A program made the translations under genes and the position numbers. From Larus michahellis (Eukaryota; Chordata; Aves; Charadriiformes; Laridae), in the NCBI RefSeq assembly GCF_964199755.1, contig NC_133897.1, forward strand, positions 138,328,125-138,392,124: a stretch of DNA of 64,000 nucleotides. Reading direction: 5' to 3'. This document shows, piece after piece, positions 1-64,000 of the stretch. The notes under the pieces are model-generated. The model saw nothing but the letters and a program-made list of their open reading frames with translations, did no database searches and was not told the origin of the DNA. Position 1 is the stretch's first letter; each line of letters begins with the position of its first letter.

Positions 1-3000
1 TTGTCCTCTAAGACATAGGAAATTACATTTGATGGTCTATTGTATAAGAATTTCCATATTTAGAGAAAAATCAACAGATACAATCTCTGATTTCCTTTTC
101 CCTATACTCCTCATATTTGCCTCTTCTTGCATTGCTTGCTTTGGCTGCTGCCATGTTGTAGCAGAAGCAGATGTCATCAATTAGAAGATGGGTTTAAAAC
201 TAATGAGAGCTATGTTCAAAGAGCCTGCATGCTCCTCCAGCTACCGTGTACTCACCCTGGGCTGGGTTCTCCGCCCCAGCTCACATCTGGTGTTTTTGAT
301 GCTTTGTAGTGATTTTAAAGGGACTTCAAAGATAAGCGTCTACTCAGCCTGTGCAAAAATATGTCACACATAAGGAAATTTTGACTCCCCGGTCTACAAA
401 TTCTGAAGCAGTCCTTCTAGGATTCAGAAAAACATAGGTCAGAAGTATTAGACCGGATCAATTATGTAGCGAAACTCTAAAAAGGATTTCTAAACATACA
501 ATTTGTGGTTAACTGTTCAGTGTAATCATAACTTTTCTCAGTGAAAGGAAACTCAGCAACAACACTGATTAAGGAAGGAATTCACTAGCAGAAGCTCAAT
601 AACTTTGTAGTAGCAAAACCCATTTGTAGAAGGGTTGGAGAGGAACAGTACCAAGCAGAACAAATGCAGACATGTATGCTTAAAAATTAATGCAGTAAAA
701 ATTAACCTTTCTGATTTAAAAGAAAATCCCTCAAGATCTTTGAAAGTACGATTCTGGCTAATTTTAAAGCCTATAAAATAACTGGTAAACACAATAAATA
801 ATTAAAAAAAGCTCTCAAATGAAATGAAGACAACAGCTACAATTTATCATTTGCCCTTGAGACAAGACTTTAGCCCTTTGTCAATTTAGACAAGCAGAGT
901 CATTCTCATACTCAGTTTCGAAAGTGCGAGATGGACTCGCTTTGAAACAAAAGACACTTGCAAAGATCCATCTTCTACTCCGACAACAGCACAGACTTTG
1001 ACCTTGCCTTTCCCAAAACAAATACACATTTCTGTATCTATCACACATATAAATGTATTCCTTGGGTGGGATCTGTGAGAAAATACATCTCACGCGGCAG
1101 ATACTGGTCGCCTCTTAAGGCACAAATTGAAGGCTCCCACACTTTGGTACCCACGGTGATCCAGGTGCCCAGCTCCGACTGGCAGGAATTCCAGTGTGGC
1201 TAAAACTAGTCTTTCATGAATGTTGTTTAAGAAATCTGAGTCTTTGAGTGCACAGGAAACAAATTAAGTTATTCTTAAAAAGAATGACTTAATTTTTTCT
1301 TGTGAGTTTTGTTTTGTTGCACTGGGCTTTTTATTGCAAAATGAGGCAGATGATTGATATAAATTAAAAAGTGAACACTTTTTGCTTGTCACCTTCCCAC
1401 TAGTTTTAATATTTATGACAGTCTTCACTGTTTTGAAAGCACGTGTAAAGCCTGCAAACTGACCAAGCTTTTGTGTAGTATATGGGTTTATAATATGTAG
1501 GTTCAGCTAACTTAACCACATTTTCCATTGTCAGCCTTCTGGCTCTTTTTCACTGGTCTACAAAGAATATTTTGTAGTTACCCATGTAACGACAATGTTT
1601 GTATTCACATGGAGAAAATTATAAGCACATGAAAGTAAAGCACATTCCTCATGATCTTTACACTGCCTGAAGATTAAAAATACAATAGATAAAAGAATCC
1701 AGGAATAAATTGGTCTCTGGGGAGTGTTCACAATATTTGTGTAGGTCTATGCTGCTTTAATATATGAATCACAAATAAAGCCCTAATAGAAATGTTTGAA
1801 ATATTTTCCAAACACTCTCATTATATGGCCTCACCCCCCTTTGGCTTTTGTATTTTAGCAGCAGAGCTGATCGGTGGTAGATATTAAAATCTCATCTAGC
1901 AGGTGCCAGCTGAAAGCAATAAAAGCAACACTAGCACAAAATCACAGGTGACACATTTCAGAAAGAATTCCTAATTTATAATCCTTTTGCTACGACACCA
2001 GCTTGAAAACAGTCTTTATTCTTTTGGCATTCAATATTATTTCAGAAATAAATAAGTGAAAGTAGGCATCTGCTTCTTTTTTATGGATCACAAAACTTTA
2101 TTTTGCTCTGACTATATATCTCTATTCTTACTCAGTTTCAACAGCTACCTAAGTTCAAGGTGTGTTTAGCAAACACTACCAGTCTGCCAGTTATCAGTGA
2201 GAAGCCAAAAGCCCAGGGCTGAATGCAAATCTGTGTGCAGCAGGATTCGACTGTCAAGAGTGCACGGCTGTATCTGCTGCTTTCTGGAAAGTTAGATTGT
2301 TTACACAAATAAACCTTCAAGAATATTTTGTTATGAGTGACCAAAACCTGTAAATTAATTTCCAAGATATTGAGAAAATGAAATTTATCTGAGGTGATCG
2401 AGTGTGCAGAAAATAGTTGGCCCTGTGCGAGTATTGTGAGTGTACGTGTTCTCTTGCCTCACTTTTAAAACATTTTGAATGATTTTAAGTCATCCTTGCG
2501 CAGAACCCAGACAACACCAGGTGACCTAAGGTCCAAATGCCATTATTCCATGTGAAAGTTCTGAAATCAATTAGTTCATCTGACCGCAAGACCGGGCATG
2601 GTACTCTCCTTGGACACAGTATTAGTTTCCTTTACCCTGACCCAAAAGCTTCTTTGATGATTAGACTTCACAGCCTGTTAACATCAGTGGACATAAGTGA
2701 ATCACAGCTCTCTGTGCCCATCGGTGTCCTTTGAATCAGGATCTACCTTTTGAATGCCTGTGCATAAATTCAGTTTTCGGTCAGCACTGCTTTGATGATC
2801 AAAGTCTATTTTGTGGTGCAGACATCCCTGTGTGTAGCTAATACAACGAAAGCTTGCGAAACAGCCTTCGTGAAATGAAGACAGTCTTATAATCAGATGT
2901 TGTTAGCAATAAAGACCTAATTAAACTCTAGTCCCATGCGTGGTGCCAAACCCAAATAACCTCTTATGCGTGCGTTTTTATTGTGCGGCACATTTAATTG

Positions 3001-5685
3001 AATCCTTCGAAGCAACCCAGCACTCACAACCAGATGATTATAACCCCAATCTCTTTAAGAGTTAAATCCTCAAATGCTGTGTCCAGGAGGAAACTTCAAA
3101 GCAGAGCTGCTGGCAGCTTTTCCTCCTGTGCATGCTGAAGGAGCAGCAGATCCACAGTGCTCCGATGGGACTTGCCTGGGGACCAACCTCAGCACGTCAG
3201 GGAGCACCTGGGCAAATGCTTCCCTCCATCTGGCCATAGATGCTCCTACAGGATCCTCACGCTCCTGGCAAATATGATCCCTGGGAGTGCGGTAATGTTG
3301 CTGTGGCTGTGAGTGAGCAGAAAAGTGCAACAACAGAGGTGCAAGATTCACCTATTTTTGTCTTCTTCCTGACAAGAAAAAAAGAGGGTAAAAAAAGTGT
3401 ATTTTTTTACTGAGGTTATGTGCACTCAAATCCCACCTTCTTGACAATCTGTGTCTAAGCAGTAGGTAATATCTATCCTAGTAAATGAAATAGGGCCAGA
3501 GCACAGGCCCAAGCCCTCATATAGGACTGTCCGGGCTGTCAAACAGTCACAGTGTTGTCCTAGGCTGGCTGGCACTTTTACCATCATGGTTTGTCAGGGT
3601 GGCACAGGCCAGGAACAATCCCTGCTTAGCAGATTGGACATGGTCTCCTAATTTAGGGGAACAGGGGCACTGAGGTCTGTGCACACTAGCCCATACCAGT
3701 TGCCTCACTGCCAGAGAGCAGTCACTGACTGCTTTTATCTATTAGGACAGATGCAGCCCTTGAGACCTATTAAAACAGTGCTGCAGTGCTCCTGTTCATA
3801 AATGTCATGCCCATGAGTACAGGTAAATGAGATTCAGCTTGGCTTCATTCATCAGTAGACAGAACCAATGGGTAAGAAAAAAAACAGAAAAAAAATCTCC
3901 GATAGTTTTCAGTGCGCAAAGAGTACATGTCTCACAAAACTATTGTTCATAGTTAAATGAGTAATTAGCGGACAGATATCTAGAGTGGTTTTTATTGTGA
4001 AAAAGCTGTGTCCAAACCACTAACAGTCATGACTACTTAAAAAGCCAACTGAGCAATTAAACATTCGACTGATAAGATGGGTAAATACAGCCAAGATTGC
4101 CTTAAATCACTGTAATGTGTATTGGACCGGTTTGATTCATGTGTTAGGAATAAAGACATTGCCGTGTATTGTTGGACCAATGGACAATCTTTTCTCATGT
4201 GTGAGGCCAGAGGAGTAGAGAGGGTCTAAATGCTCTCAAAGGGTGCTTCTGGTTTGTGAGGCCATCAGACCAGGCCTATGAACTCTACTCTACAGATGCT
4301 TTTCTTCTCATATTCTTTAGGAAATGCTAAAACACAAAGCAATATGCCTGATGGGAAATGAGACTTCTGCAAAACAATCCTTTTTTTGCTTTCAAGCAAC
4401 TTTTTAGAAACCAAGAACATAGGGCCCCATATTTAATGCCTAAACAGAGCATTTCAAGTGATATGCCACAATACCAATCTGAGGAACACATAAATTGGGT
4501 AGAATTACGCACAGATTTTACAAGGGAATTTGGGATGAGGCAGAGGTGCAGAAAAGGCTGGTTTCAGATCCGAGTGTACCCACTGTTGTCATGACCTGAA
4601 CGGTCTCTCGGGCAGCCTGACCTGGGCAGTGGGGAACGTGAGCAGGCTTCCTGGCCCTGTCATCTTCTGGCAGAAGTCAAGTACCTCCCTAGTGCTTTGG
4701 GCAGGGATTTCCTTTGTTGCTGGATATGCTGCAGCCCTGAATAGGTAATCATGTCATTTTCTAAGAGTTACAGCCAGCTTCCATTTCTCTGAAGTTAAAG
4801 GCAGGGCCGTTCGGTGCATTTTTATGAGTTTAAAGAAACAAGTCGTGTTAGATAGAAATTCATTGAAAGATAACAGCAAGACACCTTTCAAAATTCTTTT
4901 CTAAGATACTTGTGCCCTTTTCATTAAAAAGCAGATGCAAATTTACCTGATTTTATTTCACACCTCCTTGTTCTGGAGAGGGAGGGGACTTCTTTTAGCC
5001 AGCTTGACTGGGCAGCCTGGAAGCAAATTAGAGAAGGTGTTTGTGTGGAGCAGAATTTCAGAAATGAAAATGGTTTTGCTAAAGCCCACAGGGAATTTGA
5101 AATGTGACGTTCAAAAAGCTGCCCCCACACCCCTTTTTTAAAGATGGTTTTTCCATTAAGGTTCATACCCTATCCTGGGAATTTAACTAGGAATTTGGTC
5201 TCTGATTCAAGAAGACGGGACCACATTTCTGGTAATTAGTTCACTAAGCTCAGCACAAGCTATTCTCATTCCTTTGTTGCACGTGGGCCGGTATGTTTAT
5301 ATCTACCATGGGCATTTCTGGCCCATTGTGCTTTCTGCTTTGCAGATATACACATTGAAAAATGTAAATGAGTGATCTACATGCAGTTCTTCCCACCACT
5401 TTAGTGAACAGCAAAAGGCGAGCTCTTTCTTCAGTACAGTTTTTTATTTCTCCCTCACCATATTTATCAAGTTTGTTGCACGAAAACTGAGTTAACGGTA
5501 GCATTTGCTGTACAACAATGCTGTGTTCAGTGCAGCTGAGAATCCTGTAGTCTCCATTAACCTTGCAATATCAGGAAGTTTACTAAAATATCAAGAAGAT
5601 ATCAGAAACAGTTCCGTTAGGTGAGCTTTCCTGGACATTAGGGTGGAGAGGAGGACAAAATGTTAAAAATGAGCCTAGCCTCAGA
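1..5685. other. intergenic DNA, no gene recognised
   Basis: AT-rich sequence with frequent stops in all frames. No splice-flanked exon of a family I know, no recognisable transposon and no RNA gene were seen. By synteny with other vertebrates this should be part of the FABP5-PMP2 interval, but no FABP5 exon is visible here. Confidence 0.5.
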
Positions 5686-5760
5686 ACCCCCATTTTACAG
5701 ATGCATACAGATGCAGATAAAATAGGGCAATGAAAGACTGACTAATCATTTGATCTTTCA
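5686..5760 (+). repeat. possible MIR-like SINE remnant
   Basis: The stretch around CCCCCATTTTACAGATG followed by a GCAGATAAAATAGGGCAATGA-like tail resembles the conserved 3' half of MIR-type SINEs (CCCATTTTACAGATGAGG...). Only about 75 bp can be matched by eye and the rest has decayed, so a chance match is possible. Confidence 0.3.
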
Positions 5761-7477
5761 AGCTACTGTCCACCTTTAGCTTGTAAAAAAATAACCAGGC
5801 TCAGATGTTATACAGACTTACAAAGTCCCCAAGTCTGGGGAAGATGAAGCGAGAATGGTTGTTTTCCTCCCTTTACCTTTTGCAGAATTCAAGAACTTCG
5901 GGAAGCTAACAGCCAAGCACTGAAAAAGAAGCAAACTGCCATGATTTTCAAGGGGTCACTAAAATTTGCTATATGGTGGAAGCTGAGATCCCAGAATGGT
6001 GAGAAGGCCAGATGTATAAAACAATTAAAAAAGCAGCTAGATTAATTTGTGGGGGGAAGCATCCAGACTCTATGATTTAAGAATGCGTTTGCGGGCTCCA
6101 GCTCCAGCAGTGCCTCATCCGTGGTTATCTGGGGGCTTGGAGGATGTATGAGGCAAAGGACCACTCGGTACATGTCCTGCTTACTCTTGTGCGCTTTCCT
6201 CTGCATCCATGGATGGCCACTGCTGGAGATCAGTCCTACATACATTTTCAGTCTGATCCAGTACAGCAGAGGTCATGTTCTTATCTCTAGGTAAGCAATA
6301 CTTCAGCACAGATTTATTTTAATGCATCTTTATCTCCAAAGCCCTGTCAAGCAATTTCTAAATAATTTGGATAATTTCTTTCCACATCCCTAGTAAGTGA
6401 TGCCAGGGAGCATTTGCTGTTCAGCATTTGTGAAAGTGCTGATCTATAATCAGATACCAATCTGTTCCGTTGCTGCCTGAAAGAAAAAAAAAGAGAGAAA
6501 AAAAGTTGCAATAAATTCAAAGCTGTCTCATGAGGGCTGTGAAGATCAAATGCTTTTTGTTTCCCCTTTTTGCCCACAATAGCCTGCTTCACAAACTAGC
6601 GGCAGTAGGCAGTGGCACAGCAAGTGAATTCCAAATCACGCTGGGCTTTGTTTGACCTAGCAGTCAATATAAGACAGAGACACAACTGCATTATAACTTC
6701 CTTCCCACAACACAGCATTGTTTGGAAGCTGCCCAAAGAATATTACACCACCGACTACATTCTTAGTCTAGTGGGTATCAGTAGCCCATAAAACTGGTTC
6801 TCTTCTTTGTTAGTTAGAGAACTTCCTATTTTGTACACAGTCTCTTAAGCTCTGTTCTCTTTCTAGTACCATCAGAGTCAGGAAAAGCAGAGATACCCCT
6901 ATGAACAGCCAAACCTGGTGTCAGAGAATACAAATGTTCTCAGGAGGAAATTTGTAACATTTTTACTGACTGTTAATGAAACGGCAGCCACTACTTTAAA
7001 TGTTGCGTGTTTGTTTTCTTACCCCTTCCTTCCCCTGCACCCATTTTTATCCTCAAAACCAATATACTTAATCATGTTATCTTTCAAGTAGTAGTACCAA
7101 TATGAGTCACTGAAAATATGGCTTCTACCATGAGTTTACATGATAATAGCAGGTTACATGTTTTAATTAACATCGTATCAGTGAAAACCACTGTTCAGGG
7201 AGGCAAGAGCATTATAAACACTTCCTTGTCCTCTTAAGAAAGGCAATGAAGGGACAAAGTCCAGGGCACTAATTGCACTTTCAAGATTAGGCACAAGCTG
7301 AAATGCCTCACCGTTTCAGAGCATGAGACAGTAAGATACGACATTGAGTAAGGAATATAATTTGGGATAATTAATGAAATTATTTAATGAATTGTTTAAT
7401 TAATCCTGGATACCAGGCAGGTTATGTATTATAATCCTGACACAAACCTCGCCTTATCTAAGGCCAGGCAGTCTTTG
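5761..7477. other. intergenic DNA, nothing recognised
   Basis: No gene, repeat family or RNA recognised. Short A-rich runs only (for example 6482-6506). Confidence 0.45.
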
Positions 7478-7546
7478 GGTCTGATCCAAAGCCCACGGAG
7501 GACAGCAGGAGTCTTCCCGTTGACTTCAATGGCCTTCCAACCAGGC
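7478..7546. repeat. ancient fold-back (MITE-like) repeat remnant
   Basis: The left arm reads CTGATCCAAAGCCCACGGAG and the right arm, TTGACTTCAATGGCCTTCC, is its diverged reverse complement. Together they match the widespread sauropsid palindromic repeat built from GATCCAAAGCCCATTGAAGTC arms around a GAGTCTT centre. The arms are imperfect, so this is an old copy. The family name cannot be fixed without a repeat library. Confidence 0.45.
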
Positions 7547-7639
7547 TGTTTGCTGTTATCTATTTATAGGTAATTTTTTTGTTGTATTTTGTTTTATTTT
7601 TACAATATCTGAACAGCTGCTAATTACCCACATAGAGGT

Positions 7640-8250
7640 ATAATGGGGACCACTTACCAAGAGAGCACAGCGCTGTCGGCGCAGCTCAGTGCAGGAAGCC
7701 TGTGCTTGGTGCTGACGGCAGCTTCCCCAGGGCGCGGGGCCAGGCTCACTCCGGCAGGTCCAAATCCCTGCGAAAGGAGGGAGAAGCAGGGTCCTGCCCT
7801 GCTAGGACAAGCTGTTAAACTGCTCAGGAAATGGCTTTTGGTCCTGGCCCTGCTTACTGAAGGCTTCTATGAGGCTGCCCAGCTTTAACATCCAGCCCGG
7901 AGAGCAGTCCTGAGAGAGCGGGCGGTGGGCTCGCTGGGTTCCTTCATTTTCCAGAGCTGCTTGCACCCCACCCTGTGCAAAATATAGCCTGGAAAAGGAA
8001 AGTGGGGTCATTAATATCCCAGCCTCCTTGCTACAGCCTTCCTTGCTTTTTCCCAGCCAGGGTGCCGTAGCAATTGGAAGTGCTCTGGGTTCACACCAGG
8101 CGCAGGGTCTGGCAATACCTTGTGAAATAGGTCTGGGCTGGCTGCAGTCTCTGGGATGCCGTGGCCATCGGGCTGGGCACAGGGAGCACGGGATGCTGCT
8201 GGTCCCAGAGGCGCTCCAGCAGACACCGGTGAGAACCAGCACAGGGCTTT
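7640..8250. other. GC-rich block, no gene assigned
   Basis: This is clearly richer in G and C than its flanks and contains several CpGs and longer open frames on both strands (up to 146 codons on minus). None resembles a protein family I know, and open frames are expected where stop codons are rare. It could be an unannotated non-coding RNA exon or a regulatory element; the sequence alone does not decide. Confidence 0.3.
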
Positions 8251-11200
8251 TAATTATCTGCTAGCTCTTTCCAGGGGTGGCCAAAGGGATTAGATGTCTC
8301 ATTATGCATTAGGCATATGCATCCTAATAATAGGACAGTGATGATTTATGCTTGGAGAAAAAATATATGGGGAAATTTGTGCCACTGTATGCTTTATCCA
8401 CCCTGAGTAAGCCAGGCTGTCGCATGGATGACTAAGAATAGCCATGGCACACAGTCAGTGAAGGCAATGACTCAGAAAGTGTTTTTTAAGCTGAAAATAA
8501 ACCCTCAGAGTTGTCACTGAGGACTATAGATGCATGAGGAAGGTAGTATTAAAATTTGGCCTTTTGGTTTTTGTTCTTTTGATTGTTTGTCTACCCACAC
8601 ATTTCTTCATGCTCATCTACCACGCATTTCTTTTTAGAAGCAAGTTCAGTGCCCTCCTGCCCTTGACAACCATCCAATGACAAAAGACATGGAAGAAGAA
8701 AATAAAGCTATGTATTAGAGTTGTGCTTTAGGCTATTCATGTTGCCTTCTTCACTTAGAATAAATGTTTTCCCCCATCAAACTATCTGTTTCACATTGCA
8801 GATTTTCTGTATGCCTCTATTGCAACTGGCAGGGTGCAAAATGGACGGTACATCACAAGACAGCAAAAATTATTACAAGCTCCAGATACCTTCTGAGCAG
8901 AGGCTGAAGAGCAAATATTTTAGTTAGATGCTGTCATTTGATTGTTAGGGTCTTGAAGTGATCGCTTGTCTGATTGCGGGTAGTAACTGTGGGATGCTGA
9001 GCTATAAGCTTTCTCAGAACACCAAAAATTCTCCCATTTCTCAGCACCATACCAGGATTTCTGCATGGTAATGAGTCATGTCATTAGTGTTGGAAAGCAC
9101 TAATTCTTAATGAATACAAGCTTCGCTAATCAGCCACCACAAAAAAAAGATAAAATCAATAGAAATCTGCTATAATACAGTTTATTGACTTTAAAGGCTT
9201 TGTAAGTCATGTTCAGTTAACTGCATCTTCCCCAAAACTGCTTTAAAATAAAAGAATAAGTACAATCAACAGAGGTCCCTGGCTTAGGACGCATGTGACT
9301 TTTTAACATAAACCTTAATCCTGGGCACCGAAGCATTCACATGATTATTTAATACATATTTAAAATACCAAGAAAAGTACATGACTTGGTAAGATAACTG
9401 ATTTACTATTTTCCTCTCTCACGTACAAATGAAAAAACAGCACTTTATACATGCAGCTGCTTTGCCTATTCTTCTGGGACACTGTTCTCTGCTGGATAGG
9501 AAATGAATTGTATAATCTGTGATTTATTTTCTGCCAAACTATTTTTGTTCTGATTTCCCCCAAACAACCCTTCAAGCACATTAACCTGGAGAGTGCAAAC
9601 TAGCTCAGTGCTTTCCTAGAGAACCATCTGTAAAATAGTGGGTATATGAAGACAGAATATTTAACATGATTTAACATAACACGTCAGCACATGAATCAAG
9701 TTGAGGTTTCTTTACATGCCTCCTGACCTGTTCACAGACCCAAGTACTTGAAAGGGTAGCACGAAAGGAGGTGCCAATGGCTCCCACACAGTGAAAGCAC
9801 AGTGATACTATACACCCAGGAGGTCCTGCAGGTTGCAAGCTGCAGGTACCCTCTCCCCGGGCACAAGATGGGAAAAGACAATTTCACAACAAAAAATCCG
9901 TAAAGGAAGGAGTCATCTTGCAATACAGACCAAATTGTCATGCTGACATATAAGGTTAATGTGGCCAGAAAAGCCTGGTTTTAGGGTCAAGGTGTCTGTG
10001 CCACTTCTCACCTGCAGAGATTTTTATCCCAGCTAGGTATTATGAGGAACGGTGATATAGCCAAGTCTATGGGGCACCCGATTTTGCAAAATCTTCTCTT
10101 TCTGTGGCAAGCTACCTCAGCAGTGTTTAGTCCCAGTATCCCAGGAGAATTTGTGAACAAGCACTATGTATGCAGTCTGTTCAAAAACAAGTGGCCTGAC
10201 CTCATCTGTGGCTTTTTTAATGTGCTGCTTCTACAGCCAAAATGTATTATTGATTTCGATGATTTAATCTAATTCTTTCACTTCCTTTCCCAAACTGTTA
10301 TGTTTCAGTGAGAGTTTGTGAGTCCAAATCACACAGTGCTGGAGCTTTCAGATGGGCTCTCAATGGACACTGCTTCAAACACACACAGTAAACAGAGAAT
10401 AGACAATTCCCTTAGATCTGTAGTATTTGGTTGGCATATTTGATCTTTAAATACACACTGGGGATTCAGGAGCCTGGGGAAGACTTGGCTAGAAATAATA
10501 TACAAAGCTTTTACTTTAAACATAGATACTATGTTCTCCATTTTTATAGAGCTTCCAGCCTATTAAGACTCATGTGTACCTTCAACGCTGTCACATGATT
10601 CTCCAGTTAAATATATAGAAAACTATTTTTTGTCTGGCTTTTGTGTTTGTGCAGTCAGTCAATTCTTTGCACATATTTTTTGAATTTCATTTTACCATGT
10701 TTATTACTTCACTCCTTTGTTCTTCAAACTGCCTTTCCTGGAGCAGTGTTAACATCCAAGAGCCTCAGTTTCCTTAAAAAAAACAACCCAACAATGAAAC
10801 AAACAGTAAACTATTAACAGTGGAAGCTTGAAAATGTGATCACTGGCAAGGTAAGGACCAGAAGACAAAATGAAAAGGGTCCAAAGTCCTGTGGTTTTGG
10901 ACAATATCAGGGTTCCACGTGTTTGGGGTTGATGACAATAAAAGAACACACATCTTTAGGAAACGTTGCAATGGTGATTCCTGTGCAATGGCGATTCCTG
11001 TGCAATGGCATGCAACACGTGCTAGATCCACACTTTAGGAAATCTCCCTTCCTCTGTGGTAGCATCATGTCTGTAGCTAACCTCTTCTGTCTCTGTACCA
11101 CATAAAAGGCAGCAAGCTGTGTTAAAACATCCGGGTGGAGAACAATATTCCAGTTTCCTCCAACAACATGTCGTCTCAGAAGTCTTTTAAAATAGTTTAT

Positions 11201-11699
11201 AAAAATTCCAGTAGACACAGCAAAACAGTAAGGTGATAACTTCAGAAAATCATCAAAAGCAAACTAGGAAATGAAGCTTTTAGAAAAAAGCTAGGTATGA
11301 ATGAAGACTGTCTATGCGCTAGCTTTTTTTCATGTAAAGAGGAGGAAAACATTCTGTAGTTGGATAAAGTGAAGTTATGCAGAGACTTTGTCAAGTTACC
11401 ACTAGTGTTGCCTGCTATTAGTAACAGGAAGTGGCAGTGCCATGTCCACCAACTGATATGTCATGTGCCTCATGGATGATTAACTTCTGTTACAACAGAT
11501 TAAGTTTCACCTCACCACCTCCAAAATATATTTTCATGGTCTCTGTCTATTGGTAATTTTGTATAAAGTACCCCTGTTTCTCCTGTGCTGAGATTGCAGC
11601 ATTCAGAGATATTTCAACAACAGGTCATCACAGTCAAGAGACTAGTAACTAACACAGGTGGAAGATCTTTCCTGAGACTCATTGCAACAGAACCTGGAT
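8251..11699. other. intergenic DNA, nothing but one short tandem repeat
   Basis: Ordinary AT-rich intergenic sequence. The only structure noted is the 17-bp tandem repeat at 10968-11010. Confidence 0.45.
10968..11010. repeat. 17-bp tandem repeat, 2.5 copies
   Basis: The unit GCAATGGYGATTCCTGT occurs at 10968-10984 and 10985-11001 with one T/C difference, and a third partial copy (GCAATGGCA) follows. A small minisatellite with no coding context. Confidence 0.9.
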
Positions 11700-11930
11700 T
11701 TTATACTGGATATGTTAGAGGAAAGGAGTGCCATCCAGAGGGACCTTGACAGACTTGAGGAGTCGGCCCATGCAAAACTCGTGAACTTAAACAAGGCCAA
11801 CTGCAAGGTTCTGCATCTGGGTTGGGGCAATCCCCAATATCAATACAGGCTGGGGAATTAATTAATCAGCAGCCATGCAGAGAAGGACTTGGGGATACTG
11901 GTGAATGAAATATTGGACATAAGACAACAA

Positions 11931-12090
11931 TCACAGAATCACAGAAACACAGAATGATAGGGGTTGGAAGGGACCTCTGGAGATCATCTAGTCAAACCCC
12001 TGCCAGAGCAGGGTCACCTAGAGCAGGTTGCACAGGAACGCATCCAGGCGGGTTTTGAATGTCTCCAGAGACGGAGACTCCACCACCTCT
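11931..12090 (-). mobile_element. nested CR1 3' fragment (-)
   Basis: It starts with the reverse-oriented CR1 tail (TCACAGAATCACAGAAACAC) followed by the inverted 3' UTR (GGGGTTGGAAGGGACCTCTG). It sits inside the + strand CR1: the outer RT frame stops at ATAAGACAACAA just before it and picks up again at CTGTGTGCTTGCAGCCCAG just after it. Confidence 0.85.
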
Positions 12091-12569
12091 CTGTGTGCTT
12101 GCAGCCCAGAAAGCCAACCATATCCTGGACTGCATCAAAGAGCCAGCCACATCCTGGACTGCATCAAAAGCAATGTGGCTAGCAAGCTGAGGGAGGTGAT
12201 TCTGCCCCTCTACTCTGCCATGGTGAGACCCCACCTGGAGTACTGTGTCCAACTCTGGGGTCCCTAGTACAAGAAAGACACGGAACTGTCAGGGTGGGTC
12301 CAGAGGCAGTCCCCAAAAATGATCAGAGGGCTGGAATACCTCTCCTGTGAAGAAAGACTGAGAGAGGTGGGATTGTTTGGCTTTGATTGGCCTTTCAATT
12401 CTTAAAGGGGGCTTATAAGAAAGTCAGAGAGAGACCCTTTACCAGGGCCTGTAGTGACAGGACAAAGGGCAATGGCTTCAAACTGAAAGAGGGTAGATTT
12501 AGATTGTACATAAGGAAGAAATTTTTTACAATAAGGGTGGTGAGACACTGGACCAGGTTGCCTAGAAAC

Positions 12570-13320
12570 GTAGAATCATAAAATCATAGAATTGCTGAGG
12601 TTGGAAGGGACCTTTAAGATCATCAAGTCCAAGCTTTAACCTACCCTGACAAAAGCCATTTCTAAACCACGTCCCTAAGTGCCCCACCTACCCTTTTTTT
12701 AAACACCTCCAGGGATGGTGAATCCACCACCTCCCTGGGCAGCCTATTCCAATGTTTAATAACCCTTTCAGTGAAAAAATGTTTCCTAATATCCAATCTA
12801 AACTCCTCTGACATAACTTGAACCCATTTCCTCTCGTCCTATCACTTGTCACCAGGGAGAAGAGGTCAGCCCCCATCTCTCTACAACCTCCTTTCAGGTG
12901 GTTGTAGAGGGTGATAAGGTCTCCCCCTCAGCCTCCTCTTCTCCAGGCTAAACAACCCCAGCTCCCTCAGTCGTTCTTCATAAGGTTTGTCCTCCAGACC
13001 CCTCACCAGTTTTGTAGCCCTTCTCTGGACATGCTCCAACACCTCAGTGTCCTGCTTGTGGTGAGGGGCCCAAAACTGAACGCAGTACTCGAGGTAGGGC
13101 CTCACCAGTGCCGAGTACAGGGGGATGATCACTTCCCTAGTCCGGCTCACCACACTATTCCTGATACAGGCTAGGATGCTGTTGGCCTTCTTGGCCACCT
13201 GGGCACACTGCTGGCTCATATTCAGCCGGCTGTTGACCAACACCCCCAGGTCCTTTTCTGCCGGGCAGCTTTCGAGCCACTCTGCCCCAATCCTGTAGCG
13301 CTGCATGGGGTTGTTGTGAC
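12570..13320 (-). mobile_element. nested CR1 fragment (-) with open RT C-terminus
   Basis: The inverted CR1 tail (AGAATCATAAAATCATAGAA) is at 12573 and the RT C-terminal region is read from the minus strand. From about 12920 to 13310 the minus strand is open and shows typical CR1 blocks: [56 protein letters not shown]. It was inserted near the 3' end of the outer + CR1, between GTTGCCTAGAAAC and ATTGTGGATGCCC. 5'-truncated, with no complete ORF2. Confidence 0.9.
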
Positions 13321-13497
13321 ATTGTGGATGCCCTATCATTGCAAGTGTTCAAAGGCAGGTTGGATGAGACTTAGAGCAACATTATCTAGTGAAAGATGTC
13401 CCTGCTCATGGCAGGGGGGCTGGACTAAATGACCTTTGAATCCTTTGAATCATTCCAACCCAAACCGTTCTGTGACTCCATGATTCTATGATTCCAA

Positions 13498-16432
13498 ATA
13501 TCCCCCTGATCTTTGCAAGGACAAATCAGTTTTTAAGAAAAACTTTGAAGTCCCCGGTTGTCCTTCGTAATGCAGAAAACTGATATGGTTTATTAGCTCT
13601 GTTATTAGCTGGTCGGCCTCACATAAGTGTTCCTACATATTAAAATATGTATTCCTGCAGTGATCTTAGCTATCAGTAGACTTAGGCGATAATGTCTTGG
13701 AACAGAAAATGGACTTTTTAACAAGTTTCTATTTTCATGAAAGCATTTTGAGCTTTTTGGTAGTATAGCATTTCTTTTATCCTCCTGCTGAACTGTATCA
13801 TCAAGCTTGCCTCTCCAATTTATTTCAAAGTTGCTTTCTTCCAGGAAAATTTGGTAATACAGAATCACCTTCTTTGCTCTACTCCCTCCCAAGCTCACAG
13901 GGCATTATTAGATATCCATGTGTATAAGCTAACCCAGGAAGCCATCACAGCTGTTGGATCATATTTTTAACAGCTACCTGAGGGTAACGTTGGAAAATTC
14001 ACAAAACGTTAGAACATGAAACACTGAGTCCTAGCCAAGTGAAATCCTTGAATTCCTTAGCCTAAGGATTTCCTTAGCACGAGATGTCCAAACTTGTCAC
14101 CTGCAGAGCCTGTGAGAGGGAAACCCAAGACAAGGAATAACCTACAGACAGTGAGTGCATGAGCAAGGAAAAAGGCTTAGTTACCCTACCTGCATAGGGA
14201 ACAGACTCTGGCATGCAACTCTGAAGTGTATTGGAAAGTGTAAAACTGGTGCTGAACAAAAGTGGGATTTTTGTACAAATTCTTTCCCATCTTTTCTTGC
14301 TCAGTGAGAACATCTTTAAACTATTTTTTTCTTCTGAGTGCTTTCAGTTTAAACAGCATTACTTTCTAACAAATGGGGTAATACTATTAATCATTATTTT
14401 GCTTTTTCTGATTGGAGAACATGCACAGGACAAAAAGACGATGACGTATTTCACAATTTTTTATACAGAAACTTTTAATGTTGGACAAAACAAAGTGTTT
14501 TTATTTAGCTTTTATAAATAGCTTTTATTTCCTGGCTATAAACATTACATCGAGCTACTGTTCCACCATTCATCCATCTTGAGTATCATGCTTAATGTGG
14601 AAATAAAAAATACATGTGTTGGATTTCATAGGTTTGAACTTTCCGTTCCCTGAGGGCTGGATTTCCTGCGATTGTTTGTTACAGGTGACTATGGACGCTC
14701 ACTGACCATGCTGAAGACTAATGTTGTCTGAGGTGGTTTTTTGGCCCAGTCCCTACAGAGCTGGACTTCAGAGCACATCCTTCTGTTTGGGTTAAGGGTG
14801 GAAAAATAGAAAATATAATTTTCTTTTCATAGAAAGGCTTTTCTTCCTTCACTTTGAAATCAATGACAACTTTCTTATGTGATGAAGAGCTGATTCGTTA
14901 AATAAGTGTCTTGGGAGACAGATTGTCATGCTGAGGTGAAAAACAAAAGCAATAGGCTTTCGGCATGTTCAAACTGCAAACAAGTCACTGCAAGGTACTC
15001 TGGCCATGGCTTCTTTACAAAATAACAGATACAAAATTATTTTCCCCTCTGCGTCTTGACACATGGCTCCTTTCACCTGTCTGCCACAGCTACCACTTGT
15101 GGCAGTCACATCATCCTGTTCTAGTTTCCACCTGTATGAATGTGACTAGACTGTGCTTGGTGAGTCTTTGCTCATGAAAATGCCACTGTAAAAAGTAGTT
15201 TGCCTTGCTGTGCATGCACAAACTCAGATCAGATCCACTCAAGAAGATGACCGAACAGCCAATGCTGCACTGATGGTGGGGAGAGGACATGTCTTTCAAA
15301 CCTACAGTCTGCTTCTTTCAAAATAAGCATCACTTCCTAAGTGCTGTGATTGGCAGCCACCACTGATTGCTTGTTACGTTTTTGGATATTCACCAATTTA
15401 AATACTGTAGTTTTGTTATGCTGGCTGGGGACTGGACACAAACCTCAATGGAAACAGAGCTCAGATAACATGTGTGTAATCCATTTTGCAAAGAGAAGTT
15501 TGCAACTTGACCTCTGAGCAAGCACTAAATTTCTGCAGCCTGTGGAAATTTCTTGTATTTACTTCAGGATCCCTCTCAGCTACAACCAATGAATCCAAAA
15601 GGAGCAACTCGGTTTTATTTCTTTTTCTCCCTTACTATTTATATATCATGCATCAGTAAATCTGCATTCTTGGACACTTGTTATACTAAGGGTCCTTGTA
15701 CATAAGCTCCTTGGAGCAGAAACTGTTCTATGTGTTAGCAGAGGTTAACACAAAGGGCGCTACATTGTATTGTTGCAGTCAGATTACAAATATCATTCAC
15801 TTTTAGCCAGAGATCTGATAACGAATGGTTCTGCTTTCCTATTGCTAGCAAACAAGATAACCCTGTCAGAGAAAGCATCCTTTTCAGGAATGTTCTTTTA
15901 AATTATCATCCTATATTTATTTCTTATTAGTGGAAGTGCTAGTCACATCCAGGAGAGCAAATATGAATACATTTAGAGAAAAAACATCACACTTGAATAG
16001 AGAAGAGCGTCTTTCCTATAGAAGTTGGAAACGAAGTTCCAGAAGGGATGAAGAACTATCTTACAGCCTATGGACTACTATCAAATAAATAAGAAAAAAA
16101 CCCACGAAAACAACCAGGTTTATTTCAATTAATATTGTAGGTTATAACAATTAACAATAAATCCTGTTGAGTCTTTTTACTTTCAGACAGACTCGTACTG
16201 AGCTCACTTTTATGAGACTCTATAGGCTTTTTGTAAGACCTAAGACTAGGCAGATGTCATACAGAAGCATCAGAAGGAAAGGCTAAAGATTTGTAGTGAT
16301 GTACTCTTGCTACGCCTTCAGATTCACCTCTTCCCCATAAATCATTGCAGAGGAGTGAATCACACCAGTTATCACATTTTAAGCTAATGGATTGCTGGGT
16401 TAACTAAGGAAAGCACACTTCTCCTCTCCATA
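13498..16432. other. intergenic DNA, nothing recognised
   Basis: AT-rich sequence without recognisable exons, repeats or RNA genes. Confidence 0.45.
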
Positions 16433-17330
16433 GAATCATAGAATGGTTTGGGTTGGAAGAGACTTTAAAGATCACCTAGTTCCAACACTCCTGCCATGAG
16501 CAGCAACACCTTCCACTGGACCAGGTCACTCAGAGGCCCATCCAGCCTGGCCTTTAACACCTTCTCTGGAGATATTCAAAACCCACCTGGACGCAATCCT
16601 GTGTAGTAACTTCGTCTAAGTGAACCTGCTTAGGCAGGGCGGTTGGACTAGGTGATCTCCAGAGGTCCCTTCCAACCCCTACTATTCTGTGATTCTGTGA
16701 TCTCCAGGGATGGGGCATCCACAGCTTCTCTGGGCAGCCTGCTTCAGTGTCTCACCACCCTCACAGTAAACAATTTCTTCCTAATATCTAATTTTAATCT
16801 ACCCTCTTTTTGTTTAAAACTGTTACCCCTTGTCCTGTTGCAATGCTCCATGATAAAGAGTCCCTCCCCATCTTTCCTGTAGGCCCCCTTCAGGTACTGG
16901 AAAGCTGCTATAAGGTCTCCCCAGAGTCTTCTCTTCTCGAGGCTGAACAACCCCAACTCTCTCAGCCTGTCCTCATAGGAGAGGTGCTCCAGCCCTCTGA
17001 TCATCTTTATGGCCTTCCTTTGGACCCGTTCCATCAGTTCCATGTCCTTCTTATGTTAGGGGCTCCAGAGCTGGTCTCAGTACTCCAGGTGGGGTCTCAA
17101 CAGAGCAGAGTAGAGGGGGGGAATCACCTCCCTCCACCTGCTGGCCACGCTTCTTTTGACGCAGCCCAGGATATGCTTGGCTTTCTGGGCTGCAAGCACA
17201 CATTGCTGGCTCATGTTGAGCTTCTCGACCACCAACACCCCCAAGTCCTTCTCCTCAAGGCTGCTCTCAATCCATTCTCCACCCAGCCTGTTGGATTTCC
17301 CTGATCCATGTGCAGGACCTTGCTTTCCTA
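16433..17330 (-). mobile_element. CR1 LINE fragment (-)
   Basis: The inverted 3' tail and UTR start at 16433 (AGAATCATAGAATGGTTTGG). The minus strand reads the CR1 RT C-terminus in two open pieces: [20 protein letters not shown] and TRGNSFKQKEGRLKLDIRKK at 16744-17043, and [20 protein letters not shown] with [20 protein letters not shown] at 17077-17330. Interrupted at about 16562-16702 by a + strand CR1 tail. 5'-truncated relic. Confidence 0.9.
16562..16702 (+). mobile_element. nested CR1 3' fragment (+)
   Basis: The sequence TCTGGAGATATTCAAAACCC through GGTTGGACTAGGTGATCTCC and the tail ATTCTGTGATTCTGTGA is the 3' end of a + strand CR1. The minus-strand CR1 stops at CCTTTAACAC before it and continues with CTCCAGGGATGGGGCATCC after it, so this piece inserted later. 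Confidence 0.85.
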
Positions 17331-19904
17331 CCTTACATTCAGATGCTAAAGGGGATACCTCTGTTTTTCTGCCTTTTGGCCATGTTCTCCCTTCCTCACA
17401 GCTTGAAAGACTTCTCATAAATGTGCAAGATTTAAAAAAGTTGTAGCCTGTGAATGGGTTTGAAAGCAGTAGGAATACATCAACAAAATGTGTGTTTGTG
17501 TGTTATGAAAAGGATGTGTGTGGAAAGGCATGTAAATTACAAAGGATAGTGTCATCGTTTATAAGTTATTTCCTTTAAGGACTGGTTCTATTCAAATCCA
17601 GATGGTGCTTGGAGAATTTTCTGCTACTGAAAAAAAGAGTTCCCTTCCTCTTGGCTGTGGTACATCCTTGCACCACACCTGGGAGTGACGCTGGTCACAT
17701 TCCTGTTGCCTGGCTTTGGATCTGAATGTTCCACGTGTTATCATAATGTGGATGCTCAGCTCAAGTCCCTGAGGTGATGTCCCCCTTTTCTCTGGGACAT
17801 AAGCAGCATGCTGCTGTTGAACTCTAACATCCTTTCTACGTTTCACCCTTTCCCCATCTGCCGAAAGTACTCTCTGCAGATTTAACAAGAAAAGGGGAAG
17901 AAAAAGTGAAGACTGCTCGGGAGAGTACTGAGTAATTTCCTGATTTAATAAATAAAGCTTGAGAATCTAGCTGCTATTTTGTGTAACTATATTGTAAGTA
18001 GAAAAGCTGCAATATTTTTAGAAACAAATGAGGAACAAGGATTCAAAGTTAGGTTAGCTTCCAGCATTTTGAGTGTTTTTCAGATTCATGAGAGTCTCCT
18101 GGGAGTCCAAACTAGGTTATGACAATACAACAGCATATTGTTTCATTTAGTCAAGAAGGACCTTTTAGCCCCGCAGATTCCCACATGTTTTCCTCACACT
18201 ACAATTGCAAACAAGTTGAAGCTACTTTCGAGCTAGGATAGGAAACCCATTGGAAAGCAGCCATCAGCACTGCCCAACTGCTTAGACCAAGAAGAGGGGC
18301 AGGCTGTCAAATCCATAGAAAGAGCAGGAAGCGAGGCAGCAGCATGCGTGCAGGGGCAAATGAAGCGACACCACCGCTCTTAACGACATATGTGTGTATG
18401 TGATCAGGACCACGCTTTCACATGCGAGTGGAAGGAAGCAGGTCACCTTCTCTGCTCACCTCAACAGATGATCTTCAGTCAGAGCAGATCCCATTTAGAA
18501 AACGTGGATCAAATTTTCCGGATGGGTATCACGGTGTGTCGCTGGCACACCACTGGAAATGTAGGAGGGTTTTCATTGCACACCACCACCACCACCACTC
18601 TCCAGCTGGGTGCTCCTTGGAGGTCTACCGCCAAAGAGAGTTCAGCTGCAGACCTGTTAGCCAAAAGAGTGGTGAGAGCTACTAAACCTTCAGCTCCGTG
18701 AGCTGTTACATCAAGTGTCAGACAATAACATATATCCCTTAACAGCCAGGGAAGAAAAGCAGGTGCTTCTAAGCTGTGATTCATCTCCTGAAGACATTTG
18801 AAACAGGTCAGTTAAACTGTTTCCTAAAGGTGCTTATCATTCTCCATGGGTTATATAGAGAGGTATCGCAGATGGAGATGTCTACAGTGGGTGAGGTGGA
18901 GATGTCGACCCTGCATTGAGAATAAGATCAGAGGTGAGGATTCAAAAGGAGAGTAAACCTGAATTCAGGAATTACTTTACATGGACTCAGATCAAGTAAT
19001 ATGCATGTTAAAACCCATTGATAAGCCACGGCCCGACTGCGGGGTGGAAATGGAGGGAGAGGCATGGCTGGGTTGCAGAAGGCAGAGCAGGGACAATCTG
19101 TTTGGGGTGGCTGAATCCAGTCGCCCCACAGAGGTGAGGCTGCCTGGGCTCCATGCCCCAGGTACAGTCAGCATCGAGGCTGGGTTTGTATTCCCAAAAG
19201 GTGCGCGTGGACGCACACACGCACACAGGCGCTGAACATACACCTGTACGCACAGCCAGCCACGCAGACCAGCATGGACCGAAAACACTCAGCGTTCACA
19301 CAAGCACGGACAGGTCCCGTTCTGTTTTCCTCCCTGCTGATTGGGAGAAAGGTGCATTAGTGGGAAATGAAGTTAAACCAGTAATTTAAATAGCTATGGG
19401 AAATGAGGAGTTAGCAGAAGAGGCAGAGAACAGCTAGTGTGGACTGTCTGTCTGGTGAAAACTGATGGGGGGGGACAGTGTGCTGTGAGCAGTGCGGGCT
19501 GCCAGGGGGAACAAGCTTGAGCTTTAGGCAGAAAGGAGAAAAGGTGTGCTTTAATCCCCTTGTCTTTTGATACCACTCATCTAAATGTTGTGTAGGGATT
19601 ATTTTTTTATTTGGTGGTTCTGGGTTTTTTGGGTGGGGTTTTTTTTTTTCAGATTTTCCAAATTTGATTCAAAGCCATTGTTTCTGGCAGACCAGGATGC
19701 TGCAGACTGCTGGGGGAACCCCTGCCAAATCCCACCCTCCCTGGCCTTCCTGGATGAGGCACCCCAGTGGGGGCACATCCCAGATCTCTGCTCATAAGAG
19801 GTGAAGTACTGTGGGTGCACTTGGGTAGATTCTTGCACAGAGGAAGAAATGCGGCTGCATCCACCGCCTGTAGCAGTGCACAGCACAGACAGCATAGAAT
19901 CGTC
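17331..19904. other. intergenic DNA with a short CAC microsatellite
   Basis: No gene recognised. A (CAC)6 run lies at about 18581-18598, and 19200-19260 is rich in CA/CG dinucleotides (GCACACACGCACAC-like). Confidence 0.45.
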
Positions 19905-20272
19905 ATAGAATCATAGAATGGTTTGGGTTGGAAGGCACCTTAAAGATCACCTAGTTCCAACCCCCCTGCCCTGGGCAGGGACACCTCCCACTAGACCAGG
20001 CTGCTCAAGGCCCCGTCCAGCCTGGCCTTGGACACTTCCAAAATGGGGCATCCACAACCTTCCTGCCTCACCACCCTCACAGTAAAGAATTTCTTCCTAA
20101 TACCCAATCTAAATCTACCCTCCTTCGGTTTGAAACCGCTACCCCTTGTCCTATCATTACACTCCCTGATAAAGGGTCCCTCCCCATCCTTCCTGTAAGC
20201 CGCATTTAGGTACTGGAAGGCTGCTATAAGGTCTCCCTGGAGTCTTCTCTTCTCCAGGCTGAACAATCCCCA
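19905..20272 (-). mobile_element. CR1 LINE fragment (-)
   Basis: Inverted CR1 tail (CATAGAATCATAGAATGG) and UTR (GGTTGGAAGGCACCTTAAAG), followed by the minus-strand RT C-terminal peptide [20 protein letters not shown] and the block DRTRGSGFKPKEGRFRLGIR. Truncated after about 370 bp and abutting an AT-rich repeat. Confidence 0.9.
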
Positions 20273-20288
20273 GCATGTATTGAGCCAT

Positions 20289-20355
20289 TCATATATATAT
20301 GTAAATATATAAACTCTATATTTTTTTATATATGTATTCTATATTTATATATGTA
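20289..20355. repeat. AT-rich TATATA low-complexity block
   Basis: A 67-bp run made almost only of TATATA, TATATTT and ATATGTA words, directly beyond the 5' truncation point of the CR1 copy at 19905-20272. Confidence 0.9.
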
Positions 20356-21242
20356 AAGTACCTATCAGCATATTGATAAACATTCTTTGAAACCACTCTG
20401 ATGGTTAGCCCATTTTTGAATGGGATAATTGCCATCTTCCCAGTTAAGTGGGAGTTAAGTAAAAATACCCACGCCGGGTATCTTTCAGGAATGGTTTATT
20501 CCCCCAGTCCCTGGGGACAGTCCCCCATCAGTCCCTCTAAGTGAGCTCTGCCACCAGCGGGCACCCAGTAGATACCCATCAGCATCTGACATCAGCATAG
20601 GTGACTATGAATTTGTCTGAGCAGCAAGAAGTAATCATCTTGGCCATTTTCCTTATCACCTTAACTGTTCTTTTAAGATATTAATTCTGATAGCACAGCC
20701 TTACATCAAAAACATAAATCATATTGACACCCCCATGCTGACCAACAAGAGCTGTCAGGGGGAGTTTCCAAGCTGGTTTCAGATGGAAGAGCTGCTCTTG
20801 GTGCAGAGTTTGAGAATATTTTTAGTCCAACATTTTTCTTCAACATACGACCACCAATCCTCAAAGGGCTCACAGCCATCACATAGGCAACCCCTGCTTT
20901 GCAAATCCAGAGCTGGTGCTATTACATGGGTTTTAGGGAAGAACTCCGGCTTGAGTACAGTCAAAATTAAGTTAAAAAGCACGTTCTTCAACTGTTTTCA
21001 TAGGCCCCTGTGAATAATCTGAAACTTACATCAAAGAACAATACAGTGATTCTTTGCTGATCCTAGAAAAGCTTTGGGAAGATGACACTTAATCACCATA
21101 TGGTCACTTCCTCCATAACAGTGACAGGGTGGCAAGCATAGCTTTCTTAGGAGATACAGTGTCTTCTGCTTTATAAGCTCTTTAGCATTTCTGAAATGAT
21201 GACAGATTTAAGATTGTTTATGTTTTTTTACTTATTTCAGAT

Positions 21243-21297
21243 TTTCTCTCTCTCTTTCTGTCTTTTTTTTTTCTTTTTTTTTTTCTTCTGTTAAACT
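21243..21297. repeat. pyrimidine tract (CT then poly-T)
   Basis: TCTCTCTCTC grading into interrupted T runs on the + strand, with only isolated purines. No adjacent exon was found, so it is treated as a simple repeat and not as a splice acceptor tract. Confidence 0.85.
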
Positions 21298-21358
21298 GTT
21301 TAGCATCCAGCTGCTTCTATATCTTGAGCAAAGGAGTACCTTCTGCCAATATATTTTA

Positions 21359-21606
21359 CAGAATCATAGAACAGTTTGGGTTGGAAGGTACCTTAAAACA
21401 TTGTCTAGTCCATGCACCCCTGCAATAAGCAGGGACGTCTTCAACTAGATCAGGCTGCTCAGAGCCCCGTCCAACCTGACCTTGAATGTTTCCAGGGACG
21501 GGGCATCTACCACCTCTCTGGGAAACCAGTGCCAGTGTTTCACCACCCTCATCGTGAAAAATTTCTTCCTTAGATCTAGTCTAAATCTCCCCTCTTTTAG
21601 TTTTGC
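21359..21606 (-). mobile_element. CR1 LINE 3' fragment (-)
   Basis: Inverted CR1 tail (AGAATCATAGAACAGTTTGG) and UTR (CAGGGACGGGGCATCTACCA), then the start of the RT C-terminus in minus orientation, cut off near 21606. More diverged than the 19.9 kb copy. Confidence 0.85.
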
Positions 21607-24600
21607 ATTTCAGGTACAAGCAACTTCATTCTCCAATTTCATATGATAGATCAGTTAGAGAATACGAGTAGTAGAAGGAAATCAGGAGTGTTGTTCATTC
21701 TCTGAGTAATTTACTCTTTTGCTATAGTTCTTGTTCAAACTGCCTCTTTTTCTTTATATGCCGAGCTTTTGAGCTATTAGCACATGTACTTGGGCAGCTG
21801 AGGAGAGATCCACTGAGTGGTGACTCTCATTGCAGGTACTGCAGAGGTGAGGTTAGTCTCAGCTGCGTCAACGCCTGGACAGTTTCAGTGGTGGAGAACA
21901 GTAGTCACAGGACCTTGGTCCTGTGTCACTGGATCTGATTAAAACCCTGTGTATTAACAGTTGATTCTGTATGTGTGTGTGTACATGTGTGCGTAGATTA
22001 CATATATCACACATTTTACCTATACAAGGAATTTGATGTCATCAGTCTTCTGTGCCCTTGGCCAGACTCTCTTCCCTGAATCCCTTCTTAGTAATTTCAC
22101 ACTTCTCTTTAGAGCATGTTTTTCAGTCCTCATCATTGCTTTTCTCTGAACTCTCTCCATCGATCCATTGATTTCACACTGCAATGCTCAGAACTAACCA
22201 TGGCAGTGTGGGTCCTGGAGTTTTTACCAGTGACAAGCAGAGCATGCGGATGGTCCCAGCTTGCTGGGTCTCCTCCTGACTGTGCACGCCAGTATCAGGT
22301 TTGCTTTTTTTGGGTAATACCACATTTGCCAGTCATATTCAGTCTGTGATCCACTAGGAACTCCCAGTGCTTGCACTATTTCTGCTTGTTCCCCATCTGT
22401 ATTTGTGCTACTGCCCATATTGCCTAGTGCATTTTTCCCTCTTAAATGTCCCCCTGGCTGTTTCAAACTATTTCCTGAGTTTGTTGAGATCATTTGAATT
22501 TGAACCCTGCCCTCCGGTATGCTTGCATTTCCTCTCATCTCTGTACGGTCTATAAATAACACCCCGGTCATTACTGAGGAGATTGAATAGGACTGGACCA
22601 GCACAAGTCCACTTGATACATCCTTCCACTTTGACACCAAACCATTGACAGTCCAAGTCCAGTTTGTACCCCCTCTCTGTAGCAGAAGCCTAATCTAGCC
22701 TAAATTTCTGACATGTCTGTGAACATATCTTATGGATTTCTCTCAAAGCCTTAGTGAAGTCAACAGAGGAGACTACTACTGCTCTTCTTCCATCCACAAG
22801 ACTGTGTAGAAGAAAATGAGGTTGGTTTGAAATGATTTATCCAGATAGGCCCCCATTCTTAAGAAAAAGAGAGGGAATACAATCTTAAAATTATTACTCT
22901 TCCTTGACCCAAGTTTTCCAAAGTCATTAGCTTAGACTATAATGATTGCCTTTTTATTTCACAACATGCTCTCTGCCCAACTGGAGACAGAGCCAGTATA
23001 AACTGTGATGATGCTTCTTGATTACACCAAATTCCCCAGAAAGAGGAAGCGCCAGGGAGAGTCTTAATGTTGGTTCCTGTGCTTCTGGCCAGAGGCCTCA
23101 GATCCTATCTGGAAAGTGGAGACATTTATGCATCTAACCTTTCATAATCTGGCTGCTCTATCTCTTGTTAACTTGAATAAAAACACTTGTGTTAACTGGG
23201 TAATTACGGGCCTCGAATGTTATGTCTTATAGTGTCAAATTGCTTTGCAGCCTTATTTTTCCACTGTTCATAAAAAGAGGAAGTTTGTAAAGGAATTAAT
23301 ATTCCTTTTAAAGGAATTTGCATATACAAATTTGTAAGAGTCAGTAGGCTGTAAAACTCTGAATGCTATATGGTACAAAATACAAGAAGGTGGCACAATG
23401 CTGTACAAAGCTGTGCCGTTCTGCTAGGAGATTCTCTATACAAGGTGACTGAGGGCTCCGCCTTCACTCTATCACAGATTTTAATATCAAATGTGCAGAA
23501 CCTTCAAGCGAAACATGCATATGTATTTTAGATTTCAGCTCTGGAAATTCATGCTAGTATCTGAGAGATAAATGAGATTATTGTTGGCATGTGTAAGTAT
23601 TGTACAGTAGCTAGATACATTAAATATCTCTCCTTTCCGGTGATTATGTCTAGAGATTTCCCAAAGAAACCCTAAAACTCTGTTGAACTTGAGACAGGCA
23701 GTGCTTTATCGGGCACGTCCCACAGCTCCACTACAGAAGCGTCCTCCTGTAGCTGTAACTGACAGTGAGATTGTCTATAAACGTGAAGGATAAGATCAAT
23801 TCTCGCAGTGTTTTTGACCCCATTGCTGACAGAGGTGCCTCTAAGGAAATCTTGTCCACAGGGGAGTGTGCCAGGAAGTAGATGTGTTCCCTTGGAAGTA
23901 ACTAGAAAACCCTTTTTCCCTGCCCTACGCTTCTCAAAAATAATATGATCAATATTGGTGATCACATTTTAGCAAATAATATGAAAAATACTTTAAATAT
24001 TCACAATTAATACTCCACTGAGGAGCTGAAAATAGATCCAGGTGTAATCCATTCACCCCACCCTTCCTAATCCCTGAATCATGGCATTCTTCATGATTTT
24101 AGTTTTAAAAGTTTTCATAACATTTGAGGATAGTATATTTAAATTCTGATTTGCTACTCGAAAGGTAAGAAGAGCACAGTCTCCTTTGAAAATACCATAT
24201 CTTCGGAGTCTAACACAGCTTTCTCTCTTGGCAGTGTCTCAGTGGGAATAACTGCATTATTCCCAATGTTGTTGTGCCCTTTAGTCCAAATAACATTATT
24301 CTCTCGTGTTTCCCATCTGCAGCATGATGGCCAATAGCCAATCACAACGTTTTGCGTTAAAATGGCAAGGATATGCTCTAATTGCCTCCCTAACAAAGAC
24401 CTTGATTACATCTAAATTCCAGGATTTCTGAAGGCGTTTTTTTTCATGGCATCAGCCTATTTGTTTCTGACTGATTGCCGCTTCAGCGCTGCTAACCTTT
24501 CACTCCTTTGTATCCCAGACATCAACAGAACATCTTTAGTCCAAAATGAAAATTATGAAAGGTAACAGTGTCTTAAACGACGCGGTTGAGTAATTTCTAC

Positions 24601-27600
24601 AGGGCACAGTGTTTATCAGCATAACAAGTTGTTTCTCTATGAAAAAAAACGTGGTAAATTGTGAGTACTTCTTCTGAAGCGCTATTGAGCTTCTTAACCC
24701 AGCCTAATCCTCCTCCCCAAAACTTTGCTGTGTCTAGAACTGCTCAGCTGTACGTTTGCTGTCTAGTGAAACTGTTGCTGTAGGTGGCAAGGTTTCTGTG
24801 TGACTGAAACAGCAGCAAAGGCCGTGTTCTGAGCCCCTGGATGGCTGTGAATTCACTTTGCAAGAATACGGCTGCCCTCAAAATGAACTTGCCTAGAACA
24901 GCTAAGAAAAGTTTAAAGATAGTACCTAAGGTATCAGCAGGGACAAAGGTTCCTTTGCGGGAGAGTCAGTGGCTTTGCCTCTCCTCTCAGCTCCACTCCA
25001 CATGGAAAAGGCCGGGGTGTGGGGTGCAGTATCCCAGGTTTAGCTGTACGTCACCAGGAGATGCTTTCTATCACTAATTGTCAAGTTCTGCCCCTTCCAA
25101 GGCAAGAGCTATGGTACCCAGAGTCCAGACGCAACTTCTATTTGATTCCACTGCTGCCTGTGGGAGCACCGGGGCTGAGGTGGGCTCATGTCACGCCAAC
25201 TTGCTTCTCCTGCCCCAGCAGACGTCAGGCAGGGCAGAAGCAGACAACGTAGGCAGGTCTGTAGCAACTGGAGGATGAATACCCCATGCAGGAGTTTCCT
25301 ACCACCTCGGGAGATGTGTGGGAAACCAGGTGTGAGAGTGTTACAGCACTCCCAGAAAGAGTGACCAACAGGAGACGAGCGTGACTGTGAGCCTCTGAAA
25401 TCAGCAGGGGTTTCATTACCTGGGGCGGGCACTAGATCAAGCTCATTGCTTTAAATAATGCCGTTTATATGCCAGCATCAGGCTACCAATATTTCTAAAG
25501 TAAGTGCATACACAAGCCAGGAAAATGCCAAATGCTCTTGTTTGTCAATGTGAAAGCACGGTTCATCCTACCTCAGTCTAGATGTTCGTTCCATAAGTAT
25601 CTGGCCCATGTAAAAAGTTTAATCAAGAAGGAAAACTAATTTACAGTAAGACATTAAAAAGATCTTGAGACGCTACAATTCGTATTCCCCCTAAATTCTC
25701 CTGGAAACCCCAAGGATTGCTTTACGGACACCAGTATCCCAAAGCGCTCCGTTTCTGTGCTGATTTGTACCACCTGCCTTATTGTTTTTGCCTTCAACAC
25801 TATCAGTTCTCTTGCACTTTTCCTGTTTTGGAAAGTCTCCAGCTCTCATGACATTTTTCAGTGACCTTTGTATGGGGTGAAAGTGCCAAATACTAGGCTC
25901 CTAATAGCGTTATCTGCATTTAGTCAGGAATTTAAAAACCCAAAGCTACCATTATTTTAATCCCAAATCTCTGGAAAAATAAAATGCAATTAAAAAGTTC
26001 CACATGGATAACAGGAGAGAGACGGGCTATGTCACAGAAAAGGAGAAGACAGTAAATAAATAAATGAGGACTAGGTGAGCAGTCCTTTGTTTTTTCTTTT
26101 GTTACTGTTTCCAGATCTGGAAAAACTACAGTTTGTACCAAAGCGAATGTTTATTTCCTTTCCTCAAGGAAATAAAAAAAGCTGAAAACTGGTATTTTTT
26201 TTGAGATTAAAATTTTCCATTTAACCTCAGAGATGCATTTACAGGTTGCAGCAGGAAAAGCAGAGGAAACGCAGAGCTCGTTTGCAGCAGTAACCGCTCC
26301 TTCGCCTGTGGCTCGGGGGCGGGAGACGAGCTCTGCTTGAAAGGCTCGGGATGGCTTCCACCCTCTGGGTCGAGCATCTCCAGCAGCCTCGCTGGGACTG
26401 TGTTGCACTGCAAGAGGAGGGGAATGAAGCAATTATGGTGAAAAAAATTCAAGTTCATAAGTCAGTTTCAGGCCACCGCAGTTTCTGAGCTGTAAGAAAT
26501 GTATTTACGGCTCTCTGTTAAGTGTCTAGGAGAATAAACTGGACGCTTACGTACAACAACAGTTCATGCTGTATGACTGTTGGTATGGAAGCCTGGTGGA
26601 TGGTCTTTACTTAAAATATGTGATTACAATCTGTTTGCAAAAGATGATACAAGGGGTATCGTGCTGCCTCCCTTCCTTGTTGCAGTCACAGACACTGTGA
26701 CACTCACAGAGGTGACTTTTAATTGTAAGGCTAAATATGGGGAGTTTGTCCCTCCATCTAAGTTAGAGACCCAGATAAACTCTTCCTTAAAACTGCTGTC
26801 GATAAACCTCACAGCCTTCTTTAACAGCTCATATTTTCAAGGACTTTTCTTGTCTTCTGGCAAAAATTTGCCTTCTATTTGCCTTCTGGCAGCTGCCACC
26901 AGTTAATCTGCATCTACATAAAAGTACGTCCAAAGCTGGACTCACCTTCCAGCTTTTCCAGTGACGGGTAGAGAATTAAAGTGACCTTTACATTTTGCGT
27001 TTACATACGATATCCGTCTCTTAACTATCTGCTTGGCCACACCAATTAGATTGTGACGTTCAGGATCTTTCCTAGCCTTGAGAATTCGTGTTCTTGACTG
27101 TAAAACCAGTAGGTAAAGGTTCACATCAGCACTGTAGCTCCTAACAAGCCAAAACAGACACACGCGCCTCTCTCAGTTGTTTTTAACCCCACAGAGAAGG
27201 CAAGGAGAGCCCTGCATGATGGCATGGAGGTGACAAGGAATGAAGTACTCCATGTGGTTAGTGTGAATGCTGTGGTGTTACTGAAAACCCATTAATGGAG
27301 GCAAAAATTAATAAGCTGCTACAGTGCTTTTTTATTAAATACACTTCCAGAAGTCTAGGTTTGGTTCGTCTGTTTTTTCCTTCGTTAAAAGGGAAAAGTG
27401 CGATGGGAGGAATGAACAGCTTTAGCGACTCAGCCAGGCTTGGTAGCAAACTCTACCCAATGAAATCTCCCTTGCGTGCTTAACATTAAGGACACTGTTA
27501 AATTCTGTGCTAGAAATAGAGTGCATTGCTGGGCAGTATCCAAAATGAAGCCCTCCAGCCTTAAGTTTTCTGCGGTTCATTGACACCTGCTCCACACTTC

Positions 27601-28080
27601 GTTTCACAGTTCAAGAGCTGTTTGGCAAAAAAACCCGTGGAATATATTCTGATAATTTTTTCCTCCAGTAGCTGTTCTCTTCCAAATAAATGCCAGGATA
27701 TAACAAGTGGTACTGAAAGAAGTATAAACATTTTGGGATGAGAATGAAACAAAGATGTGGTAAAACTATAAGTCTGAAACAATAAAACATACTGAAAGTA
27801 AAAAATTCTGGTGGTAAAGATGATATTCCCTATAGGAATTATTCATCAACAAAATCTTTTACAGGAAAGAAATATTGAATCCACAAGATGAGAATTTTTA
27901 CACATATCAAGGAAGCCGTGTTAATCCACTCATAGAGGCAGATCAATTGTTTTTCACTGTTTTACTCAGAAATAGTTTGACCGTTTAGACAGACCGAAAC
28001 AACAGGAAAGATGGCACCATCCAAGAAGGAAAACATAAATCATTCATGTGGAGACAAACACTCAGTTTTATGTGTTGAGA
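21607..28080. other. intergenic DNA downstream of PMP2
   Basis: Apart from the possible old repeat at 22250-22760, I see no gene, RNA or transposon. Open frames are short and unlike known proteins. Confidence 0.45.
22250..22760 (-). repeat. possible ancient LINE/CR1-like remnant
   Basis: The text around GATTGAATAGGACTGGACCA, ACTTGATACATCCTTCCACT and AACCATTGACAGTCC resembles the antisense of an old amniote interspersed repeat (CR1/L3-type) seen in many vertebrate loci. No clean ends or open frame. Recognition is from phrasing only, so the family is uncertain. Confidence 0.3.
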
Positions 28081-28084
28081 AGCT

Positions 28085-28090
28085 TTTATT
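28085..28090 (-). terminator. PMP2: PMP2 polyadenylation signal
   Basis: TTTATT on the + strand is AATAAA on the minus strand, about 180 bp downstream of the PMP2 stop codon. It is the canonical signal and the first one met in the 3' UTR direction, giving a compact 3' UTR. Confidence 0.75.
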
Positions 28091-28270
28091 GGATCACCAC
28101 AATACTTTGGATTAGTTACACTATGGCTCTGAAATATCAAATTATAGTGTAGTCATTTTCCCAACAAAAGGAAATAAGAAAATAAAGCAGCACAGTGCGT
28201 GAGGCTTTGGTCACCCAACTAAGCCGAGTTCTAAGAGCCAGTCCCAGTCTGGTGCAGAGAGGGAATTTCT

Positions 28271-31200
28271 TCACACTCTTTCATACACTCTAGTGCAGAC
28301 AATTCCTTTCATGGTGCATTCCTAAGGCACAAAGGAAAAGATTAATATAAACCTTTTGCTGACAGCAGGTGTGTCTGCTGCAGTAACCTCTGACGTCAGT
28401 GAAAATCCAGTTGTCATGTTTTACATCTTTACGTATTTACATAATTTTTAGAGCAAGCAGTAAAGCTGTTTTTATATTGCAAATGGAGTGGTTTCTCTTT
28501 TAACATCTTTGGACTTAATTAAGTGGCATACAATGACAAATAGATTGCAGAATTAGGCTCAGCTTCCAGAAACAAATTTACTTTCCTTGGTATTATTGCT
28601 GGCTCGACAGAAATACAAGCCTCACCGGTTTATTGTACCATGGACCACAGACGCTTTCAAGTTTACAAAGGGTTTTTTTGTGGAAGCAGAAGTAGCCTGG
28701 GTAGTTCAGAGGCCAGGCTTCTGGCCTAAAAAACTTTGCACTTATGAGTCACAATTTCTCCTGGTCCTCTTGCCCCAGTGGCCTTCAGCAGCTCCTGGTG
28801 ACTCTCAGCCACAGGACGCCTGCCACAGAGGCGACGGGGCATTAAAAAAGACCTCATCAGTCTGCAGAAGACGAGGCCACCTCACCTGACAAGGGGCAGA
28901 TGTCAGGACATCGATGGAAGAGGGACCCTCCCTCTCTCCTTTTCGAAGGTGGTTTAATAATTAGAAAAAATTTACACAGAAATGCGGCCATGAGGAGATG
29001 CGAAAGCAAATCACCCTTTCAAATGCATGAGACCTTAAAAGAAAATGCAGTCAGAACAAGCCAGCACGTAAAGGTGTAGTGCTGCCGATTTCAAAGAAGT
29101 TGCCAAAATTAATTTGGATCCACTTTTTAAAAACTTTAACAAAGAAAGTACGTTCCTTCATTCAAAAGTGAAATCTTAAATTTTAGCAGTGACCCTTACA
29201 ACTAGTGTCCCTAAAATATGTTATCACCCAGGCCTGGCCAGCCCATGGTTTCCACATGGCTGCTAGAGAAAGGCAGGTTGAAGCGGGGGTGAGGGACAAA
29301 CCATCGTTCCCCCGCCCCGGGGAAAGACGGCATTCTTTCATGGTGTTGGGTGTTTGGGAAGAGCCGTCAGGACCTGCTGGTCCCTGCTGCCGGTCACCAC
29401 ACAGGCAGGACTGCGCACAGAGGTGCTGGCTTTCACGCAGTAAACCTCAAGTGCCTGCTTAGTGCTCTCGGCATGCTCATGCGGAAAAAGCAAACTGAAG
29501 TTTGTGAGTTGATGGGATTTAATGGAAGGAGATGTGTGAAAAGGTGTAAAATCAGTTTTCTACGGTGGACAGGCTTTATTCCAAAGATAAGAAAAAGGAA
29601 AGAGCCAGTCCAGGGACAGCAATACCCAACCTGCAAACTATTATTTGCATTTCACAGGTTTCTGCTATTTGAAAACCTCATTTCTTTTAAGAATAATAAC
29701 CTTGAGAGCAGTAAGTATGCTGACAATTTATGGCAGCTCTGCCATACAATTTGCTGTATGGAACAATATTTGTTTCCTTCTAGCTTGTTTCCTAAGCTTG
29801 GTTCCCCTTTTCTCCCTCTTAATTTATCTCATAAGCCAGAGAGAAAGCCAAAATTGACAGTCTGTTTAGACAGAAGCAAACTGAAGGCTGCATCCTTCTG
29901 ACCTCCATCAGCACACAAGGAGAGTGAACTTACCACCACCATTTTCCCATCAACCAGTCTTCTCTTTATCGTGGTCTCTTTGCCATTCCACTTCTGCACT
30001 TGCACCAATGCTCCTTTCTCCAAGGTTACAACACTCTGTAAAGGCCAAGCGAAGAGTTTCAAACTGAGGTCTGAGCTTTGCAGATAATTACATTCAGCAA
30101 GATCCACATTCTTGGCTAATGACACACTTAGTAATGTTAGTTTCAGCTGCATGCTAGTTCTCCTTTTAGTGCTTTCTTTGAATAGTTTGGAAAACTCATA
30201 CTGCACTAAGGAAAAACTCCTTCTGATGCTGTTCTAGGAAGTCAAGACCAGTCAGAGACCATCAGCCCCCTTACCTTGACTTTCCGGTCATCTGCTGTTG
30301 TTTCATCAAACTGCTGGCCCAGTTTGAAAGAGATGGTTGTATTTTTGAAGGTGCTTTCAGTTCTGATGGTTACTATGTCCCCTTTCATACTGATGATCAC
30401 ATCCGGCTTTGCCAGGCCACCTAGTTTCCGGGTAGCTAAGCCCACTCCTAGAAATCAGAAACAAAACTATAATTACATTCTAGCAAGCAAGAAACTCAAT
30501 ATCCTGTAATAAATCTTTAGTGGATTAATAAGGAACAGTTTCTTCTTGAGTACTCCAATGCCTGATTCAGATGAGACATTAATTCTTCAAATGTGGAAGT
30601 ACTGCATGCAGAGGCTGAGGCAGCCCCAGTTGATGGAGTGCACCTTCAGCAAGAAATAGAGATATACATAAGTATTCACTTGTGTAAATTAGCTAAGAAG
30701 AAACCTAGGTGGTTATAAATCTGAATGAATTTGTGTAGAGGTAGAATGGGTAGAAAAATTCAGAGGAAAGGTCTATTTCTCATAAAAGTCTGCAAAAATC
30801 CTTTTTAAAAAAAAATTCTTGACAAATCTGAGAATCTACGCTTTTGTTAACCGGCTACATGGAATAAACTGGACACTGAACTGCCAATTCTTAATTGTTC
30901 ATTAAAACATACTGGAGACTGGGCAATTCCTAGGTTGCTACTAACATCCCTTAAGGATCCTTAAAAAGTACAAGCATGAAATATAAAAAACATTGAAGTA
31001 TAAGAGCAAAAAGCTGCAGAGAGCTTCAGGGAAAATTCCATGTCAAAAGCCTTTCGTATCGCCCAGTGCGATTCAGTCCACTTCGTTGTCCACAAGCTGT
31101 GAGGTCTGGGGCCAGTTAGAATGAGGGCCACTGACGATGTATCGCTGCTTTATAAAAGCATAAAGGGGGTAGCTGTAGTTATTGCCTTTGGTAATGCTAG

Positions 31201-32004
31201 CTATGCTCAGATGAAAAGATCCATAAAAAGGGGTATAAAGTTGTCTGTAAAGTATGACACTATTTGTAGTAATTATTCTATACTAACCAATTCTGTTCAG
31301 ATCTTCAGAAACATATCTGTAGCTGGACTTTCACCCCACATTTACTCCGGTTAATTAATTAGCTGCAATTCTTTTGTTATTCAGTTTAACATTTCAAATA
31401 AAGGGAATCAGTGTTTCAGTGAATCACTTATGTAGCAAAAGCGATGCTGTAGCTGACTGTCTGTGCACTTGCTATATAGGAATGAAGCCAGCATTAAAAT
31501 GAAAAACAATGCTTAATTTATTACATTCCTGGCATTCTTCGGTAACAGATAGATTCATTCATAAGATTTAGACCTCTGAAACCAAAGTGTCATGAGACAT
31601 CAGCTCCATTATATATTGTAAATTATCACAAGTCACGAGTTTAACAGTGCAGTCAAGAGAAACATAAAAAATGCTGCATCCCCAGAGATTCTTCTCATTA
31701 AAGAAAAACAAATAGGATCAGGTCAGCTCAGTTAGACAGAAGTAAATTTATTTCAGTAATTCAGCACCTACCTTTCTGATTTTCATTTTAGATGCTAAAG
31801 GAAAGAAAATAAATCATGCTAGAAAAGTAATTAAAGTGCTTTTGTGGCCATGAGCAAAGCACATGATGAAGAAGAGACATTGTCAAAGAGAACTTATTTA
31901 AAAAAAAAAAAAAAGAAAGAACATTTCTCACCCAATTCTTTCATATAGTCATCAAAATTTTCACTAGAGATGAGTTTCCAGGTTCCCACAAATCGGTTAC
32001 ACAT
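28271..32004 (-). CDS. PMP2: peripheral myelin protein 2 (myelin P2, FABP8), 4 exons
   Basis: A cytosolic fatty-acid-binding protein of the intracellular lipid-binding family. In other vertebrates it binds fatty acids and membranes in the myelin of Schwann cells. Coding exons are 31932-32004, 30275-30447, 29934-30035 and 28271-28321 (73+173+102+51 bases, 132 residues). All introns are GT-AG, with donors GTGAGA, GTAAGG and GTAAGT. The protein starts [16 protein letters not shown]; exon 2 begins [19 protein letters not shown], exon 3 [18 protein letters not shown], and it ends [11 protein letters not shown]. The ligand-carboxylate residues are kept: Arg in IKRR and Arg/Tyr in [17 protein letters not shown] and VVCTR-type endings favour PMP2 over FABP4. 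The family-standard ATG is used; a longer upstream frame to 32154 runs through the TATA element and is not coding. Neighbour and close paralogue: FABP4. Confidence 0.96.
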
Positions 32005-32110
32005 CGTATCAGCTTTGTGAGGCAGTGGTCCCGCAGAGAGAGGCAGTGGCCACAGCAGCTCTTGGTGGGAGTCAGAGAGATTGTGTGCCCAACTCAGACC
32101 TCGCTGGCCC

Positions 32111-32155
32111 CCTTTTAAAGATGCCCAGTCCCTGCAGCGGTCAGGACGGGCCAAT
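32111..32155 (-). promoter_or_regulatory. PMP2: PMP2 core promoter (TATA-like and inverted CCAAT box)
   Basis: On the minus strand an ATTGG (inverted CCAAT, 32151-32155) lies 30 bp upstream of CTTTAAAAGG (32111-32120), which sits about 107 bp upstream of the PMP2 start codon. FABP4 has the same pair at nearly the same spacing, which supports a real promoter. The transcription start itself cannot be seen. Confidence 0.6.
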
Positions 32156-32431
32156 AGGAGAGGCAGTGCCAGGGCAAGACAATGTGCACCTTGTCCAAGG
32201 CAGCCTTGTCAGTACCAAGGCTCCGGGTGACGCCTGCCTCGGCTTCCTCCACTGAATAGATCACGACACTGAGGGGTGCATGGGGACGGGGACGTGAGGC
32301 CACCGCTGCATCCGCAGAGACATCAGGGGACACTGCGGTGGGGTCTCAGCAACACCGAGCCACCAAGCACTGCATCCATGTAAAACCAAGCTCTGACTGT
32401 CCCCCCAATGCCATTCTCCTGCTATGACCAT

Positions 32432-32541
32432 ATAGAGTAGAGTAGAATAGAGTAGAGTGGAGTAGAGTAGAGTAGGATACCATAGCAAAGCATAGCATAG
32501 CATAGCATAGCATAGCATAGCATAGCATAGAATAGAATAGG
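32432..32541. repeat. pentanucleotide repeat array (TAGAG, then CATAG)
   Basis: About 110 bp of five-base units: AGAGT/TAGAG type at 32432-32475, then CATAG repeated about nine times to 32530, then AATAG. It runs directly into the 3' tail of a minus-strand CR1 and looks like an expansion of that tail. It ends about 430 bp upstream of the PMP2 ATG. Confidence 0.95.
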
Positions 32542-32880
32542 ACTAGACTATTTCAGTTGGAAGGGACCTACAACGACCATCTAGTCCAACTGCCTGACCA
32601 CTGCAGGGCTGACCACAAGTTAAAGCATGTTATTAAGGGCATTGTCCAAATGCCTCTTAAACAGACAGGCTTGGGGCATCAACCACCTCTCTAGGAAGCC
32701 TATTCCAGTGCTTGACCACCCTCTTGGTAAATAAACATTCCTAATGTCCGGTCTAAACCTACCCTGGTGCAGCTTTGAACCTTTCCCACAGGTCCTATTG
32801 CTGGACACCAGGGTGAAGAGCTCAGCACCTCCCTCTCCACTTCCCCTCCTCTGGAAGCTGGAGAGAGCATTACCACATTT
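32535..32880 (-). mobile_element. CR1 LINE fragment (-) upstream of PMP2
   Basis: The inverted CR1 UTR (TTTCAGTTGGAAGGGACCTA, CATCTAGTCCAACTGCC) is followed by the antisense RT C-terminus (GGGGCATCAACCACCTCTCT, CCTATTCCAGTGCTTGACCA). Truncated near 32880. Its 3' tail is the pentanucleotide array at 32432-32541. Confidence 0.85.
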
Positions 32881-33355
32881 GTCACCTGTGTGCTAGTCAG
32901 ATAAATCAAAGCCATGTGGATTTTTGGGAGGAGCTGTCAAGAAGCTGCTCTACATAGTGGTCTTTTTTTAACTTTCCTGATCCATCCTGGAAAGGGTCTG
33001 TGTGTTTTATCATTTAAAGGCAGAAATGAATTATACTGTTCTGTTTTCTCTTTTTGCATCACAGCAATGATTCCAAGCTGCGAGTTCTTTCCTGCACATA
33101 CACCAGGCAGCACCACAAAATGAAGCAGCCAAACATCGCTTCCTCCCTTCTTCCACAATAGGGCATCTTCAGAAGATCAGCGCATCAGTGGAGAGCAGCT
33201 CTTGTGCTTGGCAGGTGGATGGCATGAATGGAGGCTGAGTTATTAAGGGACTTAGTTCAAAGTCACTTGGTGAGAGGTGAGCAGTTTTATGGGATTGGAA
33301 GGAGGACATATACTACTCTCTTTTTGCCTTTCTGCACCTGGATAGTTGGTCTGTC

Positions 33356-33735
33356 GTAGAATCATAGAATCATATGATCCATATGAACATAAAGAGTTAA
33401 GGCAGATTTAAGCCAGTGCAGTCATATAAGGCATTGCATTTAAATGTGTCCTACTATTGTCAGATTTCTTCAAGTTTCCCTGCTCCCATGAAGAGACTCC
33501 ACAACCTCCCTGCGTCCACATCTCCTTGTACTGGGGAGCCCAGGACTGGACCCAGCATTCCAGGTGTGGCTTTGCCAGTGCTGAGTAGAGGGGAAGGATT
33601 ATCTCCTTCTACCTGCAGCACTCCTCCTGATGCGGCCCAGGATATCACTCGCCTTCTTTGCTGCAAGGGCACATTACTGGCTCATATTCATCTTGGTGTC
33701 CACCAGGACCCCCAGGGCCTCTTCTGCAAAGCTGA
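33356..33735 (-). mobile_element. degenerate CR1 LINE fragment (-)
   Basis: The tail remnant GTAGAATCATAGAATCATA is at 33356. The antisense RT region at about 33475-33735 carries typical CR1 phrases such as TGCGGCCCAGGATATCACTC and ACTGGCTCATATTCATCTTG. The middle has been lost or scrambled. Confidence 0.75.
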
Positions 33736-36700
33736 GTTTGAAAGGTTGAGAAGTTTGATTTTGAACATTCAAAAACTTTTTAAAAAATGTACATTTAGAA
33801 CTATCATCTCGTGGTTAGTAAAAACCAGACACAAAGAACAAAGCCATAAACCATACGTATTTGACAGGCAGGAATTTAAAGCATTGCAATTCAAGACACC
33901 TCAAACTATCTGAAACTATTTAGCTTAAGACCACATCAGCTGCAATTCTGTCCTTCCTTCCTAAACCACCTTCCTGGAGATAACTATTACTTGTTACATG
34001 AGCGGATTAGATGGCTTCTTTCTTACTTGTGTGAACAATAGTTGCCTGTTTAGTTTTTTTGTATGATTACACTTTCTGGGTTATGACCGCTCATAGGGAC
34101 TTCTCAGATCTACATTGTATGTATGGAGGGGCACTGGGTAACCCCAGTGTTGTGGGACCAAATTTCTTGGTAGCTGATCCTGGGCCAAGGAGGGTGAGGT
34201 TTGGGTCTCATCTCGAAAGCTGTCATATGCAAGAAGGGGAACATGCTCAAACAGGAAAAGGATACAGCCTGAGCAGTGAAATTGTTGTACTCCTTCGATT
34301 ATACTGTGGTTGTGGGGAAATAAAAAGGTCTTAAGTCACAAATTTTAGTTGTATGTGTAAAATGGTTTTATCCCCTCAGTCATAACATCAACAACGGTAA
34401 GTTGAGAAGAATTTCCCATTACTGCTCAGGTCTAATTACAGTCCAGTGTAGGGAGTGAAAGTCTAGAGTTATTGAAAATAAAAATGAAGTAAAGAAGAAT
34501 TCTTTCTTTGCCACAGTAGGAAGCAGATGCTGTAACGGTAATATGTAAATAAATGCCAGTCTTTGAAGGCGTTGTCCACACAAAGCTCTTCCAAAGCAGA
34601 TTTTGTGTAAAGAATAGCTAGCTCTTTTATCCAATCTCTGGAAACAAGAAAGCTCCTCCTAAATGACACTATCCATTATTTCTCAAGGAATAATAGAAAA
34701 ATATTCTACCGTTGCTCCTCAGGCATTCTTTGTTCTTTCATTTAATTGTCTTATCCACATAAAGGCACTTTAACAAGACAAGGCTGGTGCCTTTAGGAAA
34801 TAAAAGATGATTGGGATGTTGTAAAATCAGGCCCAAAGAAATTCAAGAAGAGAAAATTAGTCAGAATAGAACAGCTATACTGCAGTACCAGTAACCTTAA
34901 GAACAAAAGTGACAGAGAATTATTTATACAGACAAAACCCCAGTCTTAAGCAGTCTCAAACAATGTTACATTGCTACCATCTATCTCTTTGTCACTAAGA
35001 AAAATCAGCACTTTCATTTAAAGGACTTACAGTCCAGAAAGGAGCGGAGCAGGGAATTCTGTCTCAGTAGAAATAATATCTGTGGAAATCAATCTTTTCT
35101 TCAAGTTTAAAGGGAAAAAAAAGTGTCAAAGATTGTGAGTACATGTGATGAGGGAGTTTTGATTCCCTTTTTTTGCTCATGGTTGTAGTAAAACAGGATT
35201 TGAAACCAACACACTTGGAGATTGTGAAGCAGCACTAGAGATAAAGATAAAAATTGATAAAAATAGTGAGCTAAAAATGTAAAGAGACTATTTAAAGAAG
35301 TACAGAAAGTAAATTTATGTCAATTCCTTAAAGGAAATGTGATCTGAGCAAAAGTAGTACCAAAAAAAGTCTAAATTAAATTCCTAGGAGAGTAATGAAG
35401 AAAACAGAAATAAAAGCAGAGGACAGAGGCCAAATGCCTGCCTTGCTGTGAGGACCCAAGGATGTTTTAACACTGACTCTGTGGAGCCGAGGGATCAACT
35501 CCGAACACGAGTCAAGCAGTCTGCCTCTTCCCAATGGCTACATTGGAGGGTACAAGTAGCCTTGTGTCTCCTGAACTGGGACATCCCACGAGACCAGACC
35601 AAGGCCGCTGGGGCCGAAGGAAGGGATGGCAGCTCGGGGCAGACCACAGAGCTGGGCACGCACCGGGCTTGACTGGCCAGGGCACAAAAGTACCCCGAGT
35701 TCCTTCCAGTGGAAACAAGGAGTTAAAAAAAACCCAGAAAAATAACAGAAAGGTCAAAGCTCACAAGCCTTGCTTCATCTTTCTCCTGAGCTGCGAAAAA
35801 TCTGTGGGTGTGAGTCCCCTTCCCCTCTTGTCATCCAAGAAACCCGTGCAGGAGTAGTGAGCGAATATGCCAACGGGCAAAGATCTCCTCCTCTCAGCAT
35901 TGGAGGGTGCCTGCTGCCATAAGCGTGGCACGCACGGGCTTTGTAGGGGTTTAGTGAGGTCCTCGTTTTTCAGAGAGGAACACTACGGGATGGTTTCTGC
36001 TTACTGGAGAATAGTCCAGCGCTACAGAAAGGAGAGGGGGAGCTGTGCTGCTCTGCAGGCAAGGACAAGACACTGATCTGTCCTTGCCCCTCAGAAACGT
36101 GTGCTGTCACCTCCACCCAGGTCTGAGGGCACGAACCTTTGTTTGCCAGAGAAGAATTATCTCCATTTATTCAAGAAGTCATTAGACTGTTGCCTTTTAT
36201 AGAGAATAAATTTTGGCTTTTTTCAGAAAATATATTTCAGACATGCTCATATTCTAAGAAAAGCATCGCTAATACTTCATTATGGTGCTGGCCTTGTTAA
36301 AGTTTATAGACGCAATGTCACTTTATTGAAATTTCCAAAAGTTGAAGTTTTAAGTGGCTTGATTCATTCACAAAGTCTGAATTCATTCGCCAGGTACTAA
36401 AATAAATGGTGATGCTTTTAGAAGAGATTACCGGCCTCTGAAAAACCAGGCTGTGAATGTTACAATTGTAGCTGCAGGCTTTATTAAGAATGTAAGATTT
36501 CTGGAAAATAAATGCTGCTATATGAATATTGGAATATTGGAAATTTGACCTCTGGAATATAGTATTTCCATACCTGTGGACAATGGGGTATATTTAATTA
36601 TAGGCTGATCTTTAATGTCTATATATAGCTTATTTACTTCAATGTTGCTGCTTCTCATGATCATCTCCCCCATGTAGGTTTTCTGCCACTAAACCATAAT

Positions 36701-38100
36701 TTTACCCCGGCTTTTGTAAATCATTTTGGTTCTTGTTAAGTGGTAAATAGATTTAGCATTGTATATATGGGGTACCGTGAGGCATACTTCCTTCCCCTAT
36801 GCAACTGCTGTTATTTAAACTCATGAGATTTTACAACCAATGAAGGTAAAAAGAGGGGAGCCACTTTATCATGGCTTTTGAAACATTTTCTGCAGAATTT
36901 ACTGATAGTCTTTTGGAACTGCTCTGAAATGACCCCTTAGCTCATCCAGCGTGCAGAAGTCCTTCTTTTTCTTTTCCCCTCCCCAGTTGTATTAATAGTG
37001 CAGAAACTTGGGAACAGTCTGAGTCATGCAGAGGAAAGTTCAAGTGTACGAGGTCTCTGCTGCTGGCAGCAGGGGCTCAGCACCGTCACCTCTGACAGCT
37101 GACCTCAGGAATGTCAGGAATATGTGGAATTTGGTTCACAGATCTTAATCACAAAGCTTGAGATATGCTCATTTCCCCATTTTGTGGTTACTGCGCACAA
37201 TTTCAGACTCTTCTTCTCCAGGTTTTCCCTAGACTTCTTGGGTTTTTTGTCCTCAGTTTGAGTCATCCTGGGTGTAGAAATCAGGGCTCCCGTGGACACA
37301 AAGTTTTGAAATAGGATGCCAGGCCGAAGGGCAGTAGAAGAAGGTAGTTTGAGAATAAGAAGAGTTGAAAAACACGGTGTCCAAAGGGCTTTGCATCTGG
37401 AGAGGCTCATGTTTCCAAGACTGATCTAACTTAATGAGCTCACAGAAAATGCATATAGGAAATCAAGGAGGTTGTACCACCAGCAAAATTTTACAGGCTT
37501 TCAGTACTTAAAAGGCACTGAAGTACTTTAAAGCTATGATTCTTAATTCAAGGCTTTTTGTCTAATTTAGGACAAAAAGAGATTTTAAGAAAATAATCAC
37601 AGCTGAGAGCTAAAGCAGCTATAATTTCAAACTTCAGTTAGAAGAGGACAAGATCAAGCCACTTAGATGATTCCCGGGTTTAAAATTGTTGGCATTTGTG
37701 CGAGGAAGAGGTTCCTGGTTCCCTGCTCACGTTGGAAGCCAAGGCTGGGCGCCCACAGTAATGTCCCTCCTCCCTGCCCCAGGAACAGAGCCCTTCGCTC
37801 AAAGCCAGGAAAAGCAGCCCCGCAATTCCCCTTGCTGTGCACAGACTCCTTGCAGAGGGTAGCCCACACACAGTGCTCACCGGAGGATGTTTTTGTGTCC
37901 AGGTCTACATCTGTCACTGACACACAGCGAGTGCCACTCGCTGATTGTCTCCAACCCTTTTTCCGCAGTGAGATGGGTCACACTTACCGAGCGCGGTACT
38001 CGCTCTCACGCAATGCTTTCCCACACAGCACCTCTTCCCATGTTGCATCCCCCCCAAAACCCCTTTCTGACAAACTCCAGCACAAGCACGGGTTGTAGAA
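33736..38100. other. PMP2-FABP4 intergenic DNA; no FABP9 exon seen
   Basis: In mammals FABP9 lies here between PMP2 and FABP4. I looked on both strands for its exon signatures (F-GTW start, TIK-FKN block, VQKW block, TR-YE end) and found none. 35440-36080 is somewhat GC-richer with open frames on + that match nothing I know. Confidence 0.5.
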
Positions 38101-38110
38101 AGCTGAACAT

Positions 38111-38116
38111 TTTATT
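38111..38116 (-). terminator. FABP4: FABP4 polyadenylation signal
   Basis: TTTATT on + is AATAAA on minus, about 160 bp downstream of the FABP4 stop codon, a spacing similar to that in PMP2. Confidence 0.75.
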
Positions 38117-38274
38117 GAATAGCCACAACAAATTAGACTAGCTGCATGTAACTGTTTTGGGATATATCTGTAAAAAGTACAGTTCTCTTTAAAATGGATT
38201 CGTGGGGTTTTTCTCCTTGGGTTAAGTTGTTTTTCTCCAGCTTTAAGCATTAGTCCTGTGTGAAGATGGCTTCT

Positions 38275-41200
38275 TCATGCTTTTTCATAAACTCTTTTGC
38301 AGGTAACATTATTCATGGCGCATTCCTGGAAAGAGAGACAAATTTAACTGGCTTTTAACTCTCACTAAGTGTTTGTAAGTCAGAAGGTAGAGAATTACTT
38401 ATCCATTGGAAGACAGAGTAAGAAAAAAACTGCGTTGCTCCCATCTAAAACCAATTGCCAAGACAGTGAAACTCAAGTTTGAGAACTTCAGAAACAGAAG
38501 TCTGAAATACAAGCACAGGACCGAATGAACACCAAAGGACTGCTCCAGAGACCCCCAGGAGAGTTCTAATCTCCTCTTAAAAACCTCTAAAGAAGGCTAC
38601 TAGGACTTCTATGGAGGGTGATGGGATTCTGGAGCTGGGCATTAATGTTTTTTCCTTCCACCTTTTGCAGTTGTGGCTTGTCTTCTTCACACCCATGTGC
38701 ACAACACGTACCCGCACAGAGCCCTACGTAGCTTCCAGACTTGCGGCTGCCGGTGTCAGCCTCTGCATGTTAGGCTCTGTCCTCACCTATTTTTCTGTTA
38801 GATCAAACTCTGTTTTGTTCAATCGTTCTTAATGAAGTTGTTATTAAAAACTATTTCTGTTTCTTCTCCTCTGGTCTCTATCCAAAGAAATTTGAATATT
38901 AAATTTATGGACATACTATTTTTCTCTAGGGGAGGGCAGAACGCCCCAGGAATTTCGTGTATGTGTATCGTTTTGTAGCATGTAGGAATCTCAGCTGCCT
39001 TTTATGATCACAGTTTTAGTCCCCTCCCAGATTCTTCAAAGTGTCTTTCCTAAAACTGGAGAGTGGTGCTGGGAAGCCCCACACTGCAGGTGGGCCTCAC
39101 TGGCACCACGTCAAGCACAATACTCTCTGACCAGATAACGCCAGCCAACAGAGCTCGGATAGAGCTTTCTGGTTTTGCTATAACAACATATTTTTGGCAT
39201 AGTTGTTGGTGATCCATAGTATGGTTCCCACAGATGGCTGTTAAGTCTCTACTGGAAATGAACTGGAGTATTTTGCACCAGCACAGAGAGAATGCACTTA
39301 TTTGTCTAAACTGTCCAGGAGTTAAATATTCTGATATATAAAAATTTCCCTCACAGAGATGACACTTTTTTCTCCCTACTCTTTCCTAACCATGTCTTGC
39401 TATGAATGGAGGTCAGGCACCTCCATACCACTCCGTAAGTTTAACAGCATTTCCGTTTTAATACATACTCCAGACTCATTTGGAGAAACTTCTCGCCAAG
39501 AGCACAGAGCCCTTTCAGATGCTTTCACTCCCTATGTTTGAATCCAATATAATACATCTGGCAAGCATGAATTCTGCGCAATGAATTCAGTGATTACGTA
39601 GCAAAAATGAACTCACCACCACCAGGTTCCCATCCACCACTTTTCTCTTTATGATAGTCTCTTTTCCGTCCCACTTCTGCACCTGGTTCAGTATGCCATT
39701 GTCTAGGGTTATGACGTTCTGCCAAAGAAAAAAAAAGCAAAGCGTGGCTGTTTCATCAGGGTGCTCCGGGCTGAAGACCGTCTCCATGTCCAAACAGCAC
39801 TGAAGGACACAGCATCCATAGCACTCTCACCTTTGAAGGCAGCATTTCTACACTGGATGTCAATATCACAACTCCATCCGCCTGCTCCCACCTCTCTTTT
39901 GAGAGGTGTATTTGGAAAGTGCTGGTTTGGGACTCACCTTTGTTTTTCTGTCATCTGCTGTGGTCTCGTCAAACTCTTCACCCAGCTTGAAAGAGACCTC
40001 TGTATTTTTGAAGGTACTTTCTGTTTTGATGGTTATCACGTCACCATTGATGCTGATAGTTACATTGGGCTTGGCCACACCAGCCATTTTCCTGGTAGCA
40101 AACCCCACACCTGTAAATAAGACAGGGCACTATGAAATTTTTATCTTTACTCAATGTTTCTCTCTTATTTTGGGGGAAAGAAAAAGAATTCGGTGCTGAT
40201 TTCACTATTACTTTCTACTTTCTTTTTTTTTTTAATATTTTTTTTTATTACTCTTTTATTATTTATCAATTCCATGTTGCAGAGGCTCCTTTGTAACATC
40301 TCACTAGCTTGCTACGGCTATAGACCAAGCCGGGTGGGATAACATAAGGCAATTCTCTGCTGTCATTGTCAGAATAGTAAAAGCAATATTTTGAAGACAG
40401 AGGCAAGATTTTAATGCCAGATATTTGCACACACACTTGTTCAAAATAACTGTGGTGGTTTGTACACTAACTTGTATGCTAACTGTATCTAAAAGTAAAC
40501 AAGCAGACATATATGACAGTTTCTAAGCCACAAAAACAAACAAACAATCAAGAAAAAAAAAAGCAAGCACTTTTTTCATTTATCGGTGGCTAAGTTGAAT
40601 AAAAGGAAATGATTAAGAAATAGCTGGCAATGGTTATGTCCTGAGTAAAATCTGGGGTAAAGATTAAGAGTGCAAGAGTCTCACTGAAAGCTGTCTGAAT
40701 GCTGCATAAGTCTCAGTGAGTATTTTACCCCTACTCTCCAAAAAACCCCCAGCTTTTTAGCAGGTACTGGTCCAATCAGTGCAAGTTACCCCATACTGCC
40801 CCCACGCTACCGCACTAAAAGGATGTGGAATCCTCTGAAAGCCCAATTTTAATTCTAAGCAAGAAGTCTACACCTGTAGAGAAGTGTGTTATCCCTCAAA
40901 TCTTTTGCAAGTATCTGCATGAATCCACGCAATTTTCTTTGTTAATATTCACTGGAGGCAGCTACAGTTTCATTCGCTATAATAGCCGTGACAATTAATC
41001 CGTCTCCTAGTCCAGTAGGAATATAAAGAAGTTCAGGCGTGTTGCTTTTAGACATAGAGAAGCTTGCTGCATTCAAGCATTACACTGCTTTGTACATACA
41101 AGGATAAAAGCTAATCGACACAAAATATTGCAGTGACGCATTTTACTTCCATTTATAACGCTACTAAGTAGGCATGCATAGACTTGGCTTACCTGAAACT

Positions 41201-41485
41201 ATTCCTCCCAATCAAGGTTTTTCTACGTTATAGGAATTTTACACCACTAATTCAAACAGCCCAGTTCTCCAGTTTAAGAACATCTGATCAAAGTGGACTA
41301 AAACCCCCTTGTTAAACAGCATAGCCAGAAAAAAAAGCAAGCAAGGAATAAAGTTCAAAATCAGCATTCCTTCCCTGTCCCAGATAGAAGATCTCCAAAT
41401 AGCAATTCTCACCCAGCTCTTTCATATAGTCCTCAAAGTTTTCACTAGAAAGGAGCTTCCAGGTGCCCACAAACTGGTCACACAT
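38275..41485 (-). CDS. FABP4: adipocyte fatty acid-binding protein 4 (aP2), 4 exons
   Basis: A cytosolic carrier of long-chain fatty acids. In adipocytes and macrophages of other vertebrates it shuttles ligands to lipases and to nuclear PPARgamma. Coding exons are 41413-41485, 39938-40110, 39617-39718 and 38275-38325 (73+173+102+51 bases, 132 residues). All introns are GT-AG, with GTGAGA, GTGAGT and GTGAGT donors. The protein starts [19 protein letters not shown]; exon 2 reads [19 protein letters not shown] and continues to [11 protein letters not shown]; exon 3 is [18 protein letters not shown]; the end is [11 protein letters not shown]. The ligand Arg (IKRK) and Arg-x-Tyr (KRVY) are present, as are the basic residues of the portal helix and TRK that form the family's nuclear-localisation patch. 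[12 protein letters not shown] identifies FABP4 and not PMP2. Confidence 0.97.
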
Positions 41486-41573
41486 TTTGTCAGGCTAGAG
41501 AGGTGTCTTCCACGGGATCAAGCAGAAATGCAGGACAGGAGGATAGTATGAGCTCCAGGAGATCAGGAGTTAT

Positions 41574-41618
41574 CTTTAAAAAGGAGCCTTGGCCACATGA
41601 TGCTCTAGGATGACCAAT
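41574..41618 (-). promoter_or_regulatory. FABP4: FABP4 core promoter (TATA-like and inverted CCAAT box)
   Basis: The minus strand has ATTGG (41614-41618) 29 bp upstream of CCTTTTTAAAG (41574-41584), which is about 89 bp upstream of the ATG. This is the same arrangement as PMP2. No clear DR1-type PPAR element was found in the next 2 kb. Confidence 0.6.
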
Positions 41619-42689
41619 GAAGAGGGAGTCCCAGTGCCCAGTGTTTTCCTTCCTCCCCTACCCCTCCTTTGCCAGTAGGTCATAGTGTTGTTATTATTCA
41701 TATGCCCTTACTAGCACAAAGATCACTGTCTTGTTTTTATTTAATTATTTTTGTCATTCAAGAACACTCCATCTTAAAGGCAAATAATTAAACCACACTG
41801 ACTTTCAGAAGAAAAAGGTAGGCTCAACCCACAGAGGGTTATGTTCTCTCCCATACCCTTTCATTTCAGTCTGCCATAACAACTGAACACAGCTAAATTT
41901 CCAGTCTGTAAGATCTGAAATGCTTGTTGGGATAATTTAGTTTGTTTTTTGGACCCCTGTAGTTAGAAGTTTTCTCCAGAGAGGCACAGAATTACAAGAA
42001 GAAGTGGATTTGGGGCACAGAGAGAGCGTGCTGGTGGCTGTAGAAGGGTAAGGCAATAAAATTCCTTTTTTGATTGGGATCTCCTTATCATTGCACCTCC
42101 TGAATCGATTGACCAATATTCTGTATTCTGCTTTTATGTGATGGATATGGGGCTCTGTGAAAAGCAAAGCAACAAAACAGATTATTTCTCTCCCTTTTGT
42201 TCCTGTGCTTTCTGAAGACCTATGTCCCAAAGACTAGCATTATGACTAGTGATGGCATAAAAGTGGACTCTGGTATCGACTCACCAAAGGTCCCTGGATG
42301 CTTAATTTGTTTTCTGTTCACACTTTTCAGGTAGTAATCTGTTTGAGGCAAGGTGTGTACAGGCCTGACATAATGAGGTCCACCTTGACTGATCCCCTAA
42401 GCTCTGTCATTGCTCAGATCACAAAAAACTGTATCGGAAAGCAGGCAAGCAATTTGTCAGACTTTCCTTTTGGCTGTAACACGCTATTCCAATAGCAAAA
42501 AGCAGCTAATAAGTGTGGACTCCAGCCCCTGCAATTCCCTTTAGATGGATTTCCTGGAAATACTCCGCTGGCTGTTAGGCATCAAATGTGTTGGTCCATG
42601 TATTTTCATACTTGTTGACTTCATAACTAACAACGTTGTAGAAAAAATATTTATATAGGATTGTAAGATTATAGGGAAATTTGGAAAGG
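41619..42689. other. intergenic DNA upstream of FABP4, nothing recognised
   Basis: AT-rich sequence without gene or repeat signatures. Confidence 0.45.
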
Positions 42690-43320
42690 AAGGGAGGTCG
42701 GGATGTCTCCAGCACAGCCTTGCGCTCAGGCAGGGCCACCTCTGAGCTCAGACCAGGCTACTCAGGACTGTGCCCTGTTGGGGTTTGGAAACTTCCAAGG
42801 ATGGAGCCAGCACAACATGCCTGGGCAACCTGCACCCCTGGCCACCTGTGCCCCTGGGGTAAAGAGTCTCCCTGTCTCCTTCTGAACCTCTCTTCTTTCA
42901 GTCTCTTGTTCTTCCACCACTCATTGCTGTGAAAAGTCTGGCTCCAACTCCTTCGTCACTTCCCCATAGTTGTTGGGGGTTGCTGTAAGCACACCCAAAG
43001 CCATCTCTTATCCAGGATGAACCACTGCAGTCTCACAGCTTCTCCTCAGAGGGCAAGTGCTCCAGCCTCCTGAGCATCCTGAGGGCCCTCTGCTGAACTC
43101 ACTCCAAAACTGGATGCAGTACTCTGGTTACAGCCTAATGAGTGCTGAGGAGTGGGGAATAATCACGTCCATCAACCTACTGGCTGTGCTCCTGTTCATA
43201 GAGACCAGGAGGTTTTTGGCCTTTGTGCTACCAGGGCTCAGCTCACTGCCCCCTGGGACCTGAGGGCCTTTTCTGCAGAGCTTCTCCCTTGCCACTCTGT
43301 CCCCAGCCTGCATTGCTGGG
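42690..43320 (-). mobile_element. old CR1 LINE fragment (-)
   Basis: Antisense CR1 phrases are readable despite decay: GAACCACTGCAGTCTCACAG, CAAGTGCTCCAGCCTCCTGA, ACTGGATGCAGTACTCTGGT, AGTGCTGAGGAGTGGGGAAT. The 3' tail is not recognisable. More diverged than the other CR1 copies here, so an older insertion. Confidence 0.7.
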
Positions 43321-43528
43321 AGGGCTGAATATGTTTGTACATGTAAAATTAATTACCCTCTTGTGCCTTTAAGACTGCAGACCTTTTTTTCTTTTCTCTT
43401 TTTTTTTTCTAGAATCGCCATCTTAGGTTTGGTCTACTCTTTTTTGAGTTTTTGCATACTGACTTTTGGCTAATCCCAAACTAAATAAAATAATATTCTA
43501 ATTATTGAAGTCGCTGATTCCTTTCCTG

Positions 43529-43575
43529 ATTGCTTTTTTTTCAGAGTATCGCATGCTCAGGTCCTCTTTAAAAGG
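43529..43575 (+). promoter_or_regulatory. relic promoter of the inverted FABP-like pseudogene
   Basis: CTTTAAAAGG at 43566-43575 is identical to the PMP2 TATA-like element and lies 80 bp upstream of the FABP-like ATG at 43656. ATTG (43529-43532, ATTGC instead of ATTGG) sits 33 bp further upstream, where PMP2 and FABP4 have an inverted CCAAT box. Functional status unknown. Confidence 0.45.
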
Positions 43576-43655
43576 AAACTCTGAGGGGCTTTCAAGTTTG
43601 TGTCATTACCTTGGGATTTTTGACTTAGAATTATTGGCTTGAGAAACACGGCACC

Positions 43656-44571
43656 ATGTCTGATCAGTTTGCAGGAACTTGGGAAGTCAAATCCAGTAGT
43701 TACACGAGGAGTACTTGAAAGTATCAGGTGAGGGTTGCCGCAGTGCCATGGACAGAAAGGACGCGATTGGGCTGAACTCAGTTCCTGCGCTTACTTTGCT
43801 TGCCTTTTGGGATCTGCTCTGTGTGTGGCTTACTACAATTAGCATTCATTTCTTTGGAGGGGAAATAGGCCTTTTATATTCAAAACTATAGCCTGGGAGA
43901 GGGGATTGGCCTTCCTTTGGTGTTAACAGCTGCCTGCAATGCTTGTGCTGCTGGAAGAGTTTTTTGGGAGAGAGGTGAAGCACCTGTTCCATGCAAATCA
44001 GTTCGGAGCAGGCAAGCGCACCCTCCCTAGGCACTCAATTGCTTGCATCTATTTAAAGTGAATCTGAGCTATTTGTAGATGTCTTGCGAACACGATGACT
44101 CAAAAATGCAGGAAGAAGGCCAGCTTGTGGGCTGACTTGCTTGTTTACTTCAAAGCAAGCAGCTATCTGGGAGCAGGCTCATGGCTGTCACTTGGGAAGT
44201 GTCCTACCAATGGTCTACTTTCCCTCGCAAGACTACCAGTGACAAGATAAGCTTGCGGCATTGATGTCATCTAATGCAAGTCCTGCCTGCTCTCTGGGGC
44301 AAAGGCCTCAAGTCATCCAGCCCTGCTGATAAAGACTGAAGTGCTTAATGGCTATGAAGAAATCAGGGGGGCTTCTGAGCATGGAAGCTTAGGCAAACCT
44401 GGGATTTGAGTCATTTGCAACATGGCTTGCCAGCAACAGCTGGGCATCGTGGCTAAACAGTCCTGTGGTCATCAGCACTGATGGGATCTAACACCATCAA
44501 AAGCAAGGGCATCTTCAAAAGTGTAGAAAGCTCCTTCAAAATAAGAGGGAATTTTGAAGAAACCACATCAG
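43656..44571 (+). pseudogene. decayed FABP-like gene on the opposite strand (exons 1 and 2)
   Basis: Exon 1 is 43656-43727: a good Kozak ATG (GCACCATGT), then MSDQFAGTWEVKSSS. A one-base loss near 43703-43707 shifts the frame. Beyond it the other frame reads EEYLK and ends at a perfect GTGAGG donor. Length is 72 bases against the family's 73. The exon 2 relic spans about 44411-44571: SFAT, then QLGIVAK, VVISTDG, then TIKSKGIFKSVESSF and NFEETTS before GTAAGAGG, with at least three indels between blocks. These blocks match the order of a FABP exon 2. The orientation is opposite to PMP2, FABP4 and the FABP12-like gene. Which FABP it was is unclear; the STDG and FEETTS blocks look most like FABP12/FABP5-type members. 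Exons 3 and 4 are not securely found. Confidence 0.7.
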
Positions 44572-45422
44572 GTAAGAGGTAAACCACAGAAGGGAAGCTG
44601 GTGAGAGTTCAACACAGTAAAGAAATGCTTGCAAAGTAAATTCGTTACAGAGGGAAACCTTGTCTCTTAATCCTGATATGAACTGAGGCAGCTGAAGTCT
44701 GCAAACAACGATACACTGTCTGCAATGTGGTTTTGGGGTGCTGTGACCTTTAAGGGTGGTTCTTGATGCAGGAGGTGCAGAAGTGGAATAGCAAAGCAGC
44801 AGCTGCGCAGCGGAGATCGGTGGATGGGAAGGTGGTGATGGTGGGTTAACTCTTGCTCTGTAAGTCAGACCAACGAAGCAGATCTGCTTGAGAAAACAGC
44901 TTTTTACAAAAATGAGCACAATAGTAACCTCCCTTTTGCTCTTTTGGGCATGCAAGAGGAATGACGCTGCTTCCACTAGAGAATGAGAAAGAGGATGCTT
45001 ATTCCTGTCATCGAGATCTGTGACTTAGGACAGCTTTTAACTGAGGAGCGTGACAAATATTTCCTGGTACTTTAGATATGTATGGACTTGTCAAAGTGAA
45101 AATGCAGCTTACTCTCAACTGAGAAGACATGAACTAACAAATCATGGTTACGACTATTAGCAACACTCTGCTTAAATAGAGGCTTCTTTCTCCAGTTCCT
45201 CCTTGTCCCAGAGGGCAACAGTGTACAACTCCTTCGACTGCTATGGCTATTGAACTGGTGACTACCAGTGGGTAGCAGCGTGTTGGGCTTCCACAGTTGT
45301 CTCCATAGTTCTGCTACCCTTTGAATCAAAAACTGGGATGAAAAGACAAAAAGACATCTGTGCTCAGTTCCACACCTGATGCCATAGCAGACTATTAGGC
45401 CATTGACAATGACTTCTCTTGA

Positions 45423-45560
45423 AAACTTTCTTAAAAGGAATGTTGCCTCAATGTGGGGTTATTAGTGGCACAGATGGCAATGTCCATAGTAAGAAAAAAA
45501 TACATATTCTTGGAAAAGTTATTAAGAATAGGGATTTTCCCTTAAGCAGGGAAGGAACAA
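45423..45560 (+). pseudogene. possible second FABP exon 2 relic
   Basis: The + strand reads TFLKGMLPQCGVISGTDGNV and later IKNRDFPLSREG. These resemble the FABP exon 2 blocks T-RKLG-LAKP-VIIS-TDGDV and FKN-EISFKLGEE in order and spacing, and the nucleotide match around GATTTTCCCTTAAGCAGGGA is closer than the protein. No flanking splice sites are convincing. It may be part of a second decayed copy in tandem with the 43.7 kb relic, or chance. Confidence 0.3.
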
Positions 45561-48500
45561 TGGCTTTGCTGCAAGCTTCCTCTTCAGGCACAGTAGTATA
45601 GATTGAGAAGATGGGCTATAGCAGCTCTCATGCCAGGAAGGAGGGACCATGTCACACTGTCTGGTACTGCTGCAACTTAGACTGAGCAAAAAGTTTTCTT
45701 AATACTTGTCTGGCCAGATACCAGAGTGGGAATCTGTTCTAGGGCCCCAGGGTAACTTCAAGAAAGGTGAGCTAATGCTGGAAAGGTAAAACGATGCCCA
45801 TCTCTGCTCACCAGCTTGCTACTTTCATTTCTGATGAATGTTTGAGACAGGTGAATTCCTTAGACTTCTGCTTAGCCAGGAAAAGGTGTAACTAAAGCAT
45901 CAGTACGCATGATGCAGGGCACTGACTTTACAAAATACTGGCTTCAGTTGGTTTGAAAGTTCAAGAGGCCAGCTGGTTTTCAGGGTTTTTTTTCTCTCTC
46001 CTGGGGAAGGAGATGAGCAGGAGACACCAGCAGGTCCTTTTCCCTATGCTCAGCAGAACGGTCCCCAGCAGCAAACCCGACTCACGGCTGTGGCTTCAGG
46101 CCTTGCTGAGGGTACCATTGCAAAAGGTCGCTTTGCTGAAGGAGTCAGATTTTGCCAGCAGCAACAACAAATCTGTTGTTACATTGAGTGGGTCCCAGCA
46201 TCACTCTACCCAGTTACTTTGCTGGGCTGTGACATTTGGAGACCTCAGGCTGGTGGGCCCCAGCACCTGATTTTTACTTTTAGCTTTTTTTCTTGTATTT
46301 CTTCCTGGGCTTTAGCCCAACCTGTGAGTACTCCACACACTTAGATAGGTTTCCAGTGTCTGAAAGTAGGACTGTGAAAATGGAAACATCTAGAAGGTAT
46401 TTCTGAAACACTAAGCTTAGTTTGTGGTAATGCTAAGAACAGAAATGAAATCTCATAACTCCAAGGCATAGTAAGACCAAGCCCAAAACAAAACCTGATG
46501 GTTGACACCATTAACTTGCAATTAAAATACACAAGATTACATTTTCTGAACTTGCTTTAAAGATGACGACAGAATGCAGATATGGCTGGAAGGAATGGAA
46601 GGCCTCTGGACCCTGGCCTTCGCCGGGTTCTCGTGAGACTAGTGTTGACAGCTGAGATTCTGACTTTTCTCAGCAGATGACATGGCAATAATGTATTCTC
46701 TCAAACATTTGTGCCTGATGACAGGTTGCTGCTATTCCTGGGGAAAATACTGACTTCTCATACACTGCTCTAAGGTGTCTGTGTTCCCTCGTTCCTGGAG
46801 CAAGTCAGTTGGCAGTGTGAATCCCATCAAGCAATACTATGAAATGCAGGGAGTGAGTTAAATGGCATATCAGAAAAGCAGGAAAGAAGGAGTATTTCCA
46901 AATCAGTTTTATTTTCATTGCAATGAAAAGAAATACAGGTATGCTAGCTCCTATGGGCATGCAGGTGATAGGTTTCCAGAACATAATGTGGGCATTTCTG
47001 TATAAGAACATTCAAAATATCAGAACTCTACCTCAGATATGCTGTATTCAGCAAATGCCATAGTGAGATTAATGATAAACCTAACTTAATGACTTGTGAA
47101 GGTTTGTACGAGAGAAGATCTTGTTTTGCTATCTATAACATAGGCACTGCATATGCTTCATATTTCTACCTACCTACCACTTTCCCTTGCCTAAAGAACA
47201 AGTTTAAATTTGTCTAAAGTTCCTGATGCTCAAATCTGTCCCACTTTTTTAATGTACTGTACAAGTCTTGCACCTAACATCGGAGCATTTCCTCTTGAGA
47301 GTGTACAGTGAAAGTCAGCCTTTTTTTGAGTCCCACTTTGTCTTGTCCGTGGATTTCATTTCCCTGGACTTGCCTCAGAGCACAGAAATCCTGCCTGTTC
47401 TTCCTCTCCCCACCTCTACCCCTCACCCCAGAAAAAAGAAAAGCACCTTTTCTTTCCTTACTTCTTTATCCCTAAACTTCTCTCTAGATTTAGGTATTGC
47501 AGCAGACTTGCAAATGAAGAAGTAATCTGTTTCCCAAAGCACTTTTGGGTTTCTTCTAGCAATTTGAAGACTTGCTAATAACATTCTGAAAAATCCCTTT
47601 GTAGTCCTTCCCCAAATGCTCTTCTGAATTATCTCAGATCATCCAGCTGAAACCATCTTTTGAAGCATCCGTTTGATCAAAGCGATAAGACCATTGGTTA
47701 CATCTGCTTTGGGACTGCCCAACAGGACTCCATTTCATTTCTGCCTTGTTACTGCAGCTCATACGATACCTCCTGCACAGAGTCAGGCTTGCCTCTTACT
47801 TCCATATGGATCTGCATTTAGACTCCTTCCACTGTTTTTTGTGCTTGTTTGTTTCTTGCTAGATATTTTTTACAAAGCTGAGGAAAAGTCTTCAAATAAA
47901 GATGATGGACTAGTGCATTTTGGTAACAGGTAATATCTTGTAAGTTTAAACTATTCCTATCAGCGGTTGTCCTTCTCTTAAGAGTTGCCCTCTTGTGAAG
48001 TGAGAATGTTGCCAGAATTTCACTTCTCTTTCTAAGAAAGCTAAAGAAGGAACAACGTGTACGAACAATATTTCAACAAGACTAAAAAGACCTTGTACAA
48101 AACATTGAAGCTTTGCTGAACCTGCACTTTGAGTAACTGTACATGCTTTTTCCCATCCTTGTTTCTGCATGTCTTCGCTCTGCATGTCGCAGTCTATTGC
48201 TAGCAATGCTTTACTCTGATGGCTTGCTCTGAAACCTTCGGAGACCTCCTCTTTATATTTGCCAGAAAGCAATCTGTTATTACAGATGCGTTTGGACCGC
48301 ATCCAAAGACCTGTTGCTCCACGTAAAGGAAAGGAAAAAAATATCCGAGTATGAAATGCCCTGAGTTCAGAGACGAAAACTGCCCTCTCCCTCTACGGGT
48401 GGCCGAGTAGCGGGTGGGTGTGAAAGCTGGCAGCTCTCCCGGCCCTCGGCAGAGCTCTGCAGCTGACGGTTGCCCCCGGGTGCTGGGAGCTGGAGGGAAG

Positions 48501-51500
48501 GAGAAGGAGATGGTTTGCAGAAGTCACCAGCAGCTGCCCAGCCATGCACCTCGCCTGGGCCAGCGGCTTCTTACAGCTGCCTCCTTTGCAGCATGGCCGC
48601 CAAAATTCGCTGTCACAGCCATCTCGTTTCATCTCATCTCGTACCAGATAAAGTAGGTTAGGAATCAAAAGGATCTCTGAGGAAAGAAATGCAAAGGGGT
48701 TTCTAAAGCAATCTAGCACTCCTGCCCTTCCCGCCCTGGAGAGCTGTCTTGCCAGAAACAAGTCGGCATTGCTTGTGTTCAGCATGTAAAAACTCACATC
48801 TGACTGGAGATGCAATATGTAAAATGTATTGCTTAATGTCAGGTAGCCAACCAGCTCCTCCCTTGGGAGGCTGCGGTTGGACTGGAGGCACAGGGCAGCT
48901 AGCACAGGGAGGACGGAGCATGCTGTCACTTGTGCTGCATCCCTCCCAGCAGGCTTCTTCAGCAGATGTGGGCAAGGTATGTCCCTGTGGCTCTCGGTGC
49001 CCAAATCCAAGCATGTTTTGACATACACAGAGTCCCTAAAGCTGCTAGGGACAATAAGGATACCCAGATGAACCTCAAGTGGACCCGGCAGCCCCAAAAT
49101 TACTTTAAAATCCTCTCTGCCTTCTACTTTTTCCCCTTTTGGAGGATCTCATCACAGCTAGTACGCAGGGGAAACTGTAGGTCTCTAATGGAGACAACAT
49201 GATCTTTCAGGAAAAATGAACACCCTCATCTCTCCTTCTCAGTACTGGAAGCTGTTTCATTGATTTACCTTCCTTGTGCTTTAAAGCACGTTTCTACTTA
49301 TCTCAACATCTTCCTGAACTCCAAAACCTATTAGAGACCAAAGAGCTGCTTCAGCTTGTAACTGCTGAAACTGCTGGTTTTGAACTATTAGAACATTGTG
49401 AAGAAATGAACAGACCTGGAAGCCTTGTCCCATACCAACATCATCTATTTGCATTTGCATGCTAGCTATCGTAATGCTGGTGTGGCATCACTTCGTGGAA
49501 GCACCATGGAGGAGTTAGAGCCACAGTGTCCCTCTGAGCTGCCGACTGAAGGCCTGAAGCACTCCAGGCCATTTCAGAAGCATTGCTGCCTCCCTTTCCT
49601 TACACCAAGGGCCTGCTATCTTGGGTGCCTTTATTTGTTTCAGAGCTTCTGATGATTCTTTAAACTATGCTGAGTTCTACCATTCCTCTTAAGGTGGGTT
49701 CTTGCAAGCACTTGGTGGGATGTTTGCTCCATCATGAGAGTACAGCAGTTTATTTCGCCTTAACAGGGGCTCTTCACACATGCTTTTGGTATCACGAAAT
49801 GGCTGGTGGAACCACCAATGCAGTGTACACGAGGGGACCACTGCACATCTTCCAGGCAAGAACTGAAGGAACCAGACGGCAAGCATGGCAGGAGGCTACA
49901 CACATGCTCTTTTTTAACAGATGCTGTTTCTTCCTCATTCTCTCATACTGTTTTAGTCTTGCTGCCAAATTATTTAAGCTGAACAAAACTTAATTGCTTT
50001 TATGATCTGATATGGCTTTAAGTTGTAGATATCCCTGCTCTAACAGTACTTTCTGCATTAGTTTTGTTAACGTGAACTTCTAATAATCCAATATTAAATT
50101 GCTGGAATTATACTGAAGTATTTGAAAATTCCTTCTGTCATTTATAATCTACTGCCCGGCTCATGGCTCCTTCAGACTGCTCTCCACAATTTAGGCATGA
50201 CTGTGCCCTCCTTGGTGTATATAAAGGTTCTGTGAAGAAGCCCCTGGCAGTTGTAGCACCTCAGGTTCTTCCCCTGCCTATAAGTGGCACGCATATAATC
50301 ATTAACATCAAAAGCAGAAGACGCGAATGGCAGAAACGCAGCCTTTGACTGTCGAAAACGACTCCCTGGGTCACAGAGCATGAGCCAGGGATGTATTGGT
50401 TGTTTCACAAACATCTAGCACAGTTCTGTTGTACAGAAATGGGCTTGGTAGAAGAAGATAGTTTATTGTTTGTGTTGTACTGTTGTTCGTCCAGTTTCCA
50501 GTCAGTTATTGCCTATGACTTGTTTAGCCTATAAACATTTGCTTGTAACTAAATATGTGATAAGGTGTTGCCGGGCTCTCTGGGGTGACTGAGCTGTGTT
50601 TGGTGACTACCAAGAAAAAGCTGTGTTTCCTTCCAGGTCTCTTCAGTTCCCTATCCTTAAGGACATGAACCTTAAGCCCGATGTCTTCTTGCCTCAGCCT
50701 CCTGCAAAGCCTGTTACAGAACTGTTGTGTTTGTTGTGTTTATTCGATTTTTCAGTTTTCCATCTATATTCTATAAAATGCTTTGAACTGTTAATACCAA
50801 GGGTAGAGGTTCCCAGAAAATATGGCATCAAAGTAGTTGGAAAAAACTTTCAGGCCTATGTATGAAAACTTTTGACAAAGGTGACCGCTATCTCATGTGT
50901 CACCTTACTGTCGGAAAACTAGGCCTTGGTTATCTAGCAAACTACTGGTTAAGCTAGGAGGGAAAAACAAAAACACATCCCTTTTCCCTGGAATTAGTCT
51001 AGTATTTACATATTTAACTTGTGTCTGGGGCTGCCCAGGGCCCATGTTCAATGGGAGGAGTAGTGTGCCTCTTGCCCAGAAGAGCTGATACTTTGGGTGT
51101 GCTGGTGGGAAGTGGGGCACGCAGGTTTGAATTCCCTTGGGCTGAAGGGGCCGCTGAACCTGTGTCTCCTGATACTCAGACAGCGGGTGAGAGGGAAGTT
51201 TCATTCAGCTGTTTTGGTTACTTTTTTATTAGTAAGATGTCTGCATCTGCCTGGAGCAAAAGCATCTTCACGGCTGGTAAAGCTTCACGGAAATTCCCAC
51301 ACATGGAAAGGACTTCAGAGAGATGCTCCCTCTCTGAGAACTGATGAGGAATTACTCCATCTAGTATCAGAACTTGCTGTTGTGGACTGGTTTGATTATA
51401 CCCGAGATATGTGACCATATTTTTTATAAAAACAATCAGCAAAGCCTTTACAAGTGTATTGAAAGCATCCCTGTAACTAATCTGCCAGTTATTTTGCTTA

Positions 51501-52447
51501 TTAAAACTTCCAAATACACAAAGCAATTAATTTGCTGAATTTACTGCCAAAGGAACTATCTGGAGCAATGCTATTAACCTATTAGATTTTATAATTTGTT
51601 TCCTTGATGACCACAATGTCTACTTAGGCTGAACTCTTTTTGTCTTTAGAAAGTCTGAGAGATCATTTTTTCCTATCTCATCCCCTAGAGAAGTAAACAT
51701 TTTCTGAAGTAGAAACAACCTGAGATCCTCCTTGTCATGCCTAGCAGCTAACTTCTCAGGTGCGACATGGTGTTAAGCATTTGTTCCCATTAACAATAAA
51801 AGAACTCAGCTGCAACAATGATGTTGGAGAATCAAGCTTTCTTTGGGGCAGCGAGGCTTATTTGCCAGTTCCTGCAAGTAATTTTGGTAGGATAATGATC
51901 ACGCTTAGGCTACCTGCTGCTAGATAGAAGGTGTACAATCTGGGACAGTACTGAAGCTACTGGATCTCCCAGAACATACTGACATGACCAGCAAAACTCC
52001 TACAATCTCTCTGACCCTGTAAGGTAAGTGGTGAGACACATCTGTCAACTACTTGGAAGTGCTTAGCTAAAACTAAATCTAGACTAGTCCAGGACAAATT
52101 ATTGGCTCAGTTTTAGGTGAGCATGGCTCTCTATAAGCAAACAACTCATGGAGTCTGTTGGAGCTGCAAAAACACTATATGCCTAATATTATCTAATCTA
52201 GCTGCGTAGCTTCTTCTGCTCCTTGAAGCAGAAAATATTGGAGACTGCTTTCTCAACTGGTCGTGCAAATTACCCATGTGTTTCCTGACATTTGCTGGTA
52301 CAGAACATGAGTATGGCAGCTGTTCTAAAAAATACTTCTGTCTGGTAGCCAGTAAGGTAGTATGTTCTAGGATGAAAGCAGAACAGGCTTAACCCAGTAT
52401 CCTCACTGGCACTTGATGAAACTGCTGTTCAGTGTTCTTTGGAAATT
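45561..52447. other. intergenic DNA, nothing secure
   Basis: No gene is recognised. 48390-49100 is GC-rich and holds a 234-codon open frame on minus (48393-49097) with no family resemblance. The rest is ordinary AT-rich sequence. Confidence 0.45.
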
Positions 52448-52453
52448 GTGTCT

Positions 52454-52832
52454 TGTAGGAATGTGTCTGAGAGAAAATGGTCACGTGAGCCAGCCTCCCT
52501 ACTATGAGAGATTAGATTAAGGGCAAAACAGGTGGTAGAAGATGAAATTAGTACATGGGAAAAACGGGGACTGAGAAGGTAGAAAACATGTTGTGCTAAT
52601 GACCAAGCAATTTACTATGTGAATTCTTGTAACCAACCTGATCTGTGAATGAACTGCATGGACAGCGTGTGAACAGAGACTGTAAGCCAATCATATAGCT
52701 GCCGCTAGCGCGTGCTCTTATTGCCTGTCTATATATACTCTGTGAAAACTTGAATAAAGGGAGAACGATCATACTCATATTGAGATTCCATCGTTACTCC
52801 GGGTCCGTCTCCCACTCCGACATCCTCCGACA
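52454..52832 (+). repeat. 5' LTR of the ERV (379 bp)
   Basis: It begins TGTAGGAATGTG and ends CCTCCGACA. It contains a TATATATA box at 52730-52737 and an AATAAA signal at 52753-52758. By eye it differs from the 3' LTR at two T/C positions only, in GCGYGTGAAC and AGAGACYGTAAG. Confidence 0.95.
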
Positions 52833-52834
52833 TC

Positions 52835-52852
52835 TGGTAGCAGAGGATGGTT
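52835..52852 (+). other. primer-binding site for initiator Met tRNA
   Basis: TGGTAGCAGAGGATGGTT, two bases after the LTR, is complementary to the 3' end of vertebrate initiator methionine tRNA including CCA. Alpharetroviruses such as avian leukosis virus use tRNA-Trp, so this is a different lineage. Confidence 0.85.
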
Positions 52853-52993
52853 CAGCGCGACTGAGTTCTCCGAGACTGCGGTAAGCAGCTGGAGGAGGGG
52901 AGTGGGAAACTTCGGCTGGGAGACGTGCTGCTTGGGCGCATCAGCGGGAGCAGACAACGGCGTGAGGTCGCTCCTCACCTCCCAGGCGCAGCT

Positions 52994-53497
52994 ATGGAAA
53001 CAGAAGCTGCGGCCACGCTACTCGCTGGGATCCTCTCTAAGAGAGGGATTGAAACACCAGCGAAACTGTTGCTCAAACTGATTAAGCCGGGGCAGGAGAT
53101 GGGACAACAAGTAACAAAAGAAGAAGGGGCTATATTAAGACTTCTCCTGCATATCCTCTCTAAGAGAGGGGTAAAATACGATGAGCGTATGCTCCGAAGG
53201 TTGTTAACCTGGTGCAGAGAGAACAGATTCGCAGCAGAGCCCCAGACAGCTTTTAAACCAGAAATATGGGAGGCTGTTGGGAATAAACTGTGGGAAGTGA
53301 TAAGTAAAGGAGACAAAGAGGCATCACCGTTAGCGATGACATGGTGGTTGGTGTTATCGACCTTACAAGATATGAACGCGGAGCGAGCCACAGCAGCCGG
53401 GGGCTTTTGCAGCATTACAACCCATGGGAGGGGGATCGAACAGGCCAGGTCCGAAGGTCTGGGACGATCCCCTGCTGATCCCCTCTGCTCCATCTGA
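52994..53497 (+). CDS. short gag-like frame of the ERV (matrix region)
   Basis: 167 codons from an ATG 141 bases after the PBS. Its position and features such as the repeated ILSKRG words and a KPEIWEAVGNKLWEV helix resemble the N-terminal matrix part of avian ERV Gag. The last 35 or so residues look like out-of-frame sequence and the stop comes before any capsid or zinc-knuckle part, so this is a truncated Gag. No late domain seen. Assignment rests on position and general character. Confidence 0.6.
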   Translation: METEAAATLLAGILSKRGIETPAKLLLKLIKPGQEMGQQVTKEEGAILRLLLHILSKRGVKYDERMLRRLLTWCRENRFAAEPQTAFKPEIWEAVGNKLWEVISKGDKEASPLAMTWWLVLSTLQDMNAERATAAGGFCSITTHGRGIEQARSEGLGRSPADPLCSI

Positions 53498-54637
53498 GGC
53501 TGAGGGAGGAGGCAGAATGTCAGCAGAGAAGGACAGAGCCGGAGCTGTTTGCTCCTGACATTGCCCGCCTCGCCCCCTCCCCTCCCCAGTCGTCTCCCTG
53601 AGACAGAAGTGCCGGTTTTGTATGTCTGCTGTGTAAGTGTGTGTGGGCGCCGGCTTATACCTGCTGATCAGCATGTGTGCTACTGTTTGCTTTTTGTTGT
53701 GTGCAGTGTCGTTAGGTGACTCCACTTGAGCAGGTGTTCTGCCCGGTGTGGTACTGTTCTCGTATGCATCTAGGGCTGACACTCCGTCAAGCGAAGAAGT
53801 TTGTATATACACAGTGTTTAGACGTAAGGCGAGCGCGCCCCAAGTAGATACACCAGGATGGGCTGTAGAACCGATGGAAGTCCTGAAATATTGGGGGAGT
53901 TTTCACGAGCCGACACGTTTACGGTCTCGGGAACGGCTCGTCCGTGCAGGGCGTATCGCTGGTTGTTTGTTTGTCTATAAGGTCATGGTTGATTGTGAAA
54001 AGGAGTTGAGCCAAAATCTATAGGATGCTCTGTATGAAAATGAGAAACTTAAGGAAAAATGAGAAACTGAGCTCTTGTTGCAAAGGCAGACTTTTATGTC
54101 AGTCGTAAGTGATGGAAAAAAAAAAAAAAAAAAAAAAAAAAAACAAAAAAGGAGAGAAAAAAAGAAAAATAATTAAAAAAAAAAAAAAAAAGAAACCAAA
54201 CAGGAACAATTAGATGGGAAATGTGCCATGTTAGCACAAAAGTATGCCATAAGCATTATGAGAAAGCATCAGAAAAAGAGAAATAGGACACCTGATTCAA
54301 AGCAGTACCATAGAGATATGGTTTTGGTTTTTTCCTATATGTGTATATGTTATTGCATGCCTTAGTAGATTGCTCTGTGTTATACCCTGCGAGACTAAAA
54401 TGAACCCCAGCAGAAGCGGTGTCTTGAGCAAGGGGGTGGAATATGGGAAAGCAACATCAGATCGGCGAGGAGGACTGTAAATACACTCAAGGGACTCGCA
54501 CCTGGGTGCTGGAAAACACATATATCACACCAATTGTTATTCATTCTCGGGTGCTTGCAAGAAAAACATTTGGATGACATAAGCCTGTAATGGACTCACA
54601 GACACCTTATCTAGCTGCTTGAGAATCTTGGCCTGTT
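53498..54637 (+). other. ERV internal region without recognisable pol
   Basis: Where pro and pol should be, there are CpG-bearing sequences with frequent stops, a run with coiled-coil-like words (CEKELSQNL, ENEKLKEK) near 53990-54060, and an interrupted poly-A tract (54118-54193). No protease, YxDD reverse transcriptase, RNase H or integrase motif was seen. The origin of this insert is unknown. Confidence 0.55.
54118..54193 (+). repeat. long interrupted poly-A tract inside the ERV
   Basis: About 76 bp that is nearly all A on the plus strand, with scattered G, C and T (runs of about 25 and 17 A). Unusual inside a provirus; it may mark the 3' end of a captured polyadenylated RNA or a slippage expansion. 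Confidence 0.9.
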
Positions 54638-55297
54638 GTGGAAGAAGATCAAAGCACAGTACCAGCGAGAACAGGGAGTCCGCATGCACTCTTGCTAACG
54701 AGGACTCTTTTGCTGCCAAGGATTCGTGATAACAAGGACTCTCTTGCTGCCAAGGATAAGTTTAACAATGCTACTAGTACTGCTATTTCTGAGTTATTGC
54801 TAGATGTAGATAGTATTCGATATGCGATGTTGCAAAACAGAACTGCTACTGGTTTTTTGCTTTCAGCTCACAGACATGGTTGTCAAGATTTTAAAGGACT
54901 GTATTGTATGAATCTAAGTGACCACTCCAAATCCATCCATGCCCAGCTGCAGGAACTGCACCGACCGAACCAGCAACTTGTGGAGACCACTGGGTGAAAT
55001 CTCTTTGCTGGATGGACTTGGGGATGGGGTTGGTTGAAGCAAATTATACTCATCGCCTGCGTGGAAGGAATTTGTCTGTTATGTTTAGTATGCTGTTTGC
55101 TGTGTTTAATAAGCATTATACGATCAGCTGTAAATGCCGCTTTGCATCGTACCCTTGTACAAGTTGTGGAATATGTTGCTCTAAAAACTATGTGTGTATC
55201 CATGAGAACCCGACCTTCACAGAAGAAGATAACAAGAAGGGATTACAACAATGTAGACACGTATCAGACAGCTGCTGTTAGCGAAGCTGGATCATGA
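54638..55297 (+). pseudogene. env transmembrane-subunit remnant of the ERV, with in-frame stop
   Basis: The + frame contains the retroviral TM heptad/immunosuppressive-type block LQNRTATGFLL, followed by GCQDFKGLYC (a C-x6-x-C variant of the usual CX6CC) and NLSDHSKSIHAQLQEL, typical of avian alpha/gamma-like TM subunits. An in-frame TGA at 54995-54997 breaks the frame just before a tryptophan-rich stretch and a long hydrophobic anchor (about 55034-55110). The surface subunit and leader are not recognisable. A short internal duplication of the GGACTCT..GCTGCCAAGGAT motif lies at about 54702-54765. Confidence 0.75.
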
Positions 55298-55300
55298 GTT

Positions 55301-55460
55301 TGGTGAGACTCGCTGCATACGCTGGCCACGTGTGCAGTGACTCTAGCCTGTACTTTTCTACTCGATCCAGCGCAGGAGAGTCTGGTGGGACTCGCTGCGT
55401 GCACTGGCCATGCATGCAGCGACTCTAGCCTGTACTTCTCCAGTCAATCCAGTGCAGGAT
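55301..55460 (+). repeat. imperfect 82-bp tandem duplication in the ERV
   Basis: Copy 1 (from 55301, TGGTGAGACTCGCTGC) and copy 2 (from 55383, TGGTGGGACTCGCTGC) share CACTGGCCA/GCTGGCCA, GACTCTAGCCTGTACTT and ATCCAG/ATCCAGTGCAGGA blocks with about 15 differences. Located between the two env-tail segments. Confidence 0.9.
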
Positions 55461-55550
55461 ATTAGGAGGCTGTCTCAGGTCAGAGAGGGGGAGAGAGACA
55501 TGAGCACACTTTGAAGGTACAGGGGATGCCCTGAAGCACTGTGTCTGTGT

Positions 55551-55568
55551 CCCCCCCCCCCCCCCCCC
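55551..55568 (+). repeat. poly-C run in the ERV
   Basis: An uninterrupted run of about 18 C residues following TGTCTGTGTC. Such runs are error-prone in sequencing, so the exact length is uncertain. Confidence 0.9.
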
Positions 55569-56016
55569 GTAAGTTTTATGTTCATTAACCCCAACACCTC
55601 AGAAGGCATCACAGCATGTTGCAAGATAAGATATAGTCTACTACTGCTGCAAGACGCATTGAACACCTTCCTACAAGAATTTCAACTTTATGCCCTGATA
55701 GGACAGTGGGATGATGCACTCGCAAAGAGCCTGACTGCGTTAGAGTGGGTATTTTTGCCACATACCTTTTCAAAACCAGTAACTATGATGATCGAAATGT
55801 TACCACGATTGTTTTTCCAGGGTCGCTTGTGCTGTCAGCAACCGCAATGTATTTGAAATATTACAAAAGGATTTCTCGTGGGTAAATCCAAAGAAATTGG
55901 CTTTCTGGGCTAAATTTAGGAATCTGGGTATTTATTGCCTTAGCAGGGTTCTTTTTGATTCTGTTTTTAATTGTGTTTAGTATATAACCTGCTAAGAGCG
56001 TCACAACAAGGATAAC

Positions 56017-56298
56017 ATGTCCAAATTAAAAGCGGTTAAAAAGGGTTTCGATTGGTTAAGCTCATGGGGTATAACGGGATGGTTATCAGACTTACTAAAA
56101 CAAGGGCTCATGCTACTGTTGGTTATATTATTATTGATTATGGTAGCCTCGTGTGTTCTCCGCAAAGTGACTGACATGATAGAAAATGCCATGCATAAGG
56201 TCTGGCTGGCTCAAGAAGAAAAAGGGGGGATTGTAGGAATGTGTCTGAGAGAAAATGGTCACGTGAGCCAGCCTCCCTACTATGAGAGATTAGATTAA
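56017..56298 (+). CDS. second env-tail-like frame running into the 3' LTR
   Basis: 93 codons. A juxtamembrane WLSSWGITGWLSDLL-type stretch is followed by a strongly hydrophobic segment (about residues 30-47, LMLLLVILLLIMVASCV) and a short charged tail. This is the usual end of a retroviral TM subunit, and the frame crosses into the 3' LTR at 56232, as env often does. It is not in frame with, or a copy of, the env remnant at 54638-55297, which has its own anchor. No signal peptide or ectodomain precedes it. Confidence 0.6.
   Translation: MSKLKAVKKGFDWLSSWGITGWLSDLLKQGLMLLLVILLLIMVASCVLRKVTDMIENAMHKVWLAQEEKGGIVGMCLRENGHVSQPPYYERLD
56213..56230 (+). other. polypurine tract of the ERV
   Basis: AAGAAGAAAAAGGGGGGA directly upstream of the 3' LTR: the plus-strand priming site. 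Its presence next to TG of the LTR confirms the LTR boundary. Confidence 0.85.
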
Positions 56299-56610
56299 GG
56301 GCAAAACAGGTGGTAGAAGATGAAATTAGTACATGGGAAAAACGGGGACTGAGAAGGTAGAAAACATGTTGTGCTAATGACCAAGCAATTTACTATGTGA
56401 ATTCTTGTAACCAACCTGATCTGTGAATGAACTGCATGGACAGCGCGTGAACAGAGACCGTAAGCCAATCATATAGCTGCCGCTAGCGCGTGCTCTTATT
56501 GCCTGTCTATATATACTCTGTGAAAACTTGAATAAAGGGAGAACGATCATACTCATATTGAGATTCCATCGTTACTCCGGGTCCGTCTCCCACTCCGACA
56601 TCCTCCGACA
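56232..56610 (+). repeat. 3' LTR of the ERV (379 bp)
   Basis: Same length and ends as the 5' LTR, with TATATATA at about 56508 and AATAAA at 56531-56536. Two T/C differences from the 5' copy. Confidence 0.95.
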
Positions 56611-56616
56611 GTGTCT

Positions 56617-59600
56617 ATCACGTCTCAAAGTTATTGGGATGAGTGTAAAGGCTGTAAGATAAGTCTGGCCCAGAAGGAACCTGTATCTTTCATACACACT
56701 TGGGCTACTGTGGAATCTAGATTAAAATTTCTACATTTATAATCAACCTGGATAAGTCAGAAGTGGTGGCCTTTGGATTCGTGGCTGCTTACACAAAATT
56801 TGTGAAGATCCCTCACCTGGTGAACATGACGAAAATCAGTGTGCTAAATATACCAATACTTTAGGTTAGCACAACATTATTTTAACGTTCTATATATAAC
56901 ACCATCCTGATTAACTTCTAATTGTACTCATATCTCTATTATGAAGATAAATGCAAGATTATTAACATTGCATATGAAAAGAACAATTCAATTCTGAAAA
57001 AATCATTTAACTTCATATCCTGGAGATAAATGAATTTTCAGGAGCTGAGGTTAAAGGTTTGCTTTACATGTAAGGAGAGATAATGACTTTTAGTTGCTTG
57101 AGACTGCAGAGATGTCAGCCACTGCGTGCGCCAGCATAACAACAACCAAGAGCTGATACCAAATACATAATTTAGTCTTCATACTGAAATGGCAACTTTC
57201 TTATTAATTCTGGGAGAGTGTCAAGTGCACTTGACACTCTAGAATACTTCAATCTCAGATATCTCTCTGTGAATTTCAGAGGCAAGCTGATCTGCCTCCT
57301 GCCTCACCTTTCCTTTTATCTTCAAATTTGACTGTATTCTTAAAAGTAACATCTCCAAAGAAGAAAAACTATGATGCACATTGAGAGAAATCATTAATTC
57401 TGATGCTTGAACTAAATCTGTTTATTAGTTGTATTATTTGGATTACTGCTATCCAAAGTCACGACGACTTAAATCTCTGTGGTTTTAGCTTATTGGCTGG
57501 ATGGCCAAATTCTCAACCTGCTTTTAAGCAGGAAGGTGGTCTGTGCTTGGGCTACCTGGGCTAAATCGATACCTAACACAACTTGTGCAGAAAGCGCGTC
57601 CCTCACGCTTGAAACTTGCTTAGTTTATGCTGCTTGTCAAGGTACACTAGTAATGATCCTCTCTGGAGAGAAGAAAATACACAAGAAGATCTCTCTTCTT
57701 TTTTTTCCCCTTCCCCACCAAGCAGACAGAAAAAACTTTTCTCTTTTGAAACAAGAGCAGTCGATGAGCTTGAGATGTGTCTGTCTGTGATCTTCTGTGA
57801 CCTGCTTTACGATGTGAACAAGAGGGACAGTGCTGCCAAGAACGAGAGTGTCGTTGCTTGGAGAGGAAAGTGCCCCTCTTTCTCTTAAAGTAGGGCTTGT
57901 TAATGACATCAAGATGAATGGAAAAGCAGGCACTGACTCCAAATAGCCACTTCAGTGAGACTGCTGGAAACCGAGCTAAATCCTCTGTCATTCAAGTTTG
58001 TGAAAAGGCAAAGGCAAAACAGATGAGAACTGTTGCTCTATTTATTCCTCTCTGTGCATATTAGTAACTCTTCATGCTATGAAGCTGCTTATGCTTCTTA
58101 AAGTTGCTTACACTTCCTGCTGCCAAACTCAAGCCCTTGCACTTTGGGAGCCTTTGTCTTCGCTGCCTTTCCTGAGGCCCAGCTACTCAAATCTCCCTTT
58201 CAGGTTCTGTGTCATTTTTTTCTGCCTCTACATGCCTACCAAATGGGGAACCTGCTTTGGTGAACATGTAAAGGTGGAAAAAGGCAAGGAAAAGCTCATT
58301 AACATCTTTTTTTTTTTTTCCTTAACAGGATGGTAATGTTAAGCCTTTTACTAATTTGGTATAAAATTTCCTTTAAAATCAAACAGCTTTATTCCTTTTC
58401 CTGACTTGTATAGAATTGATTTAGTATAGGTGAGGAAGCAGCAACTTCCCTTCTCAGGAAAACCTGAAAATCAGGTTAGGTTTCTGGGGCTGTGAGAGTA
58501 CAAGGAAGGTCCCAGACTTGTCCAGCTCAGTAAGGAATGAAGCAGGTATGTGATGGAAGACAGCTGTAGGAACCAAGCAAATTCCCCATCCCTTTTCTGC
58601 TCCCTGAAACAGACATTCCTATGGCACAAGGAAGAAATTTCTTACTCCTTGCATTTTATAAGGCAACAATTCTGAGGGATTATCTAGGGATTTACTGCAA
58701 AGCAGTGTTTAGTTTCTGGCATCTGGAAGAGGTGAGCTATTTGCACGTGTTTAACATTCTTACTGGAAACCGTATTATGATACTGCTGCAATAAATCAGC
58801 GTATAGAAAAGATTATTATTATCACAAATTAAACTCCAAACTAATTCCCTAAGAGGATCTGGACTTTTTAAGTAATACGTTTTTCAAAACACTGGAAAAA
58901 AGGTCACTGTAAGTCATCTATTTCTGCACATCCCTGTCTCAGAGTAGTGGCATGTACCTGTGACCCAGAAGGTGTTGTTGGCTTGGATCTTCAACTTCAG
59001 TTGTGATTAATTAAAGGCAGATAACTTTAATTCAGTCATAAGGTTGTAATTTTCTGAACTGCAGTAAGGGTAATTCACCAGCTGTTGTGTGGCCACCAAG
59101 AGAGCAATCTGTACTCGGGCTATGTCCTTGTGGCCCCAGCCTATGCCAAATACAGGGTTTAACTCTCTAACTATTGGTTAAGGCAAGCTGAATCATTACA
59201 TATTTTCTGGCTACTGCGGTTTGGCTGACATCCCAGATGGGACTGTCCGGAGTAAATGTGGATGTCTAGAAAATGGGTATCTGTATCAAAGCAAGTCACC
59301 TTGGATTCCTCCTTATACTCAACAGAGGTCCAACGGTGGATTACAGAGTACAAGTGTTCTCATTTTAAGGTCATTGCCAATGCTAGAATAACAACTTTGT
59401 AAATTGTATTATAAATTGTATTAATATCTTGTAAAAGTGAGCAAGAGTGCTCCTACATGAAGCTCTGTATCTTCATGTCAAAACTTAGATGAGGTACGTT
59501 CTACTTGATGACAAATGATAATGAGAGTCGGATGCACTCTAAGCTTTTATCCATTGGCATTAACTGAACTTGAGCAGATGAGGGATTATAATATTATGGT

Positions 59601-60246
59601 TATCCTTGTCTCCGGTAATTAGCTATTTCCTCTTGAATTAGAATCTAGATGATTTGTAGACCATCCAGTGTAATTTTCCAACCATACCTTGAAACACTGG
59701 TCAACATTCAGTCTTCCGTGTTTAAAACACAAAGCCATGGATCATTTCCTTGATCTTCAAAGTCACCTTTGTCTTTGTAGTTCTAATATCCAGATGACAT
59801 CTTGGCCCTGACTAACTGCTGCTTTGTATCCCTGTAATCATTGGGGAGCTAATAAAGTACAATAGATTAAATACTCTCAGCAACGTAATCTTTAAATTAA
59901 CAATCTGACTTTCTCTCTTGCTTTTTTTAAAAAAAAAAAAACAAAACCCAAAACACTATATTGCAAAGACTGTAAATCCTGACTGTGATAATTTTATAAA
60001 ATTTTGGGAAAGAAGAAATATCCCTTAATTGAAGAACGATGTTTTTAAAATTCTCCTGCCTTTATTTTATTTCATAACAAAAGCTGATAATGCTGTTCTG
60101 CTGAGTTCAAAAATAGCCTTCAAATTGGCAAAAATATGCTGCCACTTCCTTTGGTGAGAGTAGGAGGTTGAATATTTGGGATTTTTTTTCCTAGGTACCT
60201 GCTCTTTCCATAAAATCTATGGAGTTCTTATATGACCAGTACATGC
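56617..60246. other. intergenic DNA, no secure gene
   Basis: This should hold exon 4 of the FABP12-like gene if it survived. No open, splice-flanked TR-YEK ending was found. A 26-bp perfect palindrome lies at 57215-57240. Confidence 0.45.
57215..57240. other. 26-bp perfect palindrome with paired NKX2-type sites
   Basis: AGAGTGTCAAGTG is followed immediately by its exact reverse complement. The centre holds TCAAGTG head-to-head with CACTTGA, the consensus of NKX2-family homeodomain sites (TNAAGTG). Whether anything binds there cannot be told from sequence. Confidence 0.9.
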
Positions 60247-60329
60247 TGTAATGGGTCTGGCTGTGATGGAGTTAAATTTTGTAGCAGCGTGTATGGTGCT
60301 TCATTGCTGGCTGGTGTCAACCCACCACA
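60247..60329 (-). mobile_element. short internally deleted ERVL-type LTR remnant
   Basis: TGTAATGGGTCTGGCTGTGA and GGAGTTAAATTTTGTAGCAG resemble the antisense end of avian ERVL LTRs, and the far end GCTGGCTGGTGTCAACCC resembles the antisense of the TGGTTTAACCC start seen at 63523. Only about 83 bp remain. Recognised from family phrasing. Confidence 0.35.
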
Positions 60330-60966
60330 GACCAACACATGTAAACTTGACTGGATGACTGCATACATGATAATGCAAAGGTTAGCATTGGATTGCATGA
60401 ATCCTTGGTTGAATTTTCCAGACAGCAAACAATAAAATGCCATAAAAAATGTGAACTTGCTTGATAGTAATTTCCGCCATTTTGGGCAAGTGCTACAGTA
60501 TTTAGGAAACCTGACTGACGAAGGATAGCATCCAAGCCCTCAGCCACCCAGTCAGCTGCACAGGCAGGCAAAGAGGGTGAAAACAGTCACATCAAAACCC
60601 CTGACCTTTCTAGGTTTCCAGGCGGTGTCTGTTCCAAGCAACTCAAGTACTCTCTTCCTACTGCACATCTTGATGTGACTGATACTCCACCTGTGGCTTC
60701 CTTTGAACTTTTTTTTCACCCAGGAGTGAAGGATATGCAACAACTCCAGTAAAGACTATTTCAGCTATTTAAGTCTTGGCTATAAATCAGAAGCTGTTGT
60801 TCGTAACATACACATCATTTTCACAGAGTCTGTCATGTTAATTTACCTCAGACTTGCCCTTTAGTGGGTCATGTTCCTGGTGTGTGACCTGACTATGCAG
60901 TGGAGATGGAACAACTCTAGACACGAGCTGAGCCACTCTCTCACTGGATACTGGAAATAGGCTCGC

Positions 60967-62711
60967 TGCCACCATTTCCCCCTCCGTTGGCTGTCTCTTG
61001 ATTATGTACTCTGTGCTGTCCCATTTCTGGACCTGGTTCAGTGCCTGGCTGTCCACAGCCACAATGCTCTGAGGAAATGCAAAGATAATCCCAAGCCTCC
61101 TCTTCACGCTACAGTTACACCTGAGATTACAGTGGTATTTCAGTTCCCTCCTTAGGCTGGTGTTTCTGTTCTACTCTGACTACGGAAACATACAGTTTTG
61201 GATTCATATCACTTAATTTCAGCCATTCAATAATCAATTAGTCAACTTAGCTAAGCTAGCCCACTAAGCTCCAGGTACAGACAAGGTGCAGTGGGAAAGG
61301 CAGATCCAGGCCATATACTAACAGTGTATATTTTATGGCCAGCTGCACCTGGAAGTTAACTTCTCTTTCCATTGGCTACAGAGAGAACACAAATGACTAT
61401 CTTAAAATTAAACCTCCTGCCTGAACAGATTTTGGTCATGCAGAATCAGGGAGTGATTATTCAACACTCAGAAATGCCCATATGCCCTCCTGGGGTTTCA
61501 TGCTGCAGATCATTAGTTTAATAGGTTTTGTGTAAAACTGGTGGGCGGTAGTCAGTACTGGCTTAATCTAATACCTTTATTAAAGATGGAAATAGATATA
61601 AAATCCCTGCCAATAAAACCTGTGGATGACACAAAGACTGGCAGAATGATAAATTATGACAGATTAAGGGCTGGTAATACAGCATGAGCTGGATTTGGTA
61701 ACAAACAAAACATGTTACAGTGTGCATATAAAATGGGATGCTGGAAAAAGGTAAATTTGTAAAGGACTTCGACCAGACCACAAAGTGTTAACATCAGTCT
61801 AACAGTGTGACAAGCAGGGCTAATGTGGTTCTTGAGGGTGTTAAGAGGAGTAGGATATTTTTATGGTATTAAGGATGCTGGATGCATAGAACTGCTGCAT
61901 GTCTTGTACAGGATCAAGAGAAGACTCGTTGAAGAGCTGCACAAATTTTCTGAGGGATGAAAAAGTGTCTCTCAGTGACTGAGAAGGAAGCTGAACACAG
62001 TATAATCATCTCGCCTTCACTGCCGATGCACAGCAAAAGGATACTATTACGTTTGATATAGCTCCTTATTCTAAGGCATAACAACAGCCTGTGTCTGAAA
62101 GCTGAAACTGGACAAATCGAATTGAGGTACACTCCCTGAGCGAGTGAGATTAATAAAGACTGACAGAAATTTTCTGTATCTTGTTTCCAAGTCAGTACCG
62201 GTTATTTTTTTGTCATCTTCATGTCTCTGGAAGATACTTTTTAATCAAATTAAAATGATGCGTTCCACTTGCAGGTATTACCATGTGAAGCTGAATGATT
62301 TAGGAAGTACAGAAATCTGGCCAGATTAATATCTTAACTTCTATGAATCTACTGCAGAAAACATACCCCTCGTGGTTTTCTTGAAGTCCCTGGTCCTGTC
62401 TGTTTCTCGGTATGGAGTATCTGTTTCCATTTCATTATTTTTTCCAGAACTAGTTGTGTTTCACAAACGTCTTGCTGATAATCTGCATGTCTTTTCTTGT
62501 TCTTCTGTAAATATGGGCAATCTAGTGGAAACCTTTCAATCTTACAGTTTTACAGTCATACGGTGTGTTTTCATTGAACCCCTCACCCAGTGTGAAGGAG
62601 ATCATGATGCTTTAAAGGCACTTTTTGTTTTGGTGGTGATCCCACGCATTTTGGCACTGATTGTCACGCTGGATCTGGCTAGTCTGCCTGGTTTCCTTGA
62701 GAATGAAACCA
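60967..62711 (-). pseudogene. FABP12: FABP12-like gene, decaying (exons 2 and 3 recognised)
   Basis: Exon 2 is 62546-62711 (166 bases, family 173). It reads SFSRKPGRLARSSVTISA, then TKTKSAFK; a one-base loss then creates TGA at 62602-62604, and the shifted frame continues ISFTLGEGFNENTP to a GTAAGA donor. The E-F-E-E-TP ending is FABP12-like; other members have ETTADD. Exon 3 is 60967-61068 (102 bases, open): a CAG acceptor, then [17 protein letters not shown] and IIKRQPTEGEMVA. Its donor is GCGAGC where GTGAGC is expected. Exons 1 and 4 were not securely found. Minus-strand position beyond FABP4 matches the vertebrate order. The combination of frameshift, damaged donor and missing ends argues for a pseudogene, though a sequencing error in exon 2 cannot be excluded. 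Confidence 0.75.
61069..62545 (-). other. intron 2 of the FABP12-like pseudogene
   Basis: GT (62545) to AG (61069) spacing of 1477 bp, much longer than intron 2 of PMP2 (239 bp) and FABP4 (219 bp). No repeat was recognised inside that would explain the difference. Confidence 0.55.
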
Positions 62712-62721
62712 CTTAAAAAAA

Positions 62722-63522
62722 AGAAAACAAAAAGAAAGAAAAAAATAAATTCAAATTGTGTAGTCTCTGCCAGAAACCTGAGCAAACTCGTGGGGAATTG
62801 AATGTCTTGTAAAGAGAAAAGTGGCGTTGATGGGAAATGCAAACATTTCACAGCATGTGGTCTTGAAGAGCTCTTAGCATCTGCAGTATTTAATTTCCTA
62901 CTGGGGATAGGATGTGATGTATCATCTGTTAAAGTCAATGGCTCTTATTTACTAAGTAGGAAAGATATTTTCCATCGTTGTCAGGTCACTGCACTCCAGT
63001 GCTGTTTTTTACAAGTGCCTTAGAAATGCCCTGTAAGGTATTCTGTACACATGTTGAACTGTCACACCGACCCTGCACTTGTGAACAGAATGCGCTTTGT
63101 GAGATGAGGGTAAAGGCATATATTAAACCACCTTCATCATATGAATTATTGCTAAGGGCAATAAAGCATTCCCCTTTTCAGCTTTCCTGGGTGGATAAAA
63201 CACTACTGGTAACTGAGCACCAAGCGGGGAACTGAACACAAATAAGGTACATACTTTTGGTAGATGTACTGGCTCTGTGAAGAAAACCAAGTGCACAATA
63301 ATACTTAGAGCTGTAAGGTTTCTGCCCATTAGCTCCATTTACTGCCAAAGCTGCTCATGCCCAGAAAAGCTGAAATATAAGAGTCAAACATCCCACCAGT
63401 ACCAGGCCTGAAAGCAAACCAAGGAGAGAGGCAGATTGACTCCTGTAGCAGTACTCTTCCAGAGTCTGGAAATACTTCGTGCTGTACTTTAAATCGATAA
63501 GAATGAAAATCATATATCACCC
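62722..63522. other. intergenic DNA, FABP12-like exon 1 not found
   Basis: The upstream side of the FABP12-like relic. No F-GTW exon with a GT donor was seen on the minus strand, and no other gene. Confidence 0.4.
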
Positions 63523-64000
63523 TGTCGTGGTTTAACCCTAGCTGGCAACTAGGACCATGCAGCCGCTCGCTCACTTCTGCGGTTGGGATGGGGAAGAGAA
63601 TCAGAAGAGTAAAAGTGAGAAAACTTGTTGGTTGAGATAAAGAGAGTTTGACGAGTAAAGCAAAAGCCGTGCACGCAAGCAAACCAAAACAAGGAATTCA
63701 TTCACCACTTCCCATTGGCAGGCAGGTGTTCAGCCATCCCCAGGAAAGCAGGGCTCCATCACACTTAACAGTTACCTGTGAAGACAAAGCCATCACTATG
63801 AATGTCCCCCCTTCCTTCTCCTTCCCCCAGCTTTATATACTGAGCATGACATCAAATGGTATGGAACATCCCTTTGGTCAGTTGGGGTCAGTTGTCCCAG
63901 CTGTGTCCCCTCCCAACTTCTTGTGCCACCCCTGCTCGATGGCAGGGCAGTGTGAGGAGCAGAAAAGGCCTTGAGTGCTAAACAACAATCAAAACCACCA
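63523..64000 (+). mobile_element. ERVL-type LTR, cut by window end
   Basis: It starts TGTCGTGGTTTAACCCTAGC and continues with phrases typical of a very common avian ERVL LTR: CAGCCGCTCGCTCACTTC, AAAGTGAGAAAACTTG, CACTTCCCATTGGCAGGCAG, a CTTTATATACT TATA box (about 63831), TCCCTTTGGTCAGTTGGGG and GCAGAAAAGGCCTTGA. The window ends before the 3' end, so solo LTR or full provirus cannot be decided. Confidence 0.85.

Follow-up and report, generated by a model that had tools for sequence, protein, structure and literature searches.

The DNA analysed here (the window) is a 64,000-nt stretch of the 1.4-Gb genome of Larus michahellis (NC_133897.1:138,328,125-138,392,124). It carries two open fatty acid-binding protein (FABP) genes, a decayed FABP gene (referred to here as the relic), and a second pseudogene, that of FABP12. 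The genes and pseudogenes were located with an aligner that carries a protein profile across introns and frameshifts, and the features are as follows:

28274..32004, − strand: PMP2 (FABP8), all four exons open (spliced profile alignment)
32111..32121, − strand: TCTTTAAAAGG box; the PMP2 ATG lies 106 nt downstream
38278..41485, − strand: FABP4, all four exons open (spliced profile alignment)
42688..43106, + strand: interspersed repeat between FABP4 and the relic, with at least 45 genome matches, itself included (40 of 827 candidates scored)
43565..43575, + strand: TATA-like promoter box TCTTTAAAAGG; the relic ATG lies 80 nt downstream
43656..43727, + strand: relic exon 1 (72 of its 73 bases), with a frameshift and an intact GT donor, GTGAGG (direct reading; spliced alignment with the generic profile ends it at 43726)
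44417..44588, + strand: relic exon 2, frameshift, TAA stop, expected acceptor and donor lost (spliced profile alignment)
44737..44840, + strand: relic exon 3, frameshift, expected acceptor lost, GT donor kept (spliced profile alignment)
60967..61068, − strand: FABP12 pseudogene exon 3, donor GT lost (reads GC)
62543..62712, − strand: FABP12 pseudogene exon 2, frameshifted (spliced profile alignment, tree)
66162-66232 in window-equivalent numbering, past the window end, − strand: FABP12 pseudogene exon 1, frameshifted, GTG at the expected ATG

The gene order is FABP5 (+), PMP2 (−), FABP4 (−), relic (+), dead FABP12 (−), and IMPA1-type exons (−). FABP5 lies about 40 kb left of the window, and the inositol-monophosphatase exons, taken as IMPA1, lie to its right at NC_133897.1:138419271-138424982. 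FABP4 is 98% identical to the emu representative, the best full-length non-bird FABP4 among the matches listed reaching 85%. FABP4 and the relic stand head to head, with 2.17 kb between their ATGs and the interspersed repeat, presumably of the CR1 type, between them. In mammals, PMP2, FABP9, FABP4, and FABP12 lie on one strand, with FABP9 between PMP2 and FABP4. The relic is oriented opposite to PMP2, FABP4, and FABP12, as a preliminary description of this DNA had claimed. Such an orientation is not in itself without precedent, since FABP5 of the same cluster is on the + strand as well and the cluster therefore already has two orientations.

The + strand from 43,656 to 44,840 contains exons 1, 2, and 3 of a decayed FABP gene. 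A protein search of the window returned FABP matches on this strand at 43656, 44493, and 44763, and the second half of exon 2 was also recovered by a whole-genome search. With a generic profile of seven FABPs, the three exons score 137.4, whereas 500 dinucleotide shuffles give a mean of 26.5 and a maximum of 38.7. The best score among 137 FABP-free 2-kb stretches was 33.1 (144 had been taken as FABP-free, 7 of which proved to carry FABP5 or FABP12 exons). With the profile of T4, one of the extra turtle FABP paralogues labelled here T2 to T6, the relic scores 172.7 and the maximum of 200 shuffles is 54.0. The best PDB match of a hand-stitched relic query is myelin P2 (E = 9e-24); a protein search with the same query gave two candidates, neither of them under threshold. 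The relic exons measure 72, 172, and 104 bp, and PMC7193176 gives 173 bp for FABP exon 2 and 102 bp for exon 3. FABP genes have four exons according to PMC6928644. For relic exon 4, there was no confident match: two profiles put it at different positions, 48123 and 47083, which shuffles equal in 3/200 and 8/200 cases, respectively, and both candidates were rejected. These results agree with the preliminary description in the ATG at 43656, the GTGAGG donor and the 72 bases present out of 73 in exon 1, the ordered exon 2 blocks about 690 bp further on, and the promoter-like box upstream. Exon 3 had been overlooked, so that the extent given was too short.

The relic is an unprocessed, single-copy dead gene; as had been stated, it keeps its introns and is not a processed copy, and it carries disabling lesions. 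Three of its five splice sites are lost, the acceptors of exons 2 and 3 reading AA and GG and the donor of exon 2 reading GA (as read by eye from the printed sequence, and dependent on the aligned exon boundaries). A perfect CAG/GTAAG donor-like site is present at 44569-44576, 17 bases ahead of the expected end of exon 2. The relic region (1,361 bases) matches itself alone in the genome. A composite protein searched against the genome produced nine matches at E values up to 10, of which three are the relic exons and six, without stops, fall on other exons of FABP type.

Where bird FABP4 and FABP5 share a base, the relic differs at 26/81, 29/90, and 22/58 for codon positions 1, 2, and 3 (rates of 0.32, 0.32, and 0.38), whereas intact PMP2 differs at 11/82, 5/92, and 20/60 (0.13, 0.05, and 0.33). 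At sites where FABP4, PMP2, and FABP5 are all equal, the relic differs at 21/70, 27/85, and 12/39 (22/70, 29/86, and 10/39 with the generic alignment). This nearly equal change at all codon positions indicates that, along most of its branch, the relic has evolved free of constraint. The difference of about 31% suggests great age, perhaps predating the radiation of living birds.

The 11-base TCTTTAAAAGG box occurs twice in the 64-kb window (both strands), against 0.12 expected, and two occurrences were reached in 1 of 100 shuffles, a figure that flatters because the box was picked after the PMP2 and relic promoters had been aligned. In a comparison of the promoters, shuffles did as well as FABP4 in 83/500 cases and as well as PMP2 in 20/500. 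The shared box supports a putative, once-working promoter on the + strand.

The neighbour on the far side of the relic, described earlier as an FABP12-like gene, is not a live gene but a second pseudogene, with frameshifts, a GTG start, and a GC donor. In a tree of 51 rows, it groups with the open turtle FABP12 (Pangshura, a cluster of 30 sequences) at a support of 99/88 and with all three FABP12 rows at 100/98. Its best score is with Pangshura FABP12 (251), followed by a marsupial FABP12 (213), and the F12 profile scores 220 versus 197. In simulations, a lead of at least 15 for the F12 profile arose in 5/100 decayed FABP12 sequences and in 0/100 of every other group. By sequence comparison, the bird pseudogene is thus assigned as the orthologue of the intact turtle FABP12. 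PMC7193176 and PMC6928644 describe FABP9 and FABP12 as mammal only. The bird pseudogene and the turtle gene contradict this printed view for FABP12: since turtles have an open protein record of it and this bird a dead copy, the gene should be no younger than the common ancestor of amniotes.

The 150 kb from FABP5 to IMPA1 was also searched for further relics, as 198 stretches by strand with ten profiles. Outside both relics and the exons already known, the highest score was 54, with the T4 profile at window-equivalent 71514-71134 (−). None of 200 shuffles of its own stretch reach this value, yet it was the top result among some 2,000 comparisons, it aligns poorly, and shuffling the stretch that holds the relic also produced a 54 with the T4 profile; it was not counted as a third relic.

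The identity of the relic was approached with trees, profiles, and simulated decay. In the 51-row tree, the relic joins three T4 proteins at a support of 99/98, and when the relic row is taken unadjusted from the generic alignment, this grouping stands at 100/99. In the former tree, the relic is nested inside the turtle T4 rows (93/76) on a branch of 1.3 to 1.8, a position odd for a bird gene that looks like a long-branch effect. Among ten group profiles, T4 is the best (173), followed by T3 (164), T6 (162), P2 (151), and F4 (149). Simulated decay gave the pattern of the relic (T4 best, and at least 20 above FABP4) in 77 of 100 cases for T4, 9 for F12, 5 for T3, 2 for T2, 1 for F4, and none for P2, T5, T6, or F9; T5 and T6 were single rows, and decayed FABP4 and FABP12 themselves were recovered in just 31/100 and 30/100. 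Other results tell against T4. Counts of relic residues present in each group, out of 105, do not favour T4 (T4 54, F4 55, F12 57, T3 54, T2 52, P2 51). Exon 1 alone is best matched by bird FABP4 (Tinamus 61, T4 49-50), and exon 2 alone by T3, with human FABP12 also scoring well. Approximately unbiased (AU) tests covered four alternatives, of which FABP9 is rejected (p = 0.0135), whereas bird FABP4 (p = 0.18), T3 (p = 0.35), and FABP12 (p = 0.36) are not. Turtle T4 is probably the orthologue of the relic, judging from these comparisons.

In a vertebrate protein database, an FABP4 query found 1,709 relatives and a T4 query 714, of which 120 were listed in each case. No T4 was seen in birds among the matches listed for the T4 query, the recognised bird entries being FABP4, PMP2, or fusions of both. 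The earlier suggestion that the gene may be alive in other bird or reptile lineages receives some support, in that the best-placed intact relatives in the trees and the simulation are turtle proteins.

A filter for fused gene models picked out five of 158 proteins. Three of them (P0063, P0084, and P0085) join T5 exons to T3 exons, and two are bird “FABP4”-type records (P0010 from Gymnogyps and P0019 from Coccothraustes) with exons 1 and 2 of FABP4 followed by exons 3 and 4 of PMP2, chimeras that reflect either read-through splicing or wrong gene models. Two more fusions, missed by the filter, were found by reading: P0121 (T4 with a T5-like exon 1) and P0001 (T2 and T3). The turtle fusions suggest that T2 to T5 lie on one strand, the strand relative to FABP4 not being given by them. 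The T6 paralogue (P0158 from Trachemys, a cluster of 17 sequences) has FABP9-like wording in exon 3, GSMIHVQKW, as in human FABP9; T6 is perhaps a sauropsid FABP9.

The adjacent, head-to-head position of FABP4 raises the alternative that the relic is a local inverted duplication of this neighbour that died soon after. A match of inverted repeats (44819-44863 with 39594-39638) pairs the end of relic exon 3 and the start of the following intron with FABP4 at 80% over 45 nt, the similarity extending about 20 bases beyond the exon 3 donor. FABP4 and FABP5 both begin this intron with GTGAGTTCA, and PMP2 has almost the same start. The AU test and the exon 1 scores given above also leave room for such a duplication. 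Against it, the gap-optimised DNA identity over exons 1 to 3 is 71% to FABP4, 72% to PMP2, and 74% to FABP5, so that the relic is no closer to its neighbour; it is not a recent copy of FABP4. Decayed FABP4 also reproduced the pattern of the relic in a single case in 100, and the local inverted duplication is unlikely. A search of 36-62 kb for inverted repeats of at least 25 nt that would mark an inversion returned five pairs of 26 to 45 nt, and the orientation may go back to a block already reversed in an ancestor, or may have come about by inversion or by inverted duplication.

It is equally improbable that FABP12 or turtle T3 had a second copy, in reverse orientation, of which this is the relic. 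The AU values of both, the second-best profile score of T3, and the human FABP12 score on exon 2 are in its favour, but a separate FABP12 pseudogene stands nearby, the F12 profile gives the relic just 140, and decay of either gene seldom yielded the observed pattern. A non-coding gene still transcribed from the promoter box and spliced at the exon 1 donor, both of which are intact, is very unlikely given the lack of constraint at any codon position, although this evidence is silent on a non-coding role. Chance resemblance, to which the Pfam PF00061 score of the hand-stitched protein might point (19.7 bits against a cut-off of 23, a shortfall that decay of the sequence may explain), is refuted by the 500 shuffles.

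The relic is therefore best explained, with high confidence, as an old pseudogene, unprocessed and belonging to the PMP2/FABP4/FABP12 branch of the family, that has T4 as its likeliest orthologue and makes no FABP today. Its ancestor would have had the exon layout of a FABP gene and a promoter box like that of PMP2 and would have been transcribed from the + strand, its product presumably being a cytosolic fatty-acid carrier, as is usual in the family. The reading frame and three splice sites would have been lost long ago, followed by unconstrained drift. A broader and distinctly more tentative proposal is that the sauropsid ancestor possessed an extra FABP block (T2 to T5), reversed and placed between FABP4 and FABP12, which was kept in turtles and lost toward birds together with FABP12. 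If this is true, the + strand relic and the FABP12 relic are fossils of a larger cluster.

The relic testifies to gene loss on the way to birds, in which, besides FABP12, a further paralogue, reversed, died beside FABP4. FABP5, PMP2, and FABP4, the three live genes found in this cluster, would then be the remainder of a larger one; this bears on the fat-transport genes lost in birds. Among the titles and abstract openings listed from the open-licence literature, none dealt with a bird or reptile FABP12 or with a reversed FABP relic. The finding, solid but modest, adds a relic to a family already known; the death of a gene within a tandem family is an ordinary process, and the interest for the history of the FABP cluster is moderate.

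Among known genes, turtle T4 (P0092 from Terrapene, P0121 from Platysternon, and P0122 from Carettochelys, the last annotated in its source as “fatty acid-binding protein, adipocyte-like”) is the best tree partner of the relic; the two are 51% identical across 105 columns, or 46% across 113 when the relic row is left unadjusted. The T4 genes are open as predicted proteins, whereas the relic is dead. PMP2 and FABP4 share the exon plan and the cluster with the relic, and PMP2 also its promoter box, but both are open and lie on the − strand. FABP9 belongs to the same family branch, its grouping with the relic being the one that the AU test rejected. The FABP12 pseudogene, whose own tree partners are turtle and mammal FABP12, is likewise dead and in the same cluster, but it lies on the − strand and is a separate gene.
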